Positions 1 through 64,000 of a stretch of 64,000 bases of DNA are shown piece by piece. The position numbers and the translations under genes were made by a program. The notes beneath the pieces are model-generated. The model had not been told where the DNA came from. It saw nothing but the letters and a program-made list of their open reading frames with translations, and ran no database searches. Numbering within the stretch: position 1 is the first letter of the stretch; each line of letters begins with the position of its first letter. This DNA is from an uncultured Selenomonadales bacterium (lineage in GTDB: Bacteria > Bacillota > Negativicutes > Selenomonadales > Selenomonadaceae): NCBI GenBank assembly GCA_900315155.1, contig OMYB01000001.1, positions 62,001-126,000 on the forward strand, given 5' to 3'.

Positions 1-608
1 ATGAGGTCCTGTACATCGCGGCTCAGATAGGTCTGGACATAGGACGAGTAAAAGAGCTGCCAGTCGATGTCGCTTTCATAAAGGGCTGGATAGCTGCCGC
101 GGTGAATCAGCTCCCATATATCGCCATGATGGTGAAAGAAGGCGCGCCGGTGGTCGATGTAGTCTGCGGTGGGAATAAAGGGGTCCGCAAAACTGACGCC
201 ATCGATTTCGCGCATCGAGAGTCCGGACAACTCCATCACTGCGATGCGCCCGGCCAGCGACTCGGATACGTGCTGCATGAGGCGGAAGGACTGCGAGCCG
301 GTCAGGTAGAAAAGGCCCTTTTCCTGCGTGGTATCGCAGGCCATTTTGATGTAGGGAAACAGCCGCTGGATATATTGCACTTCGTCCAGGATGTGTGGAT
401 AGGGATGGTTGCGGAAAAACAGGCCGGGTTCCTCCTGCGCCTGCGTCAGCAGCATCGGATCATCAAAGGTCAGGTATGGCAGGTCCGGATATTGTGCCTT
501 CAGCAGGGTAGACTTCCCCACTTGCCGCGGTCCCGTGACGAGGACCGCCTTGAACGTACGTCCCGCTTTCTGTAAAAAAGGCTCGATATGCCTGTGAATA
601 TACGACAT
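1..608 (-). CDS. AAA+ ATP-binding protein, DUF4143-type (C-terminus cut off by window edge)
   Basis: I translated this by hand; the reading frame is open from the ATG at 608 to the window edge, giving 202 residues. The N-terminal half is a P-loop ATPase: Walker A GPRQVGKST at about residues 26-34, Walker B HILDEVQ at 72-78 and a sensor LTGSQ at about 102-106. This is the layout of the large family of AAA ATPases fused to a DUF4143 domain, about 380-430 aa in full. The cellular role of the family is not established; members are common in bacterial and archaeal accessory genomes. The Shine-Dalgarno GGAGG sits 9-10 bases before the ATG, inside a large inverted repeat. The gene has its own promoter and is monocistronic as far as can be seen. 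Confidence 0.85.
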   Translation of the reverse strand, partial: MSYIHRHIEPFLQKAGRTFKAVLVTGPRQVGKSTLLKAQYPDLPYLTFDDPMLLTQAQEEPGLFFRNHPYPHILDEVQYIQRLFPYIKMACDTTQEKGLFYLTGSQSFRLMQHVSESLAGRIAVMELSGLSMREIDGVSFADPFIPTADYIDHRRAFFHHHGDIWELIHRGSYPALYESDIDWQLFYSSYVQTYLSRDVQDL

Positions 609-610
609 AA

Positions 611-663
611 AAAGCACCTCCGACGAATTTATACTTCAACTATAAATTAGCCAGAGGTGCTTT
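611..663 (-). terminator. Large imperfect palindrome: terminator-like hairpin that also covers the ATPase RBS
   Basis: Outer arms 611-620 and 654-663 are a perfect 10-bp inverted repeat; inner arms 626-633 and 641-648 are a perfect 8-bp repeat around a 7-base loop, with 5/5-base internal loops. Read on the minus strand it ends in a short U tract, so it can terminate transcripts from the oxidoreductase gene at 685-1983. Its downstream arm contains the RBS of the ATPase gene. Confidence 0.65.
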
Positions 664-668
664 GTCAA
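639..668 (-). promoter_or_regulatory. Sigma-70-type promoter of the ATPase gene
   Basis: Minus-strand -35 TTGACA (663-668), 18-bp spacer and -10 TATAGT (639-644). The predicted start is near 632, inside the palindrome, so this transcript lacks the upstream hairpin arm and leaves the RBS free. Confidence 0.65.
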
Positions 669-684
669 GTTTTTCCGTGTTTGC

Positions 685-1983
685 TCACACCTGCGTGTCG
701 TGCAGGACAGGGGCGTGGGCGGCGGAGCCGGGTTTTGTGGATGGGGCTTTTTCGTCGGCCTTTTTCTGGAGCCATTTTTCCATGGCTTCGGCGACTTTCT
801 TGGCGTCTTTGACGGCTGTTACCACGTTGTGGGCGCCGAGGACGACGTCGCCGCCGGAGAAGACGCCTTCGCGGGTGGTTTTGCCCTCCTCGTTGACTTC
901 GATGAGGCCGTGCTCGTCGGTCATGAGGCCGGTCGTCGTGCGGACGACTTTGTCTTTCGGGTCCTGGTTGACCGCGATGATCGTGCTGTCGACGCGCAGG
1001 AGCTCCGGCTCCTCCTCGCCCGTGCAATGCCCGTCCGCATCAAAATGGCGCTGGGCGAGCATCGGGCCGGCTGGTGTGACTTCCGTCGTGTGCTTTGCGT
1101 AGATGAACTCGACGCCATCCGCCTGCGCGTAGTCTGCCTCGCGCTCGCCCGAGGAGACGTCATAGTGGCGTGCGACGAGGTAGACGGTCTCCACGCCCTG
1201 GCGGATGACCGTGCGCGCCGTATCCATGGCGACGTTGTTCGAGCCGATGATCGCGACTGTGCTGCCGAGCTCGAAATCGTCCGGGTTATTCAGATAGTCG
1301 ATGGCATAATGGCAGTTGCCGTTTGTCTCCCCACGGACGCCCAGGCGGCGCGGACGCCAGACGCCCGTGCCGATGAACACGGCCTCGTAGCCGTCTTCGA
1401 ACAGATCGTCGAGATGCAGGCTGCCACCGATCGTCGTATGCGGGCGGATATGCACGCCGAGCATCTTGAGCTTTTGTTCGTACGTATCGAGGATTTCCTT
1501 TGGCAGACGGAACGCCGGGATGCCATAGCGCATCATGCCGCCGATTTTCCCCATGCGCTCAAAGATTGTCACATCGTAACCGTGCTGGGCGAGCTTCGTC
1601 GCGACCGTGAGCCCGGCCGGCCCCGCGCCGATGACGGCGACGCGCTGGCATTTGCGGGCAGCGCGCTTCATGAGACTGTATTTGTGCAGGTAGGTGTTCG
1701 AGATGTAATGCTCGATCGCCGAAATCTGCACCGCACTGCTCCCCCGCTCTTTGCCGAGGATGCAATGCCCCTCACACTGTTTCTCATGATCGCAGACCAT
1801 GGAGCAGACATCGCTCATCGGGTTGTTCTCAAACAGCATGATGCCGGCCTGGTTGCTGCGCCCCGCCAGGAACAGGCGGATCATCTCCGGGATATTGGTC
1901 TGAAGCGGGCATCCGTGCAGCATGCAGAGTGGTTCCTTGCACTGCAGGCATCGGCGTGCCTCGTGGATAACATGGACAGCCAT
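685..1983 (-). CDS. GltD-like NAD(P)-dependent FeS oxidoreductase
   Basis: A 432-aa protein of the glutamate synthase small-subunit family. An N-terminal cysteine-rich region with C12, C15, C20, C25 and C60, C64, C70, C74 would bind two [4Fe-4S] clusters. It is followed by a FAD-binding GAGPAG motif (119-124) and a second nucleotide fold beginning near GSNNVAMDTA. Relatives pass electrons between NAD(P)H and a partner: the GOGAT large subunit, NfnB, or FeS partners of anaerobes. No gltB or nfnA is adjacent, so the partner is unknown. I chose the ATG at 1983 because the AAGGGG box is 7 bases before it; the ATG at 1989 is too close. The C-terminus has a variable tail after the last recognisable helix. 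Confidence 0.8.
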   Translation of the reverse strand: MAVHVIHEARRCLQCKEPLCMLHGCPLQTNIPEMIRLFLAGRSNQAGIMLFENNPMSDVCSMVCDHEKQCEGHCILGKERGSSAVQISAIEHYISNTYLHKYSLMKRAARKCQRVAVIGAGPAGLTVATKLAQHGYDVTIFERMGKIGGMMRYGIPAFRLPKEILDTYEQKLKMLGVHIRPHTTIGGSLHLDDLFEDGYEAVFIGTGVWRPRRLGVRGETNGNCHYAIDYLNNPDDFELGSTVAIIGSNNVAMDTARTVIRQGVETVYLVARHYDVSSGEREADYAQADGVEFIYAKHTTEVTPAGPMLAQRHFDADGHCTGEEEPELLRVDSTIIAVNQDPKDKVVRTTTGLMTDEHGLIEVNEEGKTTREGVFSGGDVVLGAHNVVTAVKDAKKVAEAMEKWLQKKADEKAPSTKPGSAAHAPVLHDTQV

Positions 1984-2040
1984 GGTCATTCCCCTTTTCC
2001 ATCAAAAATTTCCTGCTATCATCATACCCTGTCAGGGGCG

Positions 2041-2083
2041 AAAAAACAAGAAGGCACCCCCTATATCATCACAGGGGATGCCT
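2041..2083 (-). terminator. Rho-independent terminator after pflA
   Basis: Stem 2052-2061 with 2074-2083 (one G-U pair), followed on the minus strand by a T-rich run at 2041-2050. Confidence 0.8.
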
Positions 2084-2101
2084 ATATTTATCCTTTATGG
2101 A

Positions 2102-2830
2102 TTAGCAGAAGACGTGCCGGTCTGGCAGGGGCTCCTGCAGCGTATGGGTGAATTCGTTGGTTTCTGCCGAGGAGGGGGCGGGCACGTCGAGGAGGTCGTA
2201 GTCCCAGCCGAGTTCCTGCCATTTGCGGATGCCCATCGTGTGGTACGGGAGTACCTCGATATCAACGTGGCCTGGCAGGGTGTTCACGAGGTGGATGAGC
2301 GCGGCCTGGTTCAGGGCGTCGTCCGTGAACCCCGGGATGAGGACATAGCGGATGGTCGTGCGCTTTCTTTCCGCGAGGAGGCTGAGGTTCTCGCGGATGG
2401 TCGTGAAATCGCCTTTCGTGAGCTTCGCATAGGATTGCGGGGTCGCCCCTTTTAGGGAGAACAGCACGTGGTCCGTGTCGTGCAGGATCTTTGCGATGTT
2501 CTCGCGCGGCGCCCAGCCCGATGTGTCGATGGCCGTGTGGATGTCATGCTCATGGCATCGGGCAAAGACCTCGGCCACGAAGTCCGGCTGCTGCAGGGGC
2601 TCGCCGCCGGAAATCGTGATGCCGCCGTCGGGGCGGTAGAATTCCGCGTAGTCGAGCACTTCTTTGACGACCGCGTCGGCCGTAATCGTCTTTTCTCCCC
2701 TGCCCCAGGTGTCCGGGTTATGGCAGAAGGCACAGCCGAGCGGACAGCCCGAGAGGAACAGCACGTAGCGGATGCCCGGGCCGTCGACGGTGCCGAACGT
2801 CTCGCGCGAGTGCCAGTAGCCGGTCACCAT
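2102..2830 (-). CDS. pflA: Pyruvate formate-lyase-activating enzyme (radical SAM)
   Basis: A 242-aa radical SAM enzyme with the canonical CxxxCxxC cluster motif at C29, C33 and C36 and the PflA-typical TVDGPGIR segment just before it. It uses S-adenosylmethionine and a reduced [4Fe-4S] cluster to generate the glycyl radical on PflB. Length is normal for the family. The start codon overlaps the pflB stop by one base (TGATG), so the two are translationally coupled, and a strong terminator follows. Function is confident from motif plus neighbour. Confidence 0.96.
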   Translation of the reverse strand: MVTGYWHSRETFGTVDGPGIRYVLFLSGCPLGCAFCHNPDTWGRGEKTITADAVVKEVLDYAEFYRPDGGITISGGEPLQQPDFVAEVFARCHEHDIHTAIDTSGWAPRENIAKILHDTDHVLFSLKGATPQSYAKLTKGDFTTIRENLSLLAERKRTTIRYVLIPGFTDDALNQAALIHLVNTLPGHVDIEVLPYHTMGIRKWQELGWDYDLLDVPAPSSAETNEFTHTLQEPLPDRHVFC

Positions 2831-5061
2831 CAGACGGCCTCGTAGAACGTGCGGCTGATGACTTCCTGCTGATGCGCACGGTCGAGCTTGATGAAGTGCA
2901 CGGCATAACCAGAGACGCGGATCGTCAGCTGCGGGTACTTCTCCGGATGCTCCATGGCATCCTCGAGCACGGCGCGGTCGAGCACGTTGACATTGATGTG
3001 ATGTGCCTCATAGCCGCTGTAGCCATCAAGCATCGCCGTGAGGTTGTGGATGCGCTGCTCCTTCGTCTTGCCGAGGGCGCCTGGGATGATGGAGAACGTG
3101 TAGGAGATGCCATCGCGGCAGTCATCGTAGGAGATGTGCGCAATGGATTTCATGGCAGCTAAAGCGCCGCTCTTGTCACGGCCGTGCATCGGGTTCGCGC
3201 CAGGAGCCAGCGGCTCGCCGATCTTGCGGCCATCCGGCGTGGACCCCGTTTTCTGCCCGTACATGACGTTCGACGTAATCGTGAGGACGGAGAGCGTCGG
3301 CTCGGCATCGCGGTACGTCTTGTGCTTGCGCAGATCCGTGATGAACTCATGCGTGAGCTCGTGGGCGAGCTCGTCGACGCGCGGGTCGTTGTTGCCGAAT
3401 TTCGGGAAATCCCCCTCGACCTGGAAGTCCGTCGTGACACCGAGCTCGTTGCGGACCGGCGTGACCTTTGCATACTTGATGGCGCTCAGGGAGTCGACGG
3501 CCACGGACAGGCCGGCGATGCCGAAGGCCATGAGCCGCTCGATCTTGCTGTCGTGCAGCGCCATCTGACCGGCCTCGTAGGCGTGCAGGTCATGCGAGTA
3601 GTGGATGACGTTCATCGTATCGACATAGAGACCGGCAAGCCACGAAAGGACGCGGGAGTAGTTGGCGCGGACCTCGTCGTAGTCAAGGACGCCCTCTTTC
3701 GGCAGCGGCATAGTCGGTGCGAGCTGCTCGCCCGTCTTCTCATCCTTGCCGCCGTTGATGGCGAGCAGCAGGGATTTTGCCACATTCGCGCGCGCGCCGA
3801 AGAACTGCATCATCTTGCCGATCTTCATGGCCGAGACGCAGCACGTGATGCCGTAGTCATCGCCGTAGACCGGGCGCATGACCTCATCGTTCTCGTACTG
3901 GATCGCACTCGTCGCGATGGAGATATGTGCCGCGTAGTCTTTGAAGCCCTGCGGCAGGCGTTTCGACCAGAGCACCGTGAGGTTCGGCTCCGGGGAGGGG
4001 CCGAGGTTCTCGAGCGTATGGAGGATGCGGAACGAGTTCTTCGTGACGAGCGTGCGTCCGTCTTCACCCATGCCGCCGATGGCCTCCGTGACCCAGACCG
4101 GATCGCCGGCGAACAGCTCGTTATAGGCCGGCGTGCGCAGGAAACGCACCATGCGCAGCTTGATGACGAGCTGGTCGATAAGTGCCTGTGCCTCGCGCTC
4201 GCAGAGCTGACCAGCTGCGAGGTCGCGCTCGATGTAGATATCGAGGAACGTCGAGACGCGGCCGATGGACATCGCGGCGCCATTCTGCTCCTTGACCGCA
4301 GCGAGATAGCCGAAATACAGCCACTGGACGGCTTCCTTGGCATTGCGCGCCGGCTCGGAAATATCAAAGCCATAGCTCTCTGCCATCTTCTTCAGGTCGC
4401 CGAGGGCGCGGATCTGCTGCGCGATCTCGTCACGTGCGCGCATCGTCTCGAAATCCATCGGGCGGCCGAACATTTCCTCTTTGTCCTGCTGTTTCTGCTC
4501 GATGAGGCGGTCGACGCCGTAGAGGGCGACGCGGCGGTAGTCGCCGATGATGCGGCCGCGGCCGTAGGCATCCGGCAGGCCCGTGAGCAGGCCGAGGTGG
4601 CGTGCCTTGCGCATCTGCGGCGTGTAGAGATCAAAGACGGCCTCGTTGTGCGTGCGGACATATTTCGAGAAAATCTCGTTGATTTCCGGGCTCACATGGT
4701 AGCCATAGGCCTCCGCAGCCTGCTTGGCCATGCGCAGGCCGCCGTTGACGATGAGGCCGCGCTTCAGCGGTGCGTCGAGCTGCAGGCCGACGATGGTCTC
4801 ATGTGCCTTGTCGATGTAGCCCGGGCCGTGCGACGTCGTCGTGGAGACCGTCTCCGTATCGACATCGAGCACGCCGCCCTTCTTGCGCTCCTCGGCCATG
4901 AGCTCCATACAGCGGTCCCATACGGCCTTGGTATTATCATCTGGTCCCATAAGGAAGTCTGCATTTCCTTCGTACGGCGTGTAGTTTTTCTGAATGAAGT
5001 CACGCACATCGATCTGCGTCTGCCATTTCCCCGGTTTGAAACCATTCCAATTCTTGTTCAA
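2830..5061 (-). CDS. pflB: Formate C-acetyltransferase (pyruvate formate-lyase)
   Basis: A 743-aa protein, the usual PFL length. It converts pyruvate and CoA to acetyl-CoA and formate in anaerobic mixed-acid fermentation. The active-site cysteine pair is C407-C408 (ITCCVS) and the glycyl-radical motif RVSGY lies near the C-terminus (Gly about 718). The start is a TTG at 5061, placed 6 bases after GGAGGG at 5068-5073; there is no in-frame ATG nearby. This true PFL is distinguished from glycerol/diol dehydratase-type glycyl radical enzymes by the double cysteine and the PFL-type activator. The promoter and 5' hairpin are listed separately. Confidence 0.97.
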
Positions 5062-5082
5062 GATTTTCCCTCCTGCAACATC

Positions 5083-5158
5083 GGTGCAAGCACGAAAAAG
5101 ACGCTACCCTGCACCTCGGTGATGTACTCATTATACTCACCTGGGCGGGCAGCGTCAA
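5083..5158 (-). promoter_or_regulatory. pflB promoter and 5' UTR stem-loop
   Basis: Minus-strand -35 TTGACG (5153-5158), exact 17-bp spacer and perfect -10 TATAAT (5130-5135). The predicted start is near 5123. A stem-loop follows at once in the leader (arms 5083-5088 and 5110-5115), which could stabilise the mRNA. I see no clear operator. Confidence 0.8.
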
Positions 5159-5274
5159 TCCAAATTGTCACACTCTTTCGTTAAAACTTCAGTTATAGTA
5201 CCTGATACTAAACAGAAACCGAATTCCTATGGCATAGTTTCTTACGATTGAGCGTCTTGAGGCGATGTACCAGC

Positions 5275-6153
5275 TCAGCAATAGACCTCCAAGGCCTGCG
5301 GTATCGTCTGAATCTCGAGCGGCAGCATCGGCCCAATTTCGCCGTCGAGGTCACTCTGGAGCTCCACGGACGAGCTGATGCGGAAATGGCGCGACTGGAT
5401 GTGCAGCACGTGCTCGTGGTGATCCACGGGCTTGCCCGCGATCAGGTCAGCCGAAATCTTCATGATCTGCGGCACGCTGCATTTCTCTACAGCGAGCAGG
5501 TCGAGGCGGCCGTCGTCGACACGGGCCGTGCTCGCGACATTCTTCATCGAGCCGACCGTCGCGCTGTTGATGACGACAAAAAGGTAAGCCTCTGTCTCAT
5601 ACGTGGCCTCGTCGGCCTCGATCTTGAGCGGCAGCGAGCGGAACTTCGGCAGTTCGCCGACGCCGCGGATGTAGTATGCCATCTTGCCGAGGGCATTCTT
5701 CATGCGTACGTTGACCTCATGGGCGATACCCGTCATCATGCCGGCGCTCGCCACGTTGATGAAGTAGGTGTCCCCCACTTTCCCGAGGTCGACGCGGCGC
5801 GTGCGGCCGTCGCGGATCGTATCGAAGTACTCCTCCAGGTTATCGTTGATGTGGAGATTCGTCGCAAAATCGTTGGACGTGCCGCTGCCGAGGATGGCGA
5901 GCGGCAGGTCGAGGTGTGCCTGGCGCATGAGGTTCACGACCATGTGCACCGTGCCATCCCCGCCGGCGGCGATGATGCCGTCGGCATGCGCCGTCTCCGC
6001 AAAATCCGCAAAGAAGCCGCGGTTATCCTTCCGCGTGCGGTACGGGATCACCATGATGTTGCGTTTCTGGAAGGCGGCAATGATGCCGTCGAGTTTTTTC
6101 TTGAAAGCGGCATGCCCCGAGACCGGGTTATATGCCAGGATCAGTTTTTTCAC
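5275..6153 (-). CDS. Diacylglycerol/lipid kinase family protein (YegS/BmrU type)
   Basis: A 292-aa protein of the DAGK catalytic family. The nucleotide-binding GGDGT motif is at 64-68, and a GSGTSNDFA segment near 86-94 matches the conserved second motif. The family phosphorylates lipids such as diacylglycerol, recycling it to phosphatidic acid, or related substrates; the exact substrate cannot be read from sequence. It starts with GTG, 7 bases after a full AGGAGG box. It is the last gene of a likely prfC-flippase-kinase transcript (39-bp gap to the flippase gene). Confidence 0.85.
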   Translation of the reverse strand: MKKLILAYNPVSGHAAFKKKLDGIIAAFQKRNIMVIPYRTRKDNRGFFADFAETAHADGIIAAGGDGTVHMVVNLMRQAHLDLPLAILGSGTSNDFATNLHINDNLEEYFDTIRDGRTRRVDLGKVGDTYFINVASAGMMTGIAHEVNVRMKNALGKMAYYIRGVGELPKFRSLPLKIEADEATYETEAYLFVVINSATVGSMKNVASTARVDDGRLDLLAVEKCSVPQIMKISADLIAGKPVDHHEHVLHIQSRHFRISSSVELQSDLDGEIGPMLPLEIQTIPQALEVYC

Positions 6154-6191
6154 CGTTCAGCCTCCTTAGGCTTTCTATACGCGGATGGGCT

Positions 6192-7889
6192 TTATGCTGC
6201 CGTCTTGAACACACCGAGCTTGCGGAATACACGGATGAGCACCTTGCCGAGCATCGGCATATGGCGCAGATCCTCCTCATGCATGCCGCCGATGAGCAGC
6301 ATGACGACGAGATCGACCGCGCAGCCAAAGAACACGGCACCAAACGTCGAGATGGCGCCGATGCCCCACCAGGCCATGGTCCAATCGTAGAAGTAGTAGA
6401 CGCCGACAGCCATGACACCGGCGGCGAATACCGTCTTGGCAAGCTGGGGCAGCTCCATGCGGTAGCCGAGGAACTTCCAGATGAAGAACAGGTTGATGAC
6501 GGCGGCCACGCCCATGTCGGCTGCCGTCGCCCATGCCGAGCCCATGATGCCCAGCCACGGAATAGCCGTGAGGTTCCAGTTCAGGATGACCTTGGCCGCC
6601 GCTGCGAGAATCATGTTGACCATCGGGATGGTCGGATGACCGAGGCCCTGCAGGATAGCCGTCGAGACCTGATGCAGGCCGAGCAGCACGATGCTGACGG
6701 CCGAAATCATGACAGCAGGACCTGCGCCCGGCGCATTGTAGATGAGGCTCGAAATCGGCGTCGCGAGCACGAATACGATGACAAAAGCCGGGAAGCAGAC
6801 GATGTTCGAGATACGCACGGACATCGAAGTGGTCTCGAAGATTTTCTTCTTGTCGCGCAGCGCACGGGCCTCCGAGATGACCGGCACGATGCTCATGGCC
6901 ATCGACGCCGTGATGATGCACGCGAGGTTGACGAGCGGCACAGCCATGCCCGTGAGGTAGCCGAACAGCTCCGTTGCCTCGTGCACGCTGTAGCCTGCGA
7001 CCTCGAGGCGCTGCGGCACGATCATGAGGTCGAGGTTCGATACGACCGGCAGCATGAGGCTCGATGCCGAGACCGGCAGCGAGAGCTGGAAGATGCGCTT
7101 GACGATCTTCCACGTCGTTTCCTGCGCCACGTCCGGATTCGGTTTCAGCTCCGTACCGTAGTCGCGCGCGATGTCGCGGTCGAGACGCCAGTGGTAGTAG
7201 ACGAGAACGATGAGGCCCGTCACCGCGCCGGCGAGGGCACCGAGCGAGGCACCGGCCGCCGCCCAGTCGAGGCCCCACGGCAGCAGCAGGTACGCGAGCA
7301 GGATCATCGTGATGACGCGGAAAATCTGCTCGACAATCTGCGAAACCGCCGTCGGCGTCATACGCTGCCAGCCCTGCAGATAGCCGCGGGAGCTCGCGAG
7401 CAGCGTGACAAAGAAGACCGTCGGTGCAAGCACAACGACCGCCTTATACGCCCGCGGGTCCCGGATGAATTGAAAATCGATAAGCCACTCTGCCGAGAAA
7501 TAGGTCAGCAGCGAGAAGATGAGGCCGGATATGACCATGAAGCCCATCGAAATATGGAAAACACGCCGCGCGCCGTAGATATCCTTCAGCGCCACGCGTT
7601 CTGCCGTAATGATCGAGATGGCGACGGGCACGCCGGCCTGCGAGACCGTCATGGCAAAGAAATAGATGGGAAATGCCATCTGGTAAAGGCCGATACCTTC
7701 GCCGCCCAGGATACGGGAGACGAAAATCCAGTTCAGGGAACCGATGACCTTGACGACGAAGCCCGCGATGGTCAGGATGACTGTGCCCTTGAGGAAGGAT
7801 TCGCCCTTGCTGGACTTTGCCTCTGCCACAGCTGGTTCCGGCTGGTCCGGTACCGGTTTTTTTTCGTTGATATCAGATATGGGAAACAC
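6192..7889 (-). CDS. Polysaccharide/lipid flippase, SpoVB/MurJ-like (MOP superfamily)
   Basis: A 565-aa polytopic membrane protein with a soluble, proline- and charge-rich N-terminal tail of about 30 residues, followed by roughly 14 hydrophobic segments. The opening segment with WIFVSRILGGEGIGLYQ is typical of the SpoVB branch of the oligosaccharide flippase family. Members flip lipid-linked cell-wall or polysaccharide precursors. In this bacterium it could be a MurJ-type lipid II flippase or act on a surface polysaccharide; sequence alone does not decide. The GTG start at 7889 is poorly supported by an RBS and is uncertain. It lies 38 bases downstream of prfC. Confidence 0.82.
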   Translation of the reverse strand: MFPISDINEKKPVPDQPEPAVAEAKSSKGESFLKGTVILTIAGFVVKVIGSLNWIFVSRILGGEGIGLYQMAFPIYFFAMTVSQAGVPVAISIITAERVALKDIYGARRVFHISMGFMVISGLIFSLLTYFSAEWLIDFQFIRDPRAYKAVVVLAPTVFFVTLLASSRGYLQGWQRMTPTAVSQIVEQIFRVITMILLAYLLLPWGLDWAAAGASLGALAGAVTGLIVLVYYHWRLDRDIARDYGTELKPNPDVAQETTWKIVKRIFQLSLPVSASSLMLPVVSNLDLMIVPQRLEVAGYSVHEATELFGYLTGMAVPLVNLACIITASMAMSIVPVISEARALRDKKKIFETTSMSVRISNIVCFPAFVIVFVLATPISSLIYNAPGAGPAVMISAVSIVLLGLHQVSTAILQGLGHPTIPMVNMILAAAAKVILNWNLTAIPWLGIMGSAWATAADMGVAAVINLFFIWKFLGYRMELPQLAKTVFAAGVMAVGVYYFYDWTMAWWGIGAISTFGAVFFGCAVDLVVMLLIGGMHEEDLRHMPMLGKVLIRVFRKLGVFKTAA

Positions 7890-7927
7890 CGCCCTATATG
7901 GTATTTGCGGATTTTAGCAAAATTCCG

Positions 7928-9553
7928 TTAAGCTTCTTTCTTATCGAAGGGAACGTGGTTCAGGAGCAGGTTCGGGTTGTTGTCAAGAATCCAGCCCAGT
8001 GCCCACTCGTTGCTGACGAGCAGCACCGGGTTCTCGTGACGGTCGTAGACGAACATGCCACGGTCTGCACCCTTGAGCGATGCCGGCGTGACCTCACTGC
8101 CGTCCTCCCAGGCCATCCAGCGGGCGACCTCGAACGGCTGCATCGTCATCTCGATGTCGACGTTGTACTCCTTTTTCAGGCGGTACTCGAGCACCTCGAA
8201 CTGCAGCGTGCCAACCGTACCGACGATGTAAGAATCCATGCCGGCACCGGCCTGGCGGAAGAGCTGGATCGCACCTTCCTGCGTGAGCTGCTCGATGCCT
8301 TTGACGAACTGCTTGCGCTTCATCGTGTCCTTCGCCTGCACGCGCGCGAATTTCTCCGGCGGGAACACCGGGAAATCGGCGTATTTGAACTTATGGTTCG
8401 GCATGCAGATCGTATCGCCTATACCGAAGATACCTGGATCGAAAAGACCGACGATATCCCCCGGATAAGCCGTGTCGATGATCTGGCGGTCCTGTGCGAG
8501 GAACTGCTGCGGCTGGGCAAGCTTGATCATCTTGCCGCTGCGCTCATGCCAAACCTCCATGTTGCGCTCGAACTTGCCCGAGCAGATACGGATGAAGGCA
8601 AGGCGGTCGCGGTGTGCCGGGTTCATGTTTGCCTGGATCTTGAACACGAAACCGGAGAAATCCTCGTCGTCCGGTGCGATAATGCCATCGGAGGACTGAC
8701 GCGAACGCGGCTCCGGTGCGAGACGGATGTACTCCTCGAGGAAGTCCTGCACGCCGAAGTTCGTCATGGCCGAACCGAAGAACATCGGGGTGAGGTCGCC
8801 CTCGTCGACGCGCTTCTGGTCGAATGTCTCGCCAGCTTCGTTGAGCAGCTCCAGGTCCATCTGCAGCTGCTCCCAGGCATCCTCGCCGATGCGCTCGACG
8901 ACAGCCGGGTCCTCCGGGTCATATTCATCGGCAATGCGCGCCTGCTGGCCATGCGACGTATCGCTGGCGAAAAGAAGGACCTTCTTGCGGCGGCGGTCAA
9001 AGACGCCCATATACTGGCCGTCCTGGCCGATCGGCCAGTTCATCGGATAGGACTGCATGCCGAGCACGTTCTCGATTTCGTCCATGAGGTCCAGCGGGGC
9101 CTTGCCGAAATGGTCGAGCTTGTTGACGAACGTAAAGATGGGAATACCGCGCTGCTTGCAGACCTTGAACAGTTTCTTCGTCTGCGCCTCGACGCCCTTT
9201 GCGACATCGATGACCATGACCGCGCTGTCCACAGCCATGAGCGTGCGGTACGTATCCTCCGAGAAGTCCTGATGGCCCGGCGTATCCAGGATGTTGATGC
9301 GGCAGCCATCGTAGTCGAACTGCAGCACCGAGCTCGTGACCGAGATACCGCGCTGCTTCTCGATCTCCATCCAGTCGGACACGGCATGCCGCTGCGTCTT
9401 GCGGGACTTGATGGATCCCGCGAGATGGATCGCTCCGCCGTACAGCAGGAGTTTCTCGGTCAGCGTCGTCTTACCGGCATCCGGGTGGGAGATGATGGCA
9501 AACGTGCGGCGCTTCTTTATTTCCTTATCGAGTTCATCGGTTAAAGCTGACAA
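7928..9553 (-). CDS. prfC: Peptide chain release factor 3
   Basis: A 541-aa translational GTPase. G1 is SHPDAGKTT, G3 is DTPGHQDF and G4 is NKLD, with the RF3-typical insert around GAIHLAGSIKSRKT. RF3 recycles RF1/RF2 from the ribosome after peptide release. The start is TTG at 9553 with a TCCTCC-complementary SD 9 bases upstream; the next in-frame ATG would remove the G domain. RF3 is absent from many Firmicutes but present in this clade. First gene of a probable three-gene transcript. Confidence 0.95.
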   Translation of the reverse strand: MSALTDELDKEIKKRRTFAIISHPDAGKTTLTEKLLLYGGAIHLAGSIKSRKTQRHAVSDWMEIEKQRGISVTSSVLQFDYDGCRINILDTPGHQDFSEDTYRTLMAVDSAVMVIDVAKGVEAQTKKLFKVCKQRGIPIFTFVNKLDHFGKAPLDLMDEIENVLGMQSYPMNWPIGQDGQYMGVFDRRRKKVLLFASDTSHGQQARIADEYDPEDPAVVERIGEDAWEQLQMDLELLNEAGETFDQKRVDEGDLTPMFFGSAMTNFGVQDFLEEYIRLAPEPRSRQSSDGIIAPDDEDFSGFVFKIQANMNPAHRDRLAFIRICSGKFERNMEVWHERSGKMIKLAQPQQFLAQDRQIIDTAYPGDIVGLFDPGIFGIGDTICMPNHKFKYADFPVFPPEKFARVQAKDTMKRKQFVKGIEQLTQEGAIQLFRQAGAGMDSYIVGTVGTLQFEVLEYRLKKEYNVDIEMTMQPFEVARWMAWEDGSEVTPASLKGADRGMFVYDRHENPVLLVSNEWALGWILDNNPNLLLNHVPFDKKEA

Positions 9554-9592
9554 TCTATTTTATCCTCCCAAAGTCAAACAATATCAACCTAC

Positions 9593-9622
9593 ATTCTAGC
9601 ACAACCATGGCTTCTCCCGCAA
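9593..9622 (-). promoter_or_regulatory. Probable promoter of prfC
   Basis: Minus-strand extended -10 TGCTAGAAT (hexamer 9593-9598) with a TTGCGG -35 at 9617-9622, 18-bp spacer. Confidence 0.5.
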
Positions 9623-9694
9623 TATACTTTCACGTCCATAAAAATGTGCCTGTCAGAAAATCGTCTCCTGTGACAGAAATATCGGTAAACCATG

Positions 9695-9723
9695 TAGCAA
9701 AATGCGAGAAATTGGGGTATAAT
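9695..9723 (+). promoter_or_regulatory. Probable promoter of the ComFB-like gene
   Basis: Perfect -10 TATAAT at 9718-9723 on the plus strand. The -35 (TAGCAA, 9695-9700) is weak at 17-bp spacing, so an activator may be needed. Confidence 0.45.
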
Positions 9724-9781
9724 CAGATTATTAAGGATTGGATAAACCTCGTCTAAAAAAAGATAAAGTGAGGAATGGATT

Positions 9782-10057
9782 ATGGAACTCAGAAATTACA
9801 TGGAAGACATCGTGCTCCAGCATCTCGATATGGTCCTCGACCGCTATCCGACCTGCTGCCGCTGCGATCAGTGCAGACAGGATATCGCGATGATCGCGCT
9901 GAACAACCTGAAGCCGCACTATATCTCTACGGAAAAAGGTGAGCTTTTCACCCGCATCAACAGCCTGGCGGCACAGTATCAGGTCGAGGTCATCGGCGCC
10001 ATTGCCAAGGCCATCGAAATCGTCAGCAAGAACCCGCGGCACGAAAAAAAGGCATAA
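9782..10057 (+). CDS. ComFB-family (late competence protein) small protein
   Basis: A 91-aa protein matching the ComFB family in length and in the NYMEDIV opening, with cysteines C25, C26, C28 and C31 (TCCRCDQC) as a likely zinc site. ComFB was named from the Bacillus comF operon, where its role is unclear; related proteins in cyanobacteria have been reported as cyclic-dinucleotide receptors. Here there is no comFA/comFC neighbour; it sits 21 bases before a molybdopterin oxidoreductase gene on the same strand. A link to that enzyme is inference only. Confidence 0.85.
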   Translation: MELRNYMEDIVLQHLDMVLDRYPTCCRCDQCRQDIAMIALNNLKPHYISTEKGELFTRINSLAAQYQVEVIGAIAKAIEIVSKNPRHEKKA

Positions 10058-10078
10058 AAAGCATAAGAGGTAATCCCT

Positions 10079-12241
10079 ATGACCACTTCGAAGATGTTCC
10101 CCGATGGCGTATTCCCGACGGCATGCCCCTATGACTGCCCGGACTGCTGCGGCCTGCTCGTGACCGTAAAGAACGGCAAGGCGGTAAAGGTCGCCGGTGA
10201 CCCGGCACATCCCTTTACGCGCGGCACGCTCTGCCCAAAGATGGCGCACTACGAGCGCACGGTCCACCATCCCGGCCGGCTCACGACGCCGCTGCGGCGC
10301 ATCGGCAAGAAAGGTGAAGGGAAATTCGAGCCGATTTCATGGGATACGGCCATGGAGACGATCGCCTCGAAATTCAAGGATATCATCGCGAGATACGGTG
10401 CCGAGGCCGTCCTCCCCTACTCCTATGCCGGCACGATGGGCGTCGTGAACGAAAAGGGATACCATGCGCTTTTCTATCATCTCGGAGCATCGAACCTCGC
10501 CCGCACCATCTGTGCCCCCGCGAAAAGTTTCGGCTATGAGCAGGTCATGGGGATGACGCTGCCGACCGCACCACAGGAAGCCCAGAACAGCGATTGCGTC
10601 GTGCTCTGGAGCAGCTCGATGCTCGCGACGGATATCCATTTCAAGCATGACATCGACACGGCCAGGCAGAATGGTGCCAAAGTCTGGTGCATCGATACCT
10701 ATGAGACCCGCACCATGCGCTACGCCGACGAAGGGATCCGCATCCGCCCGGGGACCGACGGTGCTTTTGCCCTCGGTGTCCTGCATATCCTCGACCGCGA
10801 CGGGCTTACGGATACCGGATTTATCGCGAAATACGTGCAGGGATGGGATAAGCTGCGCGCGAAAGTCCTTCCAAAATATACACCGGATCATGTCGCCTCG
10901 ATTACCGGCGTTCCGGCCGCGCGCATCGAGGTGTTTTCCCATGCCTACGGCGGGGCCCGCGCACCATTCATCCGCCTCGGCAGCGGACTCACCCGCTACA
11001 CGAACGGTGGCATGACGGCGCGCCTCATCACGTGCCTGCCCGCCGCCGTCGGCGCCTACCTGCACGCGGGCGGCGGCCTGCTGACCTCGGCACAGGCGGA
11101 CCGCTCCCCGGACCGCGATCTCGTCCGCCGTACGGACTGGAAAAAGCCCGGCACGCGCACGATCAACATGATCCGGCTCGGCACGGTGCTCAACGACCCG
11201 AATCTCAAACCTCCGGTCAAGGCACTCTACATCTACTCGAGCAACCCGGCGGATACCTGCCCCGACCAGACGCAGGTGCTGCGCGGTCTGCGCCGCGAGG
11301 ACCTCTTTACCGTGGTTCACGAACGGTTCCTCACGGATACGGCGCGCTTTGCGGATATCGTCCTGCCCGCGACGAGCTCCCTGGAGGAGGACGACCTCTA
11401 CTGCTCCTATGGCAACTACGCCATCCAGCGCGGCCGTGCCATCATCCCGCCCATCGGCGAAAGCAAGCCAAACTACGAAGTCTCGCGTCTGCTCGCAAAG
11501 GCCATGGGGATAACCGACCCGTTCTTTGACCTCACGAGCACCGACCTCGTCGAAAAGCTCATCGCGAGCACGACGAAGTGGCAGAGGGCTATCCCGGACA
11601 GGCTGCCAGAAGATGCGAATCCCAGTGTGAAAAAACAGACGTCTGACATCGACGCCACCCCATACGACGCTGCCCAATACAACGCCAGCCAACATGACGC
11701 CGCCCACTACTATGTCCCTGCTGCATCGGTGGACCAGGACTGTCTCCGCGAGGGACGCCCGACGCCTCTGCCTCTGTCCGCAGACTACAAGCTCCGCTAC
11801 GGCACGCCATCCGGCAAAATCGAAATCTGGAACCCGGCAGCAGAGCCTCCCCTCCCCGATTTCTTCCCGGCCACAGGCGACGCGGAGCCGTTCCACTTCG
11901 TCAACGCACCGGACGCCCGCATCCTCGACAGCTCCTTCAACGAACGCGAAGAACTCACACAGGGCCACACGATGGAGCTCCTCATGAATCCCACGGATGC
12001 CCGCCGCCTCGGTCTCCACGACGGCCAGCGCGTCCGCGCCCGCAACACGCGTGGTGAGGTCCTATTCACGCTAGCCATCAGCGACCGCACGAACCCCGGC
12101 ACCGTCGTCACCGAAGGCGTCTGGTGCCACAAAGTCGCCAAAGGCCACAACACCAACGCCCTCACCTCCCAACGCACCGCCGACCAGGCCGGCGCCAGCA
12201 CGTTCTACGACGTCAACGTCACCATTGAATCCGCAGAATAA
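10079..12241 (+). CDS. Molybdopterin-dependent oxidoreductase, single subunit
   Basis: A 720-aa member of the DMSO reductase/formate dehydrogenase superfamily. The N-terminal [4Fe-4S] site is C16, C20, C24 and C52 (C-x3-C-x3-C-x27-C). The molybdopterin domains follow, and the C-terminal dinucleotide-binding beta-barrel begins near the segment LLMNPTDARRLG. There is no Tat or Sec signal, so it is cytoplasmic. No electron-transfer or membrane-anchor subunit is adjacent; the closest described relatives are the orphan short molybdoenzymes of Firmicutes whose substrates are unknown. Residues 525-544 are four tandem five-residue units, an insertion that ordinary relatives would not need. A terminator follows the stop directly. 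Confidence 0.88.
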   Translation: MTTSKMFPDGVFPTACPYDCPDCCGLLVTVKNGKAVKVAGDPAHPFTRGTLCPKMAHYERTVHHPGRLTTPLRRIGKKGEGKFEPISWDTAMETIASKFKDIIARYGAEAVLPYSYAGTMGVVNEKGYHALFYHLGASNLARTICAPAKSFGYEQVMGMTLPTAPQEAQNSDCVVLWSSSMLATDIHFKHDIDTARQNGAKVWCIDTYETRTMRYADEGIRIRPGTDGAFALGVLHILDRDGLTDTGFIAKYVQGWDKLRAKVLPKYTPDHVASITGVPAARIEVFSHAYGGARAPFIRLGSGLTRYTNGGMTARLITCLPAAVGAYLHAGGGLLTSAQADRSPDRDLVRRTDWKKPGTRTINMIRLGTVLNDPNLKPPVKALYIYSSNPADTCPDQTQVLRGLRREDLFTVVHERFLTDTARFADIVLPATSSLEEDDLYCSYGNYAIQRGRAIIPPIGESKPNYEVSRLLAKAMGITDPFFDLTSTDLVEKLIASTTKWQRAIPDRLPEDANPSVKKQTSDIDATPYDAAQYNASQHDAAHYYVPAASVDQDCLREGRPTPLPLSADYKLRYGTPSGKIEIWNPAAEPPLPDFFPATGDAEPFHFVNAPDARILDSSFNEREELTQGHTMELLMNPTDARRLGLHDGQRVRARNTRGEVLFTLAISDRTNPGTVVTEGVWCHKVAKGHNTNALTSQRTADQAGASTFYDVNVTIESAE
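11651..11710 (+). repeat. Four tandem 15-bp units inside the molybdoenzyme gene
   Basis: Units at 11651-11665, 11666-11680, 11681-11695 and 11696-11710 encode DATPY, DAAQY, NASQH and DAAHY. They are in frame, so gain or loss of a unit would not break the gene. Confidence 0.9.
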
Positions 12242-12244
12242 AAA

Positions 12245-12274
12245 AGCCTCCCGACAGGGAGGCTAATTTTTTAT
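12245..12274 (+). terminator. Terminator of the molybdoenzyme gene
   Basis: Perfect 8-bp stem 12245-12252 / 12257-12264 with a four-base loop and a T-rich tail. Confidence 0.9.
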
Positions 12275-12290
12275 ACAGCATCACTCCAAT

Positions 12291-12324
12291 AAAACAAATA
12301 GCCACGGGGCACTACTCCCGTGGC
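12291..12324 (-). terminator. Terminator of glgB
   Basis: Perfect 8-bp GC-rich stem 12301-12308 / 12317-12324; the minus strand continues into TATTTGTTTT. Confidence 0.85.
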
Positions 12325-12349
12325 TTCCATTTCCTTTATCCGTTAAATG

Positions 12350-14365
12350 TTATTTTTTCTTGAGTACAACGGCGCTGCGGGATGGGATGTAGAGTTTCAT
12401 CCAGCCTTTGCCGTCTTTTTCGTAGAGCGGGTCTGGTACGGTTTCATGCACGACGCTGTCATCGGCGAAGCCGTTGCCGCCGAATTCCTTGGCATCGCTG
12501 TTGAGGACGACCTTGTATTTTCCTTCCGGCACGAGGAAGCCGTAGCCCGGGAACGACTTCGTCGGGGAGAAGTTGAACACGAAGACGAGATTGCCGCGCA
12601 TATAGGCGAGAACCTGGTCGCCGTCGTTGTGCCAGATCTCCTGGACTGGCAGGTTCTCTATGGCTTTTTCACTCTTCAGCACATCGAGCATGGCCTGATC
12701 GAATGCGCCGAGCCAGGAATAGCAGAGGTTCGGGTCATCGACGAGATGCCACTGGCGGCGGGCATATTTATAGCTCCAGCCGTTGCCCTCGCGCGGGAAG
12801 TCGATCCACTCCGGATGGCCGAACTCGTTGCCCATGAAGTTCAGGTAGCCGCCGTTGATCGTGGACGCCGTCGCGAGGCGAATCATCTTGTGCAGGGCGA
12901 TGCCGCGCGTGACGGGGCCGCTCTGGTCGTTCTTGCTGAAATGCCAGTACATGTCCGCGTCGATGAGGCGGAAAATGATCGTCTTGTCGCCGACGAGTGC
13001 CTGATCGTGGCTCTCGCAGTACGAGATGGTCTTTTCGCCGGCGCGGCGGTTCGTGAGCTCCCACCAGATACCGGACGGATGCCAGTCCTCATCTTTTTTC
13101 TCCTTGATCGTCTTGATCCAGAAGTCCGGGATGTTCATGGCGAGGCGGTAGTCAAAGCCATAGCCGCCATCCTCGAATGGCGCAGCGAGCCCCGGCATGC
13201 CGCTGACGTCCTCAGCGATCGTGATGGCCTCCGGATTGACCTCGTGGATGAGGCAGTTCGCGAGCGTGAGGTAGCAGATGGCATTGTCATCCTGATGGCC
13301 GTTGAAATAGTCGCCGTATCCGTTGAAATCCTCGCCGAGACCGTGGCTGTAATACAGCATGGACGTCACGCCATCAAAGCGGAAGCCATCGAAATGGTAC
13401 TCTTTGAGCCAGTATTTGCAGTTCGAAAGCAGGAAATGCAGCACGTCATCCTTGCCGTAATCGAAGCAGAGGCTGTCCCAGGCCGGATGGAAATGGCGGT
13501 CGCCCGGATAGAAGTACTGGTTCGGGTCGCCGGCGAGGTTGCCGAGTCCCTCTGCCTCATTGCGGGCAGCATGGCTGTGGACGATATCCATGATGACGGC
13601 GATGCCCATATCATGCGCCGTATCGATGAGTTCTTTCAACTCCTCCGGCGTACCGAAGCGCGAGCTGGCGGCAAAGAACGAGCTGACGTGATAGCCGAAG
13701 CTGCCGTAGTACGGGTGCTCCTGGATGGCCATGACCTGGATGGCATTGTAGCCGTCCTTCTTGACGCGGGGCAGGACATTGTCCTTGAACTCCGTGTAGG
13801 TGCTGACCTTCTCCGCATCGCCGCCCATGCCGATATGGCATTCGTAAATGAGCAGCGGGTCGCGGTTCGGGTGGAACACGCGATGATGCCAATGATAATG
13901 CTTTTTCGGATTCCACACCTGTGCCGAGAAGATTTTCGTCTGCTCATCCTGCACGACGCGCTGGCACCAGGCCGGGATGCGCTCCCCCGAGCCGCCCGAC
14001 CAGTAGACCTTCATCTTATACAGGTCGCCATGCTTCATCGCCTTGGCCGGCAGTTTCAGTTCCCAGTCTCCCGTATCGCCGACTTTCTGACAGCGGTATT
14101 TCTGGACCTCTTTCCAGTCGTTGAAATCGCCGACGAGATAGATATCCAGTGCATGCGGCGCCTTCTCGCGGAACACCCAGCCGCTCTTCGTGCGATGCAG
14201 GCCATAGTACTCGTGCCCGTTCGCGAAATCGGACAGATGCCCGGTACCGCCCGTCAGCTGGTTCATTTTCCAGACCGCGTGGTCGTGCCGGCCGCGGATC
14301 GCGTCTTCGTACGGCTCCAGCCAGCTATCCCCGGCAACCAGTCCAATGTGTTCTTCCTTTTCCAT
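12350..14365 (-). CDS. glgB: 1,4-alpha-glucan branching enzyme (eukaryotic-type GH13)
   Basis: A 671-aa branching enzyme, shorter than the classic 730-aa bacterial GlgB and similar to the eukaryotic-like GH13_8 type. It has an N-terminal CBM48-like region (about 60-150) and the GH13 barrel with nucleophile D331 (FRFDGV), acid/base E385 (TIAED) and D454 (ESHDQ), then a C-terminal beta domain. It makes alpha-1,6 branches in glycogen. It stands alone: no glgC, glgA, glgD or glgP in the window. RBS GGGGGG precedes the ATG at 14365. Confidence 0.93.
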   Translation of the reverse strand: MEKEEHIGLVAGDSWLEPYEDAIRGRHDHAVWKMNQLTGGTGHLSDFANGHEYYGLHRTKSGWVFREKAPHALDIYLVGDFNDWKEVQKYRCQKVGDTGDWELKLPAKAMKHGDLYKMKVYWSGGSGERIPAWCQRVVQDEQTKIFSAQVWNPKKHYHWHHRVFHPNRDPLLIYECHIGMGGDAEKVSTYTEFKDNVLPRVKKDGYNAIQVMAIQEHPYYGSFGYHVSSFFAASSRFGTPEELKELIDTAHDMGIAVIMDIVHSHAARNEAEGLGNLAGDPNQYFYPGDRHFHPAWDSLCFDYGKDDVLHFLLSNCKYWLKEYHFDGFRFDGVTSMLYYSHGLGEDFNGYGDYFNGHQDDNAICYLTLANCLIHEVNPEAITIAEDVSGMPGLAAPFEDGGYGFDYRLAMNIPDFWIKTIKEKKDEDWHPSGIWWELTNRRAGEKTISYCESHDQALVGDKTIIFRLIDADMYWHFSKNDQSGPVTRGIALHKMIRLATASTINGGYLNFMGNEFGHPEWIDFPREGNGWSYKYARRQWHLVDDPNLCYSWLGAFDQAMLDVLKSEKAIENLPVQEIWHNDGDQVLAYMRGNLVFVFNFSPTKSFPGYGFLVPEGKYKVVLNSDAKEFGGNGFADDSVVHETVPDPLYEKDGKGWMKLYIPSRSAVVLKKK

Positions 14366-14419
14366 GCAAATCCCCCCAACAGCATACTTTCTCTGTTTCC
14401 TTGGTTTATATGGGTAAAG

Positions 14420-15184
14420 TCAAGCCTTTGCCGGAGCAAAGAACTCGATAATCGTGTGGATAGCGATGTCCATGAGTTTCGGGTCGCGGAATGGATGATC
14501 CGCCCCCTCCACGGGCACAAACTCGATGACGTTATTCTCGGCAAATGCCCGCGAATCCTCCATGGGCACCGTCGTGTCGGCCGTGCCGTGCAGGATGATC
14601 ATATCGTCCGCCTCATCGAAATACTCGTATTTGCGCACATCGCTCTTGGCCAGATCCTCAAAAAGCTGCTTATCGACCTTCATCTTGCGGTCGAGCCCGA
14701 TGAGTACCTCTTTTCCTTTCTCGATCTTCGTCCAGTCCGCCTCTGAGACATTCTTCCGCATGAGATCGTACATGCGGATGCCCGGGCAGCGCAGGGCAAT
14801 CTTCGTAAAGGGATTGCCGATTTCCGCTATATATTTCAGCGTCAGATAGCCGCCAAAACTCACGGAATAGATATAGACCTGCTCCGCTTTCAGCACGTTT
14901 TTCGCATGGTTCACGACGAGCGTGAGATACTCCATGCACTCACTGAGGACGAGCTTTTTGCGCGCATCCTGTCCGTGGCAGGGCCAGTCAAAGCATATGA
15001 CGGCATCCTGCTTGTACTTCGATGTCTCTTTCTCGGCGAACTTGCCGATGTTCGCGACATCCTTGCTGCTGCCATAGCCATGCGTGCAGATGACGACACG
15101 CGGATAGGTGCGCGTATCCTTCGAGGTGAAGAGCTTGCATCGCACGCTGTATCCGTCTTCGTTGATATCGAAATGTTTTTCCAT
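14420..15184 (-). CDS. Alpha/beta hydrolase
   Basis: A 254-aa serine hydrolase fold. The likely triad is S109 in SVSFGG, D203 in GTADTTVP and H230 in GADHPF; the oxyanion region is CTHGYGSS (33-40). There is no signal peptide, so it is cytoplasmic. The substrate is not predictable; relatives include acyl esterases and cinnamoyl-ester hydrolases. It lies between an ABC-F gene and glgB with a 45-bp upstream gap and may share their transcript. A functional link to glycogen is not supported by the sequence. Confidence 0.8.
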   Translation of the reverse strand: MEKHFDINEDGYSVRCKLFTSKDTRTYPRVVICTHGYGSSKDVANIGKFAEKETSKYKQDAVICFDWPCHGQDARKKLVLSECMEYLTLVVNHAKNVLKAEQVYIYSVSFGGYLTLKYIAEIGNPFTKIALRCPGIRMYDLMRKNVSEADWTKIEKGKEVLIGLDRKMKVDKQLFEDLAKSDVRKYEYFDEADDMIILHGTADTTVPMEDSRAFAENNVIEFVPVEGADHPFRDPKLMDIAIHTIIEFFAPAKA

Positions 15185-15229
15185 GAAAAATGAGACCTTC
15201 CTATGGTTATCGGTTATATCCTATACGAA

Positions 15230-16786
15230 TCAGACGATTTTCGTCGTCCATTTCTCAATGTTCCAGATTTTATCCACCCAGCCCTCGTAGAACTCCGGCT
15301 CATGAGAAACCAGCAAAATCGTGCCTTTGTACTCCTTCAGCGCGCGGCCGAGTTCTTTCTTTGCTTCTACGTCGAGGTGATTCGTCGGCTCATCGAGGAC
15401 GAGCAAATTCACCGGCTTCTGCATGATCTTCGCGAGGCGTACCTTCGCTGCCTCGCCGCCTGAGAGGGCCATCATCTTCGTCGTGATGTGGTCATTCGTG
15501 AGGCCGCAGGACGCGAGCGCCGCACGCACCTCGAAGTTCGTCATGCCCGGATATTCCTGCCAGAGCTCGTCGAGCGCCGTATTCTGGTTGCCCGCCTTAT
15601 CTTCCTGCTCGAAATAGCCGACGGAAACGAACTCGCCCAGCTCGATCTTGCCGGAGATCGCCGGAATCATGCCGAGTAGCGTCTTGAGGAGCGTAGACTT
15701 GCCGAGGCCGTTCGTGCCGCGGATCGCAATCTTCTGGCCGCGCTCCACCTGCAGGTCGACGGGATTCGTGAGCGGCGTATCATAGCCGAGCACGAGACGC
15801 TTTGCCTCGATGACGAAACGGGAGGGCGTGCGGTCCATCTGGAACGAGAAATGCGCTTTCGGCTTCTCCGTGCGCTTCGTGAGGACCTCCATTTTATCGA
15901 GGCGCTTCTGGCGGCTGTTCGCCATGCCGCGCGTTGCGACGCGGGCCTTGTTGCGCGCGATGAAATCCTTCTCCTTGGCAATTTCTGCCTGCTGACGCTC
16001 GTAGGCGGCCTCCTCCTGACGGCGTTTCAGGGCAGCCATCTCTTCGAATTTCTCATAACTGCCGGTATAGCGCGTGAGCGTGAGGTTGTCAACATGCCAG
16101 ATTACATTCGTGATGGCGTTGAGGAACGGCACATCATGCGAAACGACGATGAACGCATTTTCATAGCCCTGCAGGTATTTCGTGAGCCACTCGATATGCT
16201 CGGCGTCGAGGTAGTTCGTCGGCTCATCCAGGATAAGGATTTCGGGGTTCTCGAGCAGGAGCTTCGTCAGCAGCACCTTCGTGCGCTGGCCGCCCGAAAG
16301 CTCGTCGACCTTGCGGTCGAGCCCGATATCGCGGAGGCCGAGGCCGCCAGCGACTTCTTCGATGTGCGCATCAATCGTATAATAACTGCCCGCATCGAGC
16401 ACATCCTGGATTTCCGCCGCATCCTTCATCATGCGGTCCATCTCGTCAGGGGATGCCTCCCCCATCTTATCGTAGAGGGCGAGCATCTCCTGCTCCAGCT
16501 TGTTCATATCATCGAAAGCCGTGCGCAGCACCTCACGGATGCTCATGCCGGGCGTCAGGGACGCATGCTGGTCAAGATAGCCCACCTTCGTGCGTTTCGC
16601 CCACTCCACCGTGCCGGCATCCGGCGTCATGCGCCCCGTGATGATGGATAGGAACGTCGATTTCCCCTCGCCGTTCGCACCGACCAGCGCGACATGCTCA
16701 CCCTTGAGCAGGCGGAACGAAACATCCTCGAAAATTTCCCGCCCGCCGTAGCTGTGGGAAAGGTGGCTGACCGTCAATACACTCAT
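15230..16786 (-). CDS. ABC-F family ATPase (ribosome-associated type)
   Basis: A 518-aa soluble protein with two ABC domains and no membrane segments. Walker A motifs are GANGEGKST (36-44) and GTNGLGKST in the second half; signatures are LSGGQRTK and LSGGEAAK; a charged linker of about 70 residues lies between the domains. This is the EttA/YbiT-like ABC-F layout, acting on the ribosome as translation factors or antibiotic-protection proteins. Which subtype cannot be decided here; the shortish linker does not suggest a resistance-type protein. ATG start at 16786 with an AGGAGT box. Confidence 0.88.
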   Translation of the reverse strand: MSVLTVSHLSHSYGGREIFEDVSFRLLKGEHVALVGANGEGKSTFLSIITGRMTPDAGTVEWAKRTKVGYLDQHASLTPGMSIREVLRTAFDDMNKLEQEMLALYDKMGEASPDEMDRMMKDAAEIQDVLDAGSYYTIDAHIEEVAGGLGLRDIGLDRKVDELSGGQRTKVLLTKLLLENPEILILDEPTNYLDAEHIEWLTKYLQGYENAFIVVSHDVPFLNAITNVIWHVDNLTLTRYTGSYEKFEEMAALKRRQEEAAYERQQAEIAKEKDFIARNKARVATRGMANSRQKRLDKMEVLTKRTEKPKAHFSFQMDRTPSRFVIEAKRLVLGYDTPLTNPVDLQVERGQKIAIRGTNGLGKSTLLKTLLGMIPAISGKIELGEFVSVGYFEQEDKAGNQNTALDELWQEYPGMTNFEVRAALASCGLTNDHITTKMMALSGGEAAKVRLAKIMQKPVNLLVLDEPTNHLDVEAKKELGRALKEYKGTILLVSHEPEFYEGWVDKIWNIEKWTTKIV

Positions 16787-16815
16787 ACAAGACTCCTTTT
16801 CTGTGGTTCCATGGA

Positions 16816-17832
16816 TTAAACGCGTCGCAATTCCTCGGCATCGTAAACGATGATGTAGAAAATATCCCCATACTGCTCGTGATGAAAGCGCTTTCCCAAG
16901 CTGATGACCTCACGCAGGTTGCCGCGCCGTGTCACGATGCGGTAGCGTGCGATGCTGTGCTCCTCGAGTTCCGGACTATCCTCCATATGCTCCTGTATAA
17001 CCCGATTCAGATTTTCCCAGTCGTCCGGGTAGATCGTATCCACCTGCCGCATGCCGACAAAGCTCTCAGGATCGTCACACTCGAACAGATGCGCCAGTTC
17101 CTGATTGGCAAGGAGGATGCGCCCCGTATCGTCAGCCTCCGTGATGAGGACACCGCCTGGCACGCCGGAGAGCATATCCTTCAGGCTGAAGCCCAGCTGC
17201 GTGCGCCGTGCCTCCGTCATAAGCGCATTGTATCGGCACGCGTGGTTTTCCGGATGCATCTTCGCATAGTAAGTAGCGAGATCCGCCTTACTCACAAGCT
17301 GAGAAAGTTCATTGGCATGCCTCGGATAATAAGCATAGCCCAAACTCAGGGAAAATGCGAGCCATGCTCTTCCCCCAAAAGCACCACGCCGGACATTTGC
17401 CCATTTCTGGAGCCGCACATCCAGCTCGATAACATTTCCGGGTAGCAGCAGGACGAACTCATCGCCGCCGTTGCGCCCGCAGATACCCTGGTAATGCTTT
17501 GCCAGTTCCGAAATCTCATGGGCAATCTCTTTCAGGACTACATCGCCTGCCGCATGTCCGTATACATCGTTGAAACGCTTGAAATCGTTCACGTCGATAA
17601 GGCCGACCACGGCAGCACTGCTGCGGGCCAGGACACTCGCCGCCGCCTGGTCGAAGCCTCGGCGGTTGTAGATGCCCGTCAGCGGGTCCTCATTCGAAAT
17701 TTCATTGAGGACCTCTTTTTCGTTATGCAGCAGCTCCATCTGCCTGCGCAGCTTCTTGGTGTGATATATGAGACAGAGCAGCAGAAAAACGAGGGCAAAA
17801 GAAATAATCATCAGGTATAACTGATTTTCCAT
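16816..17832 (-). CDS. Membrane-anchored diguanylate cyclase, GGDEF then PAS
   Basis: A 338-aa protein. One transmembrane helix (about 5-24) is followed by a short coiled linker, a GGDEF domain (about 45-200; motif NGGDEF at 121-126) and a C-terminal PAS-like domain (about 215-335). It should make cyclic di-GMP. The usual inhibitory RxxD site five residues before GGDEF is missing. The order, catalytic domain before PAS, is the reverse of most diguanylate cyclases. Start ATG 17832 is chosen because the GGGAGG box is 8 bases upstream; a GTG nine bases earlier abuts the box. Confidence 0.88.
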   Translation of the reverse strand: MENQLYLMIISFALVFLLLCLIYHTKKLRRQMELLHNEKEVLNEISNEDPLTGIYNRRGFDQAAASVLARSSAAVVGLIDVNDFKRFNDVYGHAAGDVVLKEIAHEISELAKHYQGICGRNGGDEFVLLLPGNVIELDVRLQKWANVRRGAFGGRAWLAFSLSLGYAYYPRHANELSQLVSKADLATYYAKMHPENHACRYNALMTEARRTQLGFSLKDMLSGVPGGVLITEADDTGRILLANQELAHLFECDDPESFVGMRQVDTIYPDDWENLNRVIQEHMEDSPELEEHSIARYRIVTRRGNLREVISLGKRFHHEQYGDIFYIIVYDAEELRRV

Positions 17833-17893
17833 GCAAAACACCTCCCATCTCTGAGAACATGGATAGCCTATTATTCTTATTTGCCATAAAATG

Positions 17894-17936
17894 AAAAACT
17901 CCTGCCAGAGCGGAAAAAGAACCGCTCATGACAGGA
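17894..17936 (-). terminator. Terminator after the exported-protein gene
   Basis: Arms TCCTG (900-904) and GAGCGG (908-913) pair with 922-936 around an A-rich loop; the minus strand continues into TTTTTC. Confidence 0.75.
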
Positions 17937-17958
17937 ATTTTATTTTGAAAACCGAATG

Positions 17959-18576
17959 TTACTTTCCTGCTCCCGCGTCTCGCGCCTCAGCCAGCCGCCC
18001 GCGCAGGTCCGCCTCACGCACGACCTCATCGGTGCATTCCCGAGCCAGGTTCTCCACAGAGCCTGCCGTCGAGTAATCATCCTCATAAAGCCGTGAAGCT
18101 TGCTTGACGAAGGCTTCATCGGTACGACGATCGTAGACGCCCAGGGAAAGAGCAGCATAGCTGTGAAGGATAAGGCCGCGATCCCAATGCCAGCTGTGAC
18201 GGACGAACTGCTCATAGCTCGTAAGCACGGGCACAACGACAAGATCCGCATTCATCTGCTCACCCATATGCCGCACGACATCTTTCAGCCGCGCCCGCTC
18301 TCCCAGCGCAGCATAGGCATCATCCATCGCTTTTTCGCTGTCATCCTCCGGCAAATACGTCACTGCATTCAGTACGCCATTCAGCGGTACATGCAGGGCC
18401 CGGTCAATCTGGCGCTCAAGATCATCCTGCACCGGCTGCCCAGGCACCTGCCAGCATCCCGAAGAAACGATCAGCGGCACCTGCGCGATGCGCACAGGCT
18501 GACGCTCCGCTGCGTCCGCCACGTTCCATGAAAGCAGGAGCATAATGGCTAGAAAAATCCCCAATACTTTCCGCAT
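17959..18576 (-). CDS. Exported protein of unknown function
   Basis: A 205-aa protein I do not recognise. It starts with a clear Sec signal peptide (positive MRK, hydrophobic core to about residue 17, probable cleavage after ADA at about 22). The mature part is charged, without further membrane segments or cysteine pairs; a single Cys lies early (SSGCW). It follows pilC with a 57-bp gap on the same strand and ends at a terminator, so it may be the last gene of a pilT-pilC transcript. A periplasmic role near the pilus machinery is inference. Confidence 0.75.
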   Translation of the reverse strand: MRKVLGIFLAIMLLLSWNVADAAERQPVRIAQVPLIVSSGCWQVPGQPVQDDLERQIDRALHVPLNGVLNAVTYLPEDDSEKAMDDAYAALGERARLKDVVRHMGEQMNADLVVVPVLTSYEQFVRHSWHWDRGLILHSYAALSLGVYDRRTDEAFVKQASRLYEDDYSTAGSVENLARECTDEVVREADLRGRLAEARDAGAGK

Positions 18577-18633
18577 GTCTATTCCCCCTTTTCTGTCATT
18601 ATACCACCCAGAAAAGGGAAGAATCTGAGAAAC

Positions 18634-19860
18634 TCATGAAACAACGGTCATGGCATCCAGAAGCGGCATCGCCACGGATAACAAGATGCCAAATACAATG
18701 CCTCCGATGATGAGGATGGCAACCGGCTGTGCCATGGCCTCGATGCGCTTCAGCTGATTTTCTGCAATCACGCGGCACAGGGCAGCGGCATGGCGGAGCA
18801 TCATGGGCAAATGGCCGGCGCGTTCTCCCGCTACGGCCATGTCGAGGAGCGATGCCGGGCAGGCCTCGCGCAGAGGCTGCCACCATGGCTGACCGGACTG
18901 AACGGACTTTGATGCCTGGTGAAGCTTTTGCCGCAGATAGTGGTTTTCTGTCGTCCCCGAAAGCATCTCCAAAGACCGATCCAGGCGGATGCCGCTCTCA
19001 AGGAGCACCGACAGCGTGTCGAGAAGCCTCTGCCAGCTGCTGTAGACGCGCAGGCGGCCGAATACTGGTGCACGGAGGCGCCATGCATCGATAGCCAGGC
19101 GCACCGTCTCGACCCTGTATAAGGCACAGGCCACGCCGGCCAGCAGGAACAGTCCGCCGATGACGAAGGGCCAATTGGCCGCGATCCAGGAGGAAGTCCC
19201 CAGAAGAATCTGCGTGGGCAACGGAAGGTCCGCATGCAAGCTCGTGAGCAGGTCCGTAAAGACGGGAAGGACGAAAAGGCTCATGAGGATGATGACGCAT
19301 AGAGAGCAGACAACGAGAATCGCCGGATAGAGCATGGCCGATTTCATCTCCTCCCCTGCCTGATAGGCTGTGCTGAGGTAATCGGCCAGGCGCTCCAAAA
19401 TCTCCTGCAGCGTACCGCTCGCCTCGCCCACCGCCACGAGCTCGCATATGGCAGGCGGAAAAGCCTGTGGGAAGCGGCGAAGCGTATCGGCGAAGGGGCG
19501 CCCTTTCTGAAGGTCCTCCTCGGCCGCCTGAAGCAGAACACGCCGTGCGCCTCCGCTCTCCTGCCTGGCCAATACAGATACAGCCTCATGGAGCGGCAGT
19601 CCGCCCGCAAGCATGACATGCAGCTGGCGGAAGAGCAGTACGGCATCTTTCCTGCCCAGGTCACTATGCGAAGCAAAACTTTGTGATAGCGAATCAATGG
19701 ATGCCAGGGATGATGACGGAGCATCCTCGCTCGCGAGATACGTCACCCAGAGTCCCTGCGTGCGCAGCTTCCTCGCTGCTGAGGAACGAGAATCGGCAGC
19801 GATTTGCCCTGTGAAGATTTTACCGGCGCGGTTGCTGGCCTTGTAATGGAATTGTGACAT
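18634..19860 (-). CDS. pilC: Type IV pilus/type II secretion inner-membrane platform protein (PilC/GspF family)
   Basis: A 408-aa protein with two repeated GspF domains (about residues 70-190 and 275-395), each followed by hydrophobic segments, with the typical N-terminal cytoplasmic region starting MSQFHYKASNRAGK. It forms the inner-membrane platform that works with the assembly and retraction ATPases. It is 18 bases downstream of pilT. No pilB, pilin or pilQ gene lies in the window. Confidence 0.92.
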   Translation of the reverse strand: MSQFHYKASNRAGKIFTGQIAADSRSSAARKLRTQGLWVTYLASEDAPSSSLASIDSLSQSFASHSDLGRKDAVLLFRQLHVMLAGGLPLHEAVSVLARQESGGARRVLLQAAEEDLQKGRPFADTLRRFPQAFPPAICELVAVGEASGTLQEILERLADYLSTAYQAGEEMKSAMLYPAILVVCSLCVIILMSLFVLPVFTDLLTSLHADLPLPTQILLGTSSWIAANWPFVIGGLFLLAGVACALYRVETVRLAIDAWRLRAPVFGRLRVYSSWQRLLDTLSVLLESGIRLDRSLEMLSGTTENHYLRQKLHQASKSVQSGQPWWQPLREACPASLLDMAVAGERAGHLPMMLRHAAALCRVIAENQLKRIEAMAQPVAILIIGGIVFGILLSVAMPLLDAMTVVS

Positions 19861-19878
19861 AGGCTTTCCTCTTTCTTT

Positions 19879-20922
19879 TTACCATAAAGGCTGGGAGCGG
19901 TACTTTTCTCTGGTTTCCCGGGTGATCTCCCCTTGCTCGTAGAGGCGGTCGAGATCCATGTCACCGGTCTGCATGCCGCCCCGGGCGAGCATCGTAGAAT
20001 CGAGCTGAGCATATTTCCCCTGGCGGATGAGGCTGCGTACGGCAGGGGTTGCGAGCAAGACCTCCATGGTCGCCACACGTCCACCGTTTTTTGCGGGAAT
20101 CAGCCGCTGGGCAAAGACCGCGAGCAGCACCTCGGCAAGCTGGGCGCGGATGGTCTCCTGCTCCGCCACGGGAAACATGCCTGCGATGCGCAGCGCCGCC
20201 TCCGAAGCCCGTGCGGTGTGCAGGGTGCCGAGCACGAGCGTGCCGGTTTCTGCCGCCATCATGGCCGTACGCATGGTTTCGGCATCGCGGATTTCCCCGA
20301 CGAGGACAATATCCGGCGCCTCACGAAGGGCATTGCGCAGTGCCTCCGCAAAGGAAAGGAAATCCCGTCCGAGCTCCCTTTGGCTGATAAAACACTGGTC
20401 CGGCGTATAGATGTACTCAATGGGATCCTCGAGCGTCACGATATGCGCCGTACGCGAATGATTCACCGCATCGAGGAATGCGGCCAGCGTCGTCGTCTTG
20501 CCGGCGCCGACCTTGCCCGTAACCAGCATGAGCCCATGCTCCGCCGTCGTGAGGTCCGCCAGCGATTCCGGTGCACCGATTTCTTTTAACGTTGGTATCC
20601 GGGCGGGAAGCAGGCGGAGAGCAAGCGCGGGAACGTCCTGCTGGAAATAGGCATTCCCACGAAAGCGGCGATGGTCCGCCACCCACGAAAAGTCCACGGA
20701 TCGTTCCCTGCGCAGGGCTTTGCGCTGATCATCCGTCAGCATCTTGACGAGGACATCCCAAAGCCTCGCCTCTGTCGGTACCGTCCCCGCAGCAAAGGGA
20801 TGCAGGACACCGTCGTGCCGGAACCAGACCGCCTGCCCTGCCGTGACATGGATATCCGAAACCTCCTCGGCTATGGCAGCGCGCACGACCGGCAGCCACC
20901 AGTTCTGCCAGGTATCTGACAA
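19879..20922 (-). CDS. pilT: Type IV pilus retraction ATPase
   Basis: A hexameric secretion ATPase of about 347 aa. It has the N-terminal PAS-like domain with SDIHVTAG, Walker A GKVGAGKTTT, and Walker B in IVLVGEIRDAET; the size and C-terminal region match PilT rather than the larger PilB. It powers pilus retraction and twitching. Start is ambiguous: TTG at 20922 has a GGGGTGG box 5 bases before it, while GTG at 20931 overlaps that box. First gene of a pilT-pilC-exported protein unit. Confidence 0.92.
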   Translation of the reverse strand: MSDTWQNWWLPVVRAAIAEEVSDIHVTAGQAVWFRHDGVLHPFAAGTVPTEARLWDVLVKMLTDDQRKALRRERSVDFSWVADHRRFRGNAYFQQDVPALALRLLPARIPTLKEIGAPESLADLTTAEHGLMLVTGKVGAGKTTTLAAFLDAVNHSRTAHIVTLEDPIEYIYTPDQCFISQRELGRDFLSFAEALRNALREAPDIVLVGEIRDAETMRTAMMAAETGTLVLGTLHTARASEAALRIAGMFPVAEQETIRAQLAEVLLAVFAQRLIPAKNGGRVATMEVLLATPAVRSLIRQGKYAQLDSTMLARGGMQTGDMDLDRLYEQGEITRETREKYRSQPLW

Positions 20923-21006
20923 GAAAACCACCCCATGTAAAAATACTTTTGTTCTTTTCTCTTTTGCATGGTTCTATAAAAGAAATAAAATTCCTGCTGA
21001 AACGTA

Positions 21007-21040
21007 CAAAAAAATTACACCGCTCAATTTAAGCGGTGTA
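21007..21040 (-). terminator. Terminator of truB
   Basis: Perfect 9-bp stem 21016-21024 / 21032-21040 followed on the minus strand by a T run (21008-21015). Confidence 0.9.
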
Positions 21041-21045
21041 AAATA

Positions 21046-21936
21046 TCAGGCTTGATAAACTTTGACGGGACGAATCTCATGAGAAGCTTCATCCCAGGTA
21101 CCGATGCCGAGAAAGCGGTCTGCGGCATAGACGGCTAACGTATGGGGGAGGTTCTGCACCTGCCAGTCGTTGGTGGCCAGGCCGTTCATGAATGCCTTCG
21201 CGCGGTCGGGGCGGAGGTCGTAGCGTGGGAGATGGGATAGCATCTGTGCGGGAGGCAGGAGAGCTTCGGCGCCCTGCTGCGCGAGCTCCTCAAGCGTCAG
21301 GGCGCCGCCAAGACGGAAATCCCCTACCCGCGTGCGCACGAGGAAGCTCATGACGGAAGGGATGCCGAGCGCTTCGCCGAGGTCCGTGCAAAGACTGCGG
21401 ATATAGGTGCCGCGCGAGCAGTCTACGTCCAGCAGGAGCGTGTGCGTCTCCTCCCGGCGCGCGAGCAGGCGCAGCCCGTGAATCGTGACCTGGCGGCTCG
21501 GGATATCGACAGTTTTTCCGGCACGCACGAGGTCGCAGGCGCGTTTGCCGTCGATCTTGATGGCCGAATACGCGGACGGGACCTGCGTGATTTCCCCGAT
21601 GAACCGGGGAAGGACCGCCTCGACCTGTTCTTTTGAGGGCATCGTGAAATGCTCCACCCGCTCCGTGACGGGGCTGAGGTCATCCCCGCTTTCCGTCGCA
21701 AAACCGAGCGTCATTTCCGCCCGGTACGATTTATCCGCGTGCTCGAGGTACTCGATGAGGCGCGTAGCCGGGCCGGCCGCGATGGGCAGCACGCCAGCCG
21801 CGCCTGGGTCCAGCGTGCCTGCGTGCCCCACCTTCTTCGTATGGAGTACACGTCGGACGGTGCCGACCACGTCATGCGAGGACATACCGGGCGGTTTCAG
21901 GATATTCAAAAATCCGGATATTGGTTCGTGTGTCAT
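21046..21936 (-). CDS. truB: tRNA pseudouridine(55) synthase
   Basis: A 296-aa TruB. The catalytic aspartate is D43 in HAGTLDPGAAG, and KSYRAEMTLG is the second conserved motif. It isomerises U55 in the T-loop of tRNAs. Five bases separate it from the ligA stop, so the two are co-transcribed. Normally truB sits with infB-rbfA; here it is downstream of ligA. A strong terminator follows. Confidence 0.96.
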   Translation of the reverse strand: MTHEPISGFLNILKPPGMSSHDVVGTVRRVLHTKKVGHAGTLDPGAAGVLPIAAGPATRLIEYLEHADKSYRAEMTLGFATESGDDLSPVTERVEHFTMPSKEQVEAVLPRFIGEITQVPSAYSAIKIDGKRACDLVRAGKTVDIPSRQVTIHGLRLLARREETHTLLLDVDCSRGTYIRSLCTDLGEALGIPSVMSFLVRTRVGDFRLGGALTLEELAQQGAEALLPPAQMLSHLPRYDLRPDRAKAFMNGLATNDWQVQNLPHTLAVYAADRFLGIGTWDEASHEIRPVKVYQA

Positions 21937-21940
21937 AGAT

Positions 21941-23965
<2,025 letters not shown>

Positions 23966-23972
23966 TTACGCC

Positions 23973-26300
23973 TTACGCCTTTTCAATGGGCGCGTATTTC
24001 TGCATGAGTCCCTTGACGCCCTGACCGGGGAAGGCGATTTTCAGCTCGACCTCTTCGCCTGTGCCTTTGACCGAGACGACCGTGCCCGTGCCCCACTTCG
24101 CATGATGCGCTTTGTCGCCGACCTTCCACGTGACCGTCGTATCCGGACGGATCACGCCCGCAGCGGGCTTTGCCGCCTGCTGGACACGGCGTTTCTGCAA
24201 GGCCTGCATGGCCTCGTACGCAGACTGCGGCTGACCCTGGAAGTGCACGCCATGCCCCATCTGCTGCGCGCCCGGATGAAAGGCCGTTTCATGCTGCATG
24301 GGACGCTGCTGCCGCCACGATGGCGCCTGGCTGCGCTCACCTGGGGACATCACGCCGCCGAAACCGTCGGAGATGAGGATTTCTTTGTCCTCAGCCGGAA
24401 TCTCAGCGAGGAAACGCGATGGAGGGAATGCATTCGTATGACCGTAGATCATGCGCTGACGCGCATACGTCAGGTAGAGTTTCTGCTGGGCGCGCGTGAT
24501 GCCGACATAGCAGGTACGGCGTTCCTCCTCCATCTCACTGGGCTCGGTGAGTGTGCGGGAGTGCGGGAACATGCCATCCTCCATGCCTGCCATGAAGACG
24601 ACAGGGAACTCGAGACCCTTGGCGGAGTGCAGGGTCATGAGCGTGACGCGGTCATCCTCCATATTCGCATTGTCAATATCCGAAACGAGCGAAAGCTGGG
24701 AAAGGAAGGTCTCGAGGTCAGGATTTTCCTCCTGTGCCTCGAAGTCTCGTGCCACGCCGACGAATTCCTTGAGGTTTTCGATGCGCGATTCGTTCTCCGG
24801 CTTTTTATCTTTTTTCAATTCGTCGATATACTTCGTATCATCCAGTACGCGCTCGACAAGATCATCGAGATGCATATCGGGAGCCTCAGCCATGAGGTCG
24901 AGGATGAGCCCCGAAAACGCGAGCATCTTGCTTTTTGCACGCGCCGTGATGCCCGCCTGGTCGAGGAGTGCCTCCTCGGCGATGGCATCGAAGAGCGTGA
25001 GCCCCTGTGACTCGGCAAACTCGGTCAGTTTCGCGATGGTCGTCGCACCGATGCCCCGTTTCGGCGTATTGATGACGCGCAGCAGGCTGACAGTATCGAG
25101 CGGATTGTAGATGATGCGCAGGTAGGCGAGAATGTCCTTGATTTCCTTGCGGTCATAGAATTTCAGCCCGCCGACCATCGTGTAGGGCAGGCCGCGGCGC
25201 ATGAACGTCTCCTCGATGACACGCGACTGCGCATTCGTTCGGTAGAGGATCGCGACATCCCCATACTCCATGCCCGCATCCATATGTCTCTGCTCGATGG
25301 TCGAGGCGATGAAGTCCGCCTCGTCCCTTTCATCGCGCGCCTCATACGTCGTGATGGTATCGCCCTGTGCGTTTTCGGTCCAGAGATTCTTCGGCTTGCG
25401 GTTCTCGTTGTGCTCGATGACCGCATTCGCCGCATCGAGGATGGTCTTCGTCGAGCGGTAATTCTGCTCGAGCTTGATGACCGTCGCATCGGGGTAATCT
25501 TTCTCGAAATCCATGATGTTCTGGATATCGGCACCGCGCCAGCCGTAAATGGACTGATCAGCATCGCCGACGACGCAGAGGTTGCGGTAGCCGCCCGCCA
25601 GCATTTTCGTGAGCTGGTACTGCGCGCCGTTCGTGTCCTGATACTCATCGACGAGGATATAGTGAAAACGGTTCTGGTATTTCGCACGGACTTCCTCATT
25701 TTCCTCGAGCAGGATGACGGACAGCATGAGCAGATCATCGAAGTCGAGCGCGTTGTTCTCGCGCAGCGTCTTCTGATACATCTCGTAGAGGTCTGCCACC
25801 TTCTCCTGATGGAAGTTGCCCGCGTTCTTCTTCATTTCCGCGGGACCTTCGAGCTTGTTCTTCGCATTTGAGATTGCGTTGAGGACATGGCTCGGCGTGT
25901 ACTGCTTGTCATCCAGGTTCAAGGTCTTCAGGCAGCGTTTGATGACCGTCTGGCTGTCCGTCGTATCGTAGATCACGAAATTGCTTTTATAGCCGCCAAG
26001 TGCCTCGATCTCACGGCGCAGGAAACGGGCGCAGAACGAATGGAATGTACTCAGCCAGACTTCCTTCGCGGCATCGCCGATGAGGTTGTCGACGCGCTCG
26101 CGCATCTCCGTCGCCGCTTTGTTCGTAAACGTGATGGCGAGGATGTTCCACGGGCGCACCCCATGCGCGAGCAGGTTCGCGATACGGCAGGTCAGTACCT
26201 TCGTCTTGCCCGAACCGGCACCCGCCATGATGAGCAGCGGTCCCTCCTGATGCTCGACGGCCTTTTTCTGGGCTGGATTCAGCCCGCTGAAAATATCCAA
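23973..26300 (-). CDS. pcrA: ATP-dependent DNA helicase PcrA/UvrD
   Basis: A 775-aa superfamily 1A helicase: Walker A AGAGSGKT (26-33), VDEYQDTN motif II, and other UvrD motifs to the conserved TLHSAKGLEF. The C-terminal tail ends in a Tudor-like domain (about the last 60 residues) that in PcrA contacts RNA polymerase. The true start is the TTG at 26300 with an AGGAGG box 7 bases before it; reading further upstream to an ATG at 26378 would run through a terminator hairpin. Operon with ligA and truB. Confidence 0.96.
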   Translation of the reverse strand: MDIFSGLNPAQKKAVEHQEGPLLIMAGAGSGKTKVLTCRIANLLAHGVRPWNILAITFTNKAATEMRERVDNLIGDAAKEVWLSTFHSFCARFLRREIEALGGYKSNFVIYDTTDSQTVIKRCLKTLNLDDKQYTPSHVLNAISNAKNKLEGPAEMKKNAGNFHQEKVADLYEMYQKTLRENNALDFDDLLMLSVILLEENEEVRAKYQNRFHYILVDEYQDTNGAQYQLTKMLAGGYRNLCVVGDADQSIYGWRGADIQNIMDFEKDYPDATVIKLEQNYRSTKTILDAANAVIEHNENRKPKNLWTENAQGDTITTYEARDERDEADFIASTIEQRHMDAGMEYGDVAILYRTNAQSRVIEETFMRRGLPYTMVGGLKFYDRKEIKDILAYLRIIYNPLDTVSLLRVINTPKRGIGATTIAKLTEFAESQGLTLFDAIAEEALLDQAGITARAKSKMLAFSGLILDLMAEAPDMHLDDLVERVLDDTKYIDELKKDKKPENESRIENLKEFVGVARDFEAQEENPDLETFLSQLSLVSDIDNANMEDDRVTLMTLHSAKGLEFPVVFMAGMEDGMFPHSRTLTEPSEMEEERRTCYVGITRAQQKLYLTYARQRMIYGHTNAFPPSRFLAEIPAEDKEILISDGFGGVMSPGERSQAPSWRQQRPMQHETAFHPGAQQMGHGVHFQGQPQSAYEAMQALQKRRVQQAAKPAAGVIRPDTTVTWKVGDKAHHAKWGTGTVVSVKGTGEEVELKIAFPGQGVKGLMQKYAPIEKA

Positions 26301-26324
26301 AACAGTTCCTCCTCGTGCCTGCGA

Positions 26325-26353
26325 TAAAAAATCCGCCTCGTGCGGGAGGCGGA
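26325..26353 (-). terminator. Terminator of the pyrophosphatase gene
   Basis: Perfect 8-bp stem 26332-26339 / 26346-26353, then a T run on the minus strand (26325-26331). Confidence 0.9.
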
Positions 26354-26382
26354 CTGATGGTCTTTCGTTAACCTGCAATCAG

Positions 26383-28032
26383 TTAGTTCTGTGCGATGCG
26401 TTTTACTGCCTCAGAAAGCGGCGGTACGATCTGCTTCTTGCGGCTCATGACGCCCGGCAGGTAGATATGCGTACCGGAAGCATCCTTCTTGAAAGCTTCA
26501 CCGATGAGCGTCTTCGGGGAGCCGGCATACAGCAGGTACGTGGCCTCCTCAAGGATATCCGTAACCATGACGAGGCTCATGTCAAAGCCTTCCTTCTCGC
26601 AGATGGAGCTCATGGCCTCGATGAGCTGCGGCTCGATGTCGAGAACTTCCTTCGGATCCATGACGGAAATCTGGCTGATGATGACATGGTAATCGCCGAA
26701 CTGGAACTCCTTGAGGTCCGTCTTGGCAATCTCAGCCGGCGTCATATCGCCGATACCGGCACCAGCCTTCAGCATTTCCATACCGTAGGACTTCAAGTCC
26801 ACATCGGCGATCTCGGCGAGGCGCTGTGCCGTCTTCTTGTCCTTTTCCGTGCACGTCGGGCTCTTGAAGAGGACCGTATCGGAAAGGATAGCGGAAAGCA
26901 GCAGACCGGCGATGGATTTCGGGATATCGACATCGTGATCCCAATGCATGTTGGCTACGATCGTAGCCGTGCAGCCGACCGGCTCTGCATGCGTGTAAAT
27001 CGGCTCGCTCGTCTGGATACCGCCGAGGCGATGATGGTCGATGATCTCCGTGATCTTGGCCTCCTCGATGCCTTCGACCGCCTGGCCACGCTCATTGTGG
27101 TCGACGAGGATGACTTTATCGCGCTCCGGGACCATGAGGTTATCGCGGCTCACGAGACCGACGATGCGGCCGTTCTCGACCACCGGATAGTTGCGGTAGT
27201 TCGTGTTCTCCATCGTCCCCTTGATATCGGAGAGCAGGTCCATCGGCTTGAAGCAGCTCGGATTCTCATGCATGATGCGGCGGATTGGCACGCACTGGTT
27301 GATGAGGCGGGCCACCGTGTACGTATCATACGGCGTGGAGAGCAGGAATACGCCCTTCTTCTGGCATTCCTCGACAACAGCAGACGAAACGCGGCCGTCG
27401 CCCGTCACGAGCATGCAGGCAATGCCCTGGTCAATGCAGCGAACGAGCGTCTCATCATGGCGGTCACCGACGATGACGATATCCTTCGGCTCAATGGTGG
27501 ACTCAATCGTCTCGACGGAGCCGGCGGCGATGCGGACACTGCCCTCGATGAAAGCACCCTCATCCCCGTCGACGAGGACTTCGCTGTCCGTTGCACGGAT
27601 GATGTCGCGGAAGCGCACGCGCATCTCTGAGAGTTTCTGCATGCTGAGTTCCTGGAAATAACGCTTTGCGAGGTCGGAAACCGTTACGATACCAACGAGC
27701 ACACCCTTGCTGTCCGTTACCGGCACCGAGCGGAGGTCATTCTTGCGCATGACCTCACCGAGGTGGCGCAGCGTATCATGCTGCTTCACAACGATCGTGC
27801 AGTCGAGCATGATATCCTTGACACGCGGATAGAGATCGCTCAGGAGAAGCGGCTGCTCCACATGGAAATAGTCGAGCGCGTACTTCGTCTCGGCATTCAC
27901 CTTGCCAGCGCGGGCTGCAACGACATTTTCGCCGAGCGCCTGCTTCAGGTGGGCATAGCCGATGGCCGAGCAGATGGAGTCCGTATCCGGATTGCGGTGG
28001 CCGATGGTATAGATAGGTTTCGTATTGCTCAT
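26383..28032 (-). CDS. ppaC: CBS/DRTGG-regulated manganese-dependent inorganic pyrophosphatase
   Basis: A 549-aa family II pyrophosphatase. DHH domain motifs are HRNPDTDS (12-19) and, later, IIDHHRLGG; between them lie a CBS domain, a DRTGG domain and a second CBS domain (about 70-310), and a DHHA2 domain ends the protein. Such CBS-PPases hydrolyse PPi and are controlled by adenine nucleotides through the CBS pair. I chose the ATG at 28032; the AGGAGG box is 12 bases away, slightly long. The gene has its own promoter and terminator. Confidence 0.93.
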   Translation of the reverse strand: MSNTKPIYTIGHRNPDTDSICSAIGYAHLKQALGENVVAARAGKVNAETKYALDYFHVEQPLLLSDLYPRVKDIMLDCTIVVKQHDTLRHLGEVMRKNDLRSVPVTDSKGVLVGIVTVSDLAKRYFQELSMQKLSEMRVRFRDIIRATDSEVLVDGDEGAFIEGSVRIAAGSVETIESTIEPKDIVIVGDRHDETLVRCIDQGIACMLVTGDGRVSSAVVEECQKKGVFLLSTPYDTYTVARLINQCVPIRRIMHENPSCFKPMDLLSDIKGTMENTNYRNYPVVENGRIVGLVSRDNLMVPERDKVILVDHNERGQAVEGIEEAKITEIIDHHRLGGIQTSEPIYTHAEPVGCTATIVANMHWDHDVDIPKSIAGLLLSAILSDTVLFKSPTCTEKDKKTAQRLAEIADVDLKSYGMEMLKAGAGIGDMTPAEIAKTDLKEFQFGDYHVIISQISVMDPKEVLDIEPQLIEAMSSICEKEGFDMSLVMVTDILEEATYLLYAGSPKTLIGEAFKKDASGTHIYLPGVMSRKKQIVPPLSEAVKRIAQN

Positions 28033-28073
28033 AATTCGCAAAATCCTCCTCAAATAAATCATCAATTGTCTCT

Positions 28074-28102
28074 ATTATACGCAAAAAATATTTGTTCGTC
28101 TA
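28074..28102 (-). promoter_or_regulatory. Promoter of the pyrophosphatase gene
   Basis: Minus-strand -35 TAGACG (28097-28102), 17-bp spacer and perfect -10 TATAAT (28074-28079). Confidence 0.65.
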
Positions 28103-28195
28103 CCTATTTTTCCTGCTTTCTCTTTGCGCAGCGGACGCATCTTTGCTAAACTATAGGAAAATAATCGTTATCGTCGATAAAGAAAGGATTCTTCC

Positions 28196-28993
28196 ATGAA
28201 AATCAATATGCCCCAATCCTATTTCAGTAAGCTCATGCGCGCCATTGTCGAATTCCAGATGATCGAGGACGGCGACCACATCCTCATCGGCGTCTCGGGC
28301 GGCAAGGACAGCATCTTCCTCGCCTATGCCCTCGCCATCCTGCGCGAGCGCCTGCACAAGGATTTCCAGCTCTCTGCACTGACCATCAACCCGATGTTCC
28401 CGGATGTAACCTTCGATACGGAGCGCATCGTCAAATTCTGCGAAAGCCTGGCCATCCCCTACGACACGATTGACGTCGATATCGCCGGCACGATTGAGAA
28501 ACAGGGCGGCAAGAATCCCTGCTTCACCTGCGCTTACTTCCGCCGCGGTGCCATGAACCACTACGCCAAAGACCACGGCATGAACAAAGTCGCCTACGCC
28601 CACCATAACGACGACGCCGTAGAAACGTTCCTCATGAGCATTCTCTACTCCGGCCAGGTCACAACGTTCACGCCCGTCACCTATCTGGACCGCATCGGCG
28701 TCACCGTCATCCGCCCGCTCATCTACTTCCGTGAGCAGGAAACCCGCGATGCCGTGAAACTCCACGGATTCACGCCCGAGCCATCCCCCTGTCCGCACGA
28801 CGGACACACCATCCGCCAGACGGTCAAGGAACTCATCGCGAAACTCGAAAACGACGTTCCCATCCCCGACCTCTACAACCATCTCGCCTCCGCCATGCGC
28901 GAAGGCGACGGCGAACTCTGGCCGCGCGCCAAGAATCGCAAAGAGATGCGGGAAACCTATTTTTCCTATCTGGGAAACCAAAAGAAAGATTGA
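28196..28993 (+). CDS. TtcA-family PP-loop ATPase (tRNA thiolation type)
   Basis: A 265-aa PP-loop protein with SGGKDS at 34-39, a CxxC pair at C109 and C112 and a third cysteine C199 in SPCPHDG. This three-cysteine pattern matches TtcA-type enzymes, which carry an FeS cluster and make 2-thiocytidine at tRNA position 32. It is somewhat shorter than E. coli TtcA, and clade members have not been tested, so the modified base is not certain. It stands alone on the plus strand, divergent from the pyrophosphatase gene, and shares a bidirectional terminator with pyrE. Confidence 0.82.
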   Translation: MKINMPQSYFSKLMRAIVEFQMIEDGDHILIGVSGGKDSIFLAYALAILRERLHKDFQLSALTINPMFPDVTFDTERIVKFCESLAIPYDTIDVDIAGTIEKQGGKNPCFTCAYFRRGAMNHYAKDHGMNKVAYAHHNDDAVETFLMSILYSGQVTTFTPVTYLDRIGVTVIRPLIYFREQETRDAVKLHGFTPEPSPCPHDGHTIRQTVKELIAKLENDVPIPDLYNHLASAMREGDGELWPRAKNRKEMRETYFSYLGNQKKD

Positions 28994-29005
28994 ATCCTCC
29001 AACGC

Positions 29006-29045
29006 AAAAGACAGCAGCCGCAAATCGCAGCTGCTGTCTTTTGTT
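29006..29045. terminator. Bidirectional terminator between the TtcA-like gene and pyrE
   Basis: Perfect 13-bp stem 29006-29018 / 29030-29042 with A and T runs at both bases. Confidence 0.9.
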
Positions 29046-29062
29046 TACTATGAGAATACGAG

Positions 29063-29653
29063 TCACTTGCCCGTGCTGCCACGTTTTGTCATCGGGACGC
29101 CCTCTTTGCAGAGCGGGCACTCATCCGGTTTCCACGTCTCAACGTTGAGGTGCAGGAGAGCCGTGCACGGGATATCGCCGAAGTTGACGTGGCCGCCGCT
29201 GCGGTCGACGAGCATGCTGACGGCTACCGGCGTACCGCCTGCTGCCTGGACGACGTCGATGACTTCCTGGATGGAGCCGCCCGTCGTGACGATGTCCTCG
29301 ACAATGAGGCAGCGCTCGCCCCGGTGCAGCTTAAACCCGCGGCGGAACGTCATCTTGCCGTTGACGCGCTCCGTGAAGATGGCGCGCGTTCCAAGAGCCT
29401 TGCCCGTCTCATGGGCAAGCAGGATGCCGCCGGTCATCGGGCCGACAACCGTCTCGATGTTGGCGTCCTTGAATTTCTCGGCCATGGCCTCGCAGAGGCG
29501 CTGCGTATATTCCGGATGCTGCAGCACGTTGAATTTCTCCACGTAATGCGGGCTGTGCAGGCCGGACGTCAGCAGGAAGTGGCCATCCATGATGGCATTC
29601 GTCTTCTTCAGGAGTTCTTTGACTTCTTCTTCTGTCATGGATTTATCGCTCAT
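29063..29653 (-). CDS. pyrE: Orotate phosphoribosyltransferase
   Basis: A 196-aa PRTase. The PRPP-binding loop is LIVEDIVTTGGS and the FTERVNGK segment is typical of the long-lived thermophile/Firmicutes PyrE type. It makes OMP from orotate and PRPP. The start overlaps the pyrF stop by four bases. The C-terminus carries two CPLC-region cysteines (DECPLC), an extension also seen in related Firmicutes enzymes. Last gene of the pyrimidine operon. Confidence 0.96.
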   Translation of the reverse strand: MSDKSMTEEEVKELLKKTNAIMDGHFLLTSGLHSPHYVEKFNVLQHPEYTQRLCEAMAEKFKDANIETVVGPMTGGILLAHETGKALGTRAIFTERVNGKMTFRRGFKLHRGERCLIVEDIVTTGGSIQEVIDVVQAAGGTPVAVSMLVDRSGGHVNFGDIPCTALLHLNVETWKPDECPLCKEGVPMTKRGSTGK

Positions 29654-30366
29654 TTTACCGTCTCCATTTCTTTCAGGATAGCAAGGGCTGCGGCGCGCGG
29701 GTCCTCCGCGGCGCGGATTGGACGCCCGATAACGAGATGGGAGGAACCGTTCTTCAGGGCCTGCGACGGCGTCGCAATACGGCTCTGATCATTGGCATCG
29801 CTGCCAGCCGGGCGGACGCCTGGCGTGACGATGAGGAAATCCGGGCCGCATGCCTCGCGGATGATTGATGCCTCCTGCGGGGATGCGACAACGCCGTCGA
29901 GTCCGGCTTTCTGTGCAAGTTTCGCAAGGCGCAGCACCACTGACTTGATAGGCATATCCAGTCCCAGCTGCTCCCAGTCCTCGTCGTTGATGCTCGTAAG
30001 CACCGTGACCGCAATGATTTTCGGCGGCTCGATACCCTGTTTTGCTGCCGCTTCATGAACCATATCGCAGGCGGTCTTCATCATCGTATAGCCGCCGCCA
30101 GCGTGGACGTTCACGATGTCCGCACCGAGATTCATGAGCGAGCAGAGCCCGCCGCCGACTGTGGCGGGGATATCATGCAGCTTGAGGTCGAGGAAAACAT
30201 GCTTCCCCTGCCCCTTCAGCCACGTGACGATATCGCTGCCGACGCGGTAATAGAGCTCCATGCCCACCTTGTACCAATCGACCGCATCGCCGAGCTCCGC
30301 TACGAGCTTTTTCGGCGACTCGAGATCGTGATAGTCCAGCGCGACAATCAAGCGTTCATCTGTCAA
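29650..30366 (-). CDS. pyrF: Orotidine-5'-phosphate decarboxylase
   Basis: A 238-aa OMP decarboxylase that produces UMP. The DxKxxD catalytic motif appears as DLKLHDIP, and GVRPAGSDANDQ is the phosphate-binding segment. Start is a TTG at 30366 six bases after AGGGAGGG; there is no in-frame ATG near it. It lies 2 bases after pyrD. Confidence 0.96.
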   Translation of the reverse strand: MTDERLIVALDYHDLESPKKLVAELGDAVDWYKVGMELYYRVGSDIVTWLKGQGKHVFLDLKLHDIPATVGGGLCSLMNLGADIVNVHAGGGYTMMKTACDMVHEAAAKQGIEPPKIIAVTVLTSINDEDWEQLGLDMPIKSVVLRLAKLAQKAGLDGVVASPQEASIIREACGPDFLIVTPGVRPAGSDANDQSRIATPSQALKNGSSHLVIGRPIRAAEDPRAAALAILKEMETVK

Positions 30367-30368
30367 GA

Positions 30369-31295
30369 TTATGCCCTCCCTTCGATTTCAACCTTGCCGA
30401 CGAGCTCAGAGATATGCCCGATGTTCTGGTCTTCGAGATATTGGTTCAGTCCATCACAGATTTTCATCGTGACAGCCGGATCCGTAAAGTTTGCCGTACC
30501 GACGGCAACGGCACTGGCACCGGCGAGGAAGAACTCGACGGCATCCTGCCAGCAGGTGATGCCGCCCATGCCGATGATCGGCACGTGGACGGCCTGGGCG
30601 ACCTGCCAGACCATGCGCACGGCCACAGGCTTCACGCAGGGGCCGGAGAGACCACCCGTGATGTTGCCGAGCGTCGGACGGTGCGTATGGATGTCGATTT
30701 CCATGCCCATGAGCGTGTTGATGAGTGAAATCGCATCCGCGCCCGCGTCCTCCACGGCTTTTGCCATCGTCACGATATCCGTGACATTCGGCGAAAGCTT
30801 GAGGATGACGGGTTTCTTCGTCTGCGCTTTTGCCACCCGCACGACGGCTGCAGCCGCCTTCGGGTCCGTACCGAAGACGATGCCGCCCTCCTTGACATTC
30901 GGGCAGGAGACATTCAGCTCGATGGCCGCGACGCCATCAACATCCAGCATGCCCGCCAGCTCGCCGTACTCTTCGACGGTGGAGCCGGAGATATTCACGA
31001 TGACGTTCATGCCGTAGGGCTTGATGCGCGGCAGCGTTTCCTTCAGGAAAACGTCCACGCCGGGATTCTCGAGGCCGATGCAGTTCAGCATGCCCATCGG
31101 CGTCTCCGTGATGCGCACGCCATCGTTGCCGCGGCGCGGCTGACGGGTCGTTCCCTTCACCATGACGCCGCCGAGGCGCGCAAGGTCGACGAAGTCTTTG
31201 AACTCCTCGCCGAAGCCGAACGTACCCGAGGCCGTGAGGACCGGCGTCTGCATCTTAATTCCGGCGATCTCCGTATGGAGTCTCTCGTCACTCAT
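30369..31295 (-). CDS. pyrD: Dihydroorotate dehydrogenase B, catalytic subunit
   Basis: A 308-aa FMN enzyme of class 1B with the catalytic cysteine in [11 protein letters not shown]. It oxidises dihydroorotate to orotate, passing electrons through PyrK to NAD+. Its start overlaps the pyrK stop by four bases (ATGA), which fits a stoichiometric PyrD-PyrK complex. Confidence 0.97.
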
Positions 31296-32080
31296 GCGAA
31301 CACCTCCTCAGCGCGGAACACCGGGCCGTCTTTGCATACTTTGCGGCGGCCGTGCACCGTATCGATGGAGCAGGACAGGCAGGCGCCCAGTCCGCATGCC
31401 ATGCGTTTCTCGAGCGAAACCTCGCAGGGGATATGATGCTCAGCCGCGATCTTCGCGACGCCGCGCATCATGATTTCCGGACCGCAGACGACGATGCCGT
31501 CATAGTCCGTTTCTTCCTCGAGAATCTTCGGCAGCAGCGTCGTCGTGAAGCCTTTCGTACCGAGGCTGCCATCATCCGTCGTGATGAACATCTGATGGAC
31601 AAGATTCTCATACAGACCTGTCCAGAACAGTTCCCCGGCATTCTTGCCGCCGATGAGGACATCGCCCCGCCCCTGTGTGGCTGCCGCATAGTAGAGCAGC
31701 GGGGAAAGCCCCATGCCACCTCCGACGAGAAGCGGATGCGCGAAGCTCGTCGTGAAGCCGTGTCCTAACGGCCCAAGCACGCCGACCGTCTCCCCGGGCA
31801 TGAGCTCGGCGAGAGCCTGCGTACCTCTGCCGACCAGCCGGTAAATGAAGGCCATGTTTCCCTTCACCGGATCTGCCTCTGCGACGCCCACGGGGCGGCG
31901 CAGGACAAAGGATGCATCCTGCAGGAGACGGATCTGGACGAACTGACCGGGTTTGGCCAGGCGTGCGATTTCGGGAGCATGGACCTGCAGATAAAAGACG
32001 TTTTCCGCGAGTTCCTGCTGCTCCGTCACCTCTGCCTCGATGCTGTATTTTTCTTGCTTTACGTTATTAGGCAAGATCAT
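31292..32080 (-). CDS. pyrK: Dihydroorotate dehydrogenase B, FAD/[2Fe-2S] electron transfer subunit
   Basis: A protein of about 262 aa with an N-terminal FAD-binding barrel ([10 protein letters not shown]), an NAD-binding domain ([11 protein letters not shown]) and a C-terminal [2Fe-2S] site with four cysteines in [12 protein letters not shown]...KVC. It links PyrD to NAD+. Starts GTG, GTG and ATG are stacked at 32086, 32083 and 32080; I list the ATG. All overlap the end of carB, so translation is coupled. Confidence 0.94.
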
Positions 32081-35000
32081 CACCACCGCCTACATAGTCC
32101 TGCAGCGAGAGGCTGTAAACGAGCCGGCGCTCCCGCATAAAGGAGAGCACGCGGAGGACTTCCCATGCCGTATCGAGCGAAGTCAGGCAGGCGACGCCAT
32201 GCTCGACCGTTGCGCGGCGGATGTGGAAGCCATCCTTCATGGAGTGCTGCCCCTGCGTCAGCGTGTTGATGACGAGGTTGATCTTGCCGCCCTTGATCTG
32301 CTCGATGATATCCGTGCTGCGCTCATGCACCTTGCCGAGGATCTCGACGTCGATGCCCATAGACTGGATCGCGCGCGCCGTGCCTTCCGTTGCGCAGAGC
32401 TGGAATCCGAGGTCATAGAAGGCTTTCGCGAGCTGCTTCATTTCCTCTTTGTCCTTGTTTGCGACCGTAAAGAGCACGCGACCCTTGAGCGGCACGCGGA
32501 TGCCCGAGCCGAGGATGGCCTTGTAGAGGGCGCGGGCATAGTGGTAATCGATGCCCATGACCTCACCCGTGGACTTCATCTCCGGTCCGAGGGCGATATC
32601 GACATCGGTCATCTTCGCAAAGGAGAAGACCGGCGCCTTGACGGCAACGTACGGTTTCGGCGTAACCAGCCCGGAATGGTAGCCCATCTCCTTCAGCGTA
32701 TGACCGAGGGCAACGCGCGTCGCGAGGTTGACCATCTTGATGTCCGTGACCTTGGAGAGGAACGGCACCGTACGCGAGGAGCGCGGGTTGACCTCGATGA
32801 TGAAGACCTCTCCGTCTTTCACGACGAACTGGATGTTCAGCAGGCCTTTGACATGCAGCGCAAGGCCGAGACGCTTCGTGTAGTCGATGATCGTATAGAT
32901 GACCTTCGCGGGCAGCGTCTGCGGCGGATAGACGGCGATGGAGTCGCCCGAATGGACACCGGCACGCTCGACGTGCTCCATGATGCCCGGAATGACGACA
33001 TCGGTGCCGTCGGAGATCCCGTCGACCTCGACCTCCGTGCCCTCCATGTAGCGGTCAACGAGGACCGGATGATCCGGCGTGACCTTGACGGCGCGGCTCA
33101 TGTAGTCTTTGAGCTCCTCGTCGTTATAGACGATCTCCATGGCGCGGCCGCCGAGGACATAGGACGGGCGGACCATGACCGGATAGCCGATGCGGTTTGC
33201 GCCCGTGAGCGCATCCTCGAGGTTCGTGACGCTGCAGGACTCCGGCTTCGGGATGTGCGTCTGATTCAGGACCTCATCGAAACGCTCGCGGTCCTCGGCG
33301 CGGTCGATATCGTCCACCGACGTGCCGAATACCTTGACGCCTGCTTTCTGCAGGGATGCGGCAAGGTTGATGGCCGTCTGGCCGCCGAACTGCACGATGA
33401 CGCCTTCCGGCTGCTCTTTGTCGATGATGTTCAGCACATCCTCGGTCGTGAGCGGCTCGAAATAGAGGCGGTCGGAAATATCGAAGTCCGTGGATACCGT
33501 CTCCGGGTTGTTGTTGATGATGATGGCCTCGATGCCCATCTCGCGCAGAGCCCAGACCGAGTGCACCGAGCAGTAGTCGAACTCGACGCCCTGACCGATG
33601 CGGATTGGACCGGAACCGAGCACGATGACCTTGCGCTTGCTGGAAACCTCGACCTCATCCTCCTGCGCATGGAACGTCGAGTAATAGTACGGCGTAGCAG
33701 CGGCGAACTCGGCGGCACAGGTATCGACCATCTTGTATTTCGGCAGGATGCCGTCCGTCTTGCGCATCGTACGGATTTCGTCCGCCGTCTTACCCGTGAT
33801 TTCTGCAATGGAGATATCGGCGAGACCGACATCCTTTGCCTCCGTCAAAAGATGCGGCGTGAGCGGCTCATTGGCGAGCAGGTTCTCGATGTCCGTGATG
33901 TTCTTGATCTTGTTTAGGAACCACGTGTCGATCTTCGTGATCGCATGAATCTCGTCGATGGTAGCCACATGGCGGCGCAGGGCCTCCGCGATGACGAAGA
34001 GGCGCTCATCGTTGATGCGCGAAAGGTTGCGCTTCACGCGATCATCGTCCCAGTCATCCATCTTCTCCATATGGAGGCGGTGCACGCCGATTTCGAGCGA
34101 ACGAACCGCCTTCAGCAGCGCGCCCTCGAAGTTGCGATCGATGCTCATGACCTCGCCCGTCGCCTTCATCTGCGTGCCGAGCGTATGGTCCGCGTATACG
34201 AACTTATCGAACGGCCAGCGCGGGAATTTGACGACGCAGTAGTCGAGTGCCGGCTCGAAGCATGCCTTCGTCTTCTGCGTGACGGCGTTCGTGATTTCAT
34301 CGAGCGTATAGCCGATAGCGACCTTTGCCGAAACCTTGGCGATCGGATAGCCCGTAGCTTTCGATGCCAGGGCCGAGGAACGCGATACACGCGGGTTGAC
34401 CTCGATGACATAGTATTTGTTGCTGTTCGGGTCCAGGGCATACTGCGCGTTGCAGCCGCCCTCGATGCCGAGCTCGCGGATGATGCGGATGGAGGCGCTG
34501 CGGAGCATCTGATACTCATGGTCCGTCAGCGTCTGCGAGGGTGCCACGACGACGGAATCGCCCGTATGGACACCGACCGGATCGACGTTCTCCATGTTGC
34601 AGACCGTGATGCAGTTGTCGGCGCTGTCGCGCATGACCTCGTACTCGATTTCTTTCCAGCCGGCCACGCTGCGCTCGATGAGCACCTGGCCGATCATGGA
34701 GTAGTTGAGGCCCTTGATGACGATATCGACGAGGTCCTCCTCGTTATCGGCGATACCGCCGCCCGTGCCGCCCATCGTGTAGGCCGGGCGGACGATGACC
34801 GGATAGCCGATCTTGTTCGCGAAATCGACGGCATCCGGCACGCTCTCGACGATCGTGCTCTCCGGAATCGGCTCGCCGAGCTTCTCCATCGTCTCTTTGA
34901 ACATCTCGCGGTCCTCGGCACGCTCAATGGCCTTGAGCGGTGTGCCGAGCAGCTCGACGTGATATTTCTCGAGCGCACCCTTCTCGGCAAGCTGTACGGC

Positions 35001-35294
35001 GAGGTTCAGGCCTGCCTGTCCGCCGAGAGTCGCGAGAAGGCCGTCCGGACGCTCCTTCGCGATGATCTCCTCGAGGAACTCCTCCGTCAGAGGCTCGATA
35101 TAGACGCGGTCGGCGATATGCGTATCGGTCATGATCGTGGCCGGGTTGGAGTTCACGAGCACGACCTCGAGCCCCTCCTCTTTCAGCGCGCGGCAGGCCT
35201 GCGAGCCAGCGTAATCGAACTCCGCAGCCTGACCGATGATGATCGGGCCAGAACCGATGACCATGACTTTTTTGAGATTTTCTTTCTTCGGCAC
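32067..35294 (-). CDS. carB: Carbamoyl-phosphate synthase large subunit
   Basis: A 1075-aa subunit of usual length: two ATP-grasp halves (about 1-400 and 550-935), an oligomerisation region between them, and a C-terminal MGS-like allosteric domain (about 940-1075). It makes carbamoyl phosphate from ammonia supplied by CarA, bicarbonate and two ATP. Start is GTG at 35294 with a GGGGGA box. It begins two bases after carA and overlaps pyrK. Because the gene lies in the pyr operon it probably serves mainly UMP synthesis. Confidence 0.98.
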
Positions 35295-35296
35295 GG

Positions 35297-36379
35297 TTAT
35301 TCCCCCTTCTTCAGCATCGCCCAGAACTCGTCGAACAGATACATGTTGTCATCCGGTCCCGGAGCAGCCTCTGGGTGATACTGCACGGAGAAGATTGGCA
35401 TCGTCTTGTGGCGCATGCCCTCCACCGTGTCATCATTGACGTTGATGTGCGTGATTTCTATGGGCAGGTCCTTGACCGACTCGCCATCGACGGCAAAGCC
35501 GTGATTCTGAGAAGAAATCGTCACCTTGCCCGTCCGGAGGTCCTTGACCGGCTGGTTCGTGCCGCGGTGGCCGAATTTCAGCTTGTATGTCTTGGCACCC
35601 AGGGCGAGCGCGAGCAGCTGATGGCCGAGGCAGATGCCGAAAATCGGCTTCTTGCCGAGGAGCTTCTTGATTTCCTCGACAGCGTCCATGACGTCCTCCG
35701 GGTCGCCGGGGCCATTGGACAGGAAAATACCATCCGGGTTCATGGCGAGGATTTCCTCCGCCTTCGTCGAGGCCGGAACCACCGTCAGGCGGCAGCCCTT
35801 GTCATGCATGGATTTGAGGATGTTCTCCTTGACACCGAAGTCCATGGCAACGACGTATGGTGCATGTTCCTTCTGACCTTCCTCCGGCTCGATCGTATAT
35901 GGCTTGTCCGTCGTGACTTCTGCCACCTGATCGTGCGGCAAAGGCACAGCCATGAGCTTGTCGATTTCCTCCTGCGAGGTATCCGCTGAGACGATGATGC
36001 CTTTCATCGTACCGGCGTTGCGGATTTTCCGCGTGACGGCACGCGTATCGACGTTGTAGAGGCACGGAACGCCCTGCTCCGTCAGGAACTCGGCGAGGCT
36101 TTCCTCATAATGCCAGTTGCTGCCATGCTCGCAGAGCTCGCCGATGACGAAACCATGCACAAAGGACTTGCGCGACTGCATGAAAAGTTTCGCGATGCCG
36201 TAGTTGCCGACCATCGGGTAGGTCAGCGTCAGGATCTGGCCGCAGTACGACGGGTCTGTCAGGGATTCCTGATAGCCGACCATACCGGTATTGAAAACGA
36301 CTTCACCTGTGGCCTTCAGGCTGTTCAGCATATCCCCGTGGAAGACGCTGCCATCTTCCAGGATTAATTTACCTTTCAA
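35297..36379 (-). CDS. carA: Carbamoyl-phosphate synthase small (glutaminase) subunit
   Basis: A 360-aa subunit with a class I glutamine amidotransferase domain in the C-terminal half; the nucleophile cysteine is in FGICLGHQ and the catalytic His/Glu in QYHPEA. It hydrolyses glutamine and channels ammonia to CarB. I chose the TTG at 36379, six bases after a GAGGTG box, giving the family-typical opening (M)KGKLILEDG; a GTG at 36388 overlaps the box. Confidence 0.97.
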
Positions 36380-36398
36380 TGAAAACACCTCACAAAAT

Positions 36399-37688
36399 TC
36401 AACGTACTACTCCGTCCTTCATGACGACTTCGCCATCGACGAGGGTCAGCACTGCCTTGCCCTTGAGCTGACGGCCGACGAACGGCGAATGGCTGCCGCG
36501 CGTATAGAACCGCTTCACATCGACGGTCCACTCGAGCTCCGGGTCGATGACCGTGATATCCGCAGCTTTGCCTGGCTCGAGCGTACCCGCGTCGAGGCCG
36601 AGTGCCTGAGCCGGCTCATAGCTCATCTTCGAGATGATGAGCGGCAGGTCGAGATGCCCCGTATGCCAGAGGTCCGTGAGCATGATGCCCAGCGACGTCT
36701 CGAGTCCCGGGAACCCGCTCGGTGCGTAGATGTACTCGCGGTCCTTTTCCTCCTGAGCATGAGGAGAATGGTCCGTGACGATGGCATCGATCGTGCCATC
36801 CTTCAGCCCTTCGAGCAGTGCATCGCAGTCCTTCTGCGTACGCAGAGGCGGGTTGATCTTCGTCGACGTATCGAAAAGGTTCACGCATTCATCCGTCATC
36901 GTCAGATGCTGCGGCGTCACCTCCGCCGTGACGCGGACGCCGCGCTGTTTCGCCTGGCGGACGATATCGACGGCCCGTCCCGAGCTGATGTGGGCCACGT
37001 GGACGCGCGCGCCTGCGTACTCGGCGAGCATGACATCACGGGCTACCGCGATATCCTCCGCGACCGTCGGGCGGCCCTTCAGGCCGAGCATCGCACTGCG
37101 ATGGCCCTCATTCATGACGCCCTCGTCGCAGAGGGAACGCTCCTCATCGTGGTTGATGATGACTTTATCGAACGTGTGCAGGTAGTCGTACGCATTGAGC
37201 AGGACTTTCGCCGTCGGGTCGAAATGCCCGTCATCGGAGAACGCCACGGCGCCGGCCTGAATCATATCCCCGAGTTCGGCGAGTTCCTTACCTTCCTGGT
37301 TCTTCGTGACGGCGCCGATGATTTTCACATGGACCTTCGCGACATCCTCGGCACGCTGCTCCAGGCTGCGCACGAGCGCCGCCGTATCGACCACCGGCTT
37401 GGTATTTGGCATCGTGCAGACCGTCGTAAAACCTCCCGCCGCCGCTGCCTGGCTGCCCGAGAGGAAATCTTCTTTCGCTTCCTGCCCCGGCTCGCGGAAA
37501 TGCACATGCAGATCGACGAGGCCCGGCGTCACAACCTTGCCCGTCGCATCGTAGACCTCCGCACCATCGGCGGAGAGATTCTTGCCGATTTCCTTGATTT
37601 TTCCGTCCTCGATAAGGACATCGGCGACTGCATCGAACTTCTCTGCCGGATTGATGACCCGGCCACCCTTGATTAGTATCGTTTTCAT
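36399..37688 (-). CDS. pyrC: Dihydroorotase (class I)
   Basis: A 429-aa amidohydrolase with the metal-binding DLHVHFREPG motif near residue 58 and length typical of class I PyrC of Gram-positives. It closes carbamoyl aspartate to dihydroorotate. The ATG overlaps the pyrB stop by four bases. The gene precedes carA as in the Bacillus pyr operon. Confidence 0.97.
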   Translation of the reverse strand: MKTILIKGGRVINPAEKFDAVADVLIEDGKIKEIGKNLSADGAEVYDATGKVVTPGLVDLHVHFREPGQEAKEDFLSGSQAAAAGGFTTVCTMPNTKPVVDTAALVRSLEQRAEDVAKVHVKIIGAVTKNQEGKELAELGDMIQAGAVAFSDDGHFDPTAKVLLNAYDYLHTFDKVIINHDEERSLCDEGVMNEGHRSAMLGLKGRPTVAEDIAVARDVMLAEYAGARVHVAHISSGRAVDIVRQAKQRGVRVTAEVTPQHLTMTDECVNLFDTSTKINPPLRTQKDCDALLEGLKDGTIDAIVTDHSPHAQEEKDREYIYAPSGFPGLETSLGIMLTDLWHTGHLDLPLIISKMSYEPAQALGLDAGTLEPGKAADITVIDPELEWTVDVKRFYTRGSHSPFVGRQLKGKAVLTLVDGEVVMKDGVVR

Positions 37689-38632
37689 GCCTGCTTGCCT
37701 CCCGTCAGAACCAGTGTATAGAGTGCCATGCGGATGGCAACGCCGTTTTGGACTTCCTCCTGGATGGCGGAGTTATCCCCGTAGGCAACGAAAGGAGAAA
37801 TCTCCCAGCCTTTGTTCATCGGGCCCGGATGCAGGACGAGCACATCGTCCTTCGCGAGCTTCAGACGTTCCGGGTTCAGGCCGAAAATGCGGGCATATTC
37901 GCGCGTCGTCGGGAACAGGCCGCCTTTCATGCGCTCGAGCTGGATGCGAAGGACCTCGATGACGTCCGCATCCTGGATCGCCTCCTCGATGCGCTCGTGC
38001 ACGACGACGCCCGGCTCCTGATACAGGAAGCGCGGCAGCAGCGTCTTCGGGCCGGCGATATGGACCTCCATGCCCATCTTCCGCATGGCCTGGATATCCG
38101 AACGTGCCACGCGGCTGTGCAGGACATCGCCGAGGATGGCGACCTTCAGGCCTTCGAGGCGGCCTTTGTTCTCCTCTATCGTAAAGAGGTTCAGCAGCGC
38201 CTGCGAAGGATGCGCATGGGCACCGTCGCCGGCATTCAGGATGACCGGGCTCACGACCCTGGATGCATACTCTGCCGCGCCCTCAGCCTTGTGGCGCATG
38301 ACGATGGCATCCACGCCCATCGCCTCGATCGTGTAGAGCGTATCGCGCAGGCTCTCGCCCTTGACGATGCTCGACGAGCCCGCCGTGATATTCACGACAT
38401 CCGCGCCGAGATATTTACCGGCCAGCTCGAAAGACGTACGCGTGCGCGTGCTCGGCTCGTAGAACAGCGTCACAATGGATTTGCCTCGCAGCGTCGGAAC
38501 CTTTTTGATATCCCGATGGATGATGTTCTTCATTTCCTTGGCCGTGTCCAGAATCAGCCGGATCTCCTCCGCGGAAAAATCCGCCAGTGCGAGCACATTA
38601 CGGCCTCGCAGGGATAATCTTTTCTGCTCCAA
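37685..38632 (-). CDS. pyrB: Aspartate carbamoyltransferase catalytic subunit
   Basis: A 315-aa enzyme with the carbamoyl-phosphate loop PSTRTRTSF and the HPSQALLN motif. It forms carbamoyl aspartate. I chose the TTG at 38632, 8 bases after AGGAG; the frame stays open upstream to 38743, but that would cross a promoter-like element and gives residues with no family match. No pyrI regulatory subunit is present. First gene of the operon; a PyrR leader lies upstream. Confidence 0.96.
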   Translation of the reverse strand: MEQKRLSLRGRNVLALADFSAEEIRLILDTAKEMKNIIHRDIKKVPTLRGKSIVTLFYEPSTRTRTSFELAGKYLGADVVNITAGSSSIVKGESLRDTLYTIEAMGVDAIVMRHKAEGAAEYASRVVSPVILNAGDGAHAHPSQALLNLFTIEENKGRLEGLKVAILGDVLHSRVARSDIQAMRKMGMEVHIAGPKTLLPRFLYQEPGVVVHERIEEAIQDADVIEVLRIQLERMKGGLFPTTREYARIFGLNPERLKLAKDDVLVLHPGPMNKGWEISPFVAYGDNSAIQEEVQNGVAIRMALYTLVLTGGKQA

Positions 38633-38662
38633 GTCCGTCACTCCTATCTGATAGTGTTCATA

Positions 38663-38692
38663 ATTATACAATGAATATGCATATTGTTGCAA
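38663..38692 (-). promoter_or_regulatory. Possible second pyr promoter downstream of the attenuator
   Basis: Perfect -10 TATAAT (38663-38668) and a weaker -35 TTGCAA (38687-38692), 18-bp spacer, minus strand. Transcripts from it would bypass the PyrR-controlled terminator. Confidence 0.5.
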
Positions 38693-38744
38693 GAAGACGG
38701 CAAAATAAATCCAGTACTTCTCATTCATGAGACCCATTCTCACG

Positions 38745-38898
38745 AAAAAAGAGCTTCCCTATGCGAGTGCATAAGAAAGCTCCTGAGCTTTACATAAACT
38801 TATTGCGTTTTTATTGACTTCCTTTAGAGCCTCGCAGGACCCGCTTAAAAGGCATATTTCATTGTCTGTATACCCGGGCACTCTCGTTGCCCGTTGTT
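38745..38898 (-). ncRNA. PyrR-type attenuator leader of the pyr operon
   Basis: On the minus strand the leader holds, in order: a 5' hairpin (arms 38888-38893 / 38875-38880); a PyrR-binding stem-loop at 38821-38852 whose loop region GGUCCUGCGAGGCU (38828-38841) matches the published consensus ARUCCNGNGAGGYU at 13 of 14 positions; an antiterminator option (AAAGCUC-AG-GAGCUUU, 38776-38791, extendable to 38799-38803); and a terminator with arms 38751-38756 / 38777-38782 plus an inner TATGC/GCATA stem and a U6 tract (38745-38750). The antiterminator and terminator share the GAGCUUU segment and exclude each other. UMP-bound PyrR is expected to favour termination. Confidence 0.85.
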
Positions 38899-38904
38899 AC
38901 CTGC

Positions 38905-38933
38905 ATTATACTGCAAATAAAGAAACCGGTCAA
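38905..38933 (-). promoter_or_regulatory. Main promoter of the pyr operon
   Basis: Minus-strand -35 TTGACC (38928-38933), exact 17-bp spacer and perfect -10 TATAAT (38905-38910). Transcription would start near 38898, at the head of the attenuator leader. Confidence 0.8.
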
Positions 38934-38955
38934 GTGTCCTGTTTCACCAGATGCA

Positions 38956-38988
38956 TAAAAAATAACCTGCCCACCAAAGAGCAGGTTA
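38956..38988 (-). terminator. Terminator of xth
   Basis: Perfect 8-bp stem 38963-38970 / 38981-38988, then a T6 run on the minus strand. Confidence 0.88.
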
Positions 38989-38995
38989 GGACATA

Positions 38996-39748
38996 TTACT
39001 GCAGCTCAAGCCCGACCGGGCAGTGGTCGCTGCCAAAGATTTCGTTGTGGATGGTCGCGGAGGTAATCTGGTCTTTCAGGCGCTCGGACGCGACGAAGTA
39101 GTCGATACGCCAGCCGGCGTTCGTGTCACGTGCTTTGCGCAGGTAGGACCACCAGGTGTAGATGCCCGTCTGGTCCGGATGCAGCGTGCGGAACGTATCG
39201 ATGAAGCCTGCGCCGAGAAGCTCCGTGAACTTGCCGCGCTCCTCGTCCGTGAATCCGGCATTATGATGGTTCGTCTTCGGATTCTTCAGGTCGATCTCCG
39301 TATGGGCGACATTGAGGTCACCGCACACGATGACGGGCTTTTTGGCATCCAGCCCCTGCAGATACGCACGGAACGCATCCTCCCACGTCATGCGGTATGC
39401 GAGGCGCTCGAGGCCGCGCTTCGAGTTCGGCGTATAGACCGTAACGAAATAGTACTCCGGGAACTCCAGCGTGATGACGCGGCCTTCGTGATCGTGTTCC
39501 TCGATGCCGAGGCCATAGGTGACCCCCATCGGCTCGACGCGCGTAAATACCGCTGTACCGGAATAGCCTTTTTTCTCGGCGCTGTTCCAATACTGCTGGT
39601 AGCCCGGCAGGTCAAGGATGGCCTGCCCCGGCTGCATCTTGGTCTCCTGCAGGCCGATTACGTCGGCATCCAGCTGCTGGAACGCATCCATGAAGCCTTT
39701 TTTCAGGCAGGCACGCAGGCCATTGACATTCCATGAAACGAAACGCAT
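38996..39748 (-). CDS. xth: Exodeoxyribonuclease III (AP endonuclease)
   Basis: A 250-aa enzyme of the EEP superfamily. Conserved motifs are WNVNGLRA (6-13), LQETK, the YTPNS segment, [12 protein letters not shown] and the C-terminal SDHCPVGL. It cleaves DNA at abasic sites in base excision repair. It follows lepB by 13 bases and ends at its own terminator. Confidence 0.95.
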
Positions 39749-39761
39749 GCAATCACCTTCC

Positions 39762-40283
39762 TCAAGGCAGAGACTTCATCTTATCGAGCGGCCAGAACAC
39801 AAAACATGCCTTGCCTTTCACGAGACTGTATGGTACAAAGCCGACATCGGCAAAGCGGCTGTCCTCGGAGTTGTTGCGGTTATCGCCCATGACGAACAGC
39901 GTATTCTCCGGAACGGTCGCCTTCGGGAACTCGCTCTTCGTCGGCTCCAGGATGTAGTCCTCCGTCAGCATCTGGTCATTGACATAGACGCGGCTGTCCT
40001 TGATCTCGATCGTGTCACCCGGCGTCGCGATGACGCGCTTGATGAAATCCCGGCTCTTATCCATCGGATACTGGAACACGAGGATTTCGCCCTTCTCCGG
40101 TGCCCGGAAATCATAGATGAATTTATTGACGACGAGGCGCTCCTGCGACTGCAGGGTCGGGCGCATGGACGGGCCATCGACGATGTACAGCTCGACGACG
40201 AACTGGCGAATGATGAAAGCCAAAACGACAGCCACGAGGATGGAAATGATCCAATCCTTGGCTTCCTGACCGATAGAACTCAT
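39762..40283 (-). CDS. lepB: Signal peptidase I
   Basis: A 173-aa short Gram-positive-type signal peptidase. A single N-terminal transmembrane helix (about 11-31) is followed by the catalytic serine S39 in DGPSM and lysine K82 in [13 protein letters not shown], and [11 protein letters not shown] near the C-terminus. It cleaves Sec/Tat signal peptides at the outer face of the cytoplasmic membrane. It lies between rplS and xth, the usual rplS-lepB neighbourhood. Confidence 0.95.
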
Positions 40284-40324
40284 AACATTACCTCTGTTTT
40301 ATCTTTATGCTGGAAATCGACATA

Positions 40325-40356
40325 GAAAAAATAGGGACTGCCGATGGCAGTCCCTA
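40325..40356 (-). terminator. Terminator of rplS
   Basis: Perfect 11-bp stem 40332-40342 / 40346-40356 with a three-base loop, then T6 on the minus strand. Read-through may still feed lepB, as no clear promoter follows. Confidence 0.88.
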
Positions 40357-40368
40357 CCGTAACGCCTA

Positions 40369-40710
40369 TCAGCGCTTCTCAACGATGCGGGCAGCTTTAC
40401 CCGTACGCTCACGCAGATAGTAGAGCTTTGCGCGGCGAACTTTACCGTGACGAACAACCTCGAGCTTTGCGATGCGCGGGGAATGAACCGGGAAAGTACG
40501 CTCGACACCGACACCGTAGGAGATACGGCGAACCGTGAACGTCTCACGGACACCCTCGCCCTGACGGCCGATGACAACGCCTTCGAACACCTGGATACGC
40601 TCACGGGAGCCCTCGACGATCTTCGCATGAACGCGAACCGTGTCGCCAGGAGCAAAAGCCGGAATATCAGAGCGGAGCTGTTCTTTTTCGAGTGTTTCAA
40701 TGATGTTCAT
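40369..40710 (-). CDS. rplS: 50S ribosomal protein L19
   Basis: A 113-aa L19 with the conserved [20 protein letters not shown] region and the [19 protein letters not shown]-terminus. It sits at the 30S-50S interface. AGGAGG lies 8 bases before the ATG. Its usual partners rpsP-rimM-trmD are not adjacent; it has its own promoter and a structured leader, so it is transcribed separately here. Confidence 0.98.
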
Positions 40711-40782
40711 ATGTAAATCCTCCTATTTTCTCGACGTTCGTGGCGAAACTCATTTTTCGTCCAGAGGACCGCCTTACATACG
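40711..40782 (-). promoter_or_regulatory. Structured rplS leader, possible L19 autoregulatory element
   Basis: The 5' UTR folds into a stem with GGCG/CGCC ends enclosing a GUCC-UCU-GGAC hairpin (about 40743-40772). Firmicutes L19 leaders are known regulatory RNAs; I recognise the position and general fold, not every consensus base. Confidence 0.4.
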
Positions 40783-40788
40783 AATGAT

Positions 40789-40817
40789 ATTATACCAAAT
40801 CTGCAAGGAGCATGCAA
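40789..40817 (-). promoter_or_regulatory. Promoter of rplS
   Basis: Minus-strand -35 TTGCAT (40812-40817), 17-bp spacer and perfect -10 TATAAT (40789-40794). Confidence 0.7.
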
Positions 40818-40846
40818 CAAAAAATTTATAAATTTTTGTTTCCCGC

Positions 40847-41950
40847 TTACGCCTTTGTGATGCAGTGCTCCATGGCCTGGCGGACGACAGGCTCGGACAC
40901 ATCGTTGCGCGTGATGACGCGGCCGATATCCTCCATCAGGACCCAGTTCACCCTGCCGCCGACCGTCTTCTTATCATGGAAGATGTCGCGGTACATCCCC
41001 TCCACGGTGCAGCCGCCTGCCGTGAGCGGAAGCTGCAGGTCAGAGATCAGCCGCTCGACGCGATCTGCCGTGCTCTGGGGGATCAGGCCGAGCTGCACGC
41101 TGATTGCTGCAGCACCAGCCATGCCGATAGCAACGGCTTCGCCGTGGTTGTAACGCACGTAGCCGGTCTCTTTTTCGATGGTATGGCCAATCGTATGGCC
41201 GAAATTCAGGATACGGCGCAGGCCGGCTTCCTTTTCATCCTGGCTCACGACCTCTGCCTTGATTTCGCAGGAACGCGCGATCATATGGACCGCAGCTTCC
41301 GGCTCCAGGTTCAGTACCTCCTGCTCATGCTCCTCAAGGAAGCGGAAGAAATCCGCATCATAGATGACGCCGTATTTGATGATTTCCCCGAGCCCCGTAC
41401 GGACCTCACGCGGCGGCAGGGATTTCATGAGATTCAGGTCGATGAATACCGCATCCGGCTGATAGAAGGCGCCGATGAGGTTCTTGCCGAGTGCATGGTT
41501 GACGGCTACCTTGCCGCCCACGCTCGAATCGACCTGGGCCAGCAGGCTCGTCGGCAGCTGGACGAACGGAACGCCGCGCATATACGTCGCCGCGATGAAG
41601 CCAGCGAGATCGCCGACGACACCGCCGCCCAGCGCAAAAATCGGGGATTTGCGGTCGAGACCGGCTTCGATGCAGCGCGTATAGAGTTTTTCTGCCTGCG
41701 CGAGGCATTTCGTTTCCTCGCCCGCCGGTACCTCGGCGATTTCCGGTTCGAGCCCGGCTGCCTGCAGGAGCTTCTTTACCTTTTCCGCGTAAAGCCTGCC
41801 GACATTGCTGTCGGTCACGAGCAGGGTACGCTTCGAATAATGCTGATTCCTTACAAAAGAAACGAGCGCATCTTCGAGCCCATGCCCGATGAAGATGGTA
41901 TAACTGTCTTTGCCGAGTTCCACCCGGACTTCCCGTATGTTTTCAGCCAT
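40847..41950 (-). CDS. aroB: 3-dehydroquinate synthase
   Basis: A 367-aa NAD- and metal-dependent enzyme; GGGVVGDLAGFIAATYMRG carries the dinucleotide and active-site residues, and the metal ligands lie in NHGEAVAIGM and the downstream GHTIGHTIE segment. It makes 3-dehydroquinate from DAHP in the shikimate pathway. It overlaps aroK by 8 bases and ends the long dapF-to-aroB run. Confidence 0.97.
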   Translation of the reverse strand: MAENIREVRVELGKDSYTIFIGHGLEDALVSFVRNQHYSKRTLLVTDSNVGRLYAEKVKKLLQAAGLEPEIAEVPAGEETKCLAQAEKLYTRCIEAGLDRKSPIFALGGGVVGDLAGFIAATYMRGVPFVQLPTSLLAQVDSSVGGKVAVNHALGKNLIGAFYQPDAVFIDLNLMKSLPPREVRTGLGEIIKYGVIYDADFFRFLEEHEQEVLNLEPEAAVHMIARSCEIKAEVVSQDEKEAGLRRILNFGHTIGHTIEKETGYVRYNHGEAVAIGMAGAAAISVQLGLIPQSTADRVERLISDLQLPLTAGGCTVEGMYRDIFHDKKTVGGRVNWVLMEDIGRVITRNDVSEPVVRQAMEHCITKA

Positions 41951-42476
41951 GGATCACACCTCGGATTCTCAGGAAACGAAGGATCTTATCAACGACCTGC
42001 ATCGGCGAAAGGTCGCTCGTATCGACGACGAAATCCGCCTGTTCGTAGAGCGAGGCACGTTCCTCGAGAAGCTTCTCGATAGCCTCGCGGCGGTCGCCCT
42101 CATCGGCTTTATCCAGGACAGGTCGATCGCCCCTCTTCTTCGTACGGTCCAGGATCGCATCGACACTGGCACGCAGGCAGACGATGACACCGCGCTCGCG
42201 CAGCGCTTTCATATTGTGCGGGTCTTTCACCGTGCCGCCGCCCGTCGAAATGACAGCGGAAGCATGCTGGGATGCTTCGAGAACGGCCTGATGCTCGAGG
42301 GTGCGAAACCCGCTCTCCCCCTGCTGCTGAAAGATTTGCGGGATAGACATATGGTTATCCCGCTCGATTTTCTGATCGAGATCGATAAAGGCACTGCCAA
42401 GGCGCTGTGCCAGCATGCGGCCTGAGCTCGTCTTGCCCGTTCCCATGAATCCGATCAGGACGACATTCTTCCTCAT
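41943..42476 (-). CDS. aroK: Shikimate kinase
   Basis: A 177-aa P-loop kinase: Walker A GFMGTGKTSSG (9-19), shikimate-binding FIDLDQKIE and GGGTV, and the lid arginine region KKRGDRPVL. It phosphorylates shikimate. It overlaps both neighbours by 4-8 bases, giving a tight aroC-aroK-aroB order. Confidence 0.96.
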   Translation of the reverse strand: MRKNVVLIGFMGTGKTSSGRMLAQRLGSAFIDLDQKIERDNHMSIPQIFQQQGESGFRTLEHQAVLEASQHASAVISTGGGTVKDPHNMKALRERGVIVCLRASVDAILDRTKKRGDRPVLDKADEGDRREAIEKLLEERASLYEQADFVVDTSDLSPMQVVDKILRFLRIRGVIHG

Positions 42477-43642
42477 CGCTCACACCAGCCCTTTCGGATC
42501 CGCTCCTCATAGGCGCGGATCGCGCGCTTCAGGTCGCAGATGGCATCGCTGCCGAACTTCTCGCAGATGGCCTCACTGATGACAAACGCCATCATCGCTT
42601 CGCCGACGACGGCAGCGGCCTGAACCGCACAGGTATCGCTGCGCTCCTTGCATGCCGACACTTCCTCGTGGCTTTCGACATCCACGGAGTTCAGCGGCTG
42701 CATGAGCGTCGGAATTGGCTTCATCGCGGCGCGGACGACGATTTCCTCGCCATTCGACATGCCGCCCTCGAGACCGCCGGCGCGGTTTGTTTTGCGATAC
42801 GGCATGCCATCTGTGCCGAGGAAGACCTCATCGTGGATCTGGCTGCCCGGCAGGCTCCCGCAAAGGAATCCCGCACCGATCTCGACACCTTTGATCGCCT
42901 GAATGGACATCATCGCCGCGGCGATCTTCGCATCGAGGCGGCGGTCCCACTGGATATGCGTGCCGAGCCCTGCCGGTACACCGCGCACCGTGACCTCGAA
43001 AACACCGCCGAGCGTATCGCCCTTCTTCTTTGCCGCATCGATGGCCTCGCGCATCTTTGCTGCCGCATCGGCATCGAGGCAGCCCACCTCAGAGGTATCC
43101 TCACCGCCGAGCTTCGTGCGGTCGATTTTTGCGGGATCGGCCTTCACACCGCCGATTTCGAGGACCTGCGAAACCACGGTAATGCCGAGGGCACGCAGGA
43201 ATTCCTTGCAGACCGCGCCGACCGCTACGCGCATCGTCGTCTCGCGGGCACTCGAGCGCTCGAGGATATCGCGTACATCCTCGCGGTCGTATTTCATGAC
43301 TCCCGTGAGGTCCGCATGCCCCGGACGCGCCGCCGTGACTTTCGGGCCTTCCGGTTCGCCAAAAGGAGCCATGCGCCCGCCCCAGTTCGCATAGTCGCGG
43401 TTCACGACCTGCAGCGTGACCGGGCCGCCGAGCGTCCGGCCGAAGCGCACGCCCGAGACAACCTGTACCTTATCTTTCTCGATCTTCATACGGCCGCCGC
43501 GGCCATAGCCGCCCTGACGACGTGCGAGGTCGCGGTTGATAGCTGCCTCGTCCAGTTTCAATCCGGCTGGCAGCCCCTCCAGGATAGCGGTCAGGCATGG
43601 CCCGTGAGACTCGCCTGCGGTCATGAATCGTAACATGGTCAT
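42473..43642 (-). CDS. aroC: Chorismate synthase
   Basis: A 389-aa FMN-dependent enzyme converting EPSP to chorismate. Signatures are GESHGPCL at the N-terminus, RSSARETTMRVAVGA in the middle and the conserved C-terminal DIKRA-like segment (CDLKRAI). Start ATG 43642 is six bases after GAGGTG; the frame is open much further upstream but that part lies in the preceding gene. Confidence 0.97.
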   Translation of the reverse strand: MTMLRFMTAGESHGPCLTAILEGLPAGLKLDEAAINRDLARRQGGYGRGGRMKIEKDKVQVVSGVRFGRTLGGPVTLQVVNRDYANWGGRMAPFGEPEGPKVTAARPGHADLTGVMKYDREDVRDILERSSARETTMRVAVGAVCKEFLRALGITVVSQVLEIGGVKADPAKIDRTKLGGEDTSEVGCLDADAAAKMREAIDAAKKKGDTLGGVFEVTVRGVPAGLGTHIQWDRRLDAKIAAAMMSIQAIKGVEIGAGFLCGSLPGSQIHDEVFLGTDGMPYRKTNRAGGLEGGMSNGEEIVVRAAMKPIPTLMQPLNSVDVESHEEVSACKERSDTCAVQAAAVVGEAMMAFVISEAICEKFGSDAICDLKRAIRAYEERIRKGWCER

Positions 43643-43670
43643 AGGATACACCTCTTTGATACACTGAGAT

Positions 43671-44324
43671 TTACTGCTGATAGAGCCTGTCGTATTCCTT
43701 TTCATCGTGCAGGACACGGCGGACATACTCGCGCGTCTCGTTGAACGGGATGGCATCGATATCGGAAAAGTCCGAACCCCAGCCATACTTCTGCATCCAG
43801 TCGCGGACATTCCCGCGGCCCGCATTATAGGCCGCAAGGGCGAGCACGTCGTTGCCGTAGAACTCCCGCTGCAGCGAGGAAAGATACCAGATACCGTAGC
43901 GGATATTCCGCTCCGGATCATGCAGGCCATCTACCGAATAGGAATAATCATCGATCTGCTCGGCAATCCACCCTGCTGTCTCCGGCATGAGCTGCATGAG
44001 CCCGACGGCACCGCGGTGGGAATGCACATCATTTTGGAACTTGCTCTCTGCCTTGATGACGGCTGCGGCAAGATGCGCGTCCACCCCGTAGGTTCCTGCA
44101 TACCGCTCGATGGTTGCGCGGTATGGGAACGGATAGATATACTTGCGTTGCACCGGCGTAAGCTGAAGGGAAAACCAGATGACGAGCACCGCCAGCAGGA
44201 TGGTGCAGCCCCCAAACAGGGCATAAGCTCTGCGCCGATCCATGCGCCTGTCGGCAGCACGGTGCCGATGGACGCGCGAGCGGAATTCGGACTGGGATTC
44301 CCCATCGGATAACCTTTCCGTCAT
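43671..44324 (-). CDS. Membrane-anchored lytic transglycosylase (SLT domain)
   Basis: A 217-aa protein. A basic cytoplasmic N-terminus of about 35 residues precedes one transmembrane helix (about 38-57). The extracytoplasmic SLT domain has the catalytic glutamate in AAVIKAESKF, the GLMQLMPETA motif and the AAYNAGRGNV segment. It cleaves peptidoglycan glycan strands. Relatives next to coaE occur in Firmicutes (YjbJ-like). Start ATG 44324 is chosen for the GGAAGG boxes before it; the ATG at 44357 lies inside coaE. Confidence 0.9.
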   Translation of the reverse strand: MTERLSDGESQSEFRSRVHRHRAADRRMDRRRAYALFGGCTILLAVLVIWFSLQLTPVQRKYIYPFPYRATIERYAGTYGVDAHLAAAVIKAESKFQNDVHSHRGAVGLMQLMPETAGWIAEQIDDYSYSVDGLHDPERNIRYGIWYLSSLQREFYGNDVLALAAYNAGRGNVRDWMQKYGWGSDFSDIDAIPFNETREYVRRVLHDEKEYDRLYQQ

Positions 44325-44344
44325 ACGGCCTTCCTTCCCATAAA

Positions 44345-44932
44345 CTAAAGCGTGCATAACATTTCCTCGACCTGGCGGCGCGTCTGTTCCGGCGTTCCAT
44401 TATTATCGATGCAGAACTTCGCACGCATGCACTTCTCTGAAAGAGGCATCTGCGCCGCGATGCGCGCATCCGCCTCCTCAGGCAACCATCCATTGCGCGC
44501 GATCAGGCGCGCCTTCTGCACCTCCGGACGTACCCAGACGACACAGACGGCATCGCAGCACGCATCCCAGCCCGACTCATAAAGCAGCGGAACGTCCAGC
44601 ACGCAAATAGGTGTTCCTTTTTCCCGCTCCCGTTCCATGGCTTCGAGCATGGCCTTTCGGATGATCGGGTGCGCCGTCTCATTCATCCACGTGCGCTCTT
44701 TCACGTCGGCAAAAACGATTGCCCCAATAGCATGCCGGTCGAGCCCGCCGTCAGCCTGCAGGATGCTGCGGCCCCAATGCGAGACATATGCCTCAAAAAG
44801 AGGCTGACCAGGCTCCATGAGAGCATGGCAAAGGACATCGGCATCCAGAACGGTCACGCCCCTTTCGCGGAGCATGGCAGAAACCGTGCTCTTGCCGCAG
44901 GCAATGCCGCCCGTAAGACCAAGCAATTTCAT
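44345..44932 (-). CDS. coaE: Dephospho-CoA kinase
   Basis: A 195-aa P-loop kinase with GLTGGIACGKST at 4-15, DADVLCH and DVPLLYESG motifs. It catalyses the last step of coenzyme A synthesis. The ATG at 44932 starts four bases after the polA stop, with its RBS (GAGGCG) inside the last polA codons. Together with coaBC this window holds two CoA pathway genes in the same transcript. Confidence 0.95.
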   Translation of the reverse strand: MKLLGLTGGIACGKSTVSAMLRERGVTVLDADVLCHALMEPGQPLFEAYVSHWGRSILQADGGLDRHAIGAIVFADVKERTWMNETAHPIIRKAMLEAMEREREKGTPICVLDVPLLYESGWDACCDAVCVVWVRPEVQKARLIARNGWLPEEADARIAAQMPLSEKCMRAKFCIDNNGTPEQTRRQVEEMLCTL

Positions 44933-44936
44933 CGCA

Positions 44937-47546
44937 TCATTTCGCCTCGGCCCAGTTTTTTCCTTCATGGATATCGATACTGAGCGGTACGGAAAGTTCC
45001 GCCACCTGCTCCATCGCTTCCTTGAGGATAGCATTTACTTGCGGAATCTCGCTCTCGATGACCTCGAGGACAAGCTCATCGTGGACCTGCAGCAGAATAC
45101 GGCTCTTCAGCCCTGCCTGCCGAATGCCATTCCAGGCGCGGATCATCGCGAGCTTGATGATATCGGCAGCCGTTCCCTGGATTGGGGTATTCATCGCCAT
45201 GCGCTCCGCCAGCGAACGCTGGTTGAAGTTCCGGCTGTGGATAGCGGGCAGGCTGCGGCGCCTGCCATAAAGCGTCGTGACGAAGCCCTGCTCGTGTGCC
45301 TTGGCGACGATGTCATCCATGAACTGCTTCACGCCCGGATAGCGCTCGAAATACGTCGCGATGTAATGCGCCGCTTCCTTGCGCGGGATATGCAGGTCGC
45401 GCGAGAGACCGTAATCGCTGATGCCGTAGACGATGCCGAAATTGACCGCCTTTGCCTTGCGGCGCATCTCCGGCGTCACATCTGCGAGCGGCACACCGAA
45501 GACCTCCGATGCCGTACGCGCATGGATGTCCTGTCCCTGGCGGAACGCATCGATGAAGTTTTCATCCCTGGAAATATGCGCGAGCAGGCGCAGCTCAATC
45601 TGCGAATAATCGGCGGACAGCAAGGCATCATAGCCTTCGCCCGGCTCAAAGAGCGCACGGATGGTTTTGCCTTCCTCTGTACGCACAGGGATGTTCTGCA
45701 AGTTCGGATCCGAGCTCGAGAGCCGTCCCGTCGCCGTAACCGTCTGGTTGAAGTTCGTATAGACGCGGCCCGTGTCCTCATGGATGATCCCCGCGAGGCC
45801 ATCGAGATACGTCGATTTGAGCTTGTTCCACATGCGGTACTGCAGGATCTGCTCCACGACCGGATGGTCATAGCGCAGCGTCTCGAGCACCTCGGCATTC
45901 GTCGAGTACCCCGTCTTCGTCTTCTTGATCGGCGGCAGCCCCATCTCTTCGAAAAGGACATGCCCCAGCTGTTTCGGCGAATTCAGGTTGAATTCATGCC
46001 CGACCAGCGTATAAATATCCTGTTCCAGACTATGGATGCGCGCGCCAACCGTCTCCCCTTCGGCCATCAGATGCGCTCGGTTGATGTAGACACCGTTCTG
46101 CTCCATGCCCGCGAGGACCTCAACGAGAGGAAGCTCGATGGTCTCATAGAGCTTCATGAGCGCCTGCTTCCCGAGCTGCTGCGAAAGGATCGGCTGCAGG
46201 CGCTGGCAGATTTGTGCCTGCCAGACAGCCTGAACGACCGCATCCGCAACATCCTCCGGAACCTGTTCCGAAGGGAAATGCGCATGCGCGAGATGAGAAA
46301 GCTCGTAATGGCTGAGTTCCGGCTGCAGCAGATAGGCCGCGAGCTCGACATCAAAATAGTGACTGCCCGGACGCAGGCCGGCATGGTAAAAACGCTTCAG
46401 GCCAAACAGGGAGACTCCCTGTTCGAGCCGGTCGCAAAGCTTTGGAAACACCGCGCTCTCCGCGGCTGCATAATAGGCTTTCGCGCCATCATACACTGCA
46501 AGACCGGTGAGCTTCTCAAAGGGAACCTGACCGGCGAAAATGCCGGCCGCGCCGATCGAACCGGAAAAAGCAGGCATATCCGCCGCGTCACGCAGCTCCG
46601 TATAGGAAAGATCCGCCGGCTTCACGTCCTCGGCCTCGAGACCGAGCGTGAGCTCCGCTTCTTCTTCCCCATAAAGCTTCGTAAAGTTCCGCCAGGCACC
46701 GCGCAGCTCGTAGCTGTCGCAGAAGGCGCGCATGGCGGCATGGTCCGGATGAATCGCGTAGTCCTCCTCGCGGAAGTTCAGGTCTGGAACAGCGAGCTCG
46801 ATCGTTGCCAGGTCTTTGGACAACAAAGCCTGCCCGCGGTTTTCTGTGAGCCGTTCCTGCAGTTTCTTTCCCTTGACCTCGGGGATATGGTCGAGCACGT
46901 TCTCCACGCTGCCATAGGCGATGATCAGCTTGCCTGCCGTTTTCGGGCCGACCCCCGGAACGCCCGGGATATTATCCGCCGTATCGCCCATCAGGCCTTT
47001 CAGGTCGATGAGCTTGATGGGCTCAAAGCCGTACTCCTCGGTAAAGGCCGCCGTGTCATACTCCTTGAGTTCCGAGATTCCCTTTTTCGTGAGCAGGACA
47101 CGCAGGTTCTCGCGCACGAGCTGCAGGGCATCGCGGTCTCCGGTGATGACGACGGTGTCATAGCCCTCACCTGCGGCCTGCGTCGCCAGCGTGCCGATGA
47201 TATCGTCTGCCTCGTAGTTTTCCTTTTCCAGGAACGTGATGCCGCTCGCTTCCGCAAAATCCTGCAGCATCGGAATCTGGGCGATGAGCTCCTCCGGCGT
47301 CTTATCGCGGTTGCCCTTGTAGGCCGCATATTTTTCCGTACGGAACGTATGACGGCTTTTATCGAAAGCGATGAGCAGCAGATCCGGCTGCAGGTCACCG
47401 ATCAGTTTCGTGAGCATATTCGAAAAGCCGGAAATAGCCCCCGTCGGCTCGCCTTTCGTATCGGTCAGCTGCGGCATGGCATAGAATGCCCGGAACATCA
47501 GGCTGCTGCCATCCAATACCACAAACCGCTTCTTCGTCTTCGCCAT
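44937..47546 (-). CDS. polA: DNA polymerase I
   Basis: An 869-aa polymerase: N-terminal 5'-3' exonuclease (about 1-290), a central 3'-5' exonuclease-like domain (about 310-470) and the polymerase domain (about 490-869) with motif A SADYSQIELR, motif B RRKAKAVNFGIVYG and motif C QVHDELVLE. The central domain lacks the acidic residues needed for proofreading: the DxE of Exo I is replaced around SGSIGAAG, and Exo II has GLKRFYH instead of a YDxG-like motif. This resembles Bacillus and Thermus enzymes. It fills gaps in Okazaki-fragment maturation and repair. Confidence 0.97.
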   Translation of the reverse strand: MAKTKKRFVVLDGSSLMFRAFYAMPQLTDTKGEPTGAISGFSNMLTKLIGDLQPDLLLIAFDKSRHTFRTEKYAAYKGNRDKTPEELIAQIPMLQDFAEASGITFLEKENYEADDIIGTLATQAAGEGYDTVVITGDRDALQLVRENLRVLLTKKGISELKEYDTAAFTEEYGFEPIKLIDLKGLMGDTADNIPGVPGVGPKTAGKLIIAYGSVENVLDHIPEVKGKKLQERLTENRGQALLSKDLATIELAVPDLNFREEDYAIHPDHAAMRAFCDSYELRGAWRNFTKLYGEEEAELTLGLEAEDVKPADLSYTELRDAADMPAFSGSIGAAGIFAGQVPFEKLTGLAVYDGAKAYYAAAESAVFPKLCDRLEQGVSLFGLKRFYHAGLRPGSHYFDVELAAYLLQPELSHYELSHLAHAHFPSEQVPEDVADAVVQAVWQAQICQRLQPILSQQLGKQALMKLYETIELPLVEVLAGMEQNGVYINRAHLMAEGETVGARIHSLEQDIYTLVGHEFNLNSPKQLGHVLFEEMGLPPIKKTKTGYSTNAEVLETLRYDHPVVEQILQYRMWNKLKSTYLDGLAGIIHEDTGRVYTNFNQTVTATGRLSSSDPNLQNIPVRTEEGKTIRALFEPGEGYDALLSADYSQIELRLLAHISRDENFIDAFRQGQDIHARTASEVFGVPLADVTPEMRRKAKAVNFGIVYGISDYGLSRDLHIPRKEAAHYIATYFERYPGVKQFMDDIVAKAHEQGFVTTLYGRRRSLPAIHSRNFNQRSLAERMAMNTPIQGTAADIIKLAMIRAWNGIRQAGLKSRILLQVHDELVLEVIESEIPQVNAILKEAMEQVAELSVPLSIDIHEGKNWAEAK

Positions 47547-47597
47547 CGTTGTCCGCCTTTCTGCAATCTATCACCTGTACCAAACGGATACCGGAAA

Positions 47598-48815
47598 TCA
47601 GTGTTTCGTGGCTTCCGCCTCGATTTCCTGCAGCGTCTTGACGTGATTCTTCTCCGCCTTCTGGCTCTTCTTCTCCTTCTTGGATGCCTTGGCCTGTGCA
47701 TCGGCGTCCGCTTTCATCTCGACTACCGGCACCTGCGGCTCTGCCGGGGCGGCCTGCGTTGCCTGTGCTGCAGCAGCCTCGGTACCCGTCGACTTCATCG
47801 TATAGGTGCCATCCTTCGCGAGCGCGCCCTGCAGGTGGAACAGCTTACCGGCATCCGTGGCATCGCAGTAAAGCGTATCTTTCTTATCATAGCCTGCCGC
47901 CTTGCCTTCGCTGGAGAGGAGTTCCTGCGCATCGGCGTTCCAGCCCAGGCTGATCTTCGTCGTCTCCGCGAGCTGGACCGCCGGCAGATACGTGCGGCCA
48001 TCCTGAACGACAGCCTTGCCCTTCATCTTCTTGCCATTGACAAAGAGCGGATATACCTTTGCGATATACGTCGGCTCGCCATCGGATGCCTCGATTTTCT
48101 TTTCGATAGCCTCATCGCTCTCGAAGTCCGAAACGCCATACCCCTTCAGCCATGCCTTGACGTCATCGACGCTGACATTCTGCCAGCCATAACCATCCGG
48201 ATAGATGTAGTAAGCGACCTGATTATCGTCCGTCTTCTCGACAACGATGCGGTTGTACGTGATTTCGACCGGCGTACCGACCTGTACGTTATCGAAAAGC
48301 TGCTCCACATCCTCCTCCAGCATGCGGACACAGCCGTTCGAGGCATACGTACCGATAGACTCCGGATGGTTCGTACCGTGGATACCATAGTTGCCCTGAA
48401 TCGTCATCCAGCGATAGCCGATCGGGCAGTCCGGGCCGGAAGGGATAGAAACCGTCGGATCATGCGGCGACGTCCAGGTCGGATTGACGATCTTTTCCTG
48501 GATCTTGTAATATCCCGTCGGGGTCGGCGTGGACGGCTCCCCGGGACCAATCGGATAAAGCGCCACACGGTCATTCCCACGGAACAGCGTCAGAGAACGC
48601 GCCGCCAGATTGATGACAATCTTAGACGGTTCCTCCTTCTTCTGCGCTGCAGCCTTGACATCCGCCTTGGCCAGCGGCTTTCCGCCCGGTGCTGTATAAA
48701 GCATCTGCGTCGAACCATCCGACTCCGCAGCCTGTACGGTCAGCGGCATAGCCGTGCCCGTCAGCAGAGCTGCCCCCAGGAGGCCTGCAAGAATCTTCTT
48801 TTTCGTGTTTTTCAT
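47598..48815 (-). CDS. L,D-transpeptidase, YkuD family, exported
   Basis: A 405-aa protein. A signal peptide (MKNTKKKILAG, cleavage after VQA about residue 31) is followed by a YkuD domain (about 70-200) with HGTNHPESIG and the catalytic cysteine in SNGCVRM. A middle domain of copper-amine-oxidase-like fold may bind the wall (KGKAVVQDGRTYLPAVQL). The last 60 residues are Ala- and Lys-rich, probably disordered. It forms 3-3 crosslinks in peptidoglycan or attaches proteins to it. Start ATG 48815 agrees with the signal peptide. Confidence 0.92.
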   Translation of the reverse strand: MKNTKKKILAGLLGAALLTGTAMPLTVQAAESDGSTQMLYTAPGGKPLAKADVKAAAQKKEEPSKIVINLAARSLTLFRGNDRVALYPIGPGEPSTPTPTGYYKIQEKIVNPTWTSPHDPTVSIPSGPDCPIGYRWMTIQGNYGIHGTNHPESIGTYASNGCVRMLEEDVEQLFDNVQVGTPVEITYNRIVVEKTDDNQVAYYIYPDGYGWQNVSVDDVKAWLKGYGVSDFESDEAIEKKIEASDGEPTYIAKVYPLFVNGKKMKGKAVVQDGRTYLPAVQLAETTKISLGWNADAQELLSSEGKAAGYDKKDTLYCDATDAGKLFHLQGALAKDGTYTMKSTGTEAAAAQATQAAPAEPQVPVVEMKADADAQAKASKKEKKSQKAEKNHVKTLQEIEAEATKH

Positions 48816-48873
48816 GTTTCCTATCTCTTTTCCCTTGATACAACTATGACAAAAACTAAACTGCCGGATGTGC

Positions 48874-50133
48874 TTATTTTGCAGACATGCCTGGCAGGCA
48901 CTGCTGTGCATGGTCGAGAATGATGCCCGCGAGTTCGCGCTTGCTCATGAGTGGATAGCGTTCCACGCTGCCATCTGCACCGCAGATGGTCACACGATTT
49001 GTCTCCGTGCCAAATCCGGCATCTGCCTGCGACACATCGTTGGCTACGATGAAATCGAGGTTTTTCTTCGCGAGTTTTGCGCGCGCATAGCTCTCGACAT
49101 CCTGCGTTTCTGCGGCAAATCCGACCAGTACCTGATGCGTCTTCTTCTTCCCCAGTTCGTAAAGGATATCCGGGTTGCGCGTGAGATGCAGGGTGAGCCC
49201 ATCCTCGCTTTTCTTGATTTTCTGCGCTGCGACATGAACGGGGCGGTAGTCCGCCACTGCCGCGGATTTCACGACCAGGTCGGTATCCGCATATTCGCGG
49301 AGTACCGCCTCATGCATCTCGCGTGCGGTCTGGATGCGCACCACACGCACCCCGGCCGGCGCAGGGAGCTCCGCCGGCCCGGAAACGAGCACGACCTCGG
49401 CACCGCGTGCCGCAGCCTCAGCCGCGACGGCATACCCCATGCGGCCTGTCGCATGATTCCCGATAAACCGTACCGGGTCGATAGGCTCGATCGTGCCGCC
49501 CGCCGTAACGAGAACTTTCCGCCCCTTGAGCGGCTGGCCTGCCGTCATAGCCTGAACAACAGCCTCCACAAGGACTGCCGGTTCCGGCAGGCGTCCCTTT
49601 CCGCTCGTCGCGCAGGCGAGATGCCCTGCTGCCGGTTCGATGATATGGGAGCCGCGCGTGCGAAGGATTTCCATGTTGTGTTGCGTCGCCGCGTGCTCAT
49701 ACATATTCGTATTCATCGCCGGAGCGAACCAGACGGGCGCCTTCGTCGCCAGCAATGTCGTCGAAAGCATATCGTCGGCGATGCCATTCGCCGCCTTCGC
49801 CAGGATATTCGCCGTAGCCGGAGCGACGAGCACGAGATCGGCGAGCTTTGCCAGTGCGATGTGCTCGACATGGAACTCCTGAACAGGCGCCCACATATCC
49901 ATCGCAACCGGCTGGCCGCTGATTTCGCGGAACGTCAGCGGCGTCACGAATTCCGCTGCCTCACGCGTGAGGATGACGTGGACATCCGCGCCGCATTTTT
50001 TCAGGCGGCTCACGATGTCCACGGCCTTATACGCTGCGATGCTGCCCGTCACACCGATAACGATATGGCGGCCGGCAAGTTTCCCTGCCATAGCCGCCAT
50101 ACTCTGCTGACCGGCTGCCTGTTCAGCCGTCAT
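48874..50133 (-). CDS. coaBC: Bifunctional phosphopantothenoylcysteine decarboxylase / phosphopantothenate-cysteine ligase
   Basis: A 419-aa CoaBC. The N-terminal flavoprotein (CoaC) half has VTGSIAAYKA, the PAMNTNMY motif and the active cysteine in HLACATSGKGR. The C-terminal CoaB half starts at KVLVTAGGTIEPIDPVR and has the NHATGRMG dimerisation motif. It makes phosphopantetheine for CoA. Start ATG 50133 gives about 12 residues before the family core; an internal Met shortly after is an alternative. It follows rpoZ directly. Confidence 0.95.
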   Translation of the reverse strand: MTAEQAAGQQSMAAMAGKLAGRHIVIGVTGSIAAYKAVDIVSRLKKCGADVHVILTREAAEFVTPLTFREISGQPVAMDMWAPVQEFHVEHIALAKLADLVLVAPATANILAKAANGIADDMLSTTLLATKAPVWFAPAMNTNMYEHAATQHNMEILRTRGSHIIEPAAGHLACATSGKGRLPEPAVLVEAVVQAMTAGQPLKGRKVLVTAGGTIEPIDPVRFIGNHATGRMGYAVAAEAAARGAEVVLVSGPAELPAPAGVRVVRIQTAREMHEAVLREYADTDLVVKSAAVADYRPVHVAAQKIKKSEDGLTLHLTRNPDILYELGKKKTHQVLVGFAAETQDVESYARAKLAKKNLDFIVANDVSQADAGFGTETNRVTICGADGSVERYPLMSKRELAGIILDHAQQCLPGMSAK

Positions 50134-50134
50134 C

Positions 50135-50365
50135 TTATCGATCCGCCTTTGCGAGCTTGTACGAGACCTTGCCCTCAGCAATCTCTTCGAGCGCATTCGA
50201 TACGTTCTTCGTCGACTGCTTGACGGCCTCGATATCGGCGCCATCGTTGATTTCGCGGGCACGCTTTGCTGCGCAGACCACGAGGCCGTAACGGCTGTCC
50301 ACTTTCGTCATGAGTTTATCCGTGGACGGGTTAACCATGCTCATCGGTTCATTATTTTTTTTCAT
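50135..50365 (-). CDS. rpoZ: DNA-directed RNA polymerase omega subunit
   Basis: A 76-aa omega subunit with the conserved [14 protein letters not shown] segment and [14 protein letters not shown]. It aids assembly of beta-prime. The start ATG at 50365 lies within the end of gmk, seven bases after GAGGTG. The gmk-rpoZ-coaBC order is conserved in Firmicutes. Confidence 0.95.
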
Positions 50366-50963
50366 CTTCCAACACCTCAAACATTTCTTGATTCAGATCC
50401 ACACGGCAATGCTCTGCCATGAGGATGGATTTGATTCGTTTTACGGCCTGATCGACGGTATCGTTGACCACGACATATTTATATTTCCTGCCAATCTCGA
50501 TTTCCGCTTTTGCGTTGCCGAGACGGCGCGCGAGTGACTCCTCTGTCTCTGAGCCACGGCCGCGGATGCGGCTCTCTAGCTCATGGATGGATGGCGGCAG
50601 CAGAAAGATAAAAAGGCCATCCGGGCAGCGCTTCATGACATTCAGGGCACCCTGGGTATCGATCTCCAGCAGGATATCCTCCCCTTTGGCGCGGCGCTCC
50701 TGGATTTTGCCGAGCGGTGTGCCGTAATAGTTGCCATAGACGTTCGCGTACTCGAGGAAGTCTCCCTCCCCGATGCGGCGCTCGAACTCCTCTTTCGTGA
50801 GGAAATAATAGTTCTTTCCATCCACCTCGCCCTCGCGCGGCTGACGCGTCGTCGCGGAAATGGAATACGCCAGCTCCGGCGTCTCCTTCAGCAGTTCTGT
50901 ACACACCGTTCCCTTGCCCGTACCGGACGGACCGGAAACAACGATCAGCATACCCTGTTTCAT
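50352..50963 (-). CDS. gmk: Guanylate kinase
   Basis: A 203-aa kinase: P-loop [10 protein letters not shown] (9-18), GMP-binding [15 protein letters not shown], and the lid RxxxR region [13 protein letters not shown]. It phosphorylates GMP to GDP. It overlaps remA by four bases and rpoZ by 14. Confidence 0.97.
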
Positions 50964-51250
50964 TGCTCTGCCTCGATCTCCTTTGCCTTTTTGCTTTTGT
51001 CTTTCTCCTCATCGCCCTGAAAGCGGTGCGCAATCGTATCCGGCTGGATCGCCGAAAGGATGACGTGCCCACTGTCCATGATGATGACGGCTCGCGTGCG
51101 TCTACCATAGGTAGCGTCGATGAGACGGTCATCATCGCGCGACTCCTGGACGATGCGTTTGATGGGAGCGGACTCGGGGCTGACAATCGCAATGAGCCGA
51201 TTGGCTGCCACGAGATTGCCGAATCCAATATTGACCAGTTTTGTATCCAA
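50960..51250 (-). CDS. remA: RemA-family extracellular matrix/DNA-binding regulator
   Basis: A 96-aa protein of the DUF370 family with the typical [15 protein letters not shown] opening and the SPESAPIKR and [10 protein letters not shown] segments. In Bacillus RemA activates biofilm matrix and osmoprotection genes; in other Firmicutes it is conserved before gmk. It has a charged C-terminal tail here. Start is a TTG at 51250, nine bases after AGGAG. Confidence 0.93.
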
Positions 51251-51265
51251 GATGCTATGCTCCTA

Positions 51266-52105
51266 TCAGTCCGCGAGTTCGCCTGTGAAGACGAGTTCCG
51301 CCGGCCCCGTCATGAAGACGTGGTTATTCGGTGTCCACTCAACGAGGAGCTTGCCGCCATCGAGCTCAACCTCGACCTTGCGGTCCGTCTTATCATTCAG
51401 CACACCGGCGACTGCCGTTGCACAGGAACCAGTTCCGCACGCTAACGTCACCGCTGCGCCGCGTTCCCAGACACGCATACGCACGTGACTGCGGTCCTTC
51501 ACCTCAACGAACTCCGTATTCGTCTTGCGCGGGAATGCTTCATGATGCTCGAAATGCGTGCCGACCTCATAGATGGGGAAGTTTTCTGCATCCTCAACGA
51601 AGACGACACAGTGCGGATTGCCCATCGAGACACAGGTCATGTGGTATTCCTTTCCCTGTACCGTGATGGGCTCGTTGATGACGCGGTTCATGCCGTAGCC
51701 CGTCACAGGGATTTTATCCCCCTCGAGGATCGGCTCACCCATATCGACGCGCACGCCCGTGACTTTGCCATCCTCCAGGATGATGCGCGGCACGAGGACG
51801 CCGGCTCCCGTCTCGACGCCGAACTCCGTCTTTTTCGTGATACCTTCATCATAGAGATAGCGTGCAAAGCAGCGGATGCCGTTGCCGCACATCTCCGCCT
51901 CGCTGCCATCCGTATTGAAGATGCGCATGCGGAAATCCGCATCCGGCAGCGCGCTCGGCAGCACGACGAGGATGCCGTCCGCGCCGACGCCATAATGACG
52001 ATCGCATACCTTTATCGCGAGCTTCGCATAATCCGCAGGCTCCGACTCGCGGCAATCGATGAGCACAAAATCATTGCCGCAGCCCTGCCACTTCGTGAAT
52101 TTCAT
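51266..52105 (-). CDS. dapF: Diaminopimelate epimerase
   Basis: A 279-aa PLP-independent epimerase. The two catalytic cysteines are in MCGNGIRCF and ACGTGSCAT. It converts LL- to meso-DAP for peptidoglycan and lysine, in agreement with a DAP-type wall. First gene of the long minus-strand run to aroB; its promoter lies just after the pstA terminator. Confidence 0.97.
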   Translation of the reverse strand: MKFTKWQGCGNDFVLIDCRESEPADYAKLAIKVCDRHYGVGADGILVVLPSALPDADFRMRIFNTDGSEAEMCGNGIRCFARYLYDEGITKKTEFGVETGAGVLVPRIILEDGKVTGVRVDMGEPILEGDKIPVTGYGMNRVINEPITVQGKEYHMTCVSMGNPHCVVFVEDAENFPIYEVGTHFEHHEAFPRKTNTEFVEVKDRSHVRMRVWERGAAVTLACGTGSCATAVAGVLNDKTDRKVEVELDGGKLLVEWTPNNHVFMTGPAELVFTGELAD

Positions 52106-52144
52106 GAGGATACTCCTCCCTTATTAAAGACATTTCATCTCTTA

Positions 52145-52173
52145 AGTATACCCTATCCATTCCCATTTGTGAA
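52145..52173 (-). promoter_or_regulatory. Promoter of dapF
   Basis: Minus-strand -35 TTCACA (52168-52173), 17-bp spacer and -10 TATACT (52145-52150). Confidence 0.65.
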
Positions 52174-52188
52174 CCATTTTTCTTGACG

Positions 52189-52217
52189 AAAAAAAAGACA
52201 GGCCGCATGGCCTGCCT
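52189..52217 (-). terminator. Terminator of the pstSCA operon
   Basis: Stem 52196-52204 / 52209-52217 with one mismatch and a four-base loop, then T8 on the minus strand. Confidence 0.85.
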
Positions 52218-52225
52218 TTCGAGGA

Positions 52226-53077
52226 TCAGTCTGCTTTATGCCGCTGCAGGTAACGCATCGGCAGGATAAGCAGGAAATCAAAGCAGAGAATGAAGAGAAC
52301 CAAAAGCGCGCCAATACCGTTGGCGATGACGTCGCGGTCTGGAACGAGGCCTGCGCTGAGCAGATACCAGAGATGCACCGCAAGGGTCTCGCCGCCGGCC
52401 ATGACGTCCGTGTCGAACAGGTGACGGGAAACCGTCGTACCAGCCGTGAAGATCAGGATTGCCGTCTCCCCCATGACACGCCCGATGGTCAGCGTGATGC
52501 CCGTGAGGATGCCCGGCATCGCACTCGGCAGGACAACCTTGCAGATGGACTGCAGTTTCGTTGCCCCGAGAGCCAGGCTGGCCTCCTCATAGGAGCGTGG
52601 GACCGTGCGGATGGCCTCCTCCGTGACGCGCACGAGCAGCGGCAGGTTCAGCAGGACGAGCGTTAGAGAACCGCCTAGGATACTGAACCCCATATGCATC
52701 CAATTGACGAAGACGATCATGCCGAACAGGCCGAGAACGATGGACGGAACCGTCGCAAGGCTCTCAACGGAAAGGCGGATGGCCTTCGTCAGCTTGTTTT
52801 CTTTCGCATACTCCGCGAGGTAGATACCCGCCCCGAGTGCTACCGGCACGGAAATAGCCATGGAAATCGCCAGGATATAGAACGAATTGAATGCCTGCGC
52901 GCCTACACCGCCGCCCGCCATGATATCGCTGGACTTACTGAAGAGAAAGTGCGGGGTAAGAACCGGAAGCCCTTGATACAGGATGTATCCCAGGAGCATG
53001 ACCAGCAGCGCCAGGATAAAGATGCCGCTTGCCCAAAGGCCAGCCATGGCAATCTTGTTCTGCGTATTCGCATTCAT
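52226..53077 (-). CDS. pstA: Phosphate ABC transporter permease PstA
   Basis: A 283-aa membrane permease with six hydrophobic segments and the EAA-loop region EEASLALGATKLQSI. It forms the phosphate channel with PstC. Its start overlaps the pstC stop by four bases. The ATPase pstB is not downstream as usual but about 4.5 kb away. Confidence 0.96.
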   Translation of the reverse strand: MNANTQNKIAMAGLWASGIFILALLVMLLGYILYQGLPVLTPHFLFSKSSDIMAGGGVGAQAFNSFYILAISMAISVPVALGAGIYLAEYAKENKLTKAIRLSVESLATVPSIVLGLFGMIVFVNWMHMGFSILGGSLTLVLLNLPLLVRVTEEAIRTVPRSYEEASLALGATKLQSICKVVLPSAMPGILTGITLTIGRVMGETAILIFTAGTTVSRHLFDTDVMAGGETLAVHLWYLLSAGLVPDRDVIANGIGALLVLFILCFDFLLILPMRYLQRHKAD

Positions 53078-54000
53078 GCTTCGAGACCTCCCTTGTTGAA
53101 CTTACGGATGAGCAGGATCATGCCGAGCGAGATGAGCAGCAGCAGGAACGCCATGAAGAACAGGGCGTCACCCCACGCAGAGCCGAAGGGCGTGTTGCCC
53201 ATCTCGACGACGATATTACTGGTCAGGGTCGCCGTCGGCGTAAAGAGCGTCGTCGGTACCTGCGGCGTGTTGCCAATCAGCATCTGCACGGCCATCGTCT
53301 CACCGATGGCGCGGGCCATAGCGAGCACAACAGACGTCATGATGCCTGGGCGGGCTGCCTGCAGGGAGACATGCCAGATGGACTGCCACCACGTGGCGCC
53401 CAGAGCAAGGCTTGCCTCTTCCAAGGCTTTCGGAACCGCATTGAGTGCATCGGCACTCAGCGAGATGACCGTCGGCAGGATCATGATCGCGAGCATGAGC
53501 GATGCCGCGAGCAGGCCGAAGCCGGCTTTGACGTGGAACACATCACGCAGGAACGGGATAAAGATGATCAGGCCCAGATAGCCGTAGACGACGGATGGAA
53601 TGGCGACATAGAGGTCGATAGCCGGACGCATGATCCGGACCATCCACGCCGGCGCAACCTTTGAGAGGAAGATGGCGCCGAGGATGCCAAGCGGTGCGCC
53701 GATGCCGATGGCCAGAAGTGTCGTCAAAACCGAGCCGGCGATAAACGAAACCGCACCAAAGTGTTTTGTCGTCGGGTCCCAGAGCGCGCCCGTAAAGAAC
53801 TCGACGGGACTCACGTCGCTGAACATCTGGAAGCCCTGCTGGCCGACAAAGAGGATAACGGCGAAAATCAGAAAAGTCATGCAGCTGGCCATCGCGATGA
53901 ACGTGTACCGCCCGACCCGGTCCATGAAGAGCCGGCGCTGATGACCTGCGGATGACGGGCCTCCCGTCTGCCCTGCAGCTGTCTGTGCCATAATAAACAT
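53074..54000 (-). CDS. pstC: Phosphate ABC transporter permease PstC
   Basis: A 308-aa permease with a cytoplasmic N-terminus rich in Gly/Gln, six hydrophobic segments and the EAA loop EEASLALGATWWQSI, which is nearly the same as that of PstA. ATG at 54000 follows AAGGAG by four bases. Operon partner of pstS and pstA. Confidence 0.96.
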   Translation of the reverse strand: MFIMAQTAAGQTGGPSSAGHQRRLFMDRVGRYTFIAMASCMTFLIFAVILFVGQQGFQMFSDVSPVEFFTGALWDPTTKHFGAVSFIAGSVLTTLLAIGIGAPLGILGAIFLSKVAPAWMVRIMRPAIDLYVAIPSVVYGYLGLIIFIPFLRDVFHVKAGFGLLAASLMLAIMILPTVISLSADALNAVPKALEEASLALGATWWQSIWHVSLQAARPGIMTSVVLAMARAIGETMAVQMLIGNTPQVPTTLFTPTATLTSNIVVEMGNTPFGSAWGDALFFMAFLLLLISLGMILLIRKFNKGGLEA

Positions 54001-54020
54001 CGTTCTCCTTTATTTGTGGA

Positions 54021-54887
54021 TTACTTCTTCATCTTGCTGATGGGGATGAAGCCAAGTTTCTCAACCTGAGAGTTCTGGAACTCATCGCTCATGACATAGT
54101 CAAGGAAAGCTTTCACGGCACCTTGCGGCTCACCCTTCGTGTACATATGGCCGTAACCATAGATGGGGTACTTGCCGGCAATGATGTTATCGGCAGAATA
54201 CTCGACACCGTCGAACTTCAGAACCTTGACAGAATCATCGGCGTACGGAGCATCGACATAGCCGATGGCCCCCGGCGTACTGGAGATCGCTGCACGGACG
54301 GCACCGTTAGAATCCTGGATAACGGCATCATCCGTAAATGCCTGGCCTTTCAGCACGACATCCGCAATCGTGGCGCGGGAGCCGGAGGATTTTGCACGAT
54401 GGATCAGGGTGACTTTCTCATCCTTGCCGCCGACTTCCTTCCAGTTCGTGATCTTGCCCGTCAGGATGCCGATGACCTGGTCCTTCGTCAGATTGTCGAC
54501 CGGGTTATCCTTGTCCACGATGAAGACGAACGGCTCGACGACGACCTTATGATCGACGAGGCCCTTGTCCTTATACTCATCTGGCAGGTTGACATCCGAA
54601 TCGCCGATATCGACCGAGCCCTCAGCAACCTGATTCATACCCGTAAAGGAACCGCCGCCGGCGATGTTGACCGTGACGTCCTTATATTTGTCCTGGAAAG
54701 CCTCCTGTGCCGGTTTCAGCAGCGGCAACAGAGCCGTAGAGCCCGATGCGCTGACCTTGCCTGAGATGGCAGCACCAGAGCCGCTGCCAGACGACGCAGA
54801 CTGCGATCCACCGCAGCCCGTGAACACCATCGCCGCGCTGAGCATCAATGCGCCAACGACCATAGAAATTTTGCCGTGTTTGAACAT
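54021..54887 (-). CDS. pstS: Phosphate-binding lipoprotein PstS
   Basis: A 288-aa substrate-binding protein. Lipobox FTGC with C25 gives a lipoprotein, then a Ser/Gly linker; phosphate-binding residues lie in SGSTALLP, GGGSFTGM and SSGSRATI. It captures phosphate and delivers it to PstCA. A Pho-box-like promoter is directly upstream. Confidence 0.96.
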   Translation of the reverse strand: MFKHGKISMVVGALMLSAAMVFTGCGGSQSASSGSGSGAAISGKVSASGSTALLPLLKPAQEAFQDKYKDVTVNIAGGGSFTGMNQVAEGSVDIGDSDVNLPDEYKDKGLVDHKVVVEPFVFIVDKDNPVDNLTKDQVIGILTGKITNWKEVGGKDEKVTLIHRAKSSGSRATIADVVLKGQAFTDDAVIQDSNGAVRAAISSTPGAIGYVDAPYADDSVKVLKFDGVEYSADNIIAGKYPIYGYGHMYTKGEPQGAVKAFLDYVMSDEFQNSQVEKLGFIPISKMKK

Positions 54888-54940
54888 GATTCTTGCCTCC
54901 TAATTGAATAACCTCTATCGGGGCTTTCCCCTTACCTCTT

Positions 54941-54994
54941 ATCCTAACAGGAGCGCGGATTTTCGTTGTTATGCGTTTGTAAATCTTCTGTTAA
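54941..54994 (-). promoter_or_regulatory. Pho-box promoter of pstSCA
   Basis: On the minus strand three hexamers, TTAACA (54989-54994), TTTACA (54978-54983) and ATAACA (54967-54972), repeat with exact 11-bp period, and a -10 TAGGAT lies at 54941-54946, 20 bp after the last hexamer. This is the arrangement of PhoP-bound TT(A/T)ACA repeats known from Bacillus. No good -35 is present, as expected for an activated promoter. Confidence 0.7.
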
Positions 54995-55052
54995 ACCGCC
55001 GGCATTTTACAGGTGCTCGCCTCTCGTCCCGTTTCAGGCGCTGCCTGTTTAT

Positions 55053-55060
55053 GCTAGAAT
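55053..55060 (+). promoter_or_regulatory. Probable extended -10 promoter of the sensor kinase gene
   Basis: TGCTAGAAT on the plus strand (TG 55052-55053, hexamer 55055-55060); a weak -35 at 55032-55037. Confidence 0.45.
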
Positions 55061-55081
55061 AAGACGCAGGAGGAATCGAAT

Positions 55082-56866
55082 ATGCTTCAAACCAGGATTG
55101 CCCGGCGGCAGATGGCCGCTTTTGTTTTTCTTTCCGTCGCCGCACTGTCTCTCTTCGGAGGGTGGCTCATCCATTATTTTCACGCCACAGGCATGCAGGC
55201 TGCGGAGGACGGGCTTATCACCAATGCGCGCGTTATCGAGCACACCCTCTCCGGACGCCTTTATGACGCCCCGGAAAAGCTGCAGGATATCGTTGACCAT
55301 ATCAGTGCTGACACAGATCTGCGCATCACGGTCATCGACGCCGACGGCAACGTCCTCGCCGATTCTTCCCACCCGGCAGACGGCCTCGACAACCATCTCG
55401 GCAGGGAGGAAATCCAGGCTGCCCTGCAAAAGCACCGGTTTGGCAAAGCGGTACGATACAGCTCTACCCTGAAGCAGGATATGATGTACGTTGCCATTCC
55501 CGTTTACGATGAAATAGGAAACCTGGACGGAATCATCCGCACCGCAGCCCCGCTCACGAGAGTAGAGACAGCTTTCGACCGCTCCCGTCAGGGCATTGTC
55601 GCCGCACTCATCGTCACGTTCGTGCTCGCCGTCATCCTCTCTCTCTGGCTTTCTTCCCGTCTCACAAAGCCGCTCCACACCATCATCCTTGCGACAAGCG
55701 CTATTGCCGGCGGCGAACTCTCACGGCGCATCAACATTCACACGGGGGACGAGTTTGAGATCCTCTCGAAGACGTTAAATCATCTCACCGCCAGCCTGTC
55801 GCAGGAAATCCGCCGTGCCCGTGCAGAAAACCGCAAGCTCAACCTCATTTGGGACCACATGGACAACGCCGTCCTGCTGCTCTCCGCCGATGGCAAAATC
55901 CTCACGGCAAACCGGCAGGCGATGCGGACGTTTGCACTCTCCCCTGCTGACCTGTATCACCACAGCATTCACGTCCTCAACAGTGCCACGATCTCGGAGA
56001 CCGCCTGCGATGTACAGAAAAAAGGCGAGGAAAAACTCGAATCCGTCACCCTCGATCTGCAGGGGCGCCCCCATACGTTCCAGGTGTTCTTCTCCGTGCT
56101 GCCCGAGGATGGTGAGGCCCCCACCGTTCTCGCCGTGTTCCACGACGTCTCCCTGCTGCAGGAGATGAACAACCGGCAGACCGCGTTCGTGAGCAATGCA
56201 GCGCACGAACTCCGCACGCCGCTCACCTCAATTGCCGGATTCGCGGAAATCCTGAAAGAGGACGATTTCCATGACCCGGAACAAAGCCGTCATTTCGCTG
56301 CAACGATCTGGCAGCAGTCCCAGCGCATGAAAAAACTCATCAACGACCTGCTGCAGATTGCCCGCCTCGATGCCACGGACAAGGCTGCCCTCGTGCGCAG
56401 TCCCGTGGACGTATGCCAGGCTATCCGCCGGACCGCCGCCCAGCTGAAAAGCCGCATCGACGCCAAGCGCCAGACCATTACCATCGACGTACCCCAAGAG
56501 TCCATTGTCATCCAGGCGACCGAAGATCTTTTCCAGCAGATCTGCCTGAACCTCACGGAAAATGCCAGCAAATACACGCCAGAGGGCGGCCATATCGAGC
56601 TCTCCTGCGGCCAGGATGAAAACTATGTCGTCCTCACCGTCCGCGATACCGGTATCGGCATTGCGCCGAAGGATCAGCCCTTTGTGTTTGACCGGTTCTT
56701 CCGCGTGGACAAGTCCCGTTCCCGCGCGGCAGGCGGTAATGGCATCGGGCTCTCCCTCGTCAAATACCTCACGGAACTCTTTCATGGAAAAATCACGCTC
56801 ACGAGTGAACAGGGAAAAGGAACGACGTTCTGCATCACGTTCCCGGCAGCAATACACAAATCATAA
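55082..56866 (+). CDS. phoR: PhoR-like sensor histidine kinase
   Basis: A 594-aa membrane kinase. TM1 (about 12-31), an extracytoplasmic sensor region (32-170), TM2 (about 171-191), HAMP (192-245), PAS (about 250-360), HisKA with phospho-accepting H375 in NAAHELRTPL, and HATPase with N-box LTENASKY and DTGIGIAP. This is the PhoR/WalK domain order. Location between the two pst units suggests phosphate sensing, but no response regulator is adjacent, so the symbol rests on context. AGGAGG 8 bases before the ATG. Confidence 0.85.
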   Translation: MLQTRIARRQMAAFVFLSVAALSLFGGWLIHYFHATGMQAAEDGLITNARVIEHTLSGRLYDAPEKLQDIVDHISADTDLRITVIDADGNVLADSSHPADGLDNHLGREEIQAALQKHRFGKAVRYSSTLKQDMMYVAIPVYDEIGNLDGIIRTAAPLTRVETAFDRSRQGIVAALIVTFVLAVILSLWLSSRLTKPLHTIILATSAIAGGELSRRINIHTGDEFEILSKTLNHLTASLSQEIRRARAENRKLNLIWDHMDNAVLLLSADGKILTANRQAMRTFALSPADLYHHSIHVLNSATISETACDVQKKGEEKLESVTLDLQGRPHTFQVFFSVLPEDGEAPTVLAVFHDVSLLQEMNNRQTAFVSNAAHELRTPLTSIAGFAEILKEDDFHDPEQSRHFAATIWQQSQRMKKLINDLLQIARLDATDKAALVRSPVDVCQAIRRTAAQLKSRIDAKRQTITIDVPQESIVIQATEDLFQQICLNLTENASKYTPEGGHIELSCGQDENYVVLTVRDTGIGIAPKDQPFVFDRFFRVDKSRSRAAGGNGIGLSLVKYLTELFHGKITLTSEQGKGTTFCITFPAAIHKS

Positions 56867-56906
56867 AAAGTCCCTGAAGCCAATACAAACAGCTTCAGGG
56901 ACTTTT
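56866..56906. terminator. Bidirectional terminator between the sensor kinase gene and phoU
   Basis: Perfect 15-bp stem 56866-56880 / 56892-56906 with A and T runs at both ends. Confidence 0.9.
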
Positions 56907-56923
56907 CCGACGGATAGAATCCA

Positions 56924-57580
56924 TCAGACGCGTTCCGCGGTCTCGATGTAGATGACATCTTCGGCGATATTGACCGCGTGGTCGCCAATGCGCTCCAGGT
57001 AACGCGAGAGGAACAGGAGGCGCGTGACGCCCTCCTCGCGTTCGCGCGCTGCCTCGTCCGCCACGAAATCCGAGAACGTGTAGAACGTATCTTCAAAGAC
57101 CTTATCCATATCCGCGCGCATCTTACGCACCTCGTCGGCCTTGGCTACGTCGCTGAGCTCGTATGCGGCCATGGACATATCGAGGATCCCGTAGACGCAG
57201 TGCGCAAAGTCGCGCACTGCCTCCAGGCGTTTGGCATCGAGAGGCACCTTGACCTTCAGCACCGTATTGGCGATATCGACGGAAAGATCCGCGATGCGCT
57301 CCAGGTCCGAGGCTACTTTATAGCCCGTGTAGATCGCGCGCAGATCATGGGCGATCGGCTGCTGCTTCGCAATGAGCAGCAGGCAGCGGTCCTCGATGTT
57401 TCCCAATGCATGATCGATATGCTCATCGCCATCGATGACTTCCTGTGCCAGCGCAGCATCGGACTCCAGCATCGCTTTGACGGCTTTTTTCATGGCCTCA
57501 GCCGAGTCGCGCCCCATTTCCGTTACCTTGCTATGCAGTTCGGCGAGCTTCTTGATGTATTCCTGTCTTGTCGTTTTCAT
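56924..57580 (-). CDS. phoU: Phosphate signalling complex protein PhoU
   Basis: A 218-aa all-helical protein with two PhoU repeats (about 15-105 and 120-205); the metal-binding E/D-x3-D type motifs appear as ERIADLSVDIAN and ERIGDHAVNIAED. It connects the Pst transporter to the PhoR kinase and damps phosphate uptake. Start ATG 57580 has GGAGGAG six bases upstream. It follows pstB by 16 bases and converges on the kinase gene. Confidence 0.95.
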   Translation of the reverse strand: MKTTRQEYIKKLAELHSKVTEMGRDSAEAMKKAVKAMLESDAALAQEVIDGDEHIDHALGNIEDRCLLLIAKQQPIAHDLRAIYTGYKVASDLERIADLSVDIANTVLKVKVPLDAKRLEAVRDFAHCVYGILDMSMAAYELSDVAKADEVRKMRADMDKVFEDTFYTFSDFVADEAAREREEGVTRLLFLSRYLERIGDHAVNIAEDVIYIETAERV

Positions 57581-57596
57581 TCTTTCTCCTCCCGCA

Positions 57597-58346
57597 TCAG
57601 CCGAAACGGCCCGTGATATAATCTTCGGTTTTCTTGTTATGCGGCTTCGTGAACAGCACATCCGTATCGTCGCACTCGATGAGCTTACCGTTCAGGAAGA
57701 ACGCCGTACGGTCGGAGACGCGTGCAGCCTGCTGCATGTTATGCGTGACCATGACGATCGTGTAGTCTTTCTTGATTTCCGTAACAAGTTCCTCGATCTT
57801 CATCGTCGAGACTGGGTCGAGTGCCGAGCACGGCTCATCCATGAGAACCACCTCCGGCGCAACGGCCATAACGCGCGCGATGCAGAGGCGCTGCTGCTGG
57901 CCGCCGGACATGCTCAGGCCCGAGCTGTTGAGGCGATCTTTGACTTCCTCCCAGAGGGCCGCGCCGCGCAGGCTCTTCTCCACGATCTCATCGAGCTTCT
58001 TTTTGTCCGTGAGACCATGCACGCGACAGCCGTAGGCCACGTTATCGTAGATGGACATCGGGAACGGATTCGGGCGCTGGAAAACCATGCCCACGCGCTT
58101 GCGCAGATGGACGAGGTCGGTCTGCGGTGCGTAAATATCCTGTCCGTCGAGCGTTACTTTTCCTTCGATCGTCACGCCGTCGATGAGGTCGTTCATGCGG
58201 TTCAGCGTACGCAGGAATGTGGACTTGCCGCAGCCGGACGGCCCGATGAGTGCCACGACCTGGTGCTCCGGCACATCGAGAGAGATATCGAAGAGGGCCT
58301 GATGATCCCCGTAAAAGAGATTCAGGTTCTTTGCCTCCATTTTCAT
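57597..58346 (-). CDS. pstB: Phosphate ABC transporter ATP-binding protein PstB
   Basis: A 249-aa ABC ATPase with Walker [10 protein letters not shown], signature [16 protein letters not shown], Walker [14 protein letters not shown] and the PstB-typical NRMNDLI segment. It energises PstCA. Start ATG 58346 lies 11 bases after AGGAGG; ATG 58340 is an alternative. Confidence 0.96.
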
Positions 58347-58388
58347 AAGCTTGCATGCCTCCTGTTGTATACCCTTGCTACGCTTCCA

Positions 58389-58441
58389 AGTATACGAAAA
58401 GCGCAGCACCGTAGTGTTGCGCTTTTGTTAATTCTATGTAA
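58389..58441 (-). promoter_or_regulatory. Possible Pho-box promoter of pstB-phoU
   Basis: Minus-strand hexamers TTACAT (58436-58441), TTAACA (58426-58431) and GCAACA (58415-58420) with 4- and 5-base gaps; a -10 TATACT at 58389-58394 lies 20 bp after the last, the same distance as at pstS. Part of the repeat is shared with the ftsY terminator stem, which lowers confidence. Confidence 0.4.
58397..58426 (-). terminator. Terminator of ftsY
   Basis: Stem 58397-58409 / 58414-58426 (one G-U pair), four-base loop, TTTT on the minus strand. Confidence 0.75.
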
Positions 58442-58444
58442 TGT

Positions 58445-59371
58445 TTACTCCTGCTTGGCAAAGAGAGCCTTCGCAAACTCTTCCGCATTGAACGGGCGGA
58501 GGTCGTCAACCTGTTCGCCGACGCCGATCCATTTGACCGGCATCTCAAGCTGGCTCTTGATGCTGATGACGACACCGCCCTTGGCTGTGCCATCGAGTTT
58601 CGTGAGGACGACACCCGTGATGGGCGATGCCTTCGTGAAAAGCTTAGCCTGGCTCACGGCGTTCTGCCCCGTCGTGGCATCGAGGACGAGCAGCGTCTCG
58701 TGCGGGGCGCCCGGAATCTCGCGGCCGATGACACGGTTGATCTTTTCGAGTTCCTGCATGAGGTTCGCTTTCGTCTGCAGGCGCCCGGCTGTATCGACGA
58801 TCAGCATATCGATGCTGCGTGCCTTGGCTGCTTTGACGGCGTCAAAAGCGACGGCCGCCGGGTCCGAGCCTTCCTCGTGCTTGATGACCGGCACGCCTGT
58901 GCGGTCTCCCCAGACCTGCAGCTGGTCAATGGCGGCAGCGCGGAACGTATCGGCCGCAGCCAGCATAACCTTCCTGCCCTGCGCCTTGTAGTACGAGGCG
59001 AGCTTGCCGATGGTCGTCGTCTTTCCTGCGCCGTTGACGCCGATGACGAGCATGACCGTCGGGCCTTCTTCCGCCACGCGCGTCTGGTCGTTCTCCTCCC
59101 CCTTCGTGAGGATCGCGGTAATCTCCTTTTCGAGGAACGGAACGAGATCCTCCGGCCCGTTGATTTCCTTCTTCTTGATGCCTTTACGGACGCTCGTCAT
59201 GAGCTTTTCCGTCGTATCAACGCCGACATCCGCCATGATGAGCGTTTCCTCGATTTCGTCGAGCAGGTCATCGTCGATATCGGCATAGCCGATGACGATT
59301 TTCTCGATTTTATTCGTTAGGTTCTCCCGTGTCTTGCTGAGGCCTTTTTTCAGGCGGTCAAAAAATCCCAT
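58445..59371 (-). CDS. ftsY: Signal recognition particle receptor FtsY
   Basis: A 308-aa SRP-type GTPase made almost only of the NG domain: G1 GVNGAGKTTT, G3 DTAGRLQ, G4 TKLDGTAKGG. The acidic A domain of proteobacterial FtsY is absent, as in Gram-positives. It docks SRP-ribosome complexes at the membrane. It follows smc by 15 bases, the conserved smc-ftsY pair. Confidence 0.97.
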   Translation of the reverse strand: MGFFDRLKKGLSKTRENLTNKIEKIVIGYADIDDDLLDEIEETLIMADVGVDTTEKLMTSVRKGIKKKEINGPEDLVPFLEKEITAILTKGEENDQTRVAEEGPTVMLVIGVNGAGKTTTIGKLASYYKAQGRKVMLAAADTFRAAAIDQLQVWGDRTGVPVIKHEEGSDPAAVAFDAVKAAKARSIDMLIVDTAGRLQTKANLMQELEKINRVIGREIPGAPHETLLVLDATTGQNAVSQAKLFTKASPITGVVLTKLDGTAKGGVVISIKSQLEMPVKWIGVGEQVDDLRPFNAEEFAKALFAKQE

Positions 59372-59386
59372 CTTGTATGTTTCTCC

Positions 59387-62300
59387 TTATCTTTCGTCTT
59401 TTATCTCATCCAGTTTCACGGACAATATCTTAGAGACGCCCGCGTCCTCGATCGTGACACCGTACATCGTATCGACAGCCTCCATCGTGCCCTTGCGGTG
59501 CGTGACCACGATGAACTGCGTATGTCCCGAAAATTCTTTGAGGAACCTGCCGAAGCGCACGACATTCGCCTCGTCGAGCGGTGCGTCTATCTCATCGAGC
59601 ACGGCAAACGGCGATGGACGGTATTTCAGGAAAGCGAAGAGCAGCGCAATGACGGTCAGTGCACGCTCGCCGCCGGAAAGCGCCGAGAGGTTCTGCCTCT
59701 TCTTTTCCGGCAGCGTCACGAGGATATCGACACCCGACTCGAGCACGTTATCGGGGTCAAGCAGGCGCAGTTCCGCCGTCCCGCCACCGAAGAGACGCAC
59801 AAAGATCGCGCGGAAATACTCCTGGATATCGCGGAACGCAGCCTTGAACTGCTTCGTCATCGCCGCATCCATCTCATCGAGGATCTGCTGGAGGTTCTCC
59901 CTTGCCTCGACAAGGTCTGTGGCCTGTTTCTGCAGGAAATCGTGACGCTGAGAGAGCTCCTCGTACTCCTGTAAGGCATTCGGATTGACGGGACCGAGTT
60001 CATCGATCTTTCGTTTCAGGGAACGCATGCGCCCTTTGATTTCCTCCTCAGGGATATCGAGTGCCTCCTCTGCCGCGCGCTCCGGCGTCAGGCCGAAATC
60101 GTGCAGCAGCGTCTCCGCCTTATCCTGCAGGGAAAGCCGTAGTTTTGTCGCCGTGAGCTCAAGGCTGTGCTTCTGCTCACGGATTTCCTCCTGTTTCTGC
60201 GCTGCCTTCTTTGCCTCCAGCTCGGCCTCGCGCCCGGCAGCCAATTTTGCCATGCGCTTTTCATAGAGCGCGTTGCTCTCCGCCTTGCCGGCATCGAAAG
60301 CGGCCTGCCCTTTCTCGTGCGCGTCGCGGAGTTCCTGCATGCGTTCTTCACTCGTCTCGAGTGTCTGCTGCAGGAGTTCGGCTTCGGCATGGCCATCCCG
60401 CAGAGCCTGTTCGGCCTTCTCGATATCGGAGATGCGGGCGGAAACCCGCTCCCGGCTGTGCCGGACGGTCTGCTCAAGGACAGCATGCTTCAGCTCCGTC
60501 TCATGGATATGCGTGGTAAGGGCATCGGCTTCCTTCTGGATGGCGTCGCGTTTTTCGGCTGCTTCCCGCGCATCCTGTGTCGTCTCGCGCAGATGGATTT
60601 CGAGGGAACCCACAGTGCGGAATACCGTGAGGCGCTTTTTCTGGATTTCCGCAAAGGATGCGCGGCCGGACTCGACATCCTGCCGCAGTTGCTCCAGCTG
60701 CGCTTCACCGGCCTTTACCCGCTCCTCATGGTTTGCCACGGCAACGCGCAGGGCAGCACGCTGCTCCGAAGCCTGCTGCAGGGCAGACAGGCTCTGTGCC
60801 CGTTCCACTTCCAGCGCCTTCTGCCGGCTGGCCATCTCTGCTGCTTCCTTCTCGATGGTTTCCTTTTCCGCAACGAGTGTGCGGAGCTTTTCCTCCAGCG
60901 CATCGATCTCGCCGCGCCGGCTGATGAAGCTTGCCTCATGGCGCCGGCTGCTGCCGCCCTGCAGGGAGCCGCCCGGATTCAGCAGTTCGCCGCCTTTGGT
61001 CACGATGCGCAGGCGGTAGCCATTTGCCTTGGCGATGACCAGGGCATGGTCCAGCGTATCGACAACCAGCGTGCGGGCGAGCAGGAAATCGACGACGATG
61101 CGGTAGTCCGGGTCGCTCGCCGCAATCTCGCTCGCCCATCCGATAACGCCTTCCCCGTGTACCGTCTGCTGCGGGCGGCGCACAACGAGCGTGGAAAGCG
61201 GCAGGAACGTCACGCGCCCCAGGCGCCCCTGCTTCAGATAGGCAATGGCGCCTTTCGCCGTATCGGTATCCTGTGTGACGATGTCCTGCAGGCTGCCGCC
61301 GAGTGCTGTCTCGATGGCCGTAACATACCCCTGCGGCACATGGATGAGCTCGGCCACAGCGCCTGCCACACCGCGCCGCCACGGCTCCTTGCTGCGGAGG
61401 ACGGCACGTGCTGCCTTGCCAAAGCCTTCATACGACTGCTGCATGCGCGTGAGGAATTCCGCCTGCCGTTTTGCATTCTGGATTTCCTGCGCATTGGCGC
61501 TGCGCTTTTTCTCGCTCTCGCGGAGTTTTTCCTGCCCATCCCGGCAGGCACGTTCCGCCTTCTGCTGACGCGTCATCGCTTCGAGAACCGCTTGTTCTGC
61601 CGTCTCGAGTTCCGCGTGCGCCTGCACAGATGCCTCCTGCTGCTTTTTCTGTGCCTGCTCGGCCAGCGACAGAGCCTGCTCCTGCTCCGTCTGCCCGCCG
61701 CTGCCGGCTTCGACATCGCGATCCAGGACGGCCAGTTCCTGTTTCTTCTCCGCCAGCTGCCGGGTCAGTTCCTGCGCCGCCTTTTCCTGCTCTGCCGCAT
61801 CGTTCACGGCCTGCTGCAGCTCTGCCGACAGTTTTTCAAATTTCGTTTTTTCTTCCTTAAAGAGGTCGCTCGCCAGCAGGAGATCCTGCTCCTGCTGTTT
61901 CTGCTCGCGTTCGAGCGCCAGCAGGTCGCGCCGTCCCTCGGCAGCTTCCCGCTCGTGCTGAGCCTTTTCCTCGGCTAATTTCTTCTGGCGGGCATCGCTC
62001 TGCGTGCGGCGTTCTTTCAGCGCCGCCATCTCCCGCCCGGCACGTTCAATCTGTTCGCGCAGAGCTTCGTTCTTCGCAGCCTGTTCCCGCATTGCTGCCT
62101 CGATGTCCGTGACATCCTTCGCCAGGGCGGCTTTCTTTGCCTCTGCATTCGTCACGCGCGCAGCAGCCTCCGCCGCTGCATCCTCCGCCTGCTTTTCGCG
62201 GGCATCGTTCTCCTGCAGTTTAGCACTTTCCTGACCATAGACCTGCGCCAGACTCGTGAGGCGGCACTGATCGTAATCGCTCTGCAATGCCTGCCACCGG

Positions 62301-62935
62301 CGCGTCTTTTCGGCATGCTCCTGCAAAGGATCGAGCTGCTTCTCGATTTCACCGAGGATGTCCTGTACGCGCACGAGGTTATTCTCGGTATCCGTAAGTT
62401 TGCGGACCGATTCCTTCTTGCGATTGCGGTATTTCGTAATGCCCGCCGTCTCCTCAAAGAATCCGCGTCGTTCCTCCGGCCGCGCGTTCAGGATATCATC
62501 GATGCGGTTCTGCCCGATGATGCTCATGCCATCATGACCGATACCGGTATCGGCAAAGAGCTCATAGATATCCTTCAGCCGGCAGCGCGCACGGTTGATG
62601 AAAAACTCGCTCTCACCGCTGCGGTAAAGCCGTCTCGTGATAACCACCTCGCGGAAATCGACGGGCAGCGTGCCATCGTTCTCCATGACGAGGGACACCT
62701 CCGCCACGCCAAGTGCACGGCGGCTCGCCGAACCCGTAAAGATGATATCCTCCGATTTCGTGCCGCGCAGATTGCGTACGTTCTGTTCGCCGAGTACCCA
62801 CCGGATGGCATCGGTGATGTTGCTCTTGCCGGAACCATTCGGCCCGACGATGGCCGTGATGCCCTGGTCAAAATCAATCGTGATCTTATCGGCAAAGGAT
62901 TTGAAGCCATAAGCTTCCAGCCGTTTCAACTGCAT
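59387..62935 (-). CDS. smc: Chromosome segregation protein SMC
   Basis: An 1182-aa SMC: Walker A GPNGSGKSN (31-39) in the N-terminal head, two long coiled-coil arms (about 170-500 and 670-1000) flanking a hinge (about 515-640), then signature LSGGERALT and Walker B FAVLDEIDAPLD in the C-terminal head. It condenses and segregates the chromosome with ScpA/B. ATG 62935 has a GGAAGGA box. The usual upstream neighbour rnc is absent. Confidence 0.98.
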   Translation of the reverse strand: MQLKRLEAYGFKSFADKITIDFDQGITAIVGPNGSGKSNITDAIRWVLGEQNVRNLRGTKSEDIIFTGSASRRALGVAEVSLVMENDGTLPVDFREVVITRRLYRSGESEFFINRARCRLKDIYELFADTGIGHDGMSIIGQNRIDDILNARPEERRGFFEETAGITKYRNRKKESVRKLTDTENNLVRVQDILGEIEKQLDPLQEHAEKTRRWQALQSDYDQCRLTSLAQVYGQESAKLQENDAREKQAEDAAAEAAARVTNAEAKKAALAKDVTDIEAAMREQAAKNEALREQIERAGREMAALKERRTQSDARQKKLAEEKAQHEREAAEGRRDLLALEREQKQQEQDLLLASDLFKEEKTKFEKLSAELQQAVNDAAEQEKAAQELTRQLAEKKQELAVLDRDVEAGSGGQTEQEQALSLAEQAQKKQQEASVQAHAELETAEQAVLEAMTRQQKAERACRDGQEKLRESEKKRSANAQEIQNAKRQAEFLTRMQQSYEGFGKAARAVLRSKEPWRRGVAGAVAELIHVPQGYVTAIETALGGSLQDIVTQDTDTAKGAIAYLKQGRLGRVTFLPLSTLVVRRPQQTVHGEGVIGWASEIAASDPDYRIVVDFLLARTLVVDTLDHALVIAKANGYRLRIVTKGGELLNPGGSLQGGSSRRHEASFISRRGEIDALEEKLRTLVAEKETIEKEAAEMASRQKALEVERAQSLSALQQASEQRAALRVAVANHEERVKAGEAQLEQLRQDVESGRASFAEIQKKRLTVFRTVGSLEIHLRETTQDAREAAEKRDAIQKEADALTTHIHETELKHAVLEQTVRHSRERVSARISDIEKAEQALRDGHAEAELLQQTLETSEERMQELRDAHEKGQAAFDAGKAESNALYEKRMAKLAAGREAELEAKKAAQKQEEIREQKHSLELTATKLRLSLQDKAETLLHDFGLTPERAAEEALDIPEEEIKGRMRSLKRKIDELGPVNPNALQEYEELSQRHDFLQKQATDLVEARENLQQILDEMDAAMTKQFKAAFRDIQEYFRAIFVRLFGGGTAELRLLDPDNVLESGVDILVTLPEKKRQNLSALSGGERALTVIALLFAFLKYRPSPFAVLDEIDAPLDEANVVRFGRFLKEFSGHTQFIVVTHRKGTMEAVDTMYGVTIEDAGVSKILSVKLDEIKDER

Positions 62936-63320
62936 ATGCTATCCTTCCTGTCGGATGTGGATGATGTTATAATCCACCTATTCTACCTCATTTTATCATA
63001 GCTCCGGGTACTTGTGAAGGATAGCCGTCATACCACGCAGCAACTACACGCTGTAAAATTTGGAACAGGATAAGGACTTCGGACATATTTACTCTTATTT
63101 TTTTTTATGATAGAATAACCATGGCGAATATTGATGAGATTGGTTTCCCTTTTTGTGTAAAGGTTTCTAAAAGGATTGCATTTTCCTTTTAGAATCTTTC
63201 AATCCGTCACCCCTATTTGACGGATAAAGGGCGATTCCGTCAAATTTGCTTTCATTTCCCTCCCCTAAGTTATTCAAAGTCTTTCAGTCCCATTCAAAAT
63301 TCTATCAAGAAGGTATCTCT
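62936..63320. other. 385-bp AT-rich intergenic region with inverted repeats
   Basis: Contents: the smc promoter region on the minus side (no clear hexamers); a weak plus-strand promoter candidate TTTACT-17-TAGAAT ending near 63115; a perfect 11-bp inverted repeat 63165-63175 / 63184-63194; and a three-arm element: CCGTCA (63204-63209), ATTTGACGG (63215-63223) and CCGTCAAAT (63237-63245), in which the middle arm can pair with either neighbour. No RNA family was recognised. Confidence 0.6.
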
Positions 63321-64000
63321 ATGAATCTGAAAAAGCCCCTGTTCCATTACGCGGACCGGTGGGGTAAGAACCGCGCGCTGCATGCGATGCAGAACGGCAT
63401 GATCCTCATGCTCCCCTTCATCTGCATCCACGCCATAGCAGCCGCACTTCTTACGCTTCCGTTCGCAGCCTGGCAGTCTCTGCTGCATAACAGCGTGCCG
63501 GGTCTTTACTATGCGCTTGCTGCGCTCTATCAGGCGACGGCAAACTACTTCTCCGTGCTCCTCACGGCTGCAATCAGCTATGGTTTTGCCCGCGAATGGC
63601 ATTTGAAGCCATTCCGGAGCATGCTGCTTTCGCTATCGACCATCGGCACGTTCTGGATTTTTTCCGGACAGCAGCTCCAGTATCTCACGACATCCGGCAT
63701 CTGCACGGCTATCGTTTCCGCCCTGTTCACGAGTGCCATTTATCTGAAGCTTTCCATATGGCAGCCCCTTGCCCGTCATATGCGCCGCCCGCGCTGCCAT
63801 ATCAACACACATCTCTACGATGTCATCTACGCCATCCCGCTCGCCACGGTCGTCTTTATCGCCGCGATTGCGACGCAGATCCTGATCATCACACTCGGAA
63901 ATGGCGTTCTCATCGAGAATCGGATCCTTTCGGCTGTCGGCGGTTTCCTCGCCCTGTTCGACGGCATGCCGCTCGTAGGTCAGGCTGTGTACGCCATGCT
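63321..64000 (+). CDS. Membrane protein with PTS EIIC-like N-terminal domain (cut off by window edge)
   Basis: Translated by hand; open for 226 codons to the window end. It starts MNLKKPLFHYADRWGKN, followed by at least five hydrophobic segments. The early MQNGMILMLPF segment resembles the start of cellobiose/lactose-type PTS EIIC permeases. In Negativicutes and clostridia such domains also occur fused to EAL or other signalling domains, so a sensor protein is as likely as a sugar permease; the missing C-terminus would decide. GAAGG box about 7 bases before the ATG. It is the only gene on the plus strand at this edge. Confidence 0.7.
   Translation, partial: MNLKKPLFHYADRWGKNRALHAMQNGMILMLPFICIHAIAAALLTLPFAAWQSLLHNSVPGLYYALAALYQATANYFSVLLTAAISYGFAREWHLKPFRSMLLSLSTIGTFWIFSGQQLQYLTTSGICTAIVSALFTSAIYLKLSIWQPLARHMRRPRCHINTHLYDVIYAIPLATVVFIAAIATQILIITLGNGVLIENRILSAVGGFLALFDGMPLVGQAVYAM

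Follow-up and report, generated by a model that had tools for sequence, protein, structure and literature searches.

The window analysed here, a 64-kb stretch (64,000 nucleotides) of a contig from an uncultured Selenomonadales bacterium, carries near its first positions two co-directional minus-strand genes, a GltD-like oxidoreductase gene and, downstream of it, the gene of an AAA_14-DUF4143 ATPase. A palindrome lies at the start of the ATPase gene and overlaps its predicted promoter and ribosome binding site (RBS). The features of the locus are as follows.

3..608, minus strand: AAA_14-DUF4143 ATPase gene of the PDC-S01 type, with its start codon at 608-606; it is cut by the window edge and encodes 411 aa in the contig (L003:1374-2609, minus strand).
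609..613, minus strand: five consecutive U behind the stem, a weak terminator feature, absent from the terminator scan list.
617..621, minus strand: Shine-Dalgarno sequence GGAGG, read from the sequence, in the start-side arm.
611..663, no strand: two-tier palindrome with its centre at 637, from repeat search, RNA folding and shuffles; conserved before homologues.
631..633, minus strand: predicted transcription start, placed from the position of the -10 element.
639..644, minus strand: -10 element TATAGT, inside the promoter-side arm, 4.5 nt from the palindrome centre.
663..668, minus strand: -35 element TTGACA, from the promoter scan; a TTGAC-type -35 is also found before homologues.
685..1989, minus strand: upstream GltD-like oxidoreductase gene, the source of any read-through RNA.

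The palindrome is the strongest inverted repeat of the window, with a score of 18; the next two, centred on 29024 and 56886, score 15 each, and when the whole window was dinucleotide-shuffled 20 times the best score was again 15. In the inverted-repeat search its arms (611-636 and 638-663) show 85% complementarity, and they are organized in an outer tier, AAAGCACCTC, at 611-620/654-663 and an inner tier, AATTTATA, at 626-633/641-648. Along the minus strand the order of elements is TTGACA (668-663), the arm with TATAGT (644-639), the centre at 637, the arm with GGAGG (621-617), five T (613-609) and the ATG (608-606). TTGACA and TATAGT, separated by 18 nt, form a promoter at 668..639 that agrees with the consensus at 11 of 12 positions. 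The preliminary description of this DNA had reported a two-tier palindrome of 53 bp with the -10 region and the RBS within it, and both statements are borne out; it had also stated that RNA from the internal promoter would omit one arm, which agrees with the predicted start at about 632 and the Shine-Dalgarno sequence in the other arm. Elsewhere in the window, at 18586-18618 on the minus strand, a palindrome CCCTTTTCTG...CAGAAAAGGG with TATAAT in its loop precedes a 205-aa ORF without a Pfam match.

The ATPase matches AAA_14 (E 2.2e-25) and DUF4143 (E 1.1e-42) in Pfam, and the PADLOC model PDLC04790 for PDC-S01 matches residues 1-409 of its 411 (E 1.3e-99). Judged from these matches, it is a probable phage-defence candidate of the PDC-S01 family, which is ranked fourth in frequency among the defences of prokaryotes in passages of PMC12988326; the same passages describe PDC-S01 and PDC-S27 as an ATPase fused to PD-(D/E)-X-K and state that experimental validation of most PDCs is pending. 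The Walker residues G31-K32 and D75-E76 are invariant in 28 aligned homologues including the window gene, and so are D345-E358-K360 of the C-terminal PD-(D/E)XK motif, which are also invariant in a set of 23 sequences. The earlier suggestion that the gene may need tight control is supported by the match to a defence candidate and by the intact nuclease motif. A sequence search for a solved structure of the ATPase found none. A structure model of a 77% identical homologue (L052), built from 23 sequences with a pLDDT of 91.5 and replacing a four-sequence model with a pLDDT of 62.7, places the ATPase first, then a winged helix (residues 208-277) and the C-terminal nuclease motif. Its closest structures, over about 250 residues, are the Walker-type ATPases PABY2304 (2qen, Z 16.0) and SSO1545 (2fna, Z 15.3), both from archaea; it also matches the NLR protein RPP1 (Z 13.7) and AVAST5 (Z 12.1), and the list of Foldseek matches includes Can2-type nucleases. 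The modelled fold thus appears to be the nucleotide-binding and winged-helix fold of PABY2304, SSO1545 and the STAND/NLR ATPases, with the difference that the alignment spans residues ~1-288 and the nuclease part falls outside it.

Homologues of the ATPase occur in 37 of 189 genomes of the family (E<=1e-20) and in 72 of 341 genomes of the class (E<=1e-30). For the upstream set 101 genes were located and 99 analysed, two (L021, L043) being dropped for runs of N; removal of regions at least 85% alike left 80 non-redundant upstream regions, and the remaining relatives were counted separately. For comparison, 112 intergenic control genes were taken from 20 stretches of control DNA; this set superseded a first control of 33 genes, 3 of which had reached p<=0.01. 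An ungapped inverted repeat at p<=0.01 was present in 32/80 homologue regions versus 9/112 controls, and a score of at least 13 in 24/80 versus 2/112. The preliminary description had proposed looking for the same palindrome before homologous ATPases, and what these genes carry is their own versions of the sequence: the arms vary by clade while staying symmetric, reading for example CTAATTTATA in the nearest clade and TAAAATAAAG in other clades. By band of identity, palindromes precede 8/9 genes at 60% or above, 13/42 at 40-60%, 10/20 at 35-40% and 1/9 below 35%. When direct repeats are counted as well, 45 of 79 homologues have a repeat, among them all 9 at 60% identity or above, compared with 10/112 controls. 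A fresh set of viral-contig homologues was fetched afterwards; a scan with a single protein as query gave no matches, and with the alignment as query the scan yielded 35 loci, 30 of them usable after exclusion of four near-duplicates and a partial match (L223), with inverted or direct repeats in 12/30. No significant ungapped inverted repeat was found in 48/80 homologues, several of which show imperfect half-sites by eye, and 34/79 have neither an inverted nor a direct repeat. Several homologues carry tandem palindrome copies at an offset of 52-62 bp, upstream and away from the RBS, and the arms reach 23-26 bp in a few genes, those of L060 being perfect over 26 bp. About 900 bp upstream of one full-length gene, the palindrome and the 5' portion of the gene are present a second time in incomplete form (L030:522-740, genome G121).

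The position of the palindrome relative to the promoter is well conserved. The best -10 element lies within the palindrome in 26 of the 32 palindromic regions, three of these being weak promoter calls of 8/12 (L074, L056, L038), and promoters of at least 11/12 are found in 18/32 palindromic regions versus 5/112 controls, with 0.04 expected in shuffles. Among the 21 regions whose promoter scores at least 10/12, the -10 centre is displaced from the palindrome centre by -4.5 nt in 8 and by -9 to -11.5 nt in 11, so that 19 of them share one of two spacings and only L107 and L110 are exceptions. With homologue start codons assigned by rule, the Shine-Dalgarno sequence is fully inside an arm in 6 of the 32 palindromes, overlaps one in 4 and lies outside in 22; of the 6 palindromes at 74% identity or above, 5 have it inside an arm or overlapping one. 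Because the -10 element is inside in 26/32 at a near-fixed spacing and the Shine-Dalgarno sequence is inside in only 6/32, the palindrome is tied to the promoter and not to the RBS. The conserved feature is the link between palindrome and promoter, and occlusion of the RBS is not conserved.

Folding of the ATPase-strand RNA of the palindrome gave -31 kcal/mol (z -6.25, none of 200 shuffles being as good) with the Shine-Dalgarno sequence paired, and the window hairpin is much more stable in the sense than in the antisense direction (-27.8 versus -18.4). The anatomy of the window thereby fits exactly what the preliminary description had proposed, namely that RNA reading through from the oxidoreductase gene would fold, hide GGAGG and perhaps terminate, and that RNA from the internal promoter, lacking one arm, would be translated. 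A Shine-Dalgarno sequence in an arm or overlapping one is likewise seen in most of the closest palindromes (the 5 of 6 given above), and the Shine-Dalgarno sequence or the ATG is in an arm also in the viral-contig homologues L215, L216 and L222. A similar device is known from IS10 and IS50, where fold-back protects the transposase genes: external RNA folds over the Shine-Dalgarno sequence and RNA from the internal promoter is without the partner arm. Read-through RNA of the window would fold in the same manner and its internal-promoter RNA would likewise lack the partner arm; unlike IS10/IS50, the window gene encodes an AAA_14-DUF4143 protein and not a transposase, the palindrome is not dispersed in the genome, and the cover of the Shine-Dalgarno sequence is not conserved among homologues.

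We consider such insulation at the RNA level unlikely as the explanation of the element. Besides the small number of arms that contain the Shine-Dalgarno sequence, the bias towards the sense strand is absent overall: the sense hairpin is the more stable in 12 of the 32 homologue palindromes and the antisense hairpin in 13, with 7 ties, compared with 58:30 in terminator-like controls, a comparison that leans weakly to a role in DNA. A count of GU versus AC mismatches, tried as a test for selection on RNA or DNA, gave 15:8 in the 32 palindromes and was rejected as uninformative, since 110 terminator-like control hairpins also gave 51:30. Two palindromes are kept behind divergent upstream genes (L074 and L051, each verified by a Pfam match), and insulation from the upstream gene is therefore unneeded there. 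Upstream-gene orientation taken from ORF length was dropped after shadow ORFs mislabelled the window's own gene, and only these two loci were used. Tandem copies and 15-bp direct repeats would be unable to act in this way. Termination of read-through RNA, as claimed earlier, is not borne out by the terminator scan, which does not list the palindrome hairpin, and the stem is followed by no more than five U (609-613), which overlap the start region. The claim that the RBS is free in its own transcript did not hold clearly either: in the predicted native 5' end (from ~632) GGAGG pairs weakly with CCUUUU of the coding region (-14 kcal/mol, z -0.96), no better than in shuffles. Rfam covariance models gave no match at E<=1 in window positions 400-900. 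What stands of the insulation from upstream transcription is that in the closest clade it may contribute as an additional effect; as the main role it is not sustained.

A simpler possibility is that the palindrome is merely the intrinsic terminator of the oxidoreductase gene and overlaps the next promoter by chance. Past the oxidoreductase stop codon there is a stem with five U behind it, as would suit a terminator. Its absence from the terminator scan list speaks against this, as does the DNA behind the same-genus oxidoreductase orthologues (L252, L253, L254), which in all three is unrelated and has neither palindrome nor ATPase gene; the palindrome instead follows the ATPase into other contexts. 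Since it accompanies the ATPase and is absent after the oxidoreductase orthologues, it is not the terminator of the oxidoreductase, and we give this alternative hardly any weight.

Within genomes the palindrome is a single-locus element. Its pattern, allowing up to 3 mismatches, was searched for in 8 genomes that have near homologues, and in 7 of them it is confined to the region upstream of the ATPase; one genome (G148) has two tandem copies, both at the ATPase gene, and another (G007) has one additional 3-mismatch site elsewhere. The occurrence at a single locus would also suit a DNA substrate of the ATPase-nuclease, that is, an extruded hairpin or cruciform that is bound or cut, whether in sensing or as one terminus of a mobile unit. 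The great length that perfect arms reach in some genes (L060, 26 bp), the PD-(D/E)XK motif of the protein, the patchy distribution of the gene (37/189 genomes of the family) and the partial duplicate of palindrome and gene start in L030 are in keeping with such a role. It would not, however, need the near-fixed -10 geometry, and just downstream of the window gene, the one locus inspected by eye, there is no counterpart palindrome; we regard this reading as very improbable.

The near-fixed distance to the -10 element and the extra copies out of reach of the RBS point to a DNA operator. A built-in on/off switch is the most likely role of the palindrome, ahead of an RNA shield as its main function, and we think it somewhat better than an even chance that the palindrome is a dedicated operator over the ATPase core promoter, closed by a DNA-binding protein, the likeliest being the ATPase itself in negative autoregulation. 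In this mechanism the palindrome, covering the stretch from the -10 element to the start of the single-gene PDC-S01 ATPase-nuclease, would have both half-sites occupied by the protein, and the promoter would be shut. Conservation, the near-fixed -10 geometry, occurrence at a single locus, tandem copies and clade-specific symmetric half-sites are the basis for the operator; that a protein binds the palindrome, that the ATPase is this protein and that repression is the effect we infer. The ATPase is proposed as the binder because no neighbouring regulator would then be needed and a winged helix and a nuclease-like domain are present; binding might occur through the winged helix or another part, and a host regulator may take this place instead. 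The outer arms of the window gene are long enough to cover the Shine-Dalgarno sequence too, and read-through RNA would therefore probably be poorly translated as well.

Autoregulation by the putative operator, probable from the sequence comparisons, would resemble that of AbiEi antitoxins, for which negative autoregulation through inverted repeats is reported (PMC7319586). As in AbiEi operators, inverted repeats sit on the promoter of a defence gene; the homologue palindromes cover the core promoter of their own gene (-10 inside in 26/32), and the site is confined to that gene in 7/8 genomes, with the extra 3-mismatch site in G007. The top-scoring inverted repeat among the control genes precedes an AbiEi gene of the window's own genome (L173:195, PADLOC E 3e-61) and serves as an unplanned positive control: this palindrome (L173:~145-194, G000:C11) has 19-bp arms, TATAAT in the loop and the Shine-Dalgarno sequence GGAGGG in an arm, and its architecture is that of the window element. 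The systems differ in that AbiEi, an antitoxin, has a toxin gene as its partner, whereas the window gene stands alone and encodes an ATPase-nuclease.

Several observations weigh against the operator. The ATPase-winged-helix part appears, in the model, to resemble STAND/NLR proteins, and the winged helix of STAND proteins is often regulatory and not DNA-binding. In an exploratory comparison of 31 sequences that ignores kinship, the similarity of half-sites follows residues 259-286 most closely (partial r 0.40) and does not follow the winged helix as a whole (0.07). The homologues without a significant ungapped inverted repeat (48/80), or without a repeat of either kind (34/79), count in the same direction, and arms of 23-26 bp exceed the need of a plain operator; a role in RNA or as a cruciform would explain this length.

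The window protein matches PDC-S01 and the DUF234 paralogues match PDC-S27, and in this both are like the published single-gene candidates. The promoter repeat is a regulatory element additional to the descriptions of PDC-S01 and PDC-S27, as far as these passages go: the passages on PDC-S01 that were consulted, those of PMC12988326 among them, make no mention of promoter repeats, and AAA_14 together with a palindrome turned up in none of the papers searched. According to passages of PMC12988326, PDC-S01 ranks with the most frequent of the predicted defence genes. A cis-element at near-fixed geometry implies local control of the expression of a PDC-S01 gene, and the palindrome offers a ready candidate DNA ligand, by which the DNA specificity and the triggering of the ATPase become accessible with a simple reporter.

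Repeats also accompany related genes. The broad DUF4143/DUF234 set comprised 36 analysed loci after exclusion of four without a P-loop ORF (L155, L160, L165, L167) and of L008 and L149, the window's own locus; the DUF234 set had 27 loci, of which 24 were analysed (L237, L243 and L249 had no P-loop ORF) and 4 of these (L230, L244, L250, L251) are the own-genome L014, L015, L013 and L016 of the broad set. In the window's own genome, inverted repeats at p<=0.01 precede 6 of 11 further AAA_14-type genes (L006, L007, L013-L016), and the elements differ between paralogues, being other palindromes or direct repeats. Two longer DUF4143 ATPase genes of this genome (L011, L012) have strong iteron-like direct repeats, at offsets of 32 bp and 66 bp. 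The DUF234 genes have repeats in 17/24 cases, the best direct repeat mostly at an offset of exactly 15 bp; such 15-bp arrays lie on the DUF234 promoters (for example L228, L232-L234 and the own-genome L013-L016), and several contain AGTTAGTAACTT-like sequences. A tentative extension, to which we give rather less than an even chance, is that the operators are private: each palindrome or 15-bp array would be read by the ATPase-nuclease of its own gene, half-sites would diversify, paralogues would avoid cross-talk and a phage signal would lift repression. One of the paralogues in the own genome (G000:C8:99545-100162, L002/L007) is a truncated ATPase gene with an open frame of 233 aa, and its promoter palindrome has perfect arms of 17 bp.
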